A stretch of 54,101 nt of DNA. It comes from an uncultured Bacteroidota bacterium. Its GTDB lineage: Bacteria; Bacteroidota; Bacteroidia; JABEUT01. Below are positions 1-54,101 of the stretch, piece after piece. A model generated the notes under the pieces. It saw only the letters and a list, made by a program, of their open reading frames with translations, made no database searches and had not been told where the DNA came from. A program made the translations under genes and the position numbers. Position 1 is the stretch's first letter. The number at the start of each line of letters is the position of its first letter. The stretch covers positions 1 through 54,101 of the forward strand of contig CAIPDV010000052.1 of NCBI GenBank assembly GCA_903863935.1. Direction: 5' to 3'.

Positions 1-38
1 CAACAGCTTAATGTTATTTAGGAAAGATGTCTATTGAC
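1..38 (-). mobile_element. End of an inverted IS copy (left edge)
   Basis: These 38 bases are the exact reverse complement of 53236-53273, the upstream end of the insertion sequence at the right edge. Identity stops after base 38, because the next base differs between the two copies. That fixes the IS terminus at or just inside base 38. The transposase of this copy would lie outside the window, read leftward. Confidence 0.8.
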
Positions 39-75
39 CGGAATTCAAAATGGACCTATCTTTCAGGTGGAATAT

Positions 76-579
76 TTACTTTTTGCCCGGGATTTTTGAA
101 TTAATTATTTCAAAAGCTTTCGCAAAATTACTTTCCAGGAAATGAAACTGTATATCCATAGCGTACGTTTCACCATCAATATCCTTATAATCAAAATTAA
201 TTTCAGGCGACCGGAATCCCCCAATCGGGGTTTTAGGAACCAGAATTGAAATAATTGCTACTACAGAATTGAATTCACTTTTAGTGAACTCAAAGCCTGA
301 TATATATTTATATTCAAACAGCTCTTCTTTCTTAAAGTTTTTATAAAAAGGCCCAATTCGTATTAATTTGAAATGGTCTTTTAAAACCTCAATTTTTGTA
401 TACCAGGTGCTCAACAAATACAAGAGTATAATAACAGAATAAGTTAGAATTAGTTCTATATCAACCCGTATAATTAAACAGGCGATGTACCCGAAAATAG
501 CAACAATTCTAATAATGTAAAATGAAACGGGTGTATCCACTTTAAAAAGGGGAATATCACGCGGAATTGCTTTATCCAT
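76..579 (-). CDS. Membrane protein, unknown function
   Basis: A 167-residue protein I do not recognise by name. It has two hydrophobic segments at about residues 19-37 and 41-60, followed by a soluble C-terminal part of about 100 residues rich in beta-prone stretches. This layout resembles small membrane-anchored bacterial PH-like proteins, but that is only an impression of architecture. It lies 31 bases downstream of the next membrane protein on the same strand, so the two are probably co-transcribed. Its stop is close to the IS end at base 38, so the IS inserted just downstream of the gene without breaking it. Confidence 0.6.
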   Translation of the reverse strand: MDKAIPRDIPLFKVDTPVSFYIIRIVAIFGYIACLIIRVDIELILTYSVIILLYLLSTWYTKIEVLKDHFKLIRIGPFYKNFKKEELFEYKYISGFEFTKSEFNSVVAIISILVPKTPIGGFRSPEINFDYKDIDGETYAMDIQFHFLESNFAKAFEIINSKIPGKK

Positions 580-610
580 TTAAGAATGCTTAGGCAGATG
601 AAAAGTAACC

Positions 611-1195
611 CTAAGCCTTTGCCGGCTTGAGATACCAGGCCAACCACAAACCTACTAAGCCCCATTCTGCGCATACATCAATCAACTGTCGTTTGATAAA
701 TGGCCACGGAAAGCCCATCCAGTTCCAGTCGAGCAAATAGGAGTTGAGCGCAACAATGAAACCAATTAGCAGGATTACCCAAAAGCGCATGAAAAATGTG
801 CGTAACTTATCTTCTGCAAGCACCAGTATAATGGCGGCACTCATTACAGCAAGCAGATCAATAAGTATTCCCCTAACCATTACCATTGGGTCCATAGCAT
901 CGGTTTTCTTATTGAAAAATATAATTGCTCCGGGTTTACCAACCATGTCCTTCATGTTTTTTTCAGAAGCATTTCGATAGTCGGATGTTACTGATTCCAC
1001 TTTGCGGTTGTCGGCCGCAGGCAACATGTAAGCTCCCGAAGTGGGTAAAGACGCATCAAGCACTTTTAAAATAGAATCTTGTTTGGGTGTGTAATTAAAG
1101 GAGTGAACATGGATAGGTAGCAATTCCCACGATGCAAATGACCAAACAAAAATTAGAACTGTTCCGACCAGAGAACCAATGATAAACTTTTTCAT
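611..1195 (-). CDS. Membrane protein, unknown function
   Basis: A 194-residue protein with an N-terminal hydrophobic helix at about residues 5-25, a polar domain of about 80 residues containing an 'SGAYMLPA' stretch, then at least two further helices at about 109-127 and 135-153 and a hydrophobic C-terminus. The domain between the first and second helices is probably periplasmic. I do not recognise a named family with confidence. A near-consensus -7 element (TACTTTCG on the minus strand, 1245-1252) lies about 50 bases before the ATG. It probably heads a two-gene unit with the membrane protein downstream. Confidence 0.65.
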   Translation of the reverse strand: MKKFIIGSLVGTVLIFVWSFASWELLPIHVHSFNYTPKQDSILKVLDASLPTSGAYMLPAADNRKVESVTSDYRNASEKNMKDMVGKPGAIIFFNKKTDAMDPMVMVRGILIDLLAVMSAAIILVLAEDKLRTFFMRFWVILLIGFIVALNSYLLDWNWMGFPWPFIKRQLIDVCAEWGLVGLWLAWYLKPAKA

Positions 1196-1259
1196 GGGGG
1201 TGTAGTTAATTAGAAATTAATAATTAGGAATTAATTAGGATACACGAAAGTAAGTGAGA

Positions 1260-1325
1260 TTGTCATCCTGAGAGCAGCGAAGGATCTGTATTTTAAAACA
1301 GATGCTTCGTTCCTCAGCATGACAA
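1260..1325. repeat. Dispersed palindromic repeat, TGTCATCCTGAG family, copy 1
   Basis: An imperfect inverted repeat of 66 bases. The left arm starts TTGTCATCCTGAG and the right arm ends CTCAGCATGACAA, around an AT-rich loop. It lies between gatC and the upstream-facing membrane protein gene. Related sequence recurs at 1679-1754 and as a half element at 16205-16237. Confidence 0.75.
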
Positions 1326-1341
1326 AGGCACAGAGTTTTCA

Positions 1342-1638
1342 TTATTGTTCCTTTGTAATAACCTTCGGAACTTTAATGTAATCTGAATCTTTAACCGGAA
1401 CATTTTTTAAAGCCTCTTGTTGTGTGATAACCTGTTTCACCTCATCATCACGCATTACGTTCGTCCCTTCCGACATATAAATAAGCGGTTCAACGTTTGA
1501 GGTATCAAGTTCGCTCAGTTTTTCTACAAACTCAACAATCCGGTTAAGGTCTTTTTCAATTTCCTTTTTACCCTGCTCATCAAATTCAAGTTTGGAGAGC
1601 TCAGCTAATTTATCTACTGTTATAGAATCTATTTTCAT
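1342..1638 (-). CDS. gatC: Asp/Glu-tRNA amidotransferase subunit C
   Basis: GatC, 98 residues, the small subunit of the GatCAB amidotransferase, which converts misacylated Glu-tRNA(Gln) or Asp-tRNA(Asn) to the correct amide in the cytoplasm. GatC helps fold and wraps the GatA subunit. Length and the pattern are typical: an N-terminal 'LAELSKLEFDEQ' helix, 'LNRIVEFVEKLSELDTSNVEPL', then 'RDDEV' before the C-terminal strap. No gatA or gatB is nearby. The -7 element (1643-1650) ends only 4 bases before the ATG, so the transcript should have almost no leader. The gene is bracketed by two copies of the TGTCATCC palindromic repeat. Confidence 0.93.
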   Translation of the reverse strand: MKIDSITVDKLAELSKLEFDEQGKKEIEKDLNRIVEFVEKLSELDTSNVEPLIYMSEGTNVMRDDEVKQVITQQEALKNVPVKDSDYIKVPKVITKEQ

Positions 1639-1642
1639 GAGT

Positions 1643-1650
1643 CAAATATA
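1643..1650 (-). promoter_or_regulatory. -7 element of gatC
   Basis: TATATTTG on the minus strand matches the Bacteroidota TAnnTTTG consensus. It ends 4 bases before the gatC ATG, which implies transcription starting at or next to the start codon. Confidence 0.6.
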
Positions 1651-1678
1651 CGTATTTCTTAATTATGTATAATTGCTA

Positions 1679-1754
1679 ATGACTTTGTCATCCCGAGGAA
1701 CGAGGGATCTGTTTTAAATCAGATTCTTCACTTCGTTCAGAATGACAAAGTCAT
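1679..1754. repeat. Dispersed palindromic repeat, TGTCATCCTGAG family, copy 2
   Basis: A 76-base inverted repeat whose outer 13 bases are perfectly complementary (ATGACTTTGTCAT against ATGACAAAGTCAT). The interior keeps the GGATCT and GAATCT-type motifs seen in the other copies. It fills almost the whole gap between hflX and gatC and ends 4 bases from the hflX stop codon, so it would sit in the hflX 3' untranslated region. Confidence 0.8.
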
Positions 1755-1757
1755 GGG

Positions 1758-2921
1758 TTACAATGTGGCGTACGGATACCTCCTGTTATATTCTTCCCTG
1801 ATAAGCTTCAGCATTACTTCCCTTAATTCATCAATATTATTTTTTTCTACAGCAGAAATAAATACGCAATGAGGATGCAGGTTAGCAATCCATGATTTTT
1901 TAATGTCTTCTAATGAAACAGGATGCAGATAGCCATCATCATCGGCAATACGGTACAGATCGGTTTTGTTAAAGACAAGAATAATTGGTTTGTCTATGGC
2001 TTTTAACTCTATCAGGGTCTGGTTAACCGCTGCAATATGCTGTTCAAAGGATGGATGCGAAATATCAACTACATGTAGTAGTATATCCGCTTCGCGTACT
2101 TCATCCAATGTGGATTTAAAAGCTTCTACCAAAAATGTAGGAAGTTTACGAATAAAACCAACTGTATCTGAAAGCAAAAATGGCGTATTATCAAATGACA
2201 TTTTCCTCACCGTAGTATCCAGTGTAGCAAACAAAGTATTTTCTGCGTACACATCTGATTTACTGATAAGGTTCATAATGGTTGACTTGCCCGCATTGGT
2301 GTAACCAACCAGTGAAACACGAATAAGCTGTCCCCGGTTTTTACGCTGAGATGTCATTTGCTTGTCAATCTCCTTAAGCCTGTCTTTTAGTAAAGCAATA
2401 CGATTTCTCGCCCTGCGCCTGTCTGTTTCAATTTCACTTTCACCGGGGCCACGCATACCAATACCCCCACGTTGTTTTTCCAAGTGTGTCCACATACCGG
2501 CAAGGCGAGGCAGCAGGTATTCGTATTGGGCAAGTTCCACCTGTGTTTTGGCATACGCCGTTTGTGCCCTTCCGGCGAATATGTCAAGTATCAATGCAGT
2601 GCGGTCCATTACCTTTCGTTTGGTTTCCTTCTCCAGGTTACGCTGTTGCGAAGGACTTAACTCCTCATCGAAAATAACCATATCTATTTCCGGATGCTCC
2701 TCAATGTATTTTTGAATTTCCTCTACCTTTCCTTTTCCAATTAAGGTTGCCGGGTCATAAGTATGAATATTTTGTGTGAAAATTTTGGCGGGAACAGCAC
2801 CGGAAGAGTAGGTGAGGAGCTTTAATTCTTCAAGGTATTCGAGCATCTGTTCTCTCTTCTGCTCCTTGTGACATATTCCCACAAGTATGGCTTGCTCTGT
2901 TTTCGGGGTTCTTTCAATCAT
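1758..2921 (-). CDS. hflX: GTPase HflX
   Basis: HflX, 387 residues, a ribosome-binding GTPase that splits stalled or heat-damaged 70S ribosomes. The N-terminal HflX domain holds 'GKGKVEEI' and the 'DEELSPSQQRNLEK' stretch. A coiled segment with 'RGGIGMRGPGESEIETDRR' follows. The G domain starts near residue 200 with the P-loop GYTNAGKST, then DTVGFI as the G3 motif and NKTD as G4. Length is normal for the family. The upstream gap holds a nonamer-based inverted repeat and no clear -7 element, so its promoter is not identified. Confidence 0.95.
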   Translation of the reverse strand: MIERTPKTEQAILVGICHKEQKREQMLEYLEELKLLTYSSGAVPAKIFTQNIHTYDPATLIGKGKVEEIQKYIEEHPEIDMVIFDEELSPSQQRNLEKETKRKVMDRTALILDIFAGRAQTAYAKTQVELAQYEYLLPRLAGMWTHLEKQRGGIGMRGPGESEIETDRRRARNRIALLKDRLKEIDKQMTSQRKNRGQLIRVSLVGYTNAGKSTIMNLISKSDVYAENTLFATLDTTVRKMSFDNTPFLLSDTVGFIRKLPTFLVEAFKSTLDEVREADILLHVVDISHPSFEQHIAAVNQTLIELKAIDKPIILVFNKTDLYRIADDDGYLHPVSLEDIKKSWIANLHPHCVFISAVEKNNIDELREVMLKLIREEYNRRYPYATL

Positions 2922-2926
2922 TCAAT

Positions 2927-3011
2927 GAGTTTATGAAGTTTGTAAAGTTTTTAAAGCTCGTAAAGCAAGAACATATCTTCACTTTAAAAACTCTATGAAC
3001 TCTAATAACTT
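2927..3011. repeat. Inverted repeat built from 9-base units
   Basis: The left arm (2927-2956) reads as consecutive nonamers of the form RAGTTTDTR, for example GAGTTTATG, AAGTTTGTA and AAGTTTTTA. The right arm (2982-3011) is its imperfect reverse complement, 22 of 30 positions, and has the same 9-base period. It lies between the hflX start and the stop of the upstream membrane protein gene. Confidence 0.7.
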
Positions 3012-3020
3012 TTACCTGAC

Positions 3021-3455
3021 TTAGAACCATGGGCGGGCAACATGTGAAAATGGCCATGGGATTGCCATGAAGATTATTAATAAGGCTAGAAGACTAAAGA
3101 TAAAAAGGCGCATAAATTTGGCGGAATCTGTTTTGCCTTTTTTGCTGAGTATGCGGGCCAGGGTCATGAATACAATTGCAACGATCATCATGGTGGAGTG
3201 TTCCATAGTGAAAAAACGGATTTCAGCATTGGCTGTATTACCGAACTGCACCATAGGGCTTGTGAAGTAAAGTATCAGGCCAACTAAAAGCTGTGTATGG
3301 GCAGAGATCATCATAAAAAGGCTTATCTTATCATCTGATTTTGAAAAACTTCGCTTGGAAATTATTCCATGCAGCGATTTAATTATAGTTGCAAGCAGCA
3401 GCAAAAGCACTGCCCAGCGGAGCAATGAATGTATTGGGGTAAGAAATCCAAGCAT
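3021..3455 (-). CDS. Four-helix membrane protein
   Basis: A 144-residue protein with four predicted membrane helices (about 8-29, 45-65, 80-100 and 112-130). It begins MLGFLTPIHSLLRW, and several histidines lie in or near the helices. Small four-helix proteins of this type in Bacteroidota are often labelled cytochrome b-like, but I see no definite haem-ligand pattern and do not assert that. The ATG at 3455 is preferred over the TTG at 3476, because that TTG lies inside a perfect -7 element (3474-3481), leaving an 18-base leader. Confidence 0.75.
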   Translation of the reverse strand: MLGFLTPIHSLLRWAVLLLLLATIIKSLHGIISKRSFSKSDDKISLFMMISAHTQLLVGLILYFTSPMVQFGNTANAEIRFFTMEHSTMMIVAIVFMTLARILSKKGKTDSAKFMRLFIFSLLALLIIFMAIPWPFSHVARPWF

Positions 3456-3473
3456 GGCATTTAATTTAGGTAA

Positions 3474-3481
3474 CAAACATA
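3474..3481 (-). promoter_or_regulatory. -7 element of the four-helix membrane protein gene
   Basis: TATGTTTG on the minus strand matches TAnnTTTG and lies 18 bases before the ATG at 3455. It decides the start, since the upstream in-frame TTG falls within it. Confidence 0.6.
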
Positions 3482-3583
3482 AACAAAAAATGTAAAAGGG
3501 GTGTTAAATTGGACAAAAGGAGTCGAATTTATGGAATTGTATAAAAAAATGCTTTAAAACAGTACACATTTGCTTAAAATAAG

Positions 3584-3591
3584 TATATTTG
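3584..3591 (+). promoter_or_regulatory. -7 element of the first large T9SS protein gene
   Basis: TATATTTG matches TAnnTTTG and lies 68 bases before the ATG at 3660, giving a leader of moderate length that is AT-rich. Confidence 0.5.
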
Positions 3592-3659
3592 ATGGGTCGA
3601 ATAATAAAGTTACAATAGTTACGTTAAGATAATCATACTATACCAAATTTTTACCTTTC

Positions 3660-6600
3660 ATGAATAGATTTTACCAATTAATTTCCCCTCTTTTAGTGGC
3701 TTGTGTAGTTGCTCCGTTTAATCTGACAAATGCACAAGGTACGGCTTCCAGTGGCAATCTTGGCAGCTTAAACGCAACTGCGGTTTGGAGTAAAAATGCT
3801 TTCGACAAGCAGGTTTTCATTGAAAACAAAGGACAGTATGATGGCAAGATTCAGACCCAGGAAAAAATTCTTTTTGCAACCCGAAGCGGAAATACATTTG
3901 CTTATTTCACAGCTAAAGGTGTTGTGTATCGGTATGATGAACTTGTTGATAAAGACGGACTAACCGTTGCCATGAAACCAAAAGGTAAAGTTGGTGATCT
4001 GGATAAAGATGGTCCACCGAAAGATATTCCGCATTTTATTTATGCACAATGGAAAAATTCAAACCCAAGTGTAACTGTAACTACCGATGAAAAACTAAGC
4101 AGCTACTATACCTTCCCTTCTCCAACTGTGAAAAACAGCTGCATTAAAACCTGGGGTTACAAGAAAATTACATACAATAATATTTATCCGGGTGTGGATG
4201 CTGAATATACCTTCCTTGAAGGCAAAGATGGATTTAAATACACTCTGTTGGTGCATCCCGGAGCTGATATGTCAGCTATTAAACTGGCCTATGAAGGTTC
4301 AACCGGAATGAGTGTAGATAATAGTGGAAACCTGGTGGTTGAATGCCCTTGGGGAACTGTGACAGACCACACCCCGGTAAGCCGTTTTGAAGATAATGGC
4401 AGCCCGGTTACAGTATCATATCAAATCGTAAACAACGAAGAAACATTTGGTTCGTCAAGTTTATATTCCGGAAGTACTCTTGTAATTGATCCATGGGCAA
4501 CCATTTGGACCAAAACCAATCCGATTGTTGCCACCAACAAAGGGGCTTATGACCTGGATTATGACTACAATGGAAACGTATATGTATATGGAGGAGATTA
4601 TCCATATCAATTAGTGAAATTGAACAGTGCAGGTACCATCCTTTGGACCTATGCCACTTCAAACTTCACCTACCAGTATTATGGCGATTTTTGTGTTGAT
4701 AAAGTAAGTGGTTCGTGCTATGCTACCGAAGGCTTCGGTAGTACAACCGGCGCAATGACCGACAAGATCAACAATGCCGGTATTATGACTTTAAGTTTTA
4801 CAGCAACTTCCAGCGAAGATGAAGAATGGAGAGTTGATTATGATCTTTGTAATCATGAAATAGTTATAGCGGGTGGTGGTACATATGACCGTTATCAGGC
4901 TGCTATCCTTGATACAAACCTCACAACTTTCACCTATGTGAACGTACTTAATTATCCGAATAGTACTTTCCAGTATGACTACCACGATATGGTAGGTATT
5001 ACCCTTGATCCTACGGGAACATATTGTTATATGGCAACTGCCTGGACCTATTCCAATACCAACCTGGATAGTGACCACATTATTAAAATGCCATTACCAA
5101 CATTGGCACCTACAACCTATAATGTTTCTGACAACTATGATTTTCAGGAATGTTCAAGTCCTGCTTATACAGGTTTTGGTGTGGGAAATACAAACGGAAT
5201 GAACTGTATGGCTTGTAACCCTGCTCACTTATATATGTATGATGGTATTACTCTGAAAGAGTTTATTGCCGCTTCAGGAGCGCACACATTATCGGCTACA
5301 ATGCCGGGAGCTACTTCATTTGATTGGGGCGGACTTGCTGTAGACTTGTGTGATAACGTATATGCGGGTAATCAAACCAATGTATTAACATATAATGTAA
5401 GCCTCACCAATACAGGAACCATAGGTCCATTCCCGGGTAATGTGTACGATGTTGTTTTGGGAGATGGCGTTCTTGGTTATGGCGACTCAACCCTTTATGT
5501 ATGTGGAGATGGTTTCGTGTCGCGCGTAGCGATCAACGCTCCTAATCCGCCAAAGATCTTAAAACAGGTAAACCGAGTTTGCAGTTGTAATTGTACTGCA
5601 AAAGCAACACTTACACTTTGCGGTAACCCGGATACTGTTGGGGTTAATTACTTATGGAGTAATGGTCAGACTACTCAGACGGCAACAGGTCTTTGCCCCG
5701 GAAATACGTATACTATTACAATTAGTATAGGCTGCGGCCAGCAATTCCAGGATACAGTAATATTGAATAATACCGGAACATTGAATGTGGTTAAAAACTC
5801 CACTCAATCTACTTGTGCAACCCCGGGAACAGCTTCTGTTACGGTTACCGGTGGAACAGCACCATATACTTATTTATGGAGTACCGGAGCAACAACCTCG
5901 AATATCGGAGGACTTGGTGCGGGTAACTACTGCGTAACTATTAATGATAACAAAGGTTGCCAGGATTCAGTTTGCTTTATTATCACCGGAGCCCCATTGC
6001 CAACAATTACTATAACCGCAACTAAGGATACAATATGTTTAGGCTCAAGCAGTAATTTACAAGCTGCCGGAGCAGTTACATATTCGTGGTTACCAACTAT
6101 TGGCTTAAGTTGCAATACGTGTTCTAACCCTGCGGCAAACCCGAATGTTACTACAACATATACTGTTACAGGAACCGACGGAAACGGATGTTCAAATAAA
6201 GACTCCATAACAATAACCGTAGAACCACAGCCTATAGTAACGGTTACTCCAAAGAACGATACCGTTTGTGCAGGAGGAAATGTAACACTGATAGCCTCAG
6301 GTGCAATAAGTTATTCATGGGGACCATCAGCAACCCTAAGCTGTTCAAATTGTGATACCACCGTTGCAACTCCGCTTACAACTACAACTTATACAGTTAC
6401 CGGAACCAGTGCATTCGGATGTATATCTACAGCAAATGCTACAGTTACAATTGCCGAGCCACCTACAATTTCAGTTTCTGCAACTAAATATTCTGTATGT
6501 ACTGGAGGTTCTGCCCAATTGCTTGCATCTGCAACCAATACTACGAGCCCATTTGTATGGCAACCGGGTAATATGACTGGACCCATTATTACAGTTACAC

Positions 6601-7481
6601 CTACAGTTACTACAACCTATACTGTTACCGCCACAAGCGGATGCGGAATAGCTACTGCAACTATAACAGTAAACGTAAACAATCTGCCGTCCCCTGCTTT
6701 CAGTGCGGATATTAACAGCGGATGCGCTCCACTTTGTTTACAATTCAGGGATAAGAGCACGAGTTCATCCGGTGGAATCAGTCAATGGAAATGGACCTTT
6801 GGAAACGGGGATTCAGCTAATAGCCGTAACCCGATCTATTGCTATCCAAAAACCGGTAATTATAATGTAACACTCACTATAGTTTCAGATAGCGGATGTA
6901 GTGCAACGTTGGATGTGCTGAAATATATTACTGTATACAATCGCCCAACGGCAGCATTCACCATGTCACCTCAGCCTACTACCATACTTCAATCAACTAT
7001 TCAATTCACCGATCAATCATCAGATGATTACGGCATAGTATATTGGATATGGAACTTTGGAGAAAAGGGGGATACGACAAGCTACCTGAGAAATCCTGCA
7101 CATACCTATTCCGACACCGGAGATTACTGCCCTAGTTTAGTAGTTATGAACCAACATGGATGTGTTGATACAGTTACCAACTGCTTGGTCATTGATCCGA
7201 TTTATACCTTATACATTCCGGATGCATTCACTCCGAATGGAAATGGTATCAATGAAGTATTTATGGCGAAAGGAAATGATATCAAAACATTTGAAATGTA
7301 CATATTCGACCGTTGGGGTATGCAGTTATTCCATAGCACCGACATTAATAATGGATGGGACGGAACTGCAAAAGCCGGAAGCTCAGTATGCCAGGAAGAT
7401 ACCTATGTTTACCTGATTAATGCTACTGACCATAAGAATATTAAACATACCTACCTGGGCAAAGTAAACCTCATCAAATAA
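3660..7481 (+). CDS. Large T9SS-secreted adhesin-like protein, copy 1
   Basis: A 1273-residue secreted protein. A signal peptide ends near residue 25 (NAQG). The N-terminal domain carries 'VFIENKGQ' (about 52-59), the mark of a domain of unknown function common in Bacteroidota surface proteins. A middle region of about 400 residues follows, with recurring aromatic-rich strands that look like a beta-propeller. Then come a Cys-rich SprB-like repeat (about 690-775), three Ig-like repeats each holding a TTTYTVT motif, and two PKD domains (about 1015-1175). The C-terminus from about 1180 ('IPDAFTPNGNGINE', 'IFDRWG') is the gliding-motility-associated sorting domain, which sends proteins through the type IX system, usually type B. 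Probable role: surface attachment or matrix. The next gene is a tandem paralog. Confidence 0.9.
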   Translation: MNRFYQLISPLLVACVVAPFNLTNAQGTASSGNLGSLNATAVWSKNAFDKQVFIENKGQYDGKIQTQEKILFATRSGNTFAYFTAKGVVYRYDELVDKDGLTVAMKPKGKVGDLDKDGPPKDIPHFIYAQWKNSNPSVTVTTDEKLSSYYTFPSPTVKNSCIKTWGYKKITYNNIYPGVDAEYTFLEGKDGFKYTLLVHPGADMSAIKLAYEGSTGMSVDNSGNLVVECPWGTVTDHTPVSRFEDNGSPVTVSYQIVNNEETFGSSSLYSGSTLVIDPWATIWTKTNPIVATNKGAYDLDYDYNGNVYVYGGDYPYQLVKLNSAGTILWTYATSNFTYQYYGDFCVDKVSGSCYATEGFGSTTGAMTDKINNAGIMTLSFTATSSEDEEWRVDYDLCNHEIVIAGGGTYDRYQAAILDTNLTTFTYVNVLNYPNSTFQYDYHDMVGITLDPTGTYCYMATAWTYSNTNLDSDHIIKMPLPTLAPTTYNVSDNYDFQECSSPAYTGFGVGNTNGMNCMACNPAHLYMYDGITLKEFIAASGAHTLSATMPGATSFDWGGLAVDLCDNVYAGNQTNVLTYNVSLTNTGTIGPFPGNVYDVVLGDGVLGYGDSTLYVCGDGFVSRVAINAPNPPKILKQVNRVCSCNCTAKATLTLCGNPDTVGVNYLWSNGQTTQTATGLCPGNTYTITISIGCGQQFQDTVILNNTGTLNVVKNSTQSTCATPGTASVTVTGGTAPYTYLWSTGATTSNIGGLGAGNYCVTINDNKGCQDSVCFIITGAPLPTITITATKDTICLGSSSNLQAAGAVTYSWLPTIGLSCNTCSNPAANPNVTTTYTVTGTDGNGCSNKDSITITVEPQPIVTVTPKNDTVCAGGNVTLIASGAISYSWGPSATLSCSNCDTTVATPLTTTTYTVTGTSAFGCISTANATVTIAEPPTISVSATKYSVCTGGSAQLLASATNTTSPFVWQPGNMTGPIITVTPTVTTTYTVTATSGCGIATATITVNVNNLPSPAFSADINSGCAPLCLQFRDKSTSSSGGISQWKWTFGNGDSANSRNPIYCYPKTGNYNVTLTIVSDSGCSATLDVLKYITVYNRPTAAFTMSPQPTTILQSTIQFTDQSSDDYGIVYWIWNFGEKGDTTSYLRNPAHTYSDTGDYCPSLVVMNQHGCVDTVTNCLVIDPIYTLYIPDAFTPNGNGINEVFMAKGNDIKTFEMYIFDRWGMQLFHSTDINNGWDGTAKAGSSVCQEDTYVYLINATDHKNIKHTYLGKVNLIK

Positions 7482-7512
7482 AGGTTAGTAACAAAATTGA
7501 TTGATAATGGCT

Positions 7513-7542
7513 AAGGCTAAGAGTGTTACTGCTCTTAGCCTT
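7513..7542 (+). terminator. Hairpin after the first large T9SS gene
   Basis: Eleven complementary bases (AAGGCTAAGAG against CTCTTAGCCTT) flank an 8-base loop, 31 bases after the stop codon. The T tract is short (TTTGTTATT), so this is a plausible but not ideal intrinsic terminator separating the two tandem genes. Confidence 0.65.
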
Positions 7543-7663
7543 TGTTATTAAATAGAACCAAAGCTTTCGTATAGTTTTAAACGGAATTGTTATCTTCGCA
7601 AATTGAATAATAATTCCATTTTTCTTTCGTTACCATAGTGAACATTACCAAAACTTTCTCTTG

Positions 7664-10600
7664 ATGAAAAGATTTTACCCGTTAAGTTTAATTACCATTT
7701 TAACCATTTCATTAACTGCGCTGCAGTCGGTAAATGGTCAGGGTACTACAGGCGGTTCCGGCACTAAAATAAATTGGACCGTAAACCCTTTCGATCCACA
7801 AGTATTTATAGAAAATAAAGGACAGTTCGACACCATGGTGAGCGGTAGTAAGGTTTTATATGGAGTAAAACAAGGATCCATGTATGCTTATTTTACACCG
7901 AATGGTATTGTTTACCGATACGATGATTATCATTATCCCAAAAGAAAGGATAAGCAAGAGCAGGAAAAGTTATTGGCAGCCAGCGGAGTAGATCCTGATA
8001 TGAATGAACTGCCTCCTGTAACTACCCATGTTCTAACTGCTACCTGGCTGGGTTCAAATCCTTCCGTTTCAATTACAGCAGGTGAGGAACAGAGCGACTA
8101 TTACACCTTTGCAAAAGGGAAGAATGATGGTTATAAGGTTAATATTTTCAAGAAAATTACATACGTTAATTTGTATCCGGGAATAGATGTTGAATTTGTT
8201 TTCCCAAAAGATAAAGGCGGATTTGAATATACGGTGATAGTTCATCCCGGTTCCAATCCTAATCTGGTGCAATTGAATTACGACGGAGATAAAAATATGC
8301 TGCTTGATAATAATGGCGATGTTCAGATAAATAGCGGCTGGGGAGAATTTACAGAACATGCGCCTGTTAGTTATTATGCCGAAGATCATAGCCCGGTTAA
8401 TAGTAAATTCAGCGTTAATAATTCAACCGAATCATTTGTTATTGATAATTTGAATGCCACAAAAACCCTGATGATCGATCCCTGGGTTACAAACTGGACC
8501 AATGTCAATCCTATTACAAGTTCTTCCGGTTACGATGGGGCTTATGATTTGGATTATGACTTCAATGGTGATGTGTGGGTATATGGCGGTTGGTCTAACT
8601 TCCAGCTGGTAAAATTTAATTCTGCAGGAACAAAACTTTGGACATATACCACGAATAATGCAGTAAATGGTGGTTATTATGGCGATTTTGCAATTGATAA
8701 ATTTGACGGTAATGCTTATTTGACACAAGGATTCAGTGGCTCCGGAGCAGTGGCTGAAAAAATTAATTACTTAGGAGTATTAACCGGTACAGCTCCACCG
8801 GTGTCCAGTCTGGAAGAAATGTGGAGAATTGTATTTGACCCTTGCCACCGATGTTTCCCTGTGGGTGGTGGCGGTTTCTCGCCTGTGCAGGATTGTATGC
8901 TCGATACAACTATGGCGGCATCGGTTCCGGTGAATGTATTAGGTGCAACTGCCGGACAGATAACACACGATATGGCCTTTGATGCTGTGGACCCTTCCGG
9001 AAATTTTGCTTATACCGCAACAGCCAAATCACTTGTTGGTGATCCTACCCACTTTGATAATTTCGTTCAGCAAATGTCATTACCAACTCTTGCCCCAACT
9101 ACCTACAATGTGTCTGATGGGTTTGCTTTTATAGAGGTAGGAAGCATTACATACGTGGGTCCGGGAGTTGGTGAAGCGAATGGTATGAATGGTATGGCTG
9201 CAAGTTTAAACTGGCTATACCTCTATAATGGAGCCACATTAAAGCAATTGTTTAAGAACACCGGTACTTTAAATTCTTCCGTTGCTGTGAGTGGCACCTC
9301 TTACGCATGGGGCGGTTTAGACGTAGATAATTGCGACAATATTTATGCAGGAAATAGTACGAATATTGATGTATATAATTCATCGCTGGCATTAACCAGC
9401 ACGATAGGACCAATGTCCGGCACTATTTATGATGTTGTTTTGAATTCCAATCAAACAACACTTTATGCCTGCGGAAAAGGATTTCTTACTTCCATAACAG
9501 TTACCCCGCCGGCACCTCCAACTATTTCGAAAGTTGTTACACCTTCCAATTGTTTCTGTAGCGGAAAGGCTAAAGCAACCCTGATGCTCTGCGGTAACCC
9601 CGATACTATTGGTGTTACATATAGGTGGAGCAACGGACAGACTACACAAACTGCAACTAACCTTTGTGCAGGAATTGATACCGTTACAATTTCATTAGGT
9701 GGTTGTAGTGCAGTAGTATATAAAGATACTGTAAGAATTACAGGTGGTGCTTCAAACTTAACAGTTACGAGAGATTCGACATCGGCAACATGCACAATAA
9801 TGGGAACCGCTTCGGTCACTATTACCGGTGGAACCATGCCATATACCTATAAATGGAGTACGGGTGCAACTACTTCAAGTATCAGTGCAGGGGCGGGATA
9901 TTACTGTGTTACTTACGCTGATAATTCAGGATGCAAGGATAGTTTATGCATTACAATTCCGGGGTCTCTGTTGCCGGCGATTACTGTAACTCCAACTCCT
10001 GACACGGTTTGTCTCGGAAACGGAGTTCCATTACAAGCAAATGGTGGTGTCACTTATTCCTGGCTGCCAACAATTGGATTAAGTTGCAATACTTGTTCTA
10101 ATCCAACAGCAAATCCAAATGTTACAACAACATATACTGTTACCGGAACGGATGCAAACGGATGTTCGAACACCGCTTCTGCTATAGTTGTAGTAGAACA
10201 GCCTCCCGTAGTCACTGTAACCCCGAAGAATGATACAATTTGTGCGGGTGGGAATGTAACCCTAATAGCATCGGGCGCATTAAAATATTCCTGGGCACCA
10301 TCTACAGGATTGAGTTGCACTAATTGTGACACTACAGTAGCCAGCCCATTAGTTACAACCAATTATACTGTTATTGGACTTGATGCCCACGGATGCAGTT
10401 CTGCAGGCAGTGCTACTGTGACTATTGCTGAACCTCCTACCATTACTGTTAAGGCCACACGGAATTCTATATGCCTGGGTTCCTCAGTGCAATTGCTTGC
10501 ATCAGCAACCAATACTACGAGTCCGTTTGTATGGCAACCGGGTAATTTGACAGGACCAATTGTAACAGTTACTCCAACGGTTACTACAACCTATACAGTG

Positions 10601-11455
10601 ACCGCTACCAGCGGCTGCGGAACAGCCACCGCAACAATAACTATTAATGTAAACAATCTTCCTTCACCTGCATTTAGTGCAGATATCAATAGCGGATGTT
10701 CGCCATTATGTATTCAGTTCAGGGATAAGAGTACCAGTTCATCGGGTGCATTAAGCCAATGGAAATGGACCTTTGGTAATGGAGATTCTGCCAATAGCCG
10801 TAACCCAATTTATTGTTATCCTAAAACAGGAGATTATGATGTTACCCTAACTATTGTTTCTGATAGCGGATGTAGTGCAACACTTAATAAGATTAAGTAC
10901 ATTACCGTGTATAGTCATCCGGTTGCAGCATTTACAATGTCTCCACAGCCTACAACAATATTGGAATCAACAATACAATTTACCGATCAGTCTACGGATA
11001 ATTACGGACTTGTTTATTGGATATGGAATTTCGGTGAGCAGGGAGACACTACCAGCTATCTGAGGAATCCTGCACATACCTATTCTGACACCGGTACATA
11101 TTGCCCAAGTTTAGTGGTGATGAACCAGCACGGATGCGTTGATACAACAATCAACTGTTTAGTTATTGATCCGATATATACTTTATATATTCCGGATGCA
11201 TTCACTCCGAATGGAAATGGAATCAATGAAATATTCATGGCCAAGGGAAATGATATCAAAACGTTTGAGATGTATATTTTCGACCGTTGGGGAATGCAGT
11301 TGTACCATGGTACCGATATTAATGACGGATGGAACGGAACAGCCAAATCAAATGGAGTGATATGCCAGGAAGATACTTATGTTTATCTTATAAATGCTAC
11401 GGACCATAAGAACATTAAACACACCTACATTGGTAAAGTGAATCTGATAAAATAA
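7664..11455 (+). CDS. Large T9SS-secreted adhesin-like protein, copy 2
   Basis: A 1263-residue tandem paralog of the preceding gene with the same order of parts: signal peptide ending near NGQG, an 'VFIENKGQ' N-terminal domain, a propeller-like middle, a Cys-rich SprB-like repeat, Ig-like repeats, two PKD domains and the gliding-motility-associated C-terminal sorting domain. The ATG at 7664 is chosen over the adjacent TTG at 7661. Similarity to copy 1 is uneven by eye: the last 500 or so residues are nearly the same, while the first 600 are clearly more diverged. A partial -7 match (TATCTTCG, 7591-7598) lies upstream. A strong terminator follows the stop. Confidence 0.9.
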   Translation: MKRFYPLSLITILTISLTALQSVNGQGTTGGSGTKINWTVNPFDPQVFIENKGQFDTMVSGSKVLYGVKQGSMYAYFTPNGIVYRYDDYHYPKRKDKQEQEKLLAASGVDPDMNELPPVTTHVLTATWLGSNPSVSITAGEEQSDYYTFAKGKNDGYKVNIFKKITYVNLYPGIDVEFVFPKDKGGFEYTVIVHPGSNPNLVQLNYDGDKNMLLDNNGDVQINSGWGEFTEHAPVSYYAEDHSPVNSKFSVNNSTESFVIDNLNATKTLMIDPWVTNWTNVNPITSSSGYDGAYDLDYDFNGDVWVYGGWSNFQLVKFNSAGTKLWTYTTNNAVNGGYYGDFAIDKFDGNAYLTQGFSGSGAVAEKINYLGVLTGTAPPVSSLEEMWRIVFDPCHRCFPVGGGGFSPVQDCMLDTTMAASVPVNVLGATAGQITHDMAFDAVDPSGNFAYTATAKSLVGDPTHFDNFVQQMSLPTLAPTTYNVSDGFAFIEVGSITYVGPGVGEANGMNGMAASLNWLYLYNGATLKQLFKNTGTLNSSVAVSGTSYAWGGLDVDNCDNIYAGNSTNIDVYNSSLALTSTIGPMSGTIYDVVLNSNQTTLYACGKGFLTSITVTPPAPPTISKVVTPSNCFCSGKAKATLMLCGNPDTIGVTYRWSNGQTTQTATNLCAGIDTVTISLGGCSAVVYKDTVRITGGASNLTVTRDSTSATCTIMGTASVTITGGTMPYTYKWSTGATTSSISAGAGYYCVTYADNSGCKDSLCITIPGSLLPAITVTPTPDTVCLGNGVPLQANGGVTYSWLPTIGLSCNTCSNPTANPNVTTTYTVTGTDANGCSNTASAIVVVEQPPVVTVTPKNDTICAGGNVTLIASGALKYSWAPSTGLSCTNCDTTVASPLVTTNYTVIGLDAHGCSSAGSATVTIAEPPTITVKATRNSICLGSSVQLLASATNTTSPFVWQPGNLTGPIVTVTPTVTTTYTVTATSGCGTATATITINVNNLPSPAFSADINSGCSPLCIQFRDKSTSSSGALSQWKWTFGNGDSANSRNPIYCYPKTGDYDVTLTIVSDSGCSATLNKIKYITVYSHPVAAFTMSPQPTTILESTIQFTDQSTDNYGLVYWIWNFGEQGDTTSYLRNPAHTYSDTGTYCPSLVVMNQHGCVDTTINCLVIDPIYTLYIPDAFTPNGNGINEIFMAKGNDIKTFEMYIFDRWGMQLYHGTDINDGWNGTAKSNGVICQEDTYVYLINATDHKNIKHTYIGKVNLIK

Positions 11456-11474
11456 AACGAATAAATAAATCATT

Positions 11475-11506
11475 AAAAAGAGGCCGGAATTCCGGCCTCT
11501 TTTTTT
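11475..11506 (+). terminator. Strong intrinsic terminator
   Basis: A perfect 30-base palindrome (arms 11475-11489 and 11490-11504, core GGCCGGAATTCCGGCC) runs straight into a T tract, 19 bases after the stop of the second large T9SS gene. It is also A-flanked on the left and so could stop transcription from either side. The promoter of the next gene begins only a few bases further on. Confidence 0.9.
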
Positions 11507-11509
11507 GTC

Positions 11510-11517
11510 TATTTTTG
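11510..11517 (+). promoter_or_regulatory. -7 element of the glycosyltransferase gene
   Basis: TATTTTTG matches TAnnTTTG, begins inside the T tract of the preceding terminator, and ends 4 bases before the ATG at 11522. The -33 region would therefore fall within the terminator hairpin. Confidence 0.5.
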
Positions 11518-11521
11518 TGGA

Positions 11522-12340
11522 ATGTATAAGCATTTTCTCATTACCCGTTTTAATCTTAACTATTCAAAAAGCAATTCACTTAAGCCGGTTTCCGAAGAAT
11601 GGATTAGTTCAAGGCTTGCTATTTTTCAACGGTTTTGCCTGCCTTCGATCCTCAATCAGTCAAATAAAAATTTCACATGGTTTTTATATTTTGACACAAA
11701 TACTCCTGAGAAATACAAACAAGTAGTTGCTGATTTAGAAGCTTCTCATTTGTTTATAAAAGCTGTTTATATTGAGAATGCGGATATGTTGATTCCATCT
11801 TTAAATAAAGAAATAAAGGAAAGACTTGAGGTAGGCACTGAATATGTCATTACCACCAGGATGGATAACGATGATGGGCTTCATAAGCATGCCATCAATA
11901 CTATTCAACAGCAATTTAAAAACCAATCATTCGCAATTGTGAATTTGAATAATGGTTTGCAGATTGGAATCAATGGAGATAAATGCCGTATGTCGTCCTT
12001 CTATTACATTTCGAATCCTTTTGTGAGTATGATAGAAAAGTTGGAAGGGAATAACCCGTTAAAAACAATTTTGTGCAAAGACCATGTTCTATGGATAGTG
12101 GAGAATAAAGAAGTCATGGTGAATGTAGATTACAAATACTTATGGCTTCAAGTTATCCATTCACAGAATTGGTTGAATCAGTTTGCAGGCAAGCCCTACA
12201 GGAATGTTAAAATACTAGGCGAGTTTGGTATTAATTATTCAGGATTAAAGTATCAGTTGGCAGCGTATATTTCTGATACCATTACATTTCATATAAAGCG
12301 AATAGGCAGGGGGGTAAACAAGCTTACAGGTAAGAAATAA
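11522..12340 (+). CDS. Putative rhamnosyltransferase-like glycosyltransferase
   Basis: A 272-residue protein beginning MYKHFLITRFNL, with 'FTWFLYFDTNTPE' at about 51-63 and 'TTRMDNDDGLHKH' at about 111-123. The MDNDD cluster fits the metal- and nucleotide-sugar-binding acidic motif of GT-A glycosyltransferases. The overall pattern matches the family annotated as putative rhamnosyl transferase; the donor sugar cannot be read from sequence. It would act on envelope or exported glycans in the cytoplasm. It stands alone between the T9SS pair and the convergent tag gene. Its promoter leaves almost no leader. Confidence 0.8.
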   Translation: MYKHFLITRFNLNYSKSNSLKPVSEEWISSRLAIFQRFCLPSILNQSNKNFTWFLYFDTNTPEKYKQVVADLEASHLFIKAVYIENADMLIPSLNKEIKERLEVGTEYVITTRMDNDDGLHKHAINTIQQQFKNQSFAIVNLNNGLQIGINGDKCRMSSFYYISNPFVSMIEKLEGNNPLKTILCKDHVLWIVENKEVMVNVDYKYLWLQVIHSQNWLNQFAGKPYRNVKILGEFGINYSGLKYQLAAYISDTITFHIKRIGRGVNKLTGKK

Positions 12341-12346
12341 AGTATC

Positions 12347-12919
12347 CTAACTTTTATTTTTCGATTTTCTCCAGCAATATTCAGCATGGTCGTCAACCAT
12401 TCCAACGGCCTGCATAAATGCATAGCAAATAGTGGAACCTCGAAACTTAAAGCCGCGTTTGCCCATGTCTTTACTCATAGCATCGCTTATATCAGTTTTG
12501 GCTGGTACGTCTTTCAAGGTTTTGCGTTTACTGTCAAGTGTCTTTCCACCAACGAAGCCCCATACATACTTGTCGAAGGACCCAAATTCCTTTTGAATTT
12601 GCAAAAAACATTTGGCATTGTTTATGGCTGCTTCAATCTTTAACTTGTTGCGGATTATTCCTGCATCCTGCATCAGTGTATCAAACTTTTTTGTGTCAAA
12701 TTTTGAGACTTTTTTGGCATCGAAATTGGCAAATGCCTTTCGGAAGTTTTCACGTTTTTTAAGAACCGTATGCCAACTCAATCCAGCCTGGAAACTTTCC
12801 AAAACAAGAAATTCAAATAGTTTCTGGTCGTCATGCAAAGGGGTTCCCCATTCTTTGTCATGGTATTCCTTGTACAGGTCATCTTTCAGGCACCACTCGC
12901 AACGTTTTTTTTCTGCCAT
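12347..12919 (-). CDS. tag: DNA-3-methyladenine glycosylase I
   Basis: Tag, 190 residues, removes 3-methyladenine from alkylated DNA to start base excision repair. The N-terminal CEWC and the C-terminal 'DDHAEYC' supply the Cys and His residues that bind the structural zinc. 'YHDKEWGTP', 'FEFLVLESFQAGLSW' and 'RENFRKAFANFD' are characteristic helix-hairpin-helix glycosylase motifs, and length matches the family. It starts 11 bases after the stop of the antiporter gene on the same strand, so both are probably read from the antiporter promoter. It converges with the glycosyltransferase gene, leaving only 6 bases between the stops. Confidence 0.95.
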   Translation of the reverse strand: MAEKKRCEWCLKDDLYKEYHDKEWGTPLHDDQKLFEFLVLESFQAGLSWHTVLKKRENFRKAFANFDAKKVSKFDTKKFDTLMQDAGIIRNKLKIEAAINNAKCFLQIQKEFGSFDKYVWGFVGGKTLDSKRKTLKDVPAKTDISDAMSKDMGKRGFKFRGSTICYAFMQAVGMVDDHAEYCWRKSKNKS

Positions 12920-12930
12920 CTTTTTATTTT

Positions 12931-14388
12931 TTATAATGATCTTGTTCTTGCCACCTCACGCTTCAGGCTGATCCATTCAATCAGGTTCAGGCAGGGGCCT
13001 GTCATAAGGGTAGTGGCTAAAGCCATTAACACCATCATGGCAAAGATCTGTGGAGACAAAATCCCTAGATCATATCCAATATTTAAAACGATAAGTTCCA
13101 TTAAGCCGCGTGTATTCATCAATGCGCCCAGCATTAATGAATTTTTCCAAGTTTGCCCGGTAACTTTTGCGGCAAAGGTGCTGCCGCCAAATTTTCCACC
13201 AACTGCCACAAGTAAAATAAATCCAAGGGCGGTCCAGGCGTGTGTATCATTTAACAACCCTATCTGGGTCCTTAATCCGGTGAAGGCAAAAAATATCGGT
13301 AGCAACACTAGTACGCTAACGTCTTCCAGTTTTTCAGTTATTTTTTGTTTGAAGAGAATATTCTGAGGCATTATTACCCCTGCCAGAAAAGAACCGAACA
13401 GCGCATGAATACCTATTAATTCAGCGATGTAAGCCGAGCATAGCAACGTAAAGAATGAAAATGCTACAGCTAATTTGCCGGGGTCATCTATATTGAGTTT
13501 TTTGCTTGAAATTCTTGCTAAAAAAGGCTTTACCACAAGAAGCATAAAAGTAACAAACAACATGGCGAGTATAATAGTGAATAATGCACTGGCAATAGCA
13601 CCTGCTTTAGCTATGGCAATAACAGCCGCCAGAATACACCATGCGCTTACATCATCTGTTGCAGCACAAATAATAGCCATTGAGCCGACTGCTGTTTTGG
13701 TCATTCCGCGCTCCTGTAAAATTCTTGCTAATACGGGGAAAGCAGTAATACTTACGGATATACCAATAAAAAGGCTGAAGGCAAGGAACCCGACGCCCGA
13801 CGGTGCATACGAATCATAGAGATAGTAAGCCAGTGAAACACCCAGTACAAAAGGTATTGCAATACTCACATTACTTACAAACAGGGCATCCCGGGCTTTA
13901 CTGCGTATGATTTTTAAGTCAAGTTCCATGCCAATGATAAACATGAAAAATGCCAGTCCGATCTGACTTAAAAACTGTAAAGTTCCAAGGGAGCTGGGGG
14001 GGAACAGGAAATTAAAAAAATCGGGAGACAGAACTTTTAATACCGAGGGGCCTAAAAATATTCCGGCTAAAATTTCACCAATTACGCTTTGCTGTCCAAG
14101 AAAAGTGAGAATGAGACTAAATACTCTTGAAGCAAACAAGATAACTAAAATTTGCATCAGTAATAAACTTAACGGATGCTTTGCATTTTCTTCGAATTGT
14201 CCGAATGCTTGTGAGATTCCTGTTATTGGAACTGCAACTTTTGAAACATCTTTACCGGGTAATACTGTTTGAGTTTGTGTTTGTGCAGGTTTTACCGGGA
14301 GCTTTTCCCCTTTTTTTATAACTACATATAATCCCGAAATGAGAATTGCTATTACAAATAAATTGAGGAAAACCAATCTTTTTATCAC
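12931..14388 (-). CDS. Kef-type cation:proton antiporter
   Basis: A 485-residue inner-membrane antiporter of the CPA2 (KefB-like) group, exchanging K+ or Na+ for H+. An extra N-terminal helix (about 5-24) and a Pro/Gln-rich linker precede the usual core of about 12 helices. The core holds 'SVIGEILAGIFLGPSVL', 'FMFIIGMELDLK', 'ITAFPVLARIL' with the following 'AATDDVSAW', where the paired Asp residues are the ion site, and 'LMLGALMNTRGLMEL'. There is no C-terminal TrkA-N domain. The start is GTG at 14388, with a perfect -7 element (14406-14413) 17 bases upstream. It likely leads the operon with tag. Confidence 0.88.
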   Translation of the reverse strand: MIKRLVFLNLFVIAILISGLYVVIKKGEKLPVKPAQTQTQTVLPGKDVSKVAVPITGISQAFGQFEENAKHPLSLLLMQILVILFASRVFSLILTFLGQQSVIGEILAGIFLGPSVLKVLSPDFFNFLFPPSSLGTLQFLSQIGLAFFMFIIGMELDLKIIRSKARDALFVSNVSIAIPFVLGVSLAYYLYDSYAPSGVGFLAFSLFIGISVSITAFPVLARILQERGMTKTAVGSMAIICAATDDVSAWCILAAVIAIAKAGAIASALFTIILAMLFVTFMLLVVKPFLARISSKKLNIDDPGKLAVAFSFFTLLCSAYIAELIGIHALFGSFLAGVIMPQNILFKQKITEKLEDVSVLVLLPIFFAFTGLRTQIGLLNDTHAWTALGFILLVAVGGKFGGSTFAAKVTGQTWKNSLMLGALMNTRGLMELIVLNIGYDLGILSPQIFAMMVLMALATTLMTGPCLNLIEWISLKREVARTRSL

Positions 14389-14405
14389 GCCATCTTTAAA
14401 TTAAT

Positions 14406-14413
14406 CAAATCTA
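14406..14413 (-). promoter_or_regulatory. -7 element of the Kef-type antiporter gene
   Basis: TAGATTTG on the minus strand matches TAnnTTTG, 17 bases before the GTG start. It supports the GTG despite the absence of an in-frame ATG. Confidence 0.6.
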
Positions 14414-14542
14414 CAGTCACCAAATTTTATGATGCCAATATAGCGAGTTTGCAAATACAATTTTATGTGCGGCCATGTTTGACAAGAAACATTTTTAAAC
14501 AGTCATTAAAAGTCGTCTGATTTTTCTCATCTTTGCTTCTCC

Positions 14543-16201
14543 ATGTTAAAGAAATTAAATATTCAGAATTACGCCCTCTTTGATTCCGTTGAGGTTGATT
14601 TCCCTGCCAATTTATCCATTATTACCGGAGAAACAGGAGCGGGTAAGTCAATACTGTTGGGGGCTTTATCACTTTTGTTGGGCCAACGTGCCGAAGGCGA
14701 CTTGGTGAATGACAAGTCAAAAAAATGTATCGTTGAGGGACTGTTTTCAAGCGACACTAGTGAAATAAAAGATTTCTTTGCTCAAAACGATCTGGATTAT
14801 GATTCTGAGATTACCATACGCAGGGAGGTTTCTCCGGAAGGAAAATCAAGGGCGTTTATTAACGATACCCCTGTTACAATAACTCAGTTAAAAGCTGCTA
14901 CGGCAAGGCTTATAGATATCCATTCCCAGCATGAGAACCTGTTACTGAATGAGAGTGAATTCCAGTTATCCGTATTAGATGCTTACGCTGCACATAAAAC
15001 TACACTTACTGATTACAAGAAAAAATACGTACGGTATAAAGTTGTGGTAAAGGAGTTGGATGAATTGATAGCAAAAGAAAATGAAGCAGTAAAAGAAAAG
15101 GACTATCTGGAGTTTCAGTTGAAGGAAATGCTGGAGGCTAATTTGGTGGATGGGGAAGAAAAGAAGATAGAAGAGGAGTTGGAGTCGCTTACCCATTCCG
15201 AACAGATAAAGGAAAACCTGGTGGCCTCTGCGAGTATTATAAAATCAGGTGATGGAAATGTATTGGTGTTATTGACTGATGTCAGGAACAAACTCAATGC
15301 CATTGCTGCTTATAATCCTAAGGTGGTGGAATTATTGGAAAGAATAAATGCCTCCCTGATTGAACTGAAAGACATAGGTACAGAAATCGAATTTCTGGAA
15401 GAAAAAATACACTACGATCCTGCAAAAGTTGCTATATTAACCGAGCACCTTGAGAATATTTATCGGTTATCTCAAAAGCACCGTGTGCAAACAGTTGGAG
15501 AACTGATCAAAATACAGAATGATATTTCGAACCGCCTGAATGGCCTGTCATCGCTGGAGACTTCGATAGAAAAGTTAAATTCAGAAAAGGAAAATCTTAA
15601 TAAACAATTAAGGGAGTTATCCGGAAAAATTAGTGCCGGACGTGATAAGGTTATACCTGGGTTACAAAAGGAAATTCAAAAGAACCTTGTTTTACTCGGG
15701 ATGCCAGACGCCCAATTTAAAATTGAAAGGATACCAATCGAAAATTTTGCAAGCAATGGAATGGATGACGTCAACTTCCTCTTCTCGGCCAACAAAGGAA
15801 AGGATTTGAGGGAAGTTGAAAAGGTGGCTTCGGGTGGTGAGCTTTCAAGGGTTATGTTAGTGATTAAATCCCTTATTGCAAAATATACCGAATTGCCCGC
15901 CATCATATTTGATGAAATAGATTCAGGGGTGTCTGGTAAAGTTGCAGGACAGGTAGCTGAACTGGTTTTGAAAATCAGCAAGTCAATGCAAGTAATAATG
16001 ATTACCCATTTACCACAAATTGCCAGCCGTGGCAATGCCCACTTCCTTGTTTACAAGGAAAATGTAAAGAATAAAACGGTAACCCGCATAAAGCAACTAA
16101 GTCCAGACGAGCGTGTTGAGGAAATAGCACGTATGATTAGTAGTGGCAAACCGGGAAGTTCAGCATTGAAAACGGCGAGCGAGTTGTTGGAGGGGAAATA
16201 A
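14543..16201 (+). CDS. recN: DNA repair protein RecN
   Basis: RecN, 552 residues, an SMC-like ATPase that gathers and protects double-strand break ends. The N-terminal ATPase half has Walker A 'ITGETGAGKS' near residue 28-37 and 'DIHSQHENLLL' of the Q-loop region. The middle of about 150-350 is charged coiled coil. The C-terminal half holds the 'VASGGELSRVML' signature, Walker B 'AIIFDEIDSGVSG' and 'MITHLPQIAS'. Length is typical. A one-mismatch -7 element (CATCTTTG, 14528-14535) ends 7 bases before the ATG, so the leader should be very short. A half copy of the TGTCATCC repeat starts 4 bases after the stop. Confidence 0.96.
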   Translation: MLKKLNIQNYALFDSVEVDFPANLSIITGETGAGKSILLGALSLLLGQRAEGDLVNDKSKKCIVEGLFSSDTSEIKDFFAQNDLDYDSEITIRREVSPEGKSRAFINDTPVTITQLKAATARLIDIHSQHENLLLNESEFQLSVLDAYAAHKTTLTDYKKKYVRYKVVVKELDELIAKENEAVKEKDYLEFQLKEMLEANLVDGEEKKIEEELESLTHSEQIKENLVASASIIKSGDGNVLVLLTDVRNKLNAIAAYNPKVVELLERINASLIELKDIGTEIEFLEEKIHYDPAKVAILTEHLENIYRLSQKHRVQTVGELIKIQNDISNRLNGLSSLETSIEKLNSEKENLNKQLRELSGKISAGRDKVIPGLQKEIQKNLVLLGMPDAQFKIERIPIENFASNGMDDVNFLFSANKGKDLREVEKVASGGELSRVMLVIKSLIAKYTELPAIIFDEIDSGVSGKVAGQVAELVLKISKSMQVIMITHLPQIASRGNAHFLVYKENVKNKTVTRIKQLSPDERVEEIARMISSGKPGSSALKTASELLEGK

Positions 16202-16204
16202 GCC

Positions 16205-16237
16205 AATGACTTTGTCATTCTGAAGAAGGAAGAATCT
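16205..16237. repeat. Half copy of the TGTCATCCTGAG-family palindromic repeat
   Basis: AATGACTTTGTCATTCTGAA and the following GAATCT match the arms of the copy at 1679-1754, but no convincing opposite arm follows. It lies between the recN stop and the stop of the convergent NHL-repeat gene. Confidence 0.6.
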
Positions 16238-16258
16238 CTACGATAATGGAAAAATCTC

Positions 16259-17608
16259 TTACTCGGTTTTTACAAACTTTTTTGCAGCAAAAACACTGCC
16301 GTCTTTGTTCTGGATTTTGATAAGATAAATACCATCGGGCATGGTGGAAATATTAATATTAACTGATGGCTGATAGCTTATAGTTGATAGCACCTTTTGA
16401 CCTAAGTAATTATATAATTCTATTGTTTGGCCTTTTGAAATACCATTAAGGGTAAAGGACCCTGAGGTGGGAGAAGGGTATATATTCAATTCGAAAGGAA
16501 AACTAGAAACAGTAGTATTTCCCGTGGTAATTGAACCAATTGTCCTTACACGATTATTAAAATAATCAGCAAAATAAAGATTTCCGGAGGCATCTAGCTC
16601 TATACCCATGGGTTGATTAAGTTCGGCTAGCGTAGCTTGTCCGGCATCACCGCTATAACTTGCAATGTTATTTCCTGCAATTGTATTAATTATACCTGAA
16701 GTATTTATTTCCCGTATTACATAATTATATGTATCTGCAATGTATATGTTGTCGGAAGCATCCAACGTTATTCCATACGGATAATAGAATTCAGCATTCA
16801 TCGCATTTCCACCATCACCGGCATATCCACCAAATCCGTTTCCTGCAATTGTATTTATTATACCATTGGAATTGACCATTCTTATCCGTTGATTTTTCTG
16901 GTCGGTTATATAAACGTTTCCTGCCACATCAAAAGCAACGTCCAGTGGATAGTATAGTTCTGCTGCGGTTGCTTGTCCGCCATCGCCTGAGAATCCTCCG
17001 GGTAAAAAACCATTCCCGGCGAAAGTATTAATGATGCCCGATGTACTGACAATACGGATACGATTATTCGACTCATCGGCTATATATACATTTCCCAATG
17101 TATCTAATTTTAATCCGTAAGGGATATGGAACTCAGCATTGGTAGCCTGTCCTCCGTCACCCGAGAAACCTTGAGAACCATTTCCGGCAAGGGTACTTAT
17201 AATGCCTGAAGTATTTACCTTTCGTACCGTATTATTAAAAGTTGAAAAGTAAATATTCCCTTTGGTATCAAATGTGATAGCGCAAGGGTTGGCAAATTCA
17301 GCTGCAATGGCCGGTCCCCCGTCGCCTGTATAACCATTAACTCCATTTCCGGCATACGTGCTGATAATGCCCGACGTGGTAACTTTTCGAATACGATAAT
17401 TTAATCCGTCTGCTATATAAACATTACCTGCCTTATCAACTGTTACGCTATATGGATAAAAGATTTCGGCATTATTGGATTGACCACCATCACCAGAATA
17501 ACCTCCAACACCTTTACCGGCAAAGGTGTTGAGAAGTTGGGCCCACGATGTAAAGGAACCTGCCAACAGTAAAGTAATCAATATGCTTTTTATGCAATTT
17601 TTTTTCAT
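16259..17608 (-). CDS. NHL-repeat T9SS-secreted protein
   Basis: A 449-residue secreted protein. A signal peptide runs to about residue 24 (SWAQ). About six repeats of 54-56 residues follow, each with a 'TIAGNG..GYSGDGG.A..AE' segment and a 'GNVYIADTYN.RIR' segment, which is the NHL six-bladed propeller pattern. The last 75 residues ('NIYPSPTSGSFTL', ending KKFVKTE) form a type A T9SS sorting domain, so it should be exported across the outer membrane and often surface-attached. The ATG at 17608 is preferred over 17710 because only it places the signal peptide at the N-terminus. Ligand or substrate unknown. Confidence 0.88.
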   Translation of the reverse strand: MKKNCIKSILITLLLAGSFTSWAQLLNTFAGKGVGGYSGDGGQSNNAEIFYPYSVTVDKAGNVYIADGLNYRIRKVTTSGIISTYAGNGVNGYTGDGGPAIAAEFANPCAITFDTKGNIYFSTFNNTVRKVNTSGIISTLAGNGSQGFSGDGGQATNAEFHIPYGLKLDTLGNVYIADESNNRIRIVSTSGIINTFAGNGFLPGGFSGDGGQATAAELYYPLDVAFDVAGNVYITDQKNQRIRMVNSNGIINTIAGNGFGGYAGDGGNAMNAEFYYPYGITLDASDNIYIADTYNYVIREINTSGIINTIAGNNIASYSGDAGQATLAELNQPMGIELDASGNLYFADYFNNRVRTIGSITTGNTTVSSFPFELNIYPSPTSGSFTLNGISKGQTIELYNYLGQKVLSTISYQPSVNINISTMPDGIYLIKIQNKDGSVFAAKKFVKTE

Positions 17609-17797
17609 AATGTGGTTTTTAACTGGCACATTCCCAGGTAAAAGTAAGAAATAAAGCAATGCGATAGACTGCAAATAATATGGATTTGACGGATTAAATA
17701 TGCATTTCATCTTAATAAATCATAGGCAATTGGTGACATCTTGTTTTATGTTCCCAGCTTATCTCTTATATCTCATCTCTTATATCTAGCCTTCTGT

Positions 17798-17805
17798 TAT
17801 CTTTG
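17798..17805 (+). promoter_or_regulatory. -7 element of fabI
   Basis: TATCTTTG matches TAnnTTTG. The longest reading frame would start at 17803, inside this element, so the ATG at 17827 with a leader of about 20 bases is the real start. Confidence 0.65.
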
Positions 17806-17826
17806 CATAAAATTAACCCATTATAT

Positions 17827-18645
17827 ATGACACACAATTTACTAAAGGGAAAAAGAGGAATTATTACCGGAGCACTTGATTCTAATTCCATAGCATGGAA
17901 GGTTGCCCAGAAAGCACATGCCGAAGGTGCCGTGTTCACGTTAAGCAATGCTCCGATTGCACTCCGTATGGGGGAAATTAAAAAATTAGGGGATGAGACC
18001 GGTTCGCAGATCATTCCTGCCGATGCTACAAATATGGAAGAAATAACGGCTCTCTTTCAACAGTCTATGGACGTATTGGGTGGAAAGATTGATTTTGTTC
18101 TTCATTCTATCGGTATGTCACCAAACATCCGAAAGAATATTCCGTACGATTCACTTAACTATGAGTTTTTAGTAAAAAGCCTTGATGTGTCTGCATTTTC
18201 ATTGCATAAAATGCTGAATGTTGCCAAGAAAATGGACGCCATTACCGAAGGCGGAAGCGTACTTGCACTTTCATATATAGCAGCACAACGTGCTTATCCT
18301 TTCTATAGTGATATGGCCGATGCAAAAGCTACCCTGGAATCGATAGTACGGAGTTTTGGATACCATTATGGTAAAGCCAAAAAAGTAAGAGTTAACTCTG
18401 TGTCACAGTCTCCAACCCGCACTACAGCAGGCAGTGGTATTAAAGGATTTGATGAGTTTTATGATTACGCTGATGCCATCTCTCCATTAGGCAATGCCAG
18501 TGCCGAGGATTGCGCCAATTACTGTATCACCTTATTTTCTGATATGACCAAAATGGTAACCATGCAAAACCTATACCACGATGGTGGATATTCAACCACA
18601 GGAGTTAGTACAGAAGTGATGGAAGGATTTAAGCAAAATAAATAA
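17827..18645 (+). CDS. fabI: Enoyl-[acyl-carrier-protein] reductase FabI
   Basis: FabI, 272 residues from the chosen ATG, the NADH-dependent reductase of the last step in each fatty acid elongation cycle. It is a short-chain dehydrogenase fold with the FabI-type divergent cofactor motif 'GALDSNSIAW' (about 14-23) in place of the classical GxxxGxG. 'LHSIGMSPN' follows strand 4. The catalytic Tyr and Lys are read in 'YSDMADAK', the Y-x6-K spacing of the family, preceded by the second conserved Tyr in 'RAYPF'. It is probably followed in the same transcript by the outer-membrane-type protein 23 bases downstream. Confidence 0.93.
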   Translation: MTHNLLKGKRGIITGALDSNSIAWKVAQKAHAEGAVFTLSNAPIALRMGEIKKLGDETGSQIIPADATNMEEITALFQQSMDVLGGKIDFVLHSIGMSPNIRKNIPYDSLNYEFLVKSLDVSAFSLHKMLNVAKKMDAITEGGSVLALSYIAAQRAYPFYSDMADAKATLESIVRSFGYHYGKAKKVRVNSVSQSPTRTTAGSGIKGFDEFYDYADAISPLGNASAEDCANYCITLFSDMTKMVTMQNLYHDGGYSTTGVSTEVMEGFKQNK

Positions 18646-18668
18646 AGCCTATTGGCGTTAATGCTTCA

Positions 18669-19394
18669 ATGCAGGTATTAAAAATAAAAAAGCATTTCCT
18701 CTTCCTGTTTATTGCGGGCTTGTTCTCTGTTCACTGTTTTGCACAGGATGACAAAGGAGATGAAAAGCAATATCCACAACACGATCTAACTGCAGCCCCA
18801 CCTGCGACAGAGGAGATTTTCTACAGGGGGTCTATTCAGATTGGAGGTGGAATTATGTATGCTATAACAAATAAAGCTTTAAGGTCGAGTTTAGGTGGAG
18901 AATATTCAGGGCATTGTTCCGGAAACTTTGTAATAGCCCCACACATTTATACAGGGCTTGAATTGGAATGGGCCCAGTTTGGCAATACTAGTTTTGTTGC
19001 AAATGCAAGCACCATTATGTCGGTATTTAATGCCGGCGTTAAAATAGGGTATTACACATTCATGCAAAAAGATTTTCTTTTTTGTTATTCTCTAAGCGGC
19101 GGACCTTCTCTTGTTAAATATAGCCATGCCATTCTGCCCTCACCCAAGGGTGGTTTCCAGGTAACGTCCTTTTTTGTAGCCCCCAATATGTTTATAGGTT
19201 ACCGGGTTAATAATGAATTGAGGATTGGGCTTGATCTTACTTTTAATTTTATGGGGTATCATTTTGATCCAACTTTAACGGGATTAGACCAAACCTTGCC
19301 CGGATATACGGATGCCTGGTCTCATGACCCAACCATGTATTTTCAATGGGGTTTTGGTTTATACTGGGCCTTTGCAGAAGGTAAAAGAAAATAA
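18669..19394 (+). CDS. Outer-membrane beta-barrel-like protein
   Basis: A 241-residue protein with a signal peptide of about 26 residues (ending HCFAQ), a short polar linker rich in Asp and Pro, then alternating hydrophobic strands with many Gly and aromatic residues ('SIQIGGGIMYAIT', 'HIYTGLELEWAQFG', 'NAGVKIGYYTFM', 'FQWGFGLYWAF'). This fits an 8-10 strand outer-membrane barrel of the OmpA/OmpW-like size class. No specific family is recognised. It lies between fabI and anmK with short gaps on both sides. Confidence 0.7.
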   Translation: MQVLKIKKHFLFLFIAGLFSVHCFAQDDKGDEKQYPQHDLTAAPPATEEIFYRGSIQIGGGIMYAITNKALRSSLGGEYSGHCSGNFVIAPHIYTGLELEWAQFGNTSFVANASTIMSVFNAGVKIGYYTFMQKDFLFCYSLSGGPSLVKYSHAILPSPKGGFQVTSFFVAPNMFIGYRVNNELRIGLDLTFNFMGYHFDPTLTGLDQTLPGYTDAWSHDPTMYFQWGFGLYWAFAEGKRK

Positions 19395-19412
19395 TTTTTT
19401 TCGCAATCAGGT

Positions 19413-20480
19413 ATGAAAGTCTATAAGGTGCTAGGTTTAATGTCCGGTACTTCGCTGGATGGTTTAGATATAGCCTTTTGCACGTTCAGCCATGATAAAG
19501 GCAAATGGGCATACTCCATTGTAAATGCCGAAACCAATAAGTATAACCCGGATTGGAGTTTAAAGTTAAAGAACGCCCACCAACTTACCGGTGAAAAGCT
19601 GGTCCACTTGCATAGCGAATATGGAGAATTGCTTGGTAAAAAAGTTTCTGTCTTTATTAAAAAGTATAAGATTAAGTCCGTTGATTTTGTTTCATCTCAC
19701 GGACATACTATATTCCACAACCCTCAAAAGGGATATACTTTTCAAATAGGGAACGGAGCCTCAATAGCGGCGGAGAGTGGACTAAAAGTTGTGTGCGATT
19801 TCAGAACTATAGACGTTGCATTAAAAGGCCAGGGTGCCCCATTGGTGCCTATCGGCGACCGTTTGCTCTTTTCTGAATTTAATTTCTGTTTGAACTTGGG
19901 CGGGTTCTCGAACATTTCGTTTGAGTCCGGCAAAAAAAGGATAGCCTTTGATATTTGTCCTGTAAATACTGTGCTGAATTACTTATCTTCAGCCAAAGGG
20001 AAAAGCTATGACAAAGGCGGGGCTATGGCCAGGTCAGGACAAGTAAGTGCCACTCTTTTAAAGAAATTAAATGGCCTTGCATATTATAAAACAAATAAGC
20101 CAAAATCGCTAGGAAGGGAATGGCTCGAAAGTTATTTCTTACCGATTATAAATTCAAGTTCTATTTCTATAGAAGACAAACTAGCAACAGTTACTGAGCA
20201 TGTGGCAATTCAGGTAGCACGCGTTATAGAAGGCTCAACAAACAGAGGAAAAGTTTTGGTTACCGGTGGCGGTGCTCATAACAGTTACCTTATTTCGAAA
20301 TTAAAGGAAAAACTGCCTTCACACAATATAATTGTGCCATCTTACGACCTTGTAAATTATAAGGAAGCCTTGGTATTTGCCTTTCTGGGAGTATTGAAAA
20401 TAGAGAATAGGATCAACACACTCTGCAGCGTTACAGGTGCTACAATAGACAGTAGGGGCGGTGTAGTTTACGCACCCTGA
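19413..20480 (+). CDS. anmK: Anhydro-N-acetylmuramic acid kinase
   Basis: AnmK, 355 residues, phosphorylates and opens 1,6-anhydro-MurNAc released from peptidoglycan, giving MurNAc-6-phosphate for recycling. The N-terminal 'GLMSGTSLDGLDIAFC' (about 8-23) is the ATP-binding phosphate-1 motif. 'SSHGHTIFHNP', 'CDFRTIDVALKGQGAPL', 'LNLGGFSNIS' and 'VTGGGAHNSYL' are all family hallmarks. Length matches. It lies 18 bases after the outer-membrane-type gene and is probably part of the fabI-led unit. Confidence 0.95.
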   Translation: MKVYKVLGLMSGTSLDGLDIAFCTFSHDKGKWAYSIVNAETNKYNPDWSLKLKNAHQLTGEKLVHLHSEYGELLGKKVSVFIKKYKIKSVDFVSSHGHTIFHNPQKGYTFQIGNGASIAAESGLKVVCDFRTIDVALKGQGAPLVPIGDRLLFSEFNFCLNLGGFSNISFESGKKRIAFDICPVNTVLNYLSSAKGKSYDKGGAMARSGQVSATLLKKLNGLAYYKTNKPKSLGREWLESYFLPIINSSSISIEDKLATVTEHVAIQVARVIEGSTNRGKVLVTGGGAHNSYLISKLKEKLPSHNIIVPSYDLVNYKEALVFAFLGVLKIENRINTLCSVTGATIDSRGGVVYAP

Positions 20481-20528
20481 CTATAGTAATGAAATAAGAT
20501 TTATCGCCGATCGGGCATCCGATTGCTA

Positions 20529-20939
20529 TTAGAAATCGTCGTCTCCGTAGAAATCATCATCGTCATCGTCGTCATCATCGTCAAGGCTACTGATATCCTC
20601 AATTGGAGAACCCCCGTCAATAAATTCGATTTCGGTTTCTTCTACGTACTCCGTTTCCTCCTGTTTTTCCTTTCCTTCATCTTCTTCTTCATCATCAACC
20701 GCAAAAAAATCTTTTTGGTTTTTTGATGATTTACCACCCTTAGCCGAAGGTTTTGCCTTTTTTACAGGAGCCTGTTTATCTGCTTTTTTCTTTTTAGAAT
20801 CGTCATTTTTTGACGCAGCAGCCTTGCTGACGCTTGCGCCTTTTTTAACATCCTTAGTAGCAGAACCCGCTTTAGCAGCAGGTTTTACAGGTTTTTCTTT
20901 TTCTGTCTTTTTGTTCTTTATTTCTGTCTTTTTTCCCAT
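20529..20939 (-). CDS. Low-complexity protein with basic head and acidic tail
   Basis: A 136-residue protein with no hydrophobic segment. Residues 1-75 are dominated by Lys and Ala with Pro and Ser ('KPVKPAAKAGSATKDVKK'), resembling histone H1-like or Hc1-type DNA-binding tails. Residues 78-136 are strongly acidic and end in a run of ten Asp and 'FYGDDDF'. The Asp run is encoded by a GTC/ATC-type trinucleotide tract near the 3' end. A perfect -7 element (21005-21012) lies 65 bases before the ATG. Possible roles are a nucleoid-associated protein, a chaperone of basic proteins or an RNA-associated factor; none can be shown from sequence. It converges with anmK. Confidence 0.7.
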   Translation of the reverse strand: MGKKTEIKNKKTEKEKPVKPAAKAGSATKDVKKGASVSKAAASKNDDSKKKKADKQAPVKKAKPSAKGGKSSKNQKDFFAVDDEEEDEGKEKQEETEYVEETEIEFIDGGSPIEDISSLDDDDDDDDDDFYGDDDF

Positions 20940-21004
20940 GGTTTATGATTTTTATTAGAATGAAAAATCAGACACACGCTGCAATAATAATTATTATTTA
21001 AATA

Positions 21005-21012
21005 CAAAGATA
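21005..21012 (-). promoter_or_regulatory. -7 element of the basic/acidic protein gene
   Basis: TATCTTTG on the minus strand matches TAnnTTTG and lies 65 bases before the ATG at 20939. Confidence 0.5.
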
Positions 21013-21145
21013 AGTAACATTCTTTTTTGTTTAACGTAGACCAACTAACATAATTGTGTTCATATATTACGTCCGCTTAACATTTTTCGTATTGAAGGGT
21101 AAAATACTTTAGCATTTTGAAAGTCTTAATTTTAAAGTAAACCCT

Positions 21146-21880
21146 ATGTTACATCAATTGTTATTACAGGTGCCGGCCACAGTTGCCACAATGACCACCG
21201 CCGTAGTTGACACTGCTAAAGCAGCAGCCCAATCAGGATCTGCACAGCCTGACAAAATGTCGCTTCTGGAGCTAATTATGAAGGGTGGTGTCATTATGAT
21301 ACCACTGGGAATACTTTCCTTAATAACCGTATTTGTAATTATTGAAAGGTATCTATTCATTAAAAAGGCTTCCCGTTCCGGAAAAAATTTCCTGAATTCG
21401 ATGCGCGATGTAATGAACAGCAACAATCTGGAGGCGGCAAAGGCTTTATGTAAGTCAGCCGATAACCCTCAAGCCCGTATGATCTCAAAAGGGATAAGTA
21501 AAATAGGTATGCCTTTAAAAGATATAGAAAACTCAATGGAAAATGCAGGAAGGATTGAGGTCTACGCTCTTGAAAAGAATCTGAACATTCTCGCCATTAT
21601 AGCGGGTATTGCACCAATGTTCGGGTTTATAGGTACTATATTAGGGGTTATTAAGATCTTTTACAATATTTCCTTGCAGGACCATATAAGCTTAGGGTTA
21701 ATTGCCGGTGGCTTGTATGAAAAAATGATTACCAGTGCTACAGGTCTATCTATCGGTATATTGTCATTCATAGCTTACCACTGGCTGAGTATTATGGTAA
21801 CCAAAACTATTCAGAAGATGGAAATAGTATCTGTTGACTTCATGGATATGTTATATGAGAATCAAAAAAAGAATGCTTAA
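21146..21880 (+). CDS. exbB: MotA/TolQ/ExbB proton channel protein
   Basis: A 244-residue inner-membrane proton channel subunit of the ExbB/TolQ family, which uses the proton gradient to drive TonB- or TolA-type transducers. A 30-residue periplasmic head precedes helix 1 (about 46-68, 'IMIPLGILSLITVFVIIERY'). A cytoplasmic loop follows, then helix 2 (about 150-172, 'IAPMFGFIGTILGVI', the conserved family segment) and helix 3 (about 188-212, 'MITSATGLSIGILSFIAYH'). The genes for ExbD and a TonB-like protein follow, so ExbB is the likelier assignment than TolQ. The spacing to exbD is 22 bases. Confidence 0.88.
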   Translation: MLHQLLLQVPATVATMTTAVVDTAKAAAQSGSAQPDKMSLLELIMKGGVIMIPLGILSLITVFVIIERYLFIKKASRSGKNFLNSMRDVMNSNNLEAAKALCKSADNPQARMISKGISKIGMPLKDIENSMENAGRIEVYALEKNLNILAIIAGIAPMFGFIGTILGVIKIFYNISLQDHISLGLIAGGLYEKMITSATGLSIGILSFIAYHWLSIMVTKTIQKMEIVSVDFMDMLYENQKKNA

Positions 21881-21902
21881 ACTTTCATAAACCAAGTTCA
21901 GC

Positions 21903-22322
21903 ATGAAAATAAAAAGAGATAGTAAGTTCGGAGGGGCACATGTGGAGGTTTCTCCTATGAATGACATCATGTTCTTCCTGATGTTGTTCTTCCTGATAGT
22001 TTCTACACTGGCTAACCCCAGCGTAGTAAAACTGATTCTCCCCAATTCGAAAAAGGTGCAGGAGAAAATGGATAAGCAACCTATATCCATTAGTGTTACC
22101 AAGGTAAATGATGTTAAAGTTTTTTACCTGAATAACCAACAAGTAGATTTCGAAGGACTGGAATCTGCCCTTAAAGCAAAAATTGTTGGAGTTGCAGATC
22201 CAACAGCCGTTTTAAGGTTTGATAAATCGTTAACAATTCAGGATCTGGTGGACGTACTAAGTATTGCCGCTGACCTTAAAATTAAAATGGTGCTGGCTAC
22301 CCAGCCTGCCTCTAATAAATAA
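21903..22322 (+). CDS. exbD: ExbD/TolR biopolymer transport protein
   Basis: A 139-residue protein with one membrane helix near residues 18-38 ('MNDIMFFLMLFFLIVST'), whose Asp22 just before or in the helix is the conserved proton-carrying residue of the family. The C-terminal periplasmic domain has 'ISVTKVNDVKVFYLNNQQV' and 'LRFDKSLTIQDLVDVLS'. It forms the stator complex with ExbB and lies between exbB and the TonB-like gene, 17 bases before the latter, so all three are surely one operon. Confidence 0.88.
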   Translation: MKIKRDSKFGGAHVEVSPMNDIMFFLMLFFLIVSTLANPSVVKLILPNSKKVQEKMDKQPISISVTKVNDVKVFYLNNQQVDFEGLESALKAKIVGVADPTAVLRFDKSLTIQDLVDVLSIAADLKIKMVLATQPASNK

Positions 22323-22339
22323 AGACCGGAAAAGGAACT

Positions 22340-23167
22340 ATGGCAACCGTTGCTGTTAAACAAGAAAGGAACAATAAAGCCCTTGCTGCAATTATAACAA
22401 TTGGCATACATGCCTTGTTGTTGCTGTTCTTTATTTTGTACATCATTATTACGCCTATTCCTCCGTTTCCCGAGCCACCCGGTGGGGCTGAGCTTGAACT
22501 GGATTTTGGTAATGGAGTGGTTGGAACCGGAAATGTGGAAGCACCGAACATCGGTAATAATCCAAGTACTCCAACAAAAACAACTCAAACTTCTCCTCCT
22601 AACCCAACAAAAGCAGCTGATCCGGTAGTTACAAATGATGTGGAAGCGGCCGCAACAGTTAATAATTCGAAAAAGACGACTACAAACCCTGTTAAGGTAG
22701 ATACCGTTAAGCCACAGCCACAGATGAGTATTGAACTTGCCAGTAGCCTGAATAAATTTAAAACTGCCAAAGGAGCTTCCGGAGGCAATGGTAATTCAGG
22801 ACAGAAAGGCAATGCAGGCAACCCCAATGGTTCACTTCCCGGAACCAATATGGGAACTGGCGGTGGACCAGGCGGGCCGGGTAGTGGAGTAGGTAGCCCC
22901 GATTTCAAACTGAGCGGAAGGCAGCTTATACACAGACCGAATTTAGTTACCAATAACCCACAGCAAGGTCAGATTGTAGTAGGTATTACAGTTGACCAGG
23001 ATGGAAATGTAACCGAGGCAACCCCTGGTGTATTAGGTACCACAATTAACGATGGTGCCTTATATAAAAATGTTCAGGATGCAGCTATGAAGACGAAGTT
23101 TAACAAGAGTTCGAACGATACTCCTGAGCAATACGGTACTATTACGTTCAAATTTGTATTGCAATAA
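22340..23167 (+). CDS. TonB-like energy transducer
   Basis: A 275-residue protein with a short cytoplasmic start, one membrane helix (about 14-38, 'ALAAIITIGIHALLLLFFIL') and a Pro/Thr-rich periplasmic linker. An unusual Gly/Asn-rich segment of about 40 residues (about 147-190) follows, then a small C-terminal domain ('GQIVVGITVDQDGNVTEA') resembling the TonB C-terminal fold. It should couple ExbB-ExbD to outer-membrane receptors. The spanning linker combines a Pro-rich and a Gly-rich part, which differs from the usual Pro-Glu/Pro-Lys linker. No dedicated TonB-dependent receptor is adjacent. Confidence 0.8.
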   Translation: MATVAVKQERNNKALAAIITIGIHALLLLFFILYIIITPIPPFPEPPGGAELELDFGNGVVGTGNVEAPNIGNNPSTPTKTTQTSPPNPTKAADPVVTNDVEAAATVNNSKKTTTNPVKVDTVKPQPQMSIELASSLNKFKTAKGASGGNGNSGQKGNAGNPNGSLPGTNMGTGGGPGGPGSGVGSPDFKLSGRQLIHRPNLVTNNPQQGQIVVGITVDQDGNVTEATPGVLGTTINDGALYKNVQDAAMKTKFNKSSNDTPEQYGTITFKFVLQ

Positions 23168-23185
23168 CAGGAATTTAGATCAGGG

Positions 23186-24280
23186 TTATTTCAGTTCATT
23201 AAGGACAATGATTTTATAATTGTGCCCAAATTCAAGGTCTGTCAATCCTGCATTTACAAAAATGAATTTATGAACGGACGATTTTGTCTTCAGTTTGATA
23301 TATATGTGGTAATCGTCTGAAGAAAAAGAAATCGTTCCCGTATCGACAAGTTTTCGATAGGGATTTCGGCCATGGTACGTCTTATAATATTCATTGAATG
23401 TGTTATCCTCATTAAAAATCCACATCCTCATTGTATCAGGTATAGAAGATATACCGCCCCAAGGTTCACCATGGATAGAATCCATATTAAAAGTGTAAGG
23501 TTTCCCTTTATTATTTGAAGTAGAGTAAGAAACTAACATTGAATTCTTTTTGAAAAGTTTCTTTACGGAATCCATTGGTAGATTGTTTAACTTTACAAGG
23601 ACACCATTAATTAACCGATATTTAATCACATTCGGATTCAATAGAGTGTAATGCCCGTCATCCCATTCACATGGATGCGATTTTTCGGTAAAGGTTATTA
23701 AACCTTTTTTAAATGTAGGTTCATAGTCATAGCAGTCCTTTTTCCCTTCATCGTTAGAATCCACAAGGTGATAATCTCCAGCGGAGTCCGGCTCCATTGC
23801 AGGGTACAACCAATAACTATAAGAATATTCAAAATCCGCTAACAGTTCCACTTTATCTAAATCCCAAATGATAAATCCATTATGTGATTCACTAAAGTGT
23901 GGATTTCCCATACTAAAGCTATAATAAAGTAAAAATTGTTTCTTATCCCCTCCTTTAAAATTTATTCTTTCCGCCTTGCCAATTCCATTGCCACCATGTT
24001 CCCCTCCAACATTAAAATATTTATAAAATCCTTTTTCTTTCAATCCAAAATAAGGGCCATCAACACCATTAAGGTGGCTCCAAAAAATAAATCCTTCCGG
24101 GTTGGTCAGCGTATCAATCATCTCTGGTTTTAAGCTGTCAAGATTAATTACTGTAAATATTTTCCAGGGTTTGCGAGGTTTTACAGAATCGGGGAATGCA
24201 TCTCTAATAGCTGGTTGGGCACAAATATTAAACGCGGTCAATATAAACAGGTATAAAATAAAATTACATCGCTTATTCAT
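23186..24280 (-). CDS. Secreted protein, unknown function
   Basis: A 364-residue protein with a signal peptide of 22 residues (ending NICAQ) and no other membrane segment. It has recurring aromatic-rich strands ('FIFWSHLNGVDGPYFGL', 'YSYSYWLYPAMEPDSAGDYH') and 'DSNDEGKKDCYDYEP', suggesting an all-beta fold. I recognise no family. There is no C-terminal T9SS domain, so it is probably periplasmic. A perfect -7 element (24300-24307) gives a 19-base leader. It converges with the TonB-like gene, with 18 bases between stops and no terminator seen. Confidence 0.7.
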   Translation of the reverse strand: MNKRCNFILYLFILTAFNICAQPAIRDAFPDSVKPRKPWKIFTVINLDSLKPEMIDTLTNPEGFIFWSHLNGVDGPYFGLKEKGFYKYFNVGGEHGGNGIGKAERINFKGGDKKQFLLYYSFSMGNPHFSESHNGFIIWDLDKVELLADFEYSYSYWLYPAMEPDSAGDYHLVDSNDEGKKDCYDYEPTFKKGLITFTEKSHPCEWDDGHYTLLNPNVIKYRLINGVLVKLNNLPMDSVKKLFKKNSMLVSYSTSNNKGKPYTFNMDSIHGEPWGGISSIPDTMRMWIFNEDNTFNEYYKTYHGRNPYRKLVDTGTISFSSDDYHIYIKLKTKSSVHKFIFVNAGLTDLEFGHNYKIIVLNELK

Positions 24281-24299
24281 TTTAATACTTTACTTTCTT

Positions 24300-24307
24300 C
24301 AAAAGTA
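24300..24307 (-). promoter_or_regulatory. -7 element of the secreted unknown protein gene
   Basis: TACTTTTG on the minus strand matches TAnnTTTG, 19 bases before the ATG at 24280. Confidence 0.6.
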
Positions 24308-24339
24308 ATATATTAATGAACGAAGGGGAACAAACTGAA

Positions 24340-25275
24340 TCAGGTATCTTTAAAATGTTTCAACACCCTCAATGCCCTCAGGGTATTCCACCTGCTTGGC
24401 TGTCCGGCTTTTTCCATTTCAAAGTGAACTAACCCGTTATGTTTTCCTTCCAGCTTCCAGAAGCCTTCTGGTGTTTGTTTGTTGTGTAATATTCTCAATG
24501 CATCATCCATTCGTTTGTCGTAGGGGACACTTGCATTTTGCAAATAATCGAGAACTCTAAGTATATCATATCTCCACCGGGAAGGGTACGTAAGTTTCAG
24601 CATTTTAGGGTCAATAGTTTCACCGGTATGGTGCGATTTGAAAAGATGATGGACCATTAGAAACTCAATTCCTTTTTTCTTTGCCTGCATTATTTCCCTT
24701 ATCATATTTACATTTCCGGCAATAATATACTCACAAAGGCCTTCCAGAACGCTAAGTGTGGAGTGCAATGAACTGTGGGTAGCACCTTTCAGATATTGGC
24801 AGTTCCAGCCGCCATCCTGCATTTGGGTTGATAGCAGAAAATCCACAATCTCATTCAGCGATTTGTGCTTGCGGATAAAATATGTCCCAAAATTCAGGAT
24901 CATTCCATTCACACACACATCACTGAATTTCCGCGAATAACTAATGCCGCCGTTCTTGCCTCTTTCAGAGTTAAGGATGAGCATAACGCTCTCGTTAATT
25001 TTTTCATTCCCTTTCGGGAAGCCAAGGTTTTTAAGGTCGAGCAGGGTATAATGCGTAGATGTCCATTTGGGTAAATAATAGCCACCTCCCCATAGCCCGT
25101 CTGAATTTCTATACTCCAAAAATTGTTTGCCCCAGCCTTCTAATGCAATTTTCGACTGAAGTTTTTTGAGTTCAGTCTCACTTGTTTCAAGTAAATCTCT
25201 TTTAGTCTGATAAATTATAGAAGCATCACCTGATAGCAGCCAGTCAATAGGGTTAGTATCCATATAATCAATCAA
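24340..25275 (-). CDS. Squalene cyclase / prenyltransferase-like alpha-toroid protein
   Basis: A 311-residue soluble protein with repeated QW-like motifs of the squalene-hopene cyclase and prenyltransferase alpha/alpha fold: 'NSDGLWGGG', 'TQMQDGGWNCQY' (about 150-161), 'NKQTPEGFWKLEG' near the C-terminus. It lacks the catalytic DxDD of full cyclases and is half their length, so it is probably not a terpene cyclase. Such short proteins are of unknown role. The ATG at 25275 and an in-frame ATG at 25263 are both possible; the longer form is given. No signal peptide is seen. Confidence 0.75.
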   Translation of the reverse strand: MIDYMDTNPIDWLLSGDASIIYQTKRDLLETSETELKKLQSKIALEGWGKQFLEYRNSDGLWGGGYYLPKWTSTHYTLLDLKNLGFPKGNEKINESVMLILNSERGKNGGISYSRKFSDVCVNGMILNFGTYFIRKHKSLNEIVDFLLSTQMQDGGWNCQYLKGATHSSLHSTLSVLEGLCEYIIAGNVNMIREIMQAKKKGIEFLMVHHLFKSHHTGETIDPKMLKLTYPSRWRYDILRVLDYLQNASVPYDKRMDDALRILHNKQTPEGFWKLEGKHNGLVHFEMEKAGQPSRWNTLRALRVLKHFKDT

Positions 25276-25301
25276 TGTGCAAATGTTTTTGCTTTATTAT
25301 C

Positions 25302-25427
25302 TTACAGAAACCCTATGGTTACGTTCATAGCAGGTATTACATGGTATCCAAGGTCTATAGATTCAAAGTAAATTTCAAAGGGTACTTTCATAATAGGTAT
25401 TACTACAATCAAGCCAGGTAAAATCAT
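25302..25427 (-). CDS. Candidate small ORF, 41 residues
   Basis: An ATG-initiated frame of 41 codons; the frame stays open to about 64 codons back to the previous stop. The peptide begins MILPGLIVVIPIMKV and ends in a related segment (VIPAMNVTIGFL), so it contains a weak internal repeat matching the DNA repeat noted here. It is hydrophobic and ends 26 bases before the alpha-toroid gene on the same strand. It could be a real small protein, a remnant of a longer gene or chance. No -7 element was found before it. Confidence 0.25.
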   Translation of the reverse strand: MILPGLIVVIPIMKVPFEIYFESIDLGYHVIPAMNVTIGFL

Positions 25428-25569
25428 GATTTCATCTTTTAGCAAAAGTGGCGACAATTCAGGATTTCGTAAATGTAGTTTGTCATATTATTATATGATA
25501 GTATTACTCTAATGAGATATGTCATATTCGGGTGTGAGCGGTGTCAGTTACAAAACAGGCTTTAGGGAA

Positions 25570-25577
25570 TACTTTTG
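25570..25577 (+). promoter_or_regulatory. -7 element of the nitroreductase gene
   Basis: TACTTTTG matches TAnnTTTG. The longest reading frame would start at 25575 inside it, so the ATG at 25608 with a leader of about 25-30 bases is the real start. Confidence 0.65.
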
Positions 25578-25607
25578 TTCGACTTTAAAAATCTAACACT
25601 AGTAATT

Positions 25608-26186
25608 ATGGAAACTCTTACTGCAGAAATAATGACTGAAAAAAATCCAATCCTGAAAACGATTTATGAAAGAAGGGCAGTGCGAAGTTATTTGGATAAA
25701 CCTGTTTCGAGGGAGGTTATAGAACAATTACTGGATGCCGGCAGAATGGCTCCTTCAGCAGTAAATAAACAGCCCTGGAAATTTTATGTGTTAACAAAAA
25801 AGGAAACTGTAAAGCAGTTTTCGGATGAGATTGGGAAAGTTGCTGCCAAACATTTTCATCTTTCTATTGTTTCGGGAATTTTAAAAGCTACCGATGCTGT
25901 TTTCCATGGAGCTCCGGCGGTAATTTTTATAACAGCACCTAAAGATAATGAATGGGCCTCTCTGGATGTTGGTATGTGTTCGCAAAATATAATGCTGGCA
26001 GCAAAATCGCTCGGGCTGGATACATGCCCCATTGGCATGGTTAAATTTGTGGAAGATGCCCCCGGTTTCAGCAAATTAAATATTCCGCATTCCGAGAATG
26101 TGTTACTTGCAATAATTGTTGGATACAGCAAGGATAAACCTTCTGTTCATTCAAGGAATAAAAAGAATGTGAGTTATATTGATTAA
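25608..26186 (+). CDS. Nitroreductase family protein
   Basis: A 192-residue FMN-dependent oxidoreductase of the nitroreductase fold. 'IYERRAVRSYLDKPV' near residue 18-32 contributes Arg and Ser residues that bind FMN phosphate. 'LLDAGRMAPSAVNKQPWKFYVL' (spread over about 42-63) is the signature. 'DVGMCSQNIMLAAKSLGLDTCPIG' follows, and 'LLAIIVGYSKD' lies near the end. It probably works as a homodimer in the cytoplasm with NAD(P)H; the physiological substrate cannot be told. Its stop codon overlaps the stop of the convergent desaturase gene by two bases. Confidence 0.88.
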   Translation: METLTAEIMTEKNPILKTIYERRAVRSYLDKPVSREVIEQLLDAGRMAPSAVNKQPWKFYVLTKKETVKQFSDEIGKVAAKHFHLSIVSGILKATDAVFHGAPAVIFITAPKDNEWASLDVGMCSQNIMLAAKSLGLDTCPIGMVKFVEDAPGFSKLNIPHSENVLLAIIVGYSKDKPSVHSRNKKNVSYID

Positions 26187-27310
26187 GCCCTACTCCGGCT
26201 GAGCTCTTTCAGTCTTCTTACATGCGAGCCTAATGCTTTACCAAACGAAGGTTTTAAGTTATATTCAAGCCCGAATTCACGTGCGGTTCTTTCAACTATA
26301 GGTGCAATTTTATGGTAATGCACATGGCTGATATAAGGAAACAAATGATGCTCTATCTGGAAGTTTAATCCGCCAACATACCAGTTAATAAAACGGTTGT
26401 TTCTTGCAAAGTCAGAGGTAGTGCGCAATTCATGCACTGCCCAATCGTGATGAATGATTCCTTCTCCATCAGGCATTGGTTGTTCTGCACCTTCTACCAC
26501 GTGTGCAAGTTGGAAAATAGTGCTTAAAATAAAGCCCGCAACCCAATGCATGGTAACAAAGCCAATAAGAACCTGCCACCACGTAAAATGTGTAAATATT
26601 ATCGGCAAAGCAATAAAAATTCCCAGATATAGCAATTTACCTGCCACCATTATCAAATATTCTTTGGTTACATTCAGTTTAAATTTGGTGGTAATGCCAT
26701 TTTTTTTGAATTCGGCAAGTTGTGTAAAGTCATTTACCAGCCTTGTTATCGTCATTAATCCATAAAAGAAAAATGCATGTATATACTGATAACGGTGAAT
26801 CTTCCTTACCGGATGGTTGTCCGATAATCTTAATGGCCAGCGTGGAGCAATATCTCCATCCTCGCCGTCGATATTGGTGTAGGTGTGGTGCAACACGTTG
26901 TGCTGCATTTTCCAGTTGGCAACATTACCACCCAAAAGGTACATGGAACCACCAAACAATTTATTCAGCCATTCTTTGCTTGAAAAAGAACCATGAAGAG
27001 CATCGTGCATTACACACATTCCAACACCTGCAATGCCAATACCCATTACAACAGTAAGTATCAAACCCACCCACCAGGCCATAGGAATGGTGAGCATAAG
27101 AACAAACGGAACAAGGTAAATAGCGAACATGGAAAAGGTTTGAGAAGCCAGAGTGAAATTTCCTTTTGTAGAAATTCCATTTTGTTTGAAGTAGTCATTT
27201 ACATTCTTCCGGAGGGTCGAGATAAATTGACTTTCTGTTTCAGGATTTTCCGGAACATTCTCAATAGGATTGTTATTTGATAAAGGAACAGATTTAAATC
27301 GGAGTGTCAT
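26183..27310 (-). CDS. Fatty acid desaturase, copy 1
   Basis: A 375-residue membrane-bound di-iron acyl-lipid desaturase. Three His boxes are present: 'HDALH' near residue 107, 'HNVLHH' near residue 138, and 'QIEHH' near residue 322. Helices lie between them. QIEHH with Gln in the third box is typical of acyl-lipid front-end-like desaturases, but there is no fused cytochrome b5 domain. The product introduces a double bond into membrane lipid acyl chains, consistent with homeoviscous control. A tandem paralog lies 121 bases away on the same strand, upstream in transcription. Confidence 0.9.
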   Translation of the reverse strand: MTLRFKSVPLSNNNPIENVPENPETESQFISTLRKNVNDYFKQNGISTKGNFTLASQTFSMFAIYLVPFVLMLTIPMAWWVGLILTVVMGIGIAGVGMCVMHDALHGSFSSKEWLNKLFGGSMYLLGGNVANWKMQHNVLHHTYTNIDGEDGDIAPRWPLRLSDNHPVRKIHRYQYIHAFFFYGLMTITRLVNDFTQLAEFKKNGITTKFKLNVTKEYLIMVAGKLLYLGIFIALPIIFTHFTWWQVLIGFVTMHWVAGFILSTIFQLAHVVEGAEQPMPDGEGIIHHDWAVHELRTTSDFARNNRFINWYVGGLNFQIEHHLFPYISHVHYHKIAPIVERTAREFGLEYNLKPSFGKALGSHVRRLKELSRSRA

Positions 27311-27431
27311 TTTATAAGCTTTTATGTTTGCAATGCAAAGTTCGTCTAATATCTTCTACAGCTGGGTGATTTTTAACATTAAATGGGAATGATCCCAGTT
27401 ATCAGGTTGTTCTAAAGGGGGCATATCAATA

Positions 27432-28547
27432 TTATATGGCTTGTGCAAACCTGTTTTCAGGCGGGGGTGTAATTCCGAGTTCTTTCAGCCTTATTACGTG
27501 AGATCTCAATGCCTTACGGAAGGTAGGTTTCAGGTTATATTCTATGCCAAATTCCTTAGCTGTTTGTTCTACAATTGGTGCAATTTTACGGTAGTGCACA
27601 TGGCTTATATTCGGAAACAGATGATGTTCTATTTGAAAGTTAAGTCCGCCTACGTACCAGTTAAGCAGTTTGTTGCGTGGTGCAAAGTTGGAAGTTGTGC
27701 GCAGTTCATGTACTGCCCAGTCGTGGTGAATTACACCTTTAGCATCCGGCAAGGGTTCTTCAGCCCCTTCTACCACATGTGCCATTTGAAATACGGTGCT
27801 CAATATAAATCCTGCCACCCAGTGCATAATGAAGAACCCGGCAACAACCTGCCACCATTTAAAGGGGGAAAAATAAATTGGTAATCCAATGATAAGTGTT
27901 AAGTAAACCAACTTATGAATTACCATTTTGGTATATTCTAAGGTAGGGTTAACATGGTATTTACGGGTAATCCCCCCAAGGTTATATTCTGCAAGCTGGG
28001 TGAAATCCTTCACAAGCTTACTTACTGTTAGCAAACCGTAAAAAAAGAACGCATGTATATACTGGTATTTGTGGATCTTTTTCAGTGGAGCGTTTTCCGA
28101 AAGCCTTAAAGGACCACGCGATGCAATATCCTCATCCATTCCGTCGATATTGGTATAAGCATGGTGGAATACATTGTGCTGCATCTTCCAGTTGAAAACA
28201 TTGCCGCCAAGTAAATAGAGTGTTCCTCCAAACATTGTATTAACCCAATCTTTATGAGAAAAAGAACCATGTGCCGCGTCGTGCATTACACACATACCAA
28301 TACCTGCAATACCAATACCCATCAGCATGGCCATTATTACGCCTTCCCACCAGTTCATAGGAAAAATGAGCAACAGTACAAAAGGAACAAGGTAAAGGGA
28401 AAGCATTACAATGGTTTGGACAACCAAGGTAAAATTACCTTTTGTAGATATTCCATTATCATGAAAATATTCATTTACTCTTTTGCGTATTGCAGGACCA
28501 AATCCATGTTCCAATTCGGTTTCACCCGTAAATTTGACATTATTCAT
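27432..28547 (-). CDS. Fatty acid desaturase, copy 2
   Basis: A 371-residue paralog of the neighbouring desaturase, with the same His boxes ('HDAAH', 'HNVFHH', 'QIEHH') and helix layout. The two proteins agree along nearly their whole length, including 'VNEYFHDNGISTKGNFTL' against 'VNDYFKQNGISTKGNFTL', and differ mainly in the N-terminal 20 residues and the extreme C-terminus. The pair looks like a tandem duplication old enough to have diverged at the DNA level. Different regiospecificity or temperature regulation is a reasonable guess only. Confidence 0.9.
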   Translation of the reverse strand: MNNVKFTGETELEHGFGPAIRKRVNEYFHDNGISTKGNFTLVVQTIVMLSLYLVPFVLLLIFPMNWWEGVIMAMLMGIGIAGIGMCVMHDAAHGSFSHKDWVNTMFGGTLYLLGGNVFNWKMQHNVFHHAYTNIDGMDEDIASRGPLRLSENAPLKKIHKYQYIHAFFFYGLLTVSKLVKDFTQLAEYNLGGITRKYHVNPTLEYTKMVIHKLVYLTLIIGLPIYFSPFKWWQVVAGFFIMHWVAGFILSTVFQMAHVVEGAEEPLPDAKGVIHHDWAVHELRTTSNFAPRNKLLNWYVGGLNFQIEHHLFPNISHVHYRKIAPIVEQTAKEFGIEYNLKPTFRKALRSHVIRLKELGITPPPENRFAQAI

Positions 28548-28687
28548 GATTTGAGTATTTTATATGGTGGCAAAATATTATTAGTATGATTTGATGTACA
28601 TGATATTTATCACCTCCAAAAATAATATTTTATTTTAAATCCGTAATGTGTTCTTTTTCAATATGTATGGTATTTCTCAGGAATGCA

Positions 28688-28754
28688 TGATTTATTCATA
28701 AAACGTAACCTTTCCTGAATCAAGGTCATAAAGTCCGCCAATTATTTTGATTTT
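28688..28754. repeat. Perfect 67-base direct repeat, left copy (duplicated 3' end of carbonic anhydrase gene)
   Basis: Identical to 30882-30948, which is the last 60 or so coding bases, stop codon and 4 downstream bases of the carbonic anhydrase gene. Here the same sequence lies 11 bases beyond the stop of the propeller-like gene with no remaining anhydrase frame. The two copies bound a 2127-base segment that holds just that gene. Confidence 0.9.
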
Positions 28755-28765
28755 TAATGGAAAAA

Positions 28766-30715
28766 CTATTTTATAATCTCAATCTTCTTAACAATGTTAC
28801 TGCCATCCTTCATAGTCAACTGAAGGAAATAAACGCCTTGTTTAATTTCAGCGAGATTTATTTGTTTTTTAGTTTCATTGCTTGCAATCTTGTCACTGAA
28901 TATATTTTGGCCAAGAACATCGGTAAGTTCAATAATTACCTCAGCAGGATTTGAGAGAGTAATGAATAATTCAGTTTTTGATGGATTTGGGTAAATATTA
29001 ATTTTAGGATTGAAATTCATTGAAGGCAAAGCTGAAACAACTAATTGCTTTCTGTTCGAACGAGAAGTAGCCTGATTGACACTCGCAAGTTTATCAGATT
29101 GATGTGGGGCATTGGAATATGGAATGCAATGGAGATTCCAAACTGTACTAATTATATAACGCAAATTTTTCGAAATCGGTGGAGTATTATCCGTATAAGC
29201 AAAGGTGGTATTGGAAACCGAATCAAGCCTCTGCCAATTTCCCAAGCCTGTGGAATCCCGTAAAATGAGGTAATAATTTACACTGTCACCAATATAAGCG
29301 TTCCATGAAAGATTAACGGTATTGCCAACACCAAGGCTCGATTGCAACAAGATAGTTTGATGATGGGGGGTAAGTTGGCTCACCAGGCCTGATGTGTCTA
29401 CATTGCAAATTTCATACGAAGCACTTACCGTATTAGGTTGTGAACCGGAGTCTACAAAATGTGTGTAATCATGCACTGAAACATGACCGATGTAGGTATA
29501 TGTAGACAGCACTTTCCGGTAAATACGGAAACTATCGACTAATGCAGTATCTACGCTCGTTTTATCCCAAAGAATCTCATTGAATTTGGATGCAGTATCA
29601 ACCGTTATGTAGCATATTTCACTGGAAGGCATTGGTCCGCCAATCCAGGCAGCAATATCATTACACGATGTACTTCCGGCCATATTGAATTGTCCACCTG
29701 CAATTAAAGAGGAATTATAAACAGCGAGAGACATAACTTCGCCATTTGTTCCGGAGCCTACCGGATACCATTTATTTCCATTCCATTGGGCAATATAGTT
29801 AGCAGTATCTATGCCTGCTCTGTCAAAAATACCTCCGGCATATAATTCGTCATTATAATTCACAATTGAACTTACCAATGCCCCTCCAGGCATATTTAGT
29901 CCACCTCCCGGGTTTGACCAGGTTGTACCATCCCAGACAGCAATATTAGAAGCTTGTATTCCGCCCGCAGAATCAAAATCTCCTCCGGCATAAAGTTTTC
30001 CTTGATATACGCACAAACAATATACACCGGGATAGTATGAGGTATAATTGTGTCCAACTATTCCACCTCCAACTGGAGACCAGGATGTACCGTTCCATTT
30101 GGCAATATTACTTGCACGAACGCCTCCGGCTGAATCAAAAATTCCTCCTGCGTATAGCTCCCCATTATAAACGGCAAGAGCGGCTATTTCTGTTATCAAT
30201 CCTGTATCTTTAATGCCAGCACCAATTGGCGACCAGCCCGATCCATTCCATTGAGCAATATAATTTGCTTGCTGACCACCCGCAGAATCGAATTGTCCAC
30301 CGACAATCAGATTACCATTATAAGTTATCATTGAATTTACAAAGGCATTCATTCCGGTTCCAACAGGTGACCATGAGCTACCATTCCATTTTGCAATATA
30401 TTTTGCAGGCAGCCCTCCTGCTGAATCGAAACCACCTCCGGCATATAGGTCTGAATTATATGAAGCAAGGGAAAATCCGTAATAATTTAATCCCTTTCCT
30501 ACTGAATCCCATGCTGTGCCATTCCATTGAGCAATGAAACGTGCCTTAACATTTCCTGCTTTCCTTAAAAGGCCGGTTGAATACAAATTGCCATTATAAA
30601 CGGTCATACCATAGACATCGGCAGAAACCCCTTTGCCTAATGTTGACCATGTTTGGGCCTTTGGGAGAAAGGACATTGCTATAATAACAACTGTTAAAAA
30701 TATTTTTTTGTTCAT
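28766..30715 (-). CDS. Beta-propeller-like T9SS-secreted protein
   Basis: A 649-residue secreted protein. The signal peptide is about 21 residues (ending LPKAQ). About seven to eight repeats of roughly 55 residues follow, each with 'IAQWNG..W.PVG.G', 'VYNGELYAGG.FDSAGG' and 'ANYIA', a Kelch- or propeller-like pattern. A fibronectin-like part spans about 390-550. The last 75 residues ('KINIYPNPSKTELFITL', ending KKIEIIK) form a type A T9SS sorting domain. The ATG at 30715 is chosen because the longest frame's start at 30751 lies next to a perfect -7 element (30760-30767). The gene lies between the two 67-base direct repeats. Confidence 0.87.
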   Translation of the reverse strand: MNKKIFLTVVIIAMSFLPKAQTWSTLGKGVSADVYGMTVYNGNLYSTGLLRKAGNVKARFIAQWNGTAWDSVGKGLNYYGFSLASYNSDLYAGGGFDSAGGLPAKYIAKWNGSSWSPVGTGMNAFVNSMITYNGNLIVGGQFDSAGGQQANYIAQWNGSGWSPIGAGIKDTGLITEIAALAVYNGELYAGGIFDSAGGVRASNIAKWNGTSWSPVGGGIVGHNYTSYYPGVYCLCVYQGKLYAGGDFDSAGGIQASNIAVWDGTTWSNPGGGLNMPGGALVSSIVNYNDELYAGGIFDRAGIDTANYIAQWNGNKWYPVGSGTNGEVMSLAVYNSSLIAGGQFNMAGSTSCNDIAAWIGGPMPSSEICYITVDTASKFNEILWDKTSVDTALVDSFRIYRKVLSTYTYIGHVSVHDYTHFVDSGSQPNTVSASYEICNVDTSGLVSQLTPHHQTILLQSSLGVGNTVNLSWNAYIGDSVNYYLILRDSTGLGNWQRLDSVSNTTFAYTDNTPPISKNLRYIISTVWNLHCIPYSNAPHQSDKLASVNQATSRSNRKQLVVSALPSMNFNPKINIYPNPSKTELFITLSNPAEVIIELTDVLGQNIFSDKIASNETKKQINLAEIKQGVYFLQLTMKDGSNIVKKIEIIK

Positions 30716-30759
30716 GAAATAAATAATATATATTATTGGTTTTGATTTCAATTACAGAA

Positions 30760-30767
30760 CAAAAATA
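30760..30767 (-). promoter_or_regulatory. -7 element of the propeller-like protein gene
   Basis: TATTTTTG on the minus strand matches TAnnTTTG and lies 44 bases before the ATG at 30715. It lies inside the segment bounded by the 67-base repeats, so the segment carries its own promoter. Confidence 0.55.
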
Positions 30768-30881
30768 TTAAAAAATTCAAATGAAGTATAAGCTAACCAA
30801 TTATTTTACATAAGCTTACTTTCTGTAAAACTCATTAATTCAATAACCAGGGCCTTTTCAAATAATACAGCTATAATGGTT

Positions 30882-30948
30882 TGATTTATTCATAAAACGT
30901 AACCTTTCCTGAATCAAGGTCATAAAGTCCGCCAATTATTTTGATTTT
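30882..30948. repeat. Perfect 67-base direct repeat, right copy (in carbonic anhydrase gene)
   Basis: The copy that belongs to an intact gene: it spans the final codons of the carbonic anhydrase (encoding 'GGLYDLDSGKVTFYE'), the stop and 4 more bases. Its exact twin is at 28688-28754. Confidence 0.9.
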
Positions 30949-31509
30949 ACCCGACCCTTCCATTTCGTTTAAAATGGGGCTTTGTTCTTTCACCTTTTTA
31001 ACAGTAAGCGTTACATTATGAACGGTAACATTTTCTACAAATTTCTTATTCTTAGAGTTTCTTTCTGAAGTAGTTTCTTTTTCAATTTCGATGGCTGGTT
31101 TCACCTTATTTAAAAGGGTAGTAATGTGCCCCAGTTCAATATTGTCGCAGGCACCTTCAATTGCTCCGCATTTAGTATGCCCCAGCACTACAATCAGTTT
31201 CGAGCCTGCAATTTTGCAGGCAAACTCCATGCTTCCCAGAATGTCGTCGTTTAAAATATTGCCGGCAATCCGAATGCTAAAAATATCTCCAAGGCCCTGG
31301 TCAAATATCAATTCTGCTGAGGTACGGGAATCAATACAGCTTAAAATAGCTGCAAACGGAAACTGGCCCGAGGAAGTATCATTTGCTTGTTGTAACAGGT
31401 CCCTATGCGCTTTTATGTTATTTACAAACCGCTCATTGCCTTCTTTTAAAATAGTTAGTGCCATTTCAGGCGTTAGTTCGTCTTGTGTTGCTTTGGTATG
31501 TGTTCTCAT
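30886..31509 (-). CDS. Beta-class carbonic anhydrase
   Basis: A 207-residue zinc enzyme that interconverts CO2 and bicarbonate. The zinc ligands and catalytic pair are visible: Cys and Asp-Arg in 'SCIDSRTSAE' (about 58-67) and His and Cys in 'LGHTKCGAIEGA' (about 114-125). No signal peptide is seen, so it is cytoplasmic. It is divergent from the antiporter gene, and both promoters lie in the 112-base gap (minus-strand element at 31545-31552), a neighbourhood that fits pH and bicarbonate balance. Its last 20 codons are duplicated 2.2 kb downstream. Confidence 0.93.
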   Translation of the reverse strand: MRTHTKATQDELTPEMALTILKEGNERFVNNIKAHRDLLQQANDTSSGQFPFAAILSCIDSRTSAELIFDQGLGDIFSIRIAGNILNDDILGSMEFACKIAGSKLIVVLGHTKCGAIEGACDNIELGHITTLLNKVKPAIEIEKETTSERNSKNKKFVENVTVHNVTLTVKKVKEQSPILNEMEGSGKIKIIGGLYDLDSGKVTFYE

Positions 31510-31544
31510 TTAAATAAGTACTGATTTTAATCGGTTGATAGATT

Positions 31545-31552
31545 CAAAAGTA
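31545..31552 (-). promoter_or_regulatory. -7 element of the carbonic anhydrase gene
   Basis: TACTTTTG on the minus strand matches TAnnTTTG, 35 bases before the ATG at 31509. Confidence 0.6.
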
Positions 31553-31608
31553 ACAATTCTTTAATACATTATATTTAGCCCAGGCCAGATTTTGTATAAG
31601 TGGTTTAG

Positions 31609-31616
31609 TATCTTTG
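31609..31616 (+). promoter_or_regulatory. -7 element of the antiporter gene
   Basis: TATCTTTG matches TAnnTTTG and ends 5 bases before the ATG at 31622. It lies downstream of the longest frame's start (31592), so it decides the start and implies a nearly leaderless transcript. Confidence 0.6.
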
Positions 31617-31621
31617 TAAAG

Positions 31622-32860
31622 ATGACAGACACAAACAATATACTTATTACCCTTAGTTCACTAGTCATCCTTTCATATCTGTTCAATATAGTTGCGAGGT
31701 ATGTAAAAATTCCGTCTGTAATATTGCTATTAGTAACCGGGGCTGCACTGAAATATTTTGGAGACAGGTTTGGAATCCATTTGAGTGGAATCCCATTTTT
31801 CCTGAATCTTTTTGGAGATATTGGCCTTATCATGATTGTTCTGGAAGGCTCGCTTGATTTGACACTTACCCGAAAAAAGATTCCGCTGATAGGGAAATCA
31901 ATGCTGTCTGCAATATTGATTTTAGCCGGTACCTGTAGCTTGATTTACCTTGTATTGCATAATTATCTTGGTATACAAATGCGAAATGCCATAATTTATT
32001 CCATTCCGTTGGCTGTTATAAGCAGTGCCATTGCTATTCCTTCAGTAAAAGAACTGAGCGAACATAAAAAAGAATTTATTGTTTATGAATCAACCTTTTC
32101 TGATATAATCGGCATCATGGTATTCAATTTTGCCATTCTAGACAACGCTCTTTCATCAGAATCATTTATGGATTTCTTTCTGAATATTATTTACATAATC
32201 CTTATCTCATTTGTCAGTTCGGCATTGCTGGTATTTATGCTGAACAGTATTACAACGCATATAAAATCGTTCCTGATCTTTGCATTGCTTATTCTTATTT
32301 ATTCTTTCGGAAAAATATTCCATTTGCCCTCTCTATTGCTAATACTTGTTTTCGGAATGATGCTGAATAACAATAAGTACTTTATTAAAGGCAAGCTGGC
32401 AAAGATTCTGCATCTTGAAAAGATGTCCACCGTAACGGCTGAACTTAAGTTGCTGACAGCGGAAACAGCTTTTCTGATCCGCACATTTTTCTTTATCCTT
32501 TTCGGTTATGCTATGAACATTAATTCACTAATCACTCCGGAAGTAGTAATTACAGGTTCTGCCATCATTGGGTGTATTCTTTTCGCGCGCTTTATTTTCC
32601 TGCTTTTTATTTCCAGAACCCATGTAATTCCGGAAATGTTTATTGCCCCAAGGGGATTGGTTACGGTTGTTTTGTTCTATGCTATTCCGGCTCACTTTAT
32701 TTCTCCTGTTTTCAACGATGGAATAATCTATTATGTAATAATCGTCTCAAGTCTTATAATGATGCTGGGGTTGATGTTTACGAAAACTAAATTCTCTGAA
32801 CCCAGGCGGATAAATGTTGGTGAAACTGCGATATCGGAAGGGCCTTCCGGACTCTCATGA
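31622..32860 (+). CDS. Cation:proton antiporter
   Basis: A 412-residue inner-membrane protein with about 11-12 helices, of the monovalent cation:proton antiporter (CPA) superfamily. 'YVKIPSVILLLVTGAALKYFG' near the N-terminus, 'GLIMIVLEGSLDLTLT' (about 71-86), 'AVISSAIAIPSV' (about 132-143) and 'IAPRGLVTVVLFYAIP' near the C-terminus follow the NhaP-like pattern. Glu and Asp residues in the middle helices ('YESTFSDIIG') are the likely ion site. There is no large cytoplasmic domain. It is divergent from carbonic anhydrase and followed by pheT. Confidence 0.85.
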   Translation: MTDTNNILITLSSLVILSYLFNIVARYVKIPSVILLLVTGAALKYFGDRFGIHLSGIPFFLNLFGDIGLIMIVLEGSLDLTLTRKKIPLIGKSMLSAILILAGTCSLIYLVLHNYLGIQMRNAIIYSIPLAVISSAIAIPSVKELSEHKKEFIVYESTFSDIIGIMVFNFAILDNALSSESFMDFFLNIIYIILISFVSSALLVFMLNSITTHIKSFLIFALLILIYSFGKIFHLPSLLLILVFGMMLNNNKYFIKGKLAKILHLEKMSTVTAELKLLTAETAFLIRTFFFILFGYAMNINSLITPEVVITGSAIIGCILFARFIFLLFISRTHVIPEMFIAPRGLVTVVLFYAIPAHFISPVFNDGIIYYVIIVSSLIMMLGLMFTKTKFSEPRRINVGETAISEGPSGLS

Positions 32861-32900
32861 ATATTTTTCCCGTTTCTTTTCTACATTCCCTTTAACAGTT

Positions 32901-32908
32901 TACTTTTG
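32901..32908 (+). promoter_or_regulatory. -7 element of pheT
   Basis: TACTTTTG matches TAnnTTTG and lies 19 bases before the ATG at 32928. It argues against the long N-terminal extension of the open frame, which would overlap the antiporter gene. Confidence 0.65.
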
Positions 32909-32927
32909 TGAACAGAATTATGCAGCA

Positions 32928-35357
32928 ATGAAGATATCTTATAACTGGTTACTAAAATACGCAAACACTAACTTGTCGCCCATTGAGGCTGGGAAACTGC
33001 TTACCGATGCCGGTTTAGAGGTAGAACATATTGAACCTTTCGAATCCTTCAAAGGAGGGTTGAAAGGTCTGGTTGTCGGCGAAGTATTAACTTGTGTAAA
33101 ACATCCGAATGCGGATAAACTTTCATTAACTACAGTAAATGTTGCAGGAGAAAGGATATTGAATATTGTTTGCGGTGCACCCAATGTTGCGGCTGGCCAA
33201 AAGGTAATTGTAGCTGTTGAAGGAGCTGTGTTATATCCGTTGGAAGGAGAGCCTTTCACCATTAAGAAAAGTAAGATAAGGGGAGAAGTATCAGAAGGAA
33301 TGATATGTGCTGAAGATGAAATTGGTCTTGGAGTTTCTCATGCCGGGGTTATGGTTTTACCTCCTGAAACAAAGGTAGGTTTGCCGGCTGCGGAGTACTT
33401 TCAAATTTATTCTGATTCCGTTATTGAAATAGGGGTTACCCCGAATAGGGCCGATGCTTTGTCGCATATAGGTGTGGCAAGAGATTTAGCGGCTGCTATC
33501 AATATTCATTCTATGAAAGGGTCGCAACCGGCAATAACTCTTTCGAAACCGGAACTAAAAGAAATTGAAAACAAAAAGAACGGTACAATAACTATTACAG
33601 TTGAAAATTCGGAAGCCTGTAAGCGATATACGGGGGCGGAAATAAGAGGTATTAAAGTGAAGGAATCACCACAGTGGCTTAAGAATTATCTTTCTGCAAT
33701 AGGGTTAAGACCGATCAATAATATTGTAGACATTACCAATTTTGTAATGCTCGAAACCGGACAGCCACTTCACGCATTTGATGCTGATAAAATAAAAGGA
33801 AATAGGGTAGTGGTACGAAAGGCAAAACCATCCGAGACTATTATAACATTGGATGGTATTGAAAGGAAATTAAAAGAACGAGACCTTTTGATTTGCAATG
33901 AAAGTGAACCCATGTGCATTGCCGGAGTATATGGAGGTAAGGATTCAGGAGTTACTGAAAACACCCAAAACCTCTTTCTAGAAAGTGCATGTTTCGACTC
34001 TGTGCATATTCGTAAAACTGCACGAACCCATGGTTTGCATACAGATGCGTCTTTCCGTTTTGAAAGGGCTACTGACCCTAACATTACTATGTTTGCATTG
34101 CAAAGAGCCATTAATTTAATGCAAGAGGAAAACCCGGAAATCGTTGTTTCAAGTTTACAAGATGTTTATCCTGAAAAAGTAGAAAATAAGCAATTTGAAT
34201 TCTCCCTTTCCTATGCTGAAAAATTGGCCGGACATTATATTCCAGCGGCAGATATTATGCTAATATTGGAAGCTGTCGGCATTAAAGTTTCAGATACAGA
34301 AAAGGAAACATGGCAACTGTCTATTCCAACCTATAGGCTCGATATTACCTGTGCTGCCGATATTGTTGAGGAGATTTTGAGGTTTTATGGGTATAACAAT
34401 ATCCCTATCTTGGGAAGGCTGAATATCCCTTTGGTTCATGCTGGTAAAAACCAATCAGACGAATTAAAAGATAAAATGGGGAATTTCATGAGTGCGTCTG
34501 GCTTTGCAGAGGTTATGAATACTTCCTTAACCTCCTCAAAATTTGAAGAATCACCGGAAGCTGTTAAAATAGCTAACCCCCTTAGCGTTGACCTTGACAT
34601 ATTAAGAGGTTCGCTTTTATTTAATGGGCTTACAAATATTGCTCTCAACCAGAATAACAAACATACCGATTTAAAATTGTTTGAATTTGGACGGAGTTAT
34701 CACAAAACCGCCACAGGAAAGTTCAAGGAAAATGAACATCTGTGCCTATGGATAAGCGGAAATAAATTACCTCTTTCGTGGAATACGAAAGAGCAGACAT
34801 CAGACTTTTACCAGTTGAAATCGTATGTAAAAGCCATAGTGGAAAAGATCACCGGGGTTTCATCTCCTGTTGAGAGTGTCATAGAAAATGATGCTATGCT
34901 TTCCGGCTGTATTACACTATCAGTTAAAAACAATGAGATTGTTAAATTTGGGCAGGTAAATGAAAACCTCCTAAAAAAAATGGATATAAAAGGAGAAGTG
35001 TTTTTTGCTGACTTTAATTGGAAGACCCTTCTTCAGCAAATCCCGAAAGGATTGGAGATGAAAGAAATTGTAAAGTTTCCGCAAGTTTCCAGAGATCTGG
35101 CACTTGTAATAGATAAGTCTGTAAAATTTTATACCCTTAAGGAAATGGCCTATAAAACTGAAAAGGAACTATTGAAAGAGGTTTCTGTGTTTGATGTTTA
35201 TGAAGGTAAGGGTATAGAGAATGATAAAAAATCGTATGCGCTGCGATTCATTCTTCAAAGTGAAACCAAAACACTAAGCGATAAAGAAATTGAAAAGGTA
35301 ATGGAAAAGCTCACCAAAACATTTATGGAACAAGCGGGAGCCACCATCAGGAGTTGA
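32928..35357 (+). CDS. pheT: Phenylalanyl-tRNA synthetase beta subunit
   Basis: PheT, 809 residues, the beta subunit of the alpha2-beta2 enzyme that charges tRNA(Phe). It begins MKISYNWLLKY, as most PheT do. The EMAP-like tRNA-binding domain (about 40-155) follows, then the B3/B4 editing domain ('GYKxA'-type region with 'AFDADKIKG'), the B5 domain, the catalytic-like core and the C-terminal FDX-ACB domain ('KFPQVSRDLALVIDK' onward). The open frame extends 38 codons further upstream into the antiporter gene, but the promoter at 32901-32908 and family alignment place the start here. The pheS partner is not in the window. Confidence 0.96.
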   Translation: MKISYNWLLKYANTNLSPIEAGKLLTDAGLEVEHIEPFESFKGGLKGLVVGEVLTCVKHPNADKLSLTTVNVAGERILNIVCGAPNVAAGQKVIVAVEGAVLYPLEGEPFTIKKSKIRGEVSEGMICAEDEIGLGVSHAGVMVLPPETKVGLPAAEYFQIYSDSVIEIGVTPNRADALSHIGVARDLAAAINIHSMKGSQPAITLSKPELKEIENKKNGTITITVENSEACKRYTGAEIRGIKVKESPQWLKNYLSAIGLRPINNIVDITNFVMLETGQPLHAFDADKIKGNRVVVRKAKPSETIITLDGIERKLKERDLLICNESEPMCIAGVYGGKDSGVTENTQNLFLESACFDSVHIRKTARTHGLHTDASFRFERATDPNITMFALQRAINLMQEENPEIVVSSLQDVYPEKVENKQFEFSLSYAEKLAGHYIPAADIMLILEAVGIKVSDTEKETWQLSIPTYRLDITCAADIVEEILRFYGYNNIPILGRLNIPLVHAGKNQSDELKDKMGNFMSASGFAEVMNTSLTSSKFEESPEAVKIANPLSVDLDILRGSLLFNGLTNIALNQNNKHTDLKLFEFGRSYHKTATGKFKENEHLCLWISGNKLPLSWNTKEQTSDFYQLKSYVKAIVEKITGVSSPVESVIENDAMLSGCITLSVKNNEIVKFGQVNENLLKKMDIKGEVFFADFNWKTLLQQIPKGLEMKEIVKFPQVSRDLALVIDKSVKFYTLKEMAYKTEKELLKEVSVFDVYEGKGIENDKKSYALRFILQSETKTLSDKEIEKVMEKLTKTFMEQAGATIRS

Positions 35358-35484
35358 AAATTTGTAAAGTAGAATTTGTTTTTATATAATAAACTTTTGT
35401 CTTTAAGAACGGGTGCCCTTCATAGTATCTTCATTTTCGGGCAGTAATATTGCATTATAAATAATCAAAAACAAAACCACTGTC

Positions 35485-35673
35485 ATGAAAAAGTTAATTG
35501 CCCTGATGCTGATAGTTTCCTTTACCGGAGCTGTTATTGCTCAAGCACCTGCTGCACAAACCAAAACTAAACCTGCTCCTGCTACTTCAAAATCAACTCC
35601 TGCTCCTAAGGAAAAGAAAGAGAAGAAACATCATCACGGTCATCACCACCACAAAGGTGTTGAAAAGAAATAA
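35485..35673 (+). CDS. Small secreted His/Lys-rich protein
   Basis: A 62-residue protein with a clear signal peptide (MKKLIALMLIVSFTGAVIAQ, cleaved after about residue 20), a Pro/Thr/Ala-rich linker and a C-terminal 'KKEKKEKKHHHGHHHHKG' segment with seven His in a cluster. It should be periplasmic or secreted at 42 residues after processing. The His cluster suggests binding of Ni, Zn or Cu, or an acid- and metal-buffering role; this is inference. It stands alone before a strong terminator shared with the convergent sulfatase gene. Confidence 0.75.
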   Translation: MKKLIALMLIVSFTGAVIAQAPAAQTKTKPAPATSKSTPAPKEKKEKKHHHGHHHHKGVEKK

Positions 35674-35696
35674 TCATTCTTTAATGGTTAAAAAAG

Positions 35697-35726
35697 AAAG
35701 GGAGGTGCTAAATACCTCCCTTTTTT
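35697..35726. terminator. Bidirectional intrinsic terminator
   Basis: Arms AAAGGGAGGT (35697-35706) and ACCTCCCTTT (35714-35723) flank a 7-base loop, with a run of T after the right arm and A before the left. It lies 24 bases after the His-rich peptide gene and also overlaps the last codons and stop of the convergent sulfatase gene, so the arm sequence encodes that protein's Lys-Lys-Gly-Gly end. Confidence 0.9.
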
Positions 35727-37645
35727 AATTTCAGGTCATTGTGCACCACGGCCCTGTTATAGGTTTCAAGAACCTTACGTAAAATGCCTGCTAAGGTATC
35801 TTTTGCTTTTATGGGTTTATCCATCAGGTTATCCTTCAGCATGCTGTCTTTTTGGTAATTATAAAACCCCGCAATCCGGTTACCAACCATCTGCAGGCAC
35901 CATGGGTTCTTCTCTATCTGGTAAACATCATTCAGGTAGTTGATGGCATAATGGGAATTAGCATTGCTGTCGAACAAGCTTTTCCCAAAAGAATAATAGT
36001 TTTTCGGGTAATGTAAATAATCAAGTATCGATGGCATAATATCGATATGTTCGGCAGTAAGGTGCGACCTGCCTTTTAAATTTGAATGCGGCATATAAAA
36101 TATGAGCGGAATTTCATACATCCCCAATCGATTCGAATAATAAGGGTCTTTGCTTGGACCGGTATGGTCGGCTGTAATTATAAATATAGTGCTATCGTAC
36201 CAGGGCATTTTTGAAGCAGTTGCAAAAAATTCTTTTAACGACAGATCGCTGTACTCAATACATTTCTCAATCGGGATTTCGCCGGGTTTTTGGACAAACC
36301 TATTTTTGTATTTTTCAGGAATTGCAAATGGGTGATGGGATGAAATGGAAAAAATAGCCGAATAAAAAGGTTGATGCATAGTATCAAGTGTTCTGGCAAA
36401 ATACTGGAAGTATATCTCATCCCAAATGCCCCAGTTTCCATCATAATCGCGTTTGTTGTTATCATACTGCTTCATTCCATAATAGTATTTGAAGCCGCCT
36501 TTTTTGCAAAATTCTTCAAAGCCCATGGTTCCGTTGTGTCCCCCATGGAAAAATGAAGTGTTGTATCCTTCCTTATCCAATATTTCAGCCATGCACGAAT
36601 ACTGATCGTCAGTATAAGGTGAAGTAATGAAGGCTGTATTCATCCATGATGGTAAACTTGCCACTACAGCCGGTATCCCTTCAATCGATTTTTTACCATC
36701 CGAAAAGGCATTATCAAAAACAAGTGATTGGGTTATGAGGGAATCTAAAAACGGTGTGTGCGTTTTGTGCAGGTTATTTAGAGCACCAATATATTCTTTC
36801 GACATGCTCTCCATAATAATGGTAACTACATTTAGTCGTCTGAAGTTGGCCCTTGCCGGAGTGTGCACGGGTGTATATTCCCTCTTTACATCCGAATCAT
36901 TGGTAAGCTTTTTATCATCCAGTACAGGTCTGTAATAAGTAACAAGAATACTGAACGGGCTATTCATCACCAACGGAATATCATGCGGTGGGGCAACATC
37001 ACCGGCATCTATCGTATCAATGGAATGAAGTTGCCAGCCTCCGCGGCAGCCCATTATTATAAGGCCCATAAATACAACGTAGGAAGCTATAGTGAATGAT
37101 GTGATAGGATGTTTTTGTTCAACTTTAGAGTTTTGTATTGATTCCCTGCCAAGGATAGTATACAGTATATAAACCAACAATACCATCAATAGCCAGAGTA
37201 CGATCATATACCAGTAATCCCTTATTACCGTTGGTATTAAGGTTGTGGTATCATCACCCCCACCCAGGGCGAGAAACTTAAAGATATCACCTGTTGAACG
37301 CTTGTAAACAAATGGAAAAAATACGGTATCTCCTATCTGGATGAAAAGAGCAAGACTGTTTGTTACCATAAAAAGCATTTTCAGAAATATTCTTCTGAAA
37401 AAACTTTGCTCACTGCCCCATGGCATCAGACTTAATGAAATGAAAATTCCGTTGGTTATAAGTATGGCCGAAATATCAAACCGGAGCCCAACGATTAGAT
37501 AGTAGCATAGTTTGGAAAAAGGCAATCCTGAAAAGTAGGCGGCATTATATATCCTGAAAATGATCCTGCATAGCTCATACGGGATGAGAAGCATTGATAA
37601 TCTCTTCGCTAACAGGCTAACGTGGAGTGGAACATGTTTGATCAT
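35708..37645 (-). CDS. LTA synthase-family sulfatase / phosphoglycerol transferase
   Basis: A 645-residue inner-membrane protein with about five N-terminal helices (to about residue 185) and a periplasmic alkaline-phosphatase-superfamily domain. 'LNVVTIIMESMSKEY' (about 268-282) holds the first metal-binding acidic residue, 'TPFLDSLITQ' follows, and 'DGKKSIEGIPAVVASLP' carries the likely nucleophile Ser. 'FHGGHNGTMGFEEF' and 'IFIITADHTGPSKDPYY' supply further metal ligands. Such proteins transfer phosphoglycerol or phosphoethanolamine groups, or hydrolyse lipid head groups. Substrate unknown. It follows the Prc protease gene by 27 bases and may be co-transcribed. Confidence 0.88.
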   Translation of the reverse strand: MIKHVPLHVSLLAKRLSMLLIPYELCRIIFRIYNAAYFSGLPFSKLCYYLIVGLRFDISAILITNGIFISLSLMPWGSEQSFFRRIFLKMLFMVTNSLALFIQIGDTVFFPFVYKRSTGDIFKFLALGGGDDTTTLIPTVIRDYWYMIVLWLLMVLLVYILYTILGRESIQNSKVEQKHPITSFTIASYVVFMGLIIMGCRGGWQLHSIDTIDAGDVAPPHDIPLVMNSPFSILVTYYRPVLDDKKLTNDSDVKREYTPVHTPARANFRRLNVVTIIMESMSKEYIGALNNLHKTHTPFLDSLITQSLVFDNAFSDGKKSIEGIPAVVASLPSWMNTAFITSPYTDDQYSCMAEILDKEGYNTSFFHGGHNGTMGFEEFCKKGGFKYYYGMKQYDNNKRDYDGNWGIWDEIYFQYFARTLDTMHQPFYSAIFSISSHHPFAIPEKYKNRFVQKPGEIPIEKCIEYSDLSLKEFFATASKMPWYDSTIFIITADHTGPSKDPYYSNRLGMYEIPLIFYMPHSNLKGRSHLTAEHIDIMPSILDYLHYPKNYYSFGKSLFDSNANSHYAINYLNDVYQIEKNPWCLQMVGNRIAGFYNYQKDSMLKDNLMDKPIKAKDTLAGILRKVLETYNRAVVHNDLKLKKGGI

Positions 37646-37672
37646 CAGAACAAAGACGACTGTATCTGTTAA

Positions 37673-40000
37673 TTACTTCATATCACTTATTACGCGTGTA
37701 GCCTCAAACAATTCAGCATCTTTGGTGAGCACTTTAAGCCATCTCTTATTCGATTTGGCTTCGTTTGTGTCGGCCTGCATTTTTGCATTATCCTGCTCGG
37801 TAGCTGTTATCAGTACCTTGTAGTTTCCTGCATATTTTGAAAATCCGTTATCGCCCAGCATTTGCGGTGCAAAAACTATGCCACGGTCCATTGCCGTATC
37901 CCGCACATTAGTGGAATGTACCCCCATAATATAAACTCCTTCAAAAGGCAAGGCTTTGCTGGTAAGTTCAAAACGCTTGTCATTATCCAAGCGGGCTTTC
38001 AATTCCTTCCGGTACGTTTCCATATTGAGGGAATACAATGATTTATCACGTTCCTGTTTAAAGGTCTTGGCTTCTTCGCGCACCAGGTTAAAAATAGAAT
38101 CATTACCGGTCCGCTTTGTGCTTTGTTCAGCAAGGTAATTCAGGTCAGAAGGATGGTTCCATTCTTTATAATCTGCCGGAGTGATCTTATCCCATTCGAG
38201 CGGATAATCGGCATCTTTTTCTTTTTCGTAAATATACTGGTAAGGGTCTGGCATGGCAACATCCGGCATTACACCATCTTTTTGGGTGGTACCTCCGTTG
38301 ATGCGATAGAATTTGTTGATAGTTACCTTTACAGAGCCCAACGGTTTAAACTGTGCAAAGGCTGGTGCATCAAGCGACAGAACCTGTTGTACGGTTCCTT
38401 TTCCATAGGTTTGCGAACCCATAATAACACCACGTTTATAGTCTTGCATTGCGGCTGCAAAAATTTCAGATGCAGAGGCACTGGCTCCATTCACCAATAC
38501 TATTAACGGGCCTTTGTAAATAGCTCCTGTATCTTTACTTGAAAGGGTTTGGGTTTGAAGGTCACGGTTCTCAACTTGTACAACCGGGCCTTTGCCAATA
38601 AATATTCCGGCCATTTTAACCACGTCCTGCAAGGAACCTCCGCCATTATTTCTTAAATCGAATATGATACCTTTTACATTTTCACCTTGTAATTCTTTCA
38701 CCAGAGCTCTTACATCATCTGAGCATCTTCTGCCACCACGACCATCAAAGTCAGTATAAAATTCCGGAAGACGGATGTAACCCATCTTTTGTCCGCCATT
38801 ATTTATAATAGCAGCGTGAGCATAGGTATCTTCCAGGTGAATAACATCTCGTATTAAAGAGACTACTTTGGTAGTGCTGCCTGTTTTCACGGTAAGTTTT
38901 ACTTCCGTTCCCTTCTTTCCACGAATAAGTTGTACTGCTTTATTCAATGGCATTCCACGTACATCAACCGGCTCGGCATTTCCTTGGCCGACTTTAATAA
39001 ATATATCGCCTTCCTTTATTTCTCCACTCTTAAATGCGGGGCTTCCGGGTATTACATTTTCAACAGTAATATTGCCCGCCTTTTCCTGTAGCTGTGCTCC
39101 AATACCTTCCAACTGACCACTCATCGAAATTTCAAAATTCTTGCGTTCTTCCGGTGCAAAATATTCGGTATGCGGGTCAAATACATTTGCAATTACATTG
39201 AAGTATTCTGTGATCTTATCTGTATCGCTCAATGATTTAAATTGATTGAAGTAATCTTCGTAAGTCTTCAATATCTTGGCTCTTGCATCTTTTTCAAGTT
39301 CGGCATACGTTTTTACTTTTAATGTTGTATCCCTTTTGCCGGTTTTTGAATACATAGTCATAATGCCTTTAATTGCGGCATCTTTTTTCTTTTCATCGAA
39401 TGACATTGCAGCACTTCCTTCCAAAAGTGAACTATCAAAAGTGCTGTCGTCCTTTTTAATTCCTTTTTCCTGCCTGTCTATCATATCCGAAAGGCGGGCC
39501 AGGGCTTCGTACTTTATTCTTTTTCTCCAAAGGTCATGCAGTTCATCCACGTTTTTAGGGTATGGAATCTTTTCAGGATCGTACTGGTAATCCTCGTTGG
39601 TAGTATAATCGAAAGGTTGGGCCAGGATCTTTTTTGCATATAGTGTATCTTCTCCCAAACGTTGATCGAAGGTTTTATTTACAAGATCATAAAATTCAAA
39701 AGTTCCCTGGGTAATTTCAGAGTCAATTTTGAATTCATACTTTTTAAATTTATCAATATCACCCTGGGTGAAATATAGTTTATCGAGGTTAAGGCGTTTA
39801 ATATAAAGCTTGTATATCCGATCAGATAATGAGTCATTAACGGCAACCGGTTTAAAATGCACCGTTTCAATGCACGATACCAATAACTGCATCATAGCCC
39901 TGCGCTTTTCCGATTTGGCTGTAGGATGCAACACTGCGCACAATAATAATCCGGAGGTCAATAATAATAAAACTACAAAGGCTATCCTGGTTTTTTTCAT
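37673..40000 (-). CDS. prc: Carboxy-terminal processing protease Prc/Tsp
   Basis: A 775-residue periplasmic S41 peptidase. An N-terminal hydrophobic signal or anchor (about 5-26) is followed by the Prc N-terminal domain (to about 215). A PDZ domain (about 250-335, 'GIGAQLQEKAGNITVENVIPGSPA') follows, then the S41 catalytic domain: Ser in 'GASASASEIFAAAMQDY' and Lys in 'TYGKGTVQQVL' form the catalytic pair. A C-terminal Tsp-specific region ends it. It degrades tagged or misfolded envelope proteins. The ATG at 40000 replaces the longer frame at 40072 because a perfect -7 element (40028-40035) lies between them. No nlpI-like adaptor gene is near. Confidence 0.94.
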   Translation of the reverse strand: MKKTRIAFVVLLLLTSGLLLCAVLHPTAKSEKRRAMMQLLVSCIETVHFKPVAVNDSLSDRIYKLYIKRLNLDKLYFTQGDIDKFKKYEFKIDSEITQGTFEFYDLVNKTFDQRLGEDTLYAKKILAQPFDYTTNEDYQYDPEKIPYPKNVDELHDLWRKRIKYEALARLSDMIDRQEKGIKKDDSTFDSSLLEGSAAMSFDEKKKDAAIKGIMTMYSKTGKRDTTLKVKTYAELEKDARAKILKTYEDYFNQFKSLSDTDKITEYFNVIANVFDPHTEYFAPEERKNFEISMSGQLEGIGAQLQEKAGNITVENVIPGSPAFKSGEIKEGDIFIKVGQGNAEPVDVRGMPLNKAVQLIRGKKGTEVKLTVKTGSTTKVVSLIRDVIHLEDTYAHAAIINNGGQKMGYIRLPEFYTDFDGRGGRRCSDDVRALVKELQGENVKGIIFDLRNNGGGSLQDVVKMAGIFIGKGPVVQVENRDLQTQTLSSKDTGAIYKGPLIVLVNGASASASEIFAAAMQDYKRGVIMGSQTYGKGTVQQVLSLDAPAFAQFKPLGSVKVTINKFYRINGGTTQKDGVMPDVAMPDPYQYIYEKEKDADYPLEWDKITPADYKEWNHPSDLNYLAEQSTKRTGNDSIFNLVREEAKTFKQERDKSLYSLNMETYRKELKARLDNDKRFELTSKALPFEGVYIMGVHSTNVRDTAMDRGIVFAPQMLGDNGFSKYAGNYKVLITATEQDNAKMQADTNEAKSNKRWLKVLTKDAELFEATRVISDMK

Positions 40001-40027
40001 TTTTGTATACAATCGTTTAAGAAGATT

Positions 40028-40035
40028 CAAAGATA
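40028..40035 (-). promoter_or_regulatory. -7 element of prc
   Basis: TATCTTTG on the minus strand matches TAnnTTTG, 27 bases before the ATG at 40000 and downstream of the longer frame's start. Confidence 0.65.
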
Positions 40036-40099
40036 CTCCTTTTATAGAAGGTTCGATAGGCGTTTGTTTCATAAATTTTGTTAATTAACATAGGTTAAA

Positions 40100-40151
40100 G
40101 CCGCAGATTCACAGATTAAATTTTGTATTAATTAATCTGTGAATCTATGGC
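40100..40151. repeat. Palindromic repeat, AATCTGTGAATCTGTGGC type
   Basis: Two 20-base arms (40100-40119 and 40132-40151) complementary at 18 of 20 positions around a 12-base AT-rich loop, 5 bases after the leuS stop. There is no T tract, so it is not a standard intrinsic terminator. The sequence differs from the other palindromic families in the window. Confidence 0.75.
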
Positions 40152-40156
40152 GATTT

Positions 40157-43100
40157 TTAAACTACAATATTCACTATCTTATTTGGTACTACTATCACTT
40201 TTTTAACTGGCGTATCCTTTATCCACTTTTGAGCATCCTCCGATGAAAGCACTTGTTTTTCTATCTCTTCTTTACTAAGATTCAAAGGTAGTTCGAGCAT
40301 AAAACGGGTTTTACCATTAAACGAAACAGGGTAAGAAAATGTATTTTCAACAAGGTACTTTTCCTCGAATTTGGGATAAGACGCTTTTAACACAGACGTA
40401 CTATGTCCCAATTTACTCCACAATTCTTCTGCAAGGTGAGGGGCGAAAGGGGAGAGGCATATTATCAGAGGCTCAAGGATGGCGCGCTTGTTGCACTTCA
40501 ACTCGTGCAGTTCATTCAGGCAGATCATAAATGCGCTTACCGAAGTATTGAATGAAAGCCGCTCAATATCTTCTTCAATTTTTTTAATGGTTTTGTGCAG
40601 GATTTTTAATTCGGCGGGTGTTGGGGCGGCGGTTGGGGTTGTTGGGGACGACGTTGGGGTCGACCCATGGGTCGACCCTGCACCTATTGGGGTTGCGGTT
40701 GCGGTAGGGTCGACACACGGGTCGACCCCTACAATAAATTCGCCTTTTTCATTGAAAAACAATTTCCAAAATTTCCTCAGGAAATTATGAACCCCGCTAA
40801 TACCTTGTGTACTCCATGGTTTGCTTTGTTCCAATGGTCCCAAAAACATTTCATACATACGCATGGTGTCGGTGCCGTATTGGGCAATAACATCATCGGG
40901 AGTAACGACATTCCATTTGGATTTGGACATTTTTTCGACTTCATGACCACAATAGTATGTTTCTGCGATTTGATAGAAAAAAATATCATCTCTTGGGTAT
41001 TTTCTTTTGAATTCAGTAATATCCAACTTATCGTCTTTTACAAGAGTTATATCAACTCTATGACTACTTGCCTTAAGGGGTGAAATTAGATGAGGTAAAT
41101 TTATATTGGGATTTAATTTTTTGATTTGCTCAATACAAAAACTCATAAGATTATCTTTCTCTAGTTCTGATAAGTTCCCCGCATTAATTTTTTCGTAAAA
41201 TTCTTTAGAGATAATAATAGTTGGAAGGGAAACAGTATTACCGTCAGGGATACGAGAATACGACAGCGTGAGTGAATAAAAAAAACTTGACACCCCCTGT
41301 ATCATCCCTTGATTAACCAGCTTTTTAGCAGGTTCAACAAAAGGAACTAAGCCTAAATCATACAGGAATTTGGTCCAGAAACGGAAGTAGAGCAGGTGGC
41401 CTGTGGAGTGCTCGGCACCGCCAATGTAGAGGTCAATGTTTTGCCAGTAGTCTATTGCTTCTTTCGAGGCAAACTCATTTGGATTGTTCGGGTCCATGTA
41501 ACGCAAATAATACCATGAACTGCCAGCCCAACCCGGCATGGTGGTGTACTCATATTGATACTTGCCTTTATATTTCCAATCTGTCGCCCTTGCTAATGGC
41601 GGGTCCCCGGTTTCGGTTGGCTGGAATTTGTCAATTTTGGGTAACTCCAAAGGCAACTCGCTTTCATCCATCGGCGTTGGAATGCCATCCTTATAATAAA
41701 TTGGAATCGGCTCGCCCCAATAGCGTTGTCTGCCAAAAGCAGCATCCCGCAAGCGGAAATTTACTTTGCCTTTTCCTAATCCACGGTTTTCAATTTGTTC
41801 AATTGCAATTTTAATGGCTTCTTTAACTTCCAATCCGTTCAGGAAATCTGAATTAATGCACTTTCCTGTTTTGCCATCGTAACTTTCTTTCAGAATATCC
41901 CAACCTTCAGGTGCTTCAATAACCATGGGTATATCCAGCCCGAAATGCTTGGCAAATGCATGGTCGCGGGAATCGTGAGCAGGAACGCCCATAACGGCTC
42001 CGGTGCCATATCCGGCCAAAACATAATCGCCCACCCAAACCGGTATTTCTTTTCCGGTAAACGGATGAATTACATACGCACCTGTGAACTCTCCGCTCAC
42101 TCTTTTCACTTCGGCTTGCCGTTCTCTTTCTGTTTTATTTTTAGATGTTTTTATGTACTCTTCTACTGCTGCTTTTTTATCCTCAGTTGTAATTTTACCT
42201 ACCAATTCGTTTTCCGGTGCAAGTGTAATAAATGTAACTCCAAAAACTGTATCAGGCCGCGTAGTGAAAACAGTAATTGTATCAGAATTTCCGTTCAATT
42301 TAAACATGAGCGAACTGCCTTCCGAACGGCCAATCCAGTTGCGCTGGGCTTCTTTAATACTATCGCTCCAATCAATATCATTCAGGTCATTCAATAAGCG
42401 GTCGGCATAAGCGGTCATTCTCAAACTCCATTGTGGCATTAATTTGCGCTCAACGGGGTAACCACCGCGTTCCGATACTCCGTCCTTCACCTCATCGTTT
42501 GCAAGTACTGTGCCCAATTGAGGACACCAGTTTACCCAGGCTTCACTTAAATATGCAAGCCGATAGTTAAATAATACATCCGATTTTTTCTTGTCATCAA
42601 ATCCTTTCCAATCTTCCGCTGAAAAATTCAGTTCCTCTCCACACGCCGCATGAATACCACTTGTACCGCTCTTTTCAAATTGCAGAATGAGTGCATCAAT
42701 CGGTTCCGCTTTGGCAGTTTTATTATTATACCACGATTTGAAAAGTTTCAAAAATATCCACTGGGTCCATTTATAAAAAGAAGGGTCGGAGGTTTTGTAT
42801 TCACGGCTCCAGTCGTATGACAAGCCGAGCATATTCATCTGGCTCTTGTATCGCTCAATATTATTTTTGGTAGTAATGGCAGGGTGCTGCCCAGTTTGTA
42901 TGGCATATTGTTCAGCAGGCAAACCAAAGGCATCCCAACCCATAGGATGCAAAACATTGAATCCTTTTAACCGTTTGAAACGGGAGAAAATATCGGAGGC
43001 AATATACCCGAGCGGATGCCCCACATGCAGCCCTGCTCCTGATGGATAGGGAAACATATCAAGCACATAATACTTGGGTTTCGTAGGGTCATTCTCTACT

Positions 43101-43168
43101 CTCAGAACACGATTATCCTCCCAATTTTTCTGCCACTTTTTTTCTATTTCTCGAAAGTTGTATTCCAT
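40157..43168 (-). CDS. leuS: Leucyl-tRNA synthetase
   Basis: LeuS, 1003 residues. It begins [16 protein letters not shown]. Class I signatures are '[21 protein letters not shown]' split by the HIGH-type 'HVGH' (about 48-51) and 'KMSKSKWN' (near 740). The editing domain with '[12 protein letters not shown]' (about 304-315) lies between. The leucine-specific region before KMSKS resembles that of other Bacteroidota. The anticodon-binding domain is interrupted after '[11 protein letters not shown]' by a Pro/Thr/Gly-rich stretch of about 35 residues (about 815-850) encoded by a palindromic repeat. The surrounding frame is intact, so the protein is probably functional with a surface loop added. A partial -7 match (TAATTTCG, 43203-43210) lies upstream. 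Confidence 0.95.
40612..40732. repeat. Palindromic repeat element inserted in frame in leuS
   Basis: Two palindromes lie in coding DNA: a perfect 22-base one at 40657-40678 (GGGTCGACCC around AT-G) and an imperfect 29-base one at 40704-40732, both built on GGGTCGACCC. Between and beside them lie GGTTGC and GGTTGG-type short tandem units. The whole is read through without a stop, giving the Pro/Thr-rich insert of LeuS. Confidence 0.8.
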
Positions 43169-43336
43169 ACCTGTTCTGAACTTATTACCTTATAATAGTG
43201 GGCGAAATTAGGAAAAAAGATATTCGTTGTGAATTAACAATTAACAGGATTTGAACAATGGAATGTGGGCTTTATTAATTAATAATGCGAGAACCCAGTC
43301 TAATCTTTTTGTAATTTCGTGACCTGATTTTTACAC

Positions 43337-44206
43337 ATGGCAGCCAAATCTTTTTCCAATAAATTCAAATCAACTTCGTTGATAACGATAGTCAGCATAT
43401 CACTGGTGCTATTCATACTTGGTTTGTTGGCATTGATTATTCTGGACGCCCAAAAAATTACCCGCGATGTAAAAGAAACTGCCGATGTTGAAGTATTTTT
43501 ATACAATAATACCAAGGAAGCAGACATTGCAAAACTGCAAAAAATGCTCGACGCTTCCGATTTTGTAAAGTCAACGGCGTTTATTTCCAAAGACTCCGCC
43601 GCCAAACAATTGCAATCGGTAGATAAGGAAGATTTTATCGGTTTGCTGGGCTATAATCCATTGCCGGCATCTATTAATATTCACGTAAAAGCAGAGTATG
43701 CCAACTCTGACAGTCTTACGCTTATTGAAAAAAGATTGGCGCATTATCCGCAGGTGAAAGAAGTAGTTTATCAAAAATCGCTCATTAAAATGATGAACGA
43801 GAATTTGAAAAAGATCACTTTCATAATGCTGGGATTTAGTGCACTGTTGTTACTGGTTTCATTAACACTCATCAATAATACAATACGTTTAACTGTTTAC
43901 TCCAAACGGTTTTTAATTAAGACGATGCAATTAGTAGGTGCCACACAAGGCTTCATACGTCGCCCGTTTATGTGGAAGGGTGTAAGAAACGGATTGATGG
44001 CTTCGGCAATTGCACTGCTTATGATATTTGGAGTGATACATATGGCACAATCACAACTGCCCGACCTTGCAGAAATGAATGATGTAAACACCTATTTTAT
44101 TCTGGCAGGAACGGTTGTTTTTATGGGCATAGTACTTTCCTGGATTAGTACTTATTTTGCAATGCGTCGCTATCTGAGATTAAGGTCGGACGATCTGCAT
44201 TTCTAG
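43337..44206 (+). CDS. ftsX: Cell division protein FtsX (ABC permease)
   Basis: FtsX, 289 residues, the membrane part of the FtsEX complex that activates peptidoglycan hydrolases at the septum. Helix 1 lies at about 16-36. An extracytoplasmic loop of about 120 residues follows ('DVEVFLYNNTKEADIAKL', 'DSAAKQLQ'). Three helices come next, with 'LINNTIRLTVYSKRFLIKTMQLVGATQGFIRRPFMW' spread between helices 2 and 3, the family coupling segment. The ftsE gene is not adjacent. An imperfect -7 (TAATTTCG, 43312-43319) lies 17 bases before the ATG, the same octamer as before leuS on the opposite strand. Confidence 0.92.
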   Translation: MAAKSFSNKFKSTSLITIVSISLVLFILGLLALIILDAQKITRDVKETADVEVFLYNNTKEADIAKLQKMLDASDFVKSTAFISKDSAAKQLQSVDKEDFIGLLGYNPLPASINIHVKAEYANSDSLTLIEKRLAHYPQVKEVVYQKSLIKMMNENLKKITFIMLGFSALLLLVSLTLINNTIRLTVYSKRFLIKTMQLVGATQGFIRRPFMWKGVRNGLMASAIALLMIFGVIHMAQSQLPDLAEMNDVNTYFILAGTVVFMGIVLSWISTYFAMRRYLRLRSDDLHF

Positions 44207-44230
44207 TTGAAGCGCGACCGGCAGATATAT

Positions 44231-44827
44231 TTATCTTATCATATAAGGCTGCCCCTCCGGCTTCTCCACTTCAAACATAGTTCTTAAAGATGTTCGTGGT
44301 GGTTTAAAATTCCTGGCTTTTTTTAATGTTCCGTCATTGGCATAAAATTCCACTCGTATTTTTTTCTTGTTTGTATTAAAATAAACCCACCTCCCGGTTT
44401 TTTTCTTGTTTCTATAATTTCCCCGCGAGGCGAGAATTTCATTGGAATAAAAATTGGAACAAGAAAAATGATGGGAATGTCTTTTATAAACAGTTTCTCT
44501 CTTCCTGTTTCCGTTTTTCCAGTATTCTGTTATGTAAAACTTCTTGCGAAGCAGACCATGTTCGTTGGCCATAATTGCCAGTTTGTTGGAATCATCGGCA
44601 AACATTAAATTATATGTTCTTACGCCAAAAAGATAGGAGGGAAGCGTATCAATGCAATTAATAATGTTTGAATCCGAAACGGTGCTGTCATATCCAATAG
44701 GAATGATCTTTAGCCAGTATTGTCCGAAACCCGGAGACTGCATTACAAGCATCTTCTCTTTATATTGGCCCGAAGAAGATGACGCAACAAGGATTAACAG
44801 GATAAATGAAAAGATCTTCTGTAACAT
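44231..44827 (-). CDS. Secreted MORN-like repeat protein
   Basis: A 198-residue protein with a signal peptide of about 20 residues (ending SSSSGQ). The C-terminal half has MORN-variant repeats ('YWKNGNRKRETVY', 'GNYRNKKKTGRWVYFN', 'KIRVEFYANDGTLKKA'). Such repeats are common in Bacteroidota secreted proteins of unknown role. Function unknown. A perfect -7 element (44847-44854) lies 19 bases upstream. It converges with ftsX, with 24 bases between stops. Confidence 0.75.
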   Translation of the reverse strand: MLQKIFSFILLILVASSSSGQYKEKMLVMQSPGFGQYWLKIIPIGYDSTVSDSNIINCIDTLPSYLFGVRTYNLMFADDSNKLAIMANEHGLLRKKFYITEYWKNGNRKRETVYKRHSHHFSCSNFYSNEILASRGNYRNKKKTGRWVYFNTNKKKIRVEFYANDGTLKKARNFKPPRTSLRTMFEVEKPEGQPYMIR

Positions 44828-44846
44828 TTCAAAAGTTAATTCGTTT

Positions 44847-44854
44847 CAAATGTA
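44847..44854 (-). promoter_or_regulatory. -7 element of the MORN-like protein gene
   Basis: TACATTTG on the minus strand matches TAnnTTTG, 19 bases before the ATG at 44827. Confidence 0.55.
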
Positions 44855-44946
44855 GATAATTAAAAGCCCATAATATATTGGGCTGTATCAACACAAGCAG
44901 GTTGAAAACTTTACCACGAATGAAATAGCCTTACATAGCCTAATCT

Positions 44947-44954
44947 TAATTTTG
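44947..44954 (+). promoter_or_regulatory. -7 element of the TPR-outer membrane protein operon
   Basis: TAATTTTG matches TAnnTTTG, 26 bases before the ATG at 44981. Confidence 0.55.
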
Positions 44955-44980
44955 TTACTTCTTAATAAGGGCCTGTAAGT

Positions 44981-47900
44981 ATGTTGAAACGCTCTCTGCT
45001 ATTTTTTTTCGTAGGATTTACTCCATTTGTTTCATTTAGCCAGCAAACTTTGGTTTATGCTGACCCGAATGCGACGTATGAAAAAGCCGTTGTTCTTTAC
45101 GACGAGCATAAATATTCAGCAGCGGCACATCTTTTCACCGAAGTTTCAGAAGCCATTAAGGAACCACAAGCCACCATGAAAGTACATGCTGATTACTACA
45201 CAGCTATGTGTGCCATGTATCTGGATCATGAGGATGCCATTGAACAAATGACCGGCTTTATATGCAAGCATCCGCAAAGTCCGGAAATACACCGTATAGA
45301 TTTTATGCTTGGCAATTATCAGTTTGAAAAACGCAGATACAAACAAGCGTTGGTATGGTATGGCAGAACTGACATTGATTACCTTGAGCCAAAAGAATTG
45401 CCTGAGTTCTACTACAAGGAAGGTTTCAGCAGCTTTTCACGAAACCAGATGGACTCTGCAAAAAAATATTTCGCCGAGGTTACAGATTCAACATCATCCT
45501 ACTATCCGGGAGCAACTTATTATTATGGCTATATATCATATACACATAAAAATTACCAGACAGCCATCAATAGTTTTCTGAAATTAAAGAACGATGAAAA
45601 CTTTGGTAAAGCGGTACCATATTATATAGCCGAGTGTTATTATCTGGAAGGAAATTACACAAAAGCAGTTGAGTATTGTGTGCCCTTGCTTGATTCAACA
45701 ACTAACACTGCATCGTTACTGAACTCCGGTGAGATAGAAAAAATTGCAGCGGAATCGTATTACCATTCGCATAAATATAAAGAGGCCATACCATTCTTTG
45801 TGAAGTATGCAAAAGGCGGACCATTGCAGGAAACCGAAGGTTATGAATTGGGTTATTGCTATTTTACGGTTGGCCAATATGTGGATGCAATACCATATTT
45901 TCAAAACGCTGCTACCGGGAATGATACCTTAACTCAGGACGCCCTTTATCATATTGGCGAGTGTTATTTGAATACCGGACAAAAGGCTTATGCCGCCAAT
46001 GCTTTCAATGATGCTTACAAGTTGAACTTCGACCAGAACCTGAAGGAAAATGCCTTATTTAATTTCGCAAAAATATCCTATGAAACCTGCAGCGATCCAT
46101 TTGATGCTGCGGTTACTTCATTAACACAATATCTGAATGCCTATCCGAATTCATCGCACCATGATGAGGCATACCAGTACCTGGTAAATATTTATTCTAC
46201 TACAAAAAATTATGAGCAAGCTTTAAAAACGCTTGCTGAAATTAAGAAATGGGATTCGCATCTACAGGCTATTTATCAGCACCTGTGTTATTTCCGCGGG
46301 GTTGATCTTTTCAATAACGGACAGATGGAACAGGCGGTAGGCTACTTTGAAAAATCGCTTACGTTTAATTTTGACCAGAAACTCCATTTGCAAGCGTATT
46401 ACTGGAAAGCCGAAGCATTCTATCGGCAGAAAAAATATAATGATGCGGTTGCTTCCTATAATGATTACATAGCACAGGCGGGTTCGTTCAATACTCCAGA
46501 ATATGATCTTTCGGAATATGGAAATGGTTATTCCTTCTTCCAGATGAAAGACTACGACAACGCTGCAAACTGGTTCCGAAAGTATGTGGCTACTGAAACA
46601 AAAGATAAAGTCAGATTAGCAGATGCATACAACCGCATTGGCGATTGTTACTTTGTAAAAGAAGATTATGCTTCTTCTGTTCCATTCTACGAAAAATGTA
46701 TGGAATTAGGTACACACGATGCCGACTATGCCTGCTACCAGTTAGCCCAGGGGTTAGGCGTATTACACCGTTTTGATGTGAAAATTAAAACCCTTTCTAC
46801 TTTCATGGCCAACTATCCGAAGAGCAGTTATCGTTCATCGGCTATGATGGAGCTTGCCAATGCATACCTTTCGAATAATCAGCCTAAAGAAGCTGCCGCA
46901 GCCTATCAAAGGGTAATAGATGAATATCCATCAGGAGCAAATACCAATCAGTGTTTGTTGCAAATGGGAATGGTGTATTATAATCAGGGACAAAATGACC
47001 AGGCCTTAAAAGCATGGCAGCAAGTGGCTAACAAAAACAAAAACACCAGCGAAGGAAGTGAAGCTCTGGCACACATAAAAATGCTTTATGTTTCTACAGG
47101 ACAAGTAAACGATATGGATACTTATTTCAAGTCATTAGGTGTAACCCTTGGCCATTCGGCTATGGATTCAGTAACATTTACAGTGGTGAGGGGGGATTTT
47201 CAAAAAGAGGATTTCGATAAATTACTGGTTGATGCGAATGGATACATTCAGAAATTCCCGAACGGAATATTTGTGAATGAAGCCCATTTTTACCGTGGCG
47301 AATGTTATTACAGACTTAAAAATAATGATAGTGCCATTGTTGATTATCGCATTGTACTCAAATCGCCGAAGACATATTATACAGTGACATGCCTTGTGCG
47401 TGCCGCCCAAATTGATTACACAAAACAAAATTTTGCGGAAGCTCTAAATTATTATAATGAATTAGGAAAAATGTACCAGGATGAAACGCAGATGATCATT
47501 TCCCGCACCGGAGAAATGCGTTGCAATAATTTCCTGAATAAGTATGATGCGCTGATTGGCTCCGCTGATACAGTTATTCAAACCGCGCAAATAAATTCGG
47601 ATGTACATGCTGAGGCTTACTTCCTGAAAGCAAAAGCACTGATGCAAAAACAACAATATGATTCAGCGGTAGCTAATTTCACCAAGGTTACAAAAATGAC
47701 AAAGAGTGAAATGGAAGGTGAAGCCAAATATGATATTGCAAGCATTCAATATACCAAAGGAGATTTTCTTGGTTCGGAAAAAACAGTGTTCGATCTCGTA
47801 AATCAGGAGCCTTCCTATCCGCAATGGATGGCGAAAGCACTGATTGTTTTAGCAGATGATTATGTTTCGGTGAATGATAATTTCCAGGCCAAGCATACCC

Positions 47901-48070
47901 TATCAACAGTAATAGAAAACGCAACGGATACGAGTGTCGTAAGTATGGCAAAACAGAAGTTAAACCTGATTACCGAACGCGAACAAAAGGCATTGCAAAA
48001 ACCGATATTGCATGATAGTGTTTTGATAATGCGTGCGGACACAGTGAACGTAAAACCTGAGAACAAATGA
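44981..48070 (+). CDS. Periplasmic tetratricopeptide-repeat protein
   Basis: A 1029-residue protein with a signal peptide (ending SFSQ, about residue 21) and then tetratricopeptide repeats over almost its whole length, for example 'YYWKAEAFYRQKKYNDAVASYNDYI', split as Tyr-Trp-Lys then repeat helices, and 'ALYHIGECYLNTGQKAYAANAFN'. About 20 or more repeats would form a long superhelix, suited to scaffold or cargo binding at the outer membrane. Its stop overlaps the start of the outer-membrane protein gene by ATGA, so translation is coupled and the two products probably work together. No named family is assigned. Confidence 0.85.
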   Translation: MLKRSLLFFFVGFTPFVSFSQQTLVYADPNATYEKAVVLYDEHKYSAAAHLFTEVSEAIKEPQATMKVHADYYTAMCAMYLDHEDAIEQMTGFICKHPQSPEIHRIDFMLGNYQFEKRRYKQALVWYGRTDIDYLEPKELPEFYYKEGFSSFSRNQMDSAKKYFAEVTDSTSSYYPGATYYYGYISYTHKNYQTAINSFLKLKNDENFGKAVPYYIAECYYLEGNYTKAVEYCVPLLDSTTNTASLLNSGEIEKIAAESYYHSHKYKEAIPFFVKYAKGGPLQETEGYELGYCYFTVGQYVDAIPYFQNAATGNDTLTQDALYHIGECYLNTGQKAYAANAFNDAYKLNFDQNLKENALFNFAKISYETCSDPFDAAVTSLTQYLNAYPNSSHHDEAYQYLVNIYSTTKNYEQALKTLAEIKKWDSHLQAIYQHLCYFRGVDLFNNGQMEQAVGYFEKSLTFNFDQKLHLQAYYWKAEAFYRQKKYNDAVASYNDYIAQAGSFNTPEYDLSEYGNGYSFFQMKDYDNAANWFRKYVATETKDKVRLADAYNRIGDCYFVKEDYASSVPFYEKCMELGTHDADYACYQLAQGLGVLHRFDVKIKTLSTFMANYPKSSYRSSAMMELANAYLSNNQPKEAAAAYQRVIDEYPSGANTNQCLLQMGMVYYNQGQNDQALKAWQQVANKNKNTSEGSEALAHIKMLYVSTGQVNDMDTYFKSLGVTLGHSAMDSVTFTVVRGDFQKEDFDKLLVDANGYIQKFPNGIFVNEAHFYRGECYYRLKNNDSAIVDYRIVLKSPKTYYTVTCLVRAAQIDYTKQNFAEALNYYNELGKMYQDETQMIISRTGEMRCNNFLNKYDALIGSADTVIQTAQINSDVHAEAYFLKAKALMQKQQYDSAVANFTKVTKMTKSEMEGEAKYDIASIQYTKGDFLGSEKTVFDLVNQEPSYPQWMAKALIVLADDYVSVNDNFQAKHTLSTVIENATDTSVVSMAKQKLNLITEREQKALQKPILHDSVLIMRADTVNVKPENK

Positions 48071-49773
48071 GCAGGCTAAGTAAACATATCAGAATAGTTA
48101 TTTCTTCGGCTGTGGCTCTTTTCATCTATTCCGGAACACAGGCCCAACAAAAGCAATTCGATACAATAGACGTGAATGTATATACCCATTACAAACCCAC
48201 AATTCACGATGCTGTAAAGATTGGTACCAATCCGAATGTTGCTGATTCAGTCTGCCTGGCCAGAAATGTGAAATACGATTTTGTAAATACACAATTTCCG
48301 ACTTCCTACACTCCTCCGCTAATTCCATCCATGCAAATAAAAGGAGAAGCCCCTGAAAAGCTTTTCCATTCTTTATTAAATGCAGGAATTGGGAATTACA
48401 ATACGCTTTACGCTGAATATTTTTTCAATAGTACCCGTTCCGAAAATATGGATTATGGTATTCATTTGAATCATTTTTCATCTGACTACACAACCAATAA
48501 TTTAGGCTACAGTGCTTTTGCTTTCAATAATGTTGATGCCTACGGAAAGAAATTTTTCAAGGAACATACTTTAAGCCTCGAAGCAAACTTTGAAAACCAT
48601 ATACTGCACGACTATGGCTATAACTCCTCAGTTGAGCAGCCTCTTATTCTTAATAATAATTTTAATACAATTACCCGCGAGCGTTTTAATTTAATGCAGG
48701 GTAAACTGGAATATGAAAGCAACTATGAAGATTCATCCAAAATAGGCCACGAAATAGAATTGAGTTATTATAACTTCAATGACATTTATAATGCTACTGA
48801 AAATAATTTCGATGCCGATATGAAATTCTTTACCTATTTCAATGAGCAACGGATTGACCTGAGGGCGGGAGTAGGGTATGTAAATAATATCAACCGCGTT
48901 GAGAATGCTACCGACTGGGACTTGTTCCTCAATCCATATTTTACCACCAAAGAGAAGCATTGGGATGCTCATCTGGGAGCTAAGTTCAACTATGTACCAT
49001 CAGAAAAAAAAGGAAATATTTATCCTGATCTGTTAGTGCGTTATCACATTGCTCAGGATATTGTAATGATATATGCAGGTATTGACGGGAATCAGAAATT
49101 AAATACCTATAGGTCTTTGGCAGCGCGCAATCCGTTTATAACAGACACACTTAAAAAAGAATATACTTACACGCAATATCATGTATTTGCCGGAGTAGCA
49201 GGAAATATTACCTCACAGCTTACTTACGATTTGAATGTATCGCAATCCATGGTAAAAAATATGGCGTTGTTTATTACAGACACACTGGAACCATTGAGAA
49301 ATCGTTTTGATGTGGTGTATGACAATGTAAAGGTTATGAACTTTCATGCCGACATAAATTACAACATGAAGAACAATTTGAATGTTGGCCTTGCAGCTGA
49401 TTATAATATCTACACTACAACCAATGAAGTAGCAGCATGGTATAACCCGGCATTAAAGATTAGCGCAACCGGAAGATATACTTTGAATGATAAATATATT
49501 TTTAAAGCGGAGTTTTTTGTAGTAGGTTCGCAATATGCACCAACATATAATTACGTACCGAATAGGGGTGCCGCATATCCGGATATTCCGTCGGTTGTTG
49601 CAAAAACGCTACCAGGGTATCCTGACCTTAACTTAGGAGTGGAATATAAATACAACAAAGTATTTACTGCATTCCTTAACCTGAATAATGTTGCAAACGT
49701 AAATTATTATGCCTGGGATAATTATCCGATGCAACGCTTTAACTTCTTGCTTGGAATAAGGTTCGGATTTTAG
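48067..49773 (+). CDS. Outer-membrane beta-barrel protein (TPR operon partner)
   Basis: A 568-residue protein with a signal peptide (about 1-27, ending GTQAQQ) and about 16-20 alternating amphipathic strands, ending in a C-terminal Phe ('GIRFGF') as outer-membrane barrels do. The final strands ('LNLGVEYKYNKVFTAFLNLNN') resemble the C-terminal strands of TonB-dependent receptors, but there is no plug domain or TonB box, so it is a receptor-like barrel of unknown substrate. Translational coupling (ATGA) to the TPR protein suggests one outer-membrane complex. Confidence 0.82.
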   Translation: MSRLSKHIRIVISSAVALFIYSGTQAQQKQFDTIDVNVYTHYKPTIHDAVKIGTNPNVADSVCLARNVKYDFVNTQFPTSYTPPLIPSMQIKGEAPEKLFHSLLNAGIGNYNTLYAEYFFNSTRSENMDYGIHLNHFSSDYTTNNLGYSAFAFNNVDAYGKKFFKEHTLSLEANFENHILHDYGYNSSVEQPLILNNNFNTITRERFNLMQGKLEYESNYEDSSKIGHEIELSYYNFNDIYNATENNFDADMKFFTYFNEQRIDLRAGVGYVNNINRVENATDWDLFLNPYFTTKEKHWDAHLGAKFNYVPSEKKGNIYPDLLVRYHIAQDIVMIYAGIDGNQKLNTYRSLAARNPFITDTLKKEYTYTQYHVFAGVAGNITSQLTYDLNVSQSMVKNMALFITDTLEPLRNRFDVVYDNVKVMNFHADINYNMKNNLNVGLAADYNIYTTTNEVAAWYNPALKISATGRYTLNDKYIFKAEFFVVGSQYAPTYNYVPNRGAAYPDIPSVVAKTLPGYPDLNLGVEYKYNKVFTAFLNLNNVANVNYYAWDNYPMQRFNFLLGIRFGF

Positions 49774-49830
49774 CCCGTTTTATTGGCAAACCCCGTTAAA
49801 GGAATTAAATATATGCCTGTCGGGCTCCGA

Positions 49831-50262
49831 CTAGTCTAGCTTAATTACATCAATAAATTCGGAGATCTCCTTTTTCATCTCCTCCTTTAGTTGCTTTACC
49901 TGTTCTTTTATTTCCTCAGGAGTACCTGTGAATTTTGAAGGGTCTTTAAATGACCAATGCATTTTACTCTTCTGTGTTGGGAAAAAAGGACACTGTTCGC
50001 TGGCAGCATCACAAACAGTTATCACATAATCAAAATGCTTGCCCTGCTTATAAAATTCAAAAACATCTTTGGTCTGATTTTCGGATATATCAATCCCATC
50101 TTCTTTTAAAACATCTATTACTACCGGGTTTAAACTTCCGGGTTCAATACCAGCGCTTTCAGCCTCAAAATGTGGCTGCCCGTGCTTGTTTAGCAAAGCC
50201 TCAGCCATTTGGCTGCGGCCTGCATTATGTGTGCATACAAAAAGTACTTTGGTTTTAGTCAT
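49831..50262 (-). CDS. ArsC-type low-molecular-weight phosphatase / arsenate reductase
   Basis: A 143-residue protein of the low-molecular-weight tyrosine phosphatase fold. The P-loop is 'VCTHNAGRS' (about 9-17), matching C-x5-R-S of thioredoxin-coupled arsenate reductases. 'ESAGIEPGSLNP' and 'DYVITVCDAASEQCPFFP' add the further Cys residues expected for the redox relay, and 'HWSFKDPS' closes the active site. It probably reduces arsenate, or dephosphorylates tyrosine. No arsB or arsR is adjacent. A palindrome overlaps its -7 element (50289-50296). Confidence 0.88.
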   Translation of the reverse strand: MTKTKVLFVCTHNAGRSQMAEALLNKHGQPHFEAESAGIEPGSLNPVVIDVLKEDGIDISENQTKDVFEFYKQGKHFDYVITVCDAASEQCPFFPTQKSKMHWSFKDPSKFTGTPEEIKEQVKQLKEEMKKEISEFIDVIKLD

Positions 50263-50288
50263 CCCTATTAATTGTTCTGTAAAGGCTG

Positions 50289-50306
50289 CAAATCTATAAA
50301 GATTTG
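50289..50306 (-). promoter_or_regulatory. -7 element of the ArsC-type gene within a palindrome
   Basis: The octamer TAGATTTG (minus strand, 50289-50296) matches TAnnTTTG, 26 bases before the ATG. It forms one half of a perfect inverted repeat: CAAATCT (50289-50295) and AGATTTG (50300-50306) around 4 bases. A repressor bound there would block the promoter. Confidence 0.5.
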
Positions 50307-50426
50307 GATACCCTCGGCTGACAAGGCTCTATTGGTAATACTGACTTAACAACGACTTAATAATCAGTTAACAAATAACTTAATGAAGGTATAATATATA
50401 TCTCATTAATTTTATGCTGATTTTTA

Positions 50427-50434
50427 TACCTTTG
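50427..50434 (+). promoter_or_regulatory. -7 element of the aminotransferase gene
   Basis: TACCTTTG matches TAnnTTTG, 22 bases before the ATG at 50457. Confidence 0.6.
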
Positions 50435-50456
50435 CCCGACTAATAAATACGACAGA

Positions 50457-51758
50457 ATGGAAACTATGATAGAAAAACCTAAGCTGGCAGAAGTAAAAGT
50501 TTCAGGAATGGCAGAGCACCTGATTGGATCTGAGATTTTAAAGATTGCCGGTGAGGTAAATGAAAAGATACGGAAAGGAGAAAAAATATACAACTTCACG
50601 GTAGGTGATTTTGACTCCAACATTTTCCCGTTACCGGAAGAACTCAAGAACGACATTATTGAGGCATATCAGCATAACCAAACCAATTACCCACCTTCGG
50701 ATGGCGTGCTGGCTTTGAGGCAAGCTGTATCAAGGTATTTATTTGCAACCTCCGAATTAACCTACTCACCATCGGATGAAATTATTATTGCAGGCGGTGC
50801 GCGTCCTATTATCTACTCAGCTTACCGCGCCCTTATTGATCCGGGAGATTATGTTTTGTATCCTGTGCCATCTTGGAATAACAACCATTATATAAGCTTA
50901 ACCGCTGCCAGAGCCATTGAAGTGGAAGCTAGTGCTGCAAACAACTTTATGCCTGCGGCAGAAGATATTAAACCGCATATTGGTAAGGTAACTTTAATAT
51001 CGCTTTGTTCTCCGCAAAACCCTACTGGTACTATGTTTACCCATAAAGGTTTGCATGACATCTGTCAATTGATATTAGAAGAAAATTACCGTAGAGGCGC
51101 AGAAGGCCTCAAGCCTGTTTACTTACTTTACGATCAAGTTTATTACCAACTTACTTTTGCCGGAACCACCCATTACAATCCTGTAACTATGTTCCCTGAG
51201 ATGCGCAACTATACCGTGTTTGTAGATGGTATCTCAAAGTTCCTTGCTGCAACAGGCGTGCGTGTTGGATGGTCCATGGGAAATAAACAGATCATCGATA
51301 AAATGAAATCCATAATTGGCCACGTAGGAGCCTGGGCGCCAAAAGCAGAGCAGGTTGCCGTTGCCAAATACCTTGATAATATTCCGCATGTAACCAAATT
51401 TTTGGGAAGATTTAAAGAGAACCTGTACGAAAGACTCGAAGAGTTCTACAAAGGTTTCACCCAATTGAAAGAAGAAGGTTTTAAAGTGAATGCTATCAGG
51501 CCACAAGGTGCAATTTATCTTACTGTAAACCTGGAATTAGCCGGAATGAAAACCGCTAAAGGTGACACACTGACCGACAGCGAAAGCGTTATGAGATATT
51601 TACTGGATGAAGCTAATGTGGCACTCGTACCATTCTATGCTTTTGGAGCCTCCGGAAAGTCGCCATGGTTCAGGCTTTCGGTGGGAACTGCAAAAGTGAA
51701 TGAAATACCTGATGTAATTAATCGTCTAAGAATAGCATTGCAACAATTAAAAGCATGA
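50457..51758 (+). CDS. Pyridoxal-phosphate aminotransferase, class I/II
   Basis: A 433-residue PLP-dependent aminotransferase of the aspartate aminotransferase fold. 'YNFTVGDFDSNIFPLPEEL' begins the fold and 'IIAGGARPIIYSAYRALI' forms the phosphate-binding turn. 'LCSPQNPTGTM' holds the conserved Asn and Pro. 'LLYDQVYYQL' supplies the Asp and Tyr that contact PLP. The Schiff-base Lys is in 'VDGISKFLAATGVRVGW'. 'PWFRLSVGT' near the C-terminus holds the Arg that binds the substrate carboxylate. The amino donor is not determined. It overlaps the next gene by ATGA, so they are coupled. Confidence 0.9.
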   Translation: METMIEKPKLAEVKVSGMAEHLIGSEILKIAGEVNEKIRKGEKIYNFTVGDFDSNIFPLPEELKNDIIEAYQHNQTNYPPSDGVLALRQAVSRYLFATSELTYSPSDEIIIAGGARPIIYSAYRALIDPGDYVLYPVPSWNNNHYISLTAARAIEVEASAANNFMPAAEDIKPHIGKVTLISLCSPQNPTGTMFTHKGLHDICQLILEENYRRGAEGLKPVYLLYDQVYYQLTFAGTTHYNPVTMFPEMRNYTVFVDGISKFLAATGVRVGWSMGNKQIIDKMKSIIGHVGAWAPKAEQVAVAKYLDNIPHVTKFLGRFKENLYERLEEFYKGFTQLKEEGFKVNAIRPQGAIYLTVNLELAGMKTAKGDTLTDSESVMRYLLDEANVALVPFYAFGASGKSPWFRLSVGTAKVNEIPDVINRLRIALQQLKA

Positions 51759-52846
51759 ACAAACATCACTACTGTGTGATAATGGCAGGTGGAGTAGGCA
51801 GTCGTTTCTGGCCTATGAGCCGGGCCACGCATCCGAAACAGTTTATTGACATCCTGGGAAAAGGCATCACTCTTATCCAGGATACCTATCAGCGCGTTGC
51901 ACCATTGGTGCCCAAAGAAAATGTATTTATTGTTACACATGAATCTTACAGAGACCTTATCCACAAGCAACTTCCCGATGTTCCGCACGATAATATTTTG
52001 TGCGAACCTGCCAGAAAAAATACAGCTCCGTGTGTTGCGTATGCATCCTATAAAATTGCATTGAAAGACCCCAAAGCCCTTGTGCTTGTTGCCCCTTCAG
52101 ACCACCTGATTAAAAAAGACAAAACGTTTTTGAAGGCTTTGAAAACCTGTTACGATAAAGCTGCATCTGAAGATTGTTTAATTACATTAGGCATCCGCCC
52201 GATGTGGCCTGATACCGGTTATGGCTATATTCAGTATGTAGATTCCCCGGTTAAGGAGAAAGACCCGCGCATTAAAAAGGTAAAAACCTTTACTGAAAAA
52301 CCTGATCTTGAAATGGCTCAGTTCTTTCTGCAAAGCGGCGACTTCCTCTGGAACTCCGGCATATTTATATGGAGTGTTGCTAGCATTATTAAAGCCCTGG
52401 AAGCTTATGCCAGCGATGTCGCCGACCTTTTCCGCGAAGGACAGAAATATTATTATACCGACAAAGAAACCAAAGAAGTAGAAAAGATTTATAGCCAATG
52501 CAAAAACATTTCCATCGACTATGCAGTGATGGAAAAAGCAGAGAATGTTTATGTGCGCAGCTCAGCCATTGGCTGGTCTGACTTGGGTACCTGGGGGTCG
52601 CTTTACCAGCAAATGGATAAAGACAAAGAAAAAAATGCCATAGTTGGTAAGAATGTGATGGTGTTCCAATCAAAGGGTTGCATAGTGCATGTGCCAAAAG
52701 AAAAACTGGTTGTTATTGAAGGATTGGAAGACTATATTGTAGTTGAATCGAAAGATATTTTGCTGATATGCAAAAAGCAGGATGAACAACAAATACGCAA
52801 CTTTGTGAATGAAGTGAAGGCCCGCAAAGGGGAGAAGTTCGTGTAA
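51755..52846 (+). CDS. manC: Mannose-1-phosphate guanylyltransferase
   Basis: A 363-residue nucleotidyltransferase that makes GDP-mannose from GTP and mannose-1-phosphate for glycans. The N-terminal 'MAGGVGSRFWPMSR' (about 10-23) is the GTP-binding signature, followed by 'HPKQFIDI'. 'VAPSDHLI' carries the metal Asp, 'TGYGYIQY' and 'FTEKPD' are the sugar-nucleotide motifs, and 'WNSGIFIW' is typical. There is no isomerase domain, so it is the single-domain type. It is translationally coupled to the aminotransferase. The gene symbol reflects the function; related proteins are also named algA or manC. Confidence 0.92.
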   Translation: MNKHHYCVIMAGGVGSRFWPMSRATHPKQFIDILGKGITLIQDTYQRVAPLVPKENVFIVTHESYRDLIHKQLPDVPHDNILCEPARKNTAPCVAYASYKIALKDPKALVLVAPSDHLIKKDKTFLKALKTCYDKAASEDCLITLGIRPMWPDTGYGYIQYVDSPVKEKDPRIKKVKTFTEKPDLEMAQFFLQSGDFLWNSGIFIWSVASIIKALEAYASDVADLFREGQKYYYTDKETKEVEKIYSQCKNISIDYAVMEKAENVYVRSSAIGWSDLGTWGSLYQQMDKDKEKNAIVGKNVMVFQSKGCIVHVPKEKLVVIEGLEDYIVVESKDILLICKKQDEQQIRNFVNEVKARKGEKFV

Positions 52847-52862
52847 GTTTTACTATTATTTT

Positions 52863-52947
52863 CTTAGTGGTTCTAAGTGTACTTAGTGTCTGAGTGGTGA
52901 ATGTATTTTTTACCACTAAGACACAAAGTACACTAAGTGTCACTAAG
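52863..52947. repeat. Palindromic repeat, CTTAGTGTACTTAGTG type
   Basis: A left arm (52863-52901, starting CTTAGTGG and ending TGGTGAA) and a right arm (52910-52947, TTACCACTAAGACACAAAGT onward) are imperfect reverse complements, with inner short direct repeats CTTAGTG and ACTAAG. It lies 16 bases after the manC stop and has no T tract. Confidence 0.8.
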
Positions 52948-52988
52948 ATTTTTAATGTAGTGTTGGGTATAAAAATTTGCCCAAAAAA

Positions 52989-53121
52989 GCAATAAAAAAA
53001 GCAATGAAAAAGCAATAGAAAAGCAATGAATTTGCAATGATTTTCGAGTTTTTTAGTTTTGTAACAGGGTGAAAATGAGGAGCACTTATTGCTCTTTGCA
53101 ATGTTAAGCAATAAGAGCAAT
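52989..53121. repeat. Phased GCAAT repeat array and hairpin
   Basis: GCAAT occurs at 52989, 53001, 53012, 53023 and 53034, a spacing of 12, 11, 11 and 11 bases, each followed by RA. Further copies at 53098, 53108 and 53117 and an inverted ATTGC at 53088 form a hairpin (ATTGCTCTT against AAGAGCAAT). Confidence 0.7.
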
Positions 53122-53336
53122 GAAAATAATGCACCTAAAAAGGCTTGAAGGATGTTTATTTTTTGGTTCATGAACTTGTACTGAACTTGTTTCATGTATA
53201 CAAAGGTAAAGCATGAAAAAGCGTTTTCTTAAAAAGTCAATAGACATCTTTCCTAAATAACATTAAGCTGTTGAATAAATCAGTAAAAGGATTTACGGTA
53301 GTATTGTGATAGTTGCTTTTTTTGACAAAAAAAACT

Positions 53337-53783
53337 ATGTCAAAGGAAGTTTATCAGGAATTGATCAAGGATGAAAAAGCATTTATGCGGATAAGTGGGT
53401 TAAAACGAGTACTGTTTGAGGATTTGTATATTCTTGTTGCCGAAAGAATGGAGCAGCGAAAAGAAGAACATCCAATGCGAAAAAGGGGAAGGAAAACGGA
53501 GATGAGCTTGGAGGATAAACTATTGCTCATGCTCATTTATTACCGTGAATATCACACCTGTTTAAGCCTATCGAAAACATTCGGCATCAGTGAAGCCTAT
53601 GCGAGCAAACTTATTCACAGGATGGGTCGTCTGGTAGCAGAGGCCTTGCCTTTGGGCGGGAAAGGAACTACCCATCATGCTGACATTAAAGCTGTATTGA
53701 TAGATGCCAGTGAACAACCAATTGAGCGTCCCCAAAGAAAGCAGCGAGCCTATTACTCGGGTAAAAAAAACTCATACCGTTAA
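53337..53783 (+). CDS. IS5-like transposase, first reading frame
   Basis: A 148-residue N-terminal part of the transposase. A Tnp_4-type helix-turn-helix region spans about 50-95 ('CLSLSKTFGISEAYASKLIH'). The first catalytic Asp is in 'VLIDASEQPIERP' near residue 124. The frame then runs into a tract of eight A (53763-53770) and stops after 'GKKNSYR'. The ATG at 53337 is used instead of the TTG at 53313. The rest of the catalytic domain is in a different frame just after the A tract. Confidence 0.8.
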   Translation: MSKEVYQELIKDEKAFMRISGLKRVLFEDLYILVAERMEQRKEEHPMRKRGRKTEMSLEDKLLLMLIYYREYHTCLSLSKTFGISEAYASKLIHRMGRLVAEALPLGGKGTTHHADIKAVLIDASEQPIERPQRKQRAYYSGKKNSYR

Positions 53784-54101
53784 AACTCAACTGGTGGTAG
53801 ATGAACAAACCCTTGAGATTTTAAAAATTGATTGCGCCAAAGGAAGAGTTCATGATTTTTCATTGTTCAAACGAAGCAGAATACGTCTGCATCCTGAGAC
53901 AGAAATACTGGCTGACTTAGGATACCTTGGCATGAAAAAGATACACAAAAACTCTTGTATCCCTTATGTAGGCTACAAAAAACGTCCGCTCACAAAAGAA
54001 AAGAAACGATTTAATCACCTGCTCAGCCGAAGAAGGATACGAATAGAAAACATCATTCGTGAATGCAAAATATTCCGCATTGTTAAACACATCTACAGAG
54101 G
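53770..54101 (+). CDS. IS5-like transposase, second reading frame (partial)
   Basis: About 110 codons, open to the window end, beginning 'THTVKTQLVVDEQTLEI'. It carries the second catalytic Asp in 'ILADLGYLGMKK' and the Glu in 'IRIENIIRECKIF', completing the DDE triad with the first frame. It is reached from the first frame by losing one A from the eight-A tract, or by a +1 ribosomal shift there. It cannot be told from this copy whether that is programmed slippage, a mutation or a sequencing indel. Confidence 0.75.

Follow-up and report, generated by a model that had tools for sequence, protein, structure and literature searches.

In this study, we found that the carbonic anhydrase (CA) gene of an uncultured Bacteroidota bacterium is followed by a gene for a secreted propeller protein and, beyond it, by an exact second copy of the CA 3' end. 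Our analysis points to recombination, and not to a dedicated mobile element, as the means by which genes are added at the termini of resident genes. For the CA locus, we consider the chances slightly better than even that the propeller gene came in with DNA of a very close relative through homology-anchored recombination, with an illegitimate joint at the opposite end.

Results

An exact repeat of the CA 3' end flanks a propeller gene

The window, meaning the whole 54,101-nt stretch that was analysed, is contig C52 of a 3.76-Mb assembly of 126 contigs, and its relatives are Bacteroidota MAGs. The original prediction was that the last 20 codons, the stop codon and 4 following bases of the CA gene are duplicated perfectly over 67 bases, and this exact repeat was confirmed (67/67). 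The positions of both copies are shown in Table 1. They form a direct repeat with 100% identity and a spacing of 2194 nt, and the chance expectation for such a repeat, calculated from base composition, was about 1e-30. The left copy has the propeller gene on one side and a desaturase gene on the other, and it matches residues 188-207 of the CA protein at 100%. The CA protein itself showed 87-88% amino-acid identity to its counterparts in two congeners. The predicted anatomy also held, in that the host gene is intact, its tail is displaced, and the secreted propeller protein is encoded by the sole gene in the insert, with no recombinase, integrase or other mobility gene beside it.

Read from the left copy, the insert begins with 11 nt, continues with the propeller gene and closes with the 166 nt that lie upstream of it. 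A foreign base composition of the insert was rejected, as its GC content was 38.6% and its tetranucleotide distance lay only at the 65th percentile among 674 genome chunks. An imperfect repeat within the upstream region of the insert was weak and was dropped as evidence, since 11 of 500 shuffles equalled it. The 67-mer occurs exactly twice in the 3.76-Mb assembly. It was absent from five congeners with a located CA locus, and a 46-nt part of it gave no match in viral contigs. The hexamer AAATCA is found at the start (offset 1) and at the end of the 67-mer, an arrangement shared by just 0.15-0.22% of random 67-nt intervals of the genome.

The T9SS sorting domain of the propeller protein scored above the family cut-off (PF18962, 48.8 bits against 27). 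The closest homologues of the protein are about 50% identical over the first 360 residues only, and the family is large, with several paralogues per congener. The genome encodes at least 150 T9SS tails as well as SprA. Two adjacent large T9SS-type paralogues (CHU_C, PKD, DUF7948), 60% identical to each other, were also observed in the window at 3660-11455. Elsewhere, an apparently circular contig of 4192 nt with a 119-nt terminal overlap was binned with the genome (L259, G000:C92, 1-4311), and by reading, its ORFs resemble microvirus capsid and replication proteins. CRISPR-like arrays were seen at L209 26-148, L234 4748-5098 and L237 14033-14320, with 46-47-nt repeats spaced 76 nt and 36-37-nt repeats spaced about 62 nt.

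Table 1. Positions of the features at the CA locus and at the analogous sites (window coordinates unless another locus is given)
Feature	Position	Strand	Description
Second desaturase gene	26183-27310		70% identical to the first desaturase (27432..28547)
Fatty-acid desaturase gene	27432..28547	-	PF00487, E=7e-34; adjoins the detached CA tail
Left repeat copy	28688..28754	-	Detached CA tail (remnant), 11 nt past the propeller stop codon
DNA between repeats	28755..30881	.	2127 nt, native base composition
Propeller gene	28766..30715	-	649 aa; Rax2-like propeller and C-terminal Por_Secre_tail (T9SS sorting domain), Pfam
Right repeat copy	30882..30948	-	Joined to the CA gene; covers its last 20 codons (KIKIIGGLYDLDSGKVTFYE), its stop codon and 4 nt beyond
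CA gene	30886..31509	-	207 aa, intact; Pro_CA PF00484, E=2e-39; source of the duplicated 3' end
Conserved flank, CA 5' side	31592..35357	+	Antiporter-like gene; pheT, which by resemblance encodes the beta chain of phenylalanyl-tRNA synthetase
yggS-like gene	L192 9259-9897		
yggS-like case	L192 (G000:C22) 9259-10612		Copy of the last 23 codons lies beyond a lone lipoprotein-like gene
Cyclase case	L239 (G000:C72) 7343-8559		Copy of the first 22 codons on the upstream side of a ParE-toxin/antitoxin-like pair
CA case in an unrelated MAG	L103 10001-13313		CA, di-haem protein gene, decayed CA tail, purC

Soundness of the assembly and age of the event

Because the window belongs to a 126-contig genome assembly, we considered whether an assembly artefact made the repeat pair, and we judge this to be very improbable. 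Contig ends in the assembly have exact overlaps of 119 and 141 nt, and it looks as if the assembler was run with k up to 141. The k-mers were thus apparently longer than the 67-nt repeat, so the assembly graph should resolve it, with both junctions spanned. The native composition of the insert argues against an artefact as well, and the diverged pairs of gene ends at the analogous sites described below could not arise in that way.

The congeners differ from the CA tail at 10-21 of 63 corresponding bases. Since the two repeat copies are identical at 67 of 67 positions, including a tail that has ceased to be coding, the event at the CA locus is recent (within about 4.4% neutral divergence), and any donor would have been very close. 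This supports the earlier suggestion of a recent recombination-based insertion. An old duplication common to relatives was excluded, as no congener shows the arrangement. The identity of the copies also means that the resident copy, and the involvement of transfer, are indistinguishable from the CA pair itself.

Congeners carry other DNA behind the CA gene

On the 5' side of CA, the flank with the antiporter-like gene and pheT is syntenic in congeners G005 and G007. The DNA downstream of the CA stop codon is different from the window in every congener, and a second CA tail, the propeller gene and the desaturases were found behind CA in none of them. Across nine related CA loci, similarity of the DNA extends no further than the stop codon. 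The repeat ends there too, which fits a repeat that ends where donor and recipient diverge. The detached CA tail is complete and is followed by an intact desaturase gene, and no deletion of recipient DNA is recognisable. It had been proposed that an empty site be sought in related genomes. At CA none was found, all congeners holding other DNA behind the gene, but such a site was present at the analogous yggS-like locus in G007.

Ends of other genes are displaced at analogous sites

We surveyed 2057 genes for copies of a gene terminus alone by comparing 28-residue tails with the 4.5 kb downstream. The survey covered about 1.5 Mb of the genome (41%) and 1.3 Mb of other loci, so that per-genome counts are lower bounds, and tail-only cases were counted after exclusion of paralogues and repeat proteins. 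The control with reversed tails gave no score of 50 or more among the 2057 genes. Clear tail-only cases were the CA gene of the window, a yggS-like gene in the same genome and the CA gene of an unrelated MAG. A mirror survey of gene heads yielded one clear case flanking other genes, at a cyclase gene. When the search was run without a length limit, no further high-identity case with a longer remnant was found. Repeats at L258 and L036 were set aside, as they are located between adjacent paralogous genes or gene tails.

The tail of the yggS-like gene recurs 638 nt downstream with 83% amino-acid identity. The intervening gene encodes 202 aa, is lipoprotein-like by its N-terminus and has no Pfam match; beyond the displaced tail come another gene, encoded on the opposite strand, and a tRNA-Gln. 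The tRNA-Gln leader DNA begins 12 nt past the yggS-like stop in G007, compared to 1457 nt in this genome, and G007 therefore lacks the insert at this locus. Before its stop, the displaced tail reads GSAIFNE, the same as in G007, and the attached tail reads GSAIFA. Because the displaced tail keeps the C-terminus of G007, it is probably the resident copy, and the attached tail probably arrived with the insert.

This bears on the reverse polarity at CA, in which the CA-propeller order is ancestral and the detached tail with the desaturase pair is incoming. As neither the propeller gene nor the desaturases stand behind CA in any congener, the direction is unsettled at the CA locus, but the displaced tail at the yggS-like gene is probably resident, judging by its C-terminus, and we regard the reverse order of events as quite unlikely.

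At the cyclase gene, the copy of the head lies about 0.5 kb upstream of the gene, and the stretch between the two heads encodes a ParE toxin and a 59-aa antitoxin-like protein that has no Pfam match. The yggS-like copies have 11 differences in 66 nt, of which 8 are at codon position 3; for the cyclase copies, this applies to 7 of 11 differences. When both pairs were pooled, codon position 3 held 15 of 22 differences (p about 9e-4 against one third). This bias suggests that the copies of the two diverged pairs separated as coding DNA in different lineages, and the incoming DNA thus probably had its own gene end. One terminus of each diverged pair probably came from another lineage.

Such coding-type divergence at two sites of the genome is unlike the expectation for a duplication made in place during repair or replication, whereby template switching or a staggered break would have copied the propeller gene in and duplicated the 67-nt target. 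There is also no close source of the propeller gene within the genome, the best match having 48% identity. For the CA locus alone, in-place template switching is nevertheless a serious rival, given that the copies are identical, that the composition of the insert is native, and that AAATCA at both ends of the repeat could be the microhomology used for switching. Overall, we rate an in-place origin as possible but unlikely.

In the unrelated MAG, a gene of the di-haem oxidoreductase family is located behind CA, followed by an in-frame decayed CA tail (LYDL-stop-TGGV-stop-FYE) before purC. The decayed tail scored 53, compared to at most 37 for the other CA loci tested, and among the CA loci on 71 genome contigs, a credible tail remnant was kept in this one only. 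It overlaps the start region of purC and may resemble a ribosome-binding site with a start codon by chance. CA and purC are also close together in L040, with other genes between them.

The remnants have similar lengths

The remnants at the three sites of the genome measured 67, about 70 and about 56-66 nt, and all remnants were of similar length, about 17-23 codons. Near-constant remnants at three sites of one genome, together with the restored target gene, would suit a cargo-only mobile cassette, that is, a circle of one or two genes and about 20 target codons that integrates site-specifically in trans and restores its target. Seven tyrosine-recombinase matches, six of them above the family cut-off, were found in the genome, but tyrosine recombinases were also present in all 14 of the 14 control genomes. 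The insert ends have no obvious common motif, and the targets, the gene ends used (3' and 5') and the cargo are different each time. No attC-like hairpin was found in the 67-mer, which folded no better than shuffled sequence (z 0.31 and 0.68 for the two strands) and does not recur elsewhere in the genome. We therefore consider a cassette improbable. The original prediction of a cargo-only unit moved in trans is unsupported so far, as neither a further copy of the 67-mer nor an att-like fold nor a recombinase in the insert was found. Decidedly improbable, in our estimate, is its extension to a class of minimal units in the lineage, each holding one or two genes, that use either gene end, re-supply about 20 codons, depend on a recombinase in trans and carry a T9SS protein, a lipoprotein-like protein or a ParE toxin-antitoxin-like pair.

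Discussion

In the explanation that we favour, the donor would be a very close relative carrying the propeller gene behind its CA gene. Homologous recombination would have taken place within the 3' part of CA, and an illegitimate joint would have linked the non-homologous end to a point some 20 codons within the resident gene. The joint may have been made by an HFIR-like route, or the fragment may have been ligated into a circle that entered by a single crossover. The outcome would be an intact CA gene, with a 67-nt copy of its tail moved beyond the new gene. The direction of this event is presumed, its polarity at CA being taken from the yggS-like case. Once present, the repeat could allow the precise loss of the propeller gene by recombination between the copies. 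Homology at a gene end combined with an illegitimate joint would explain the coding-diverged copies, would restore the host gene and needs no integrase. The lack of a recombinase in the insert, a 67-mer without a third copy in the genome, and a ComEC-type competence protein encoded in the genome count in favour of this explanation. The search for a donor found no genome that has this propeller gene behind CA, and the best homologues had at most about 50% identity over partial length. Ku was looked for in the genome and was not found; therefore, ligation would have to proceed by a different route.

Site-specific integrative elements (ICEs, IMEs and GInts) insert in gene 3' ends. The CA insert is like them in that the 3' end of the gene is restored and the old end is left across the insert as an att-like direct repeat (67/67 nt, CA intact). 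Unlike them, it is only 2.1 kb long and encodes no integrase or other mobility gene, the propeller/Por_Secre_tail gene being all that it holds. In addition, the related cyclase case lies at a 5' end, and this symmetric case argues against an integrase specific for 3' ends. The attC hairpin of an integron cassette was likewise lacking. In the literature on integrase-less single-gene inserts, we found nothing direct.

HFIR and the single-crossover insertion of circularised linear DNA resemble the CA case in that the insert has no recombinase, and their foreign DNA is anchored by homology at one end, as is presumed for the CA insert (PMC3240628). Single-crossover products are also flanked by a short duplication of the homologous stretch. 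Such duplications were 109-950 bp in E. coli, compared to 67 nt at CA (PMC3240628). These 67 nt of the gene end are common to both sides of the insert, and matching homology in the donor is presumed. In Vibrio T6SS clusters with orphan immunity genes, a new module similarly stands behind a conserved part with the old 3' end of the effector shifted downstream, and the displaced 3' ends have been attributed to HFIR (PMC5361080). The CA locus differs from these clusters in that a housekeeping-type gene serves as host and remains intact, and one gene for a secreted protein, by itself, forms the cargo. Besides the negative searches for a donor genome, an empty CA site and Ku, two observations stand against our favoured explanation. 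A typical HFIR event removes about 1 kb of recipient DNA (PMC3240628), whereas no deletion is recognisable at CA, and the similar remnant lengths are not predicted by random illegitimate joints. The near-constant length speaks most strongly for something more specific.

When genes are gained at the termini of resident genes, the remnant of about 20 codons left behind is a readable scar. Such a scar dates the event, can reveal the resident copy and is countable in assembled genomes. Should the same constancy of remnant length be seen in further genomes, this would indicate a defined mechanism by which single genes for surface proteins or toxin-antitoxin systems are added independently of mobile elements.
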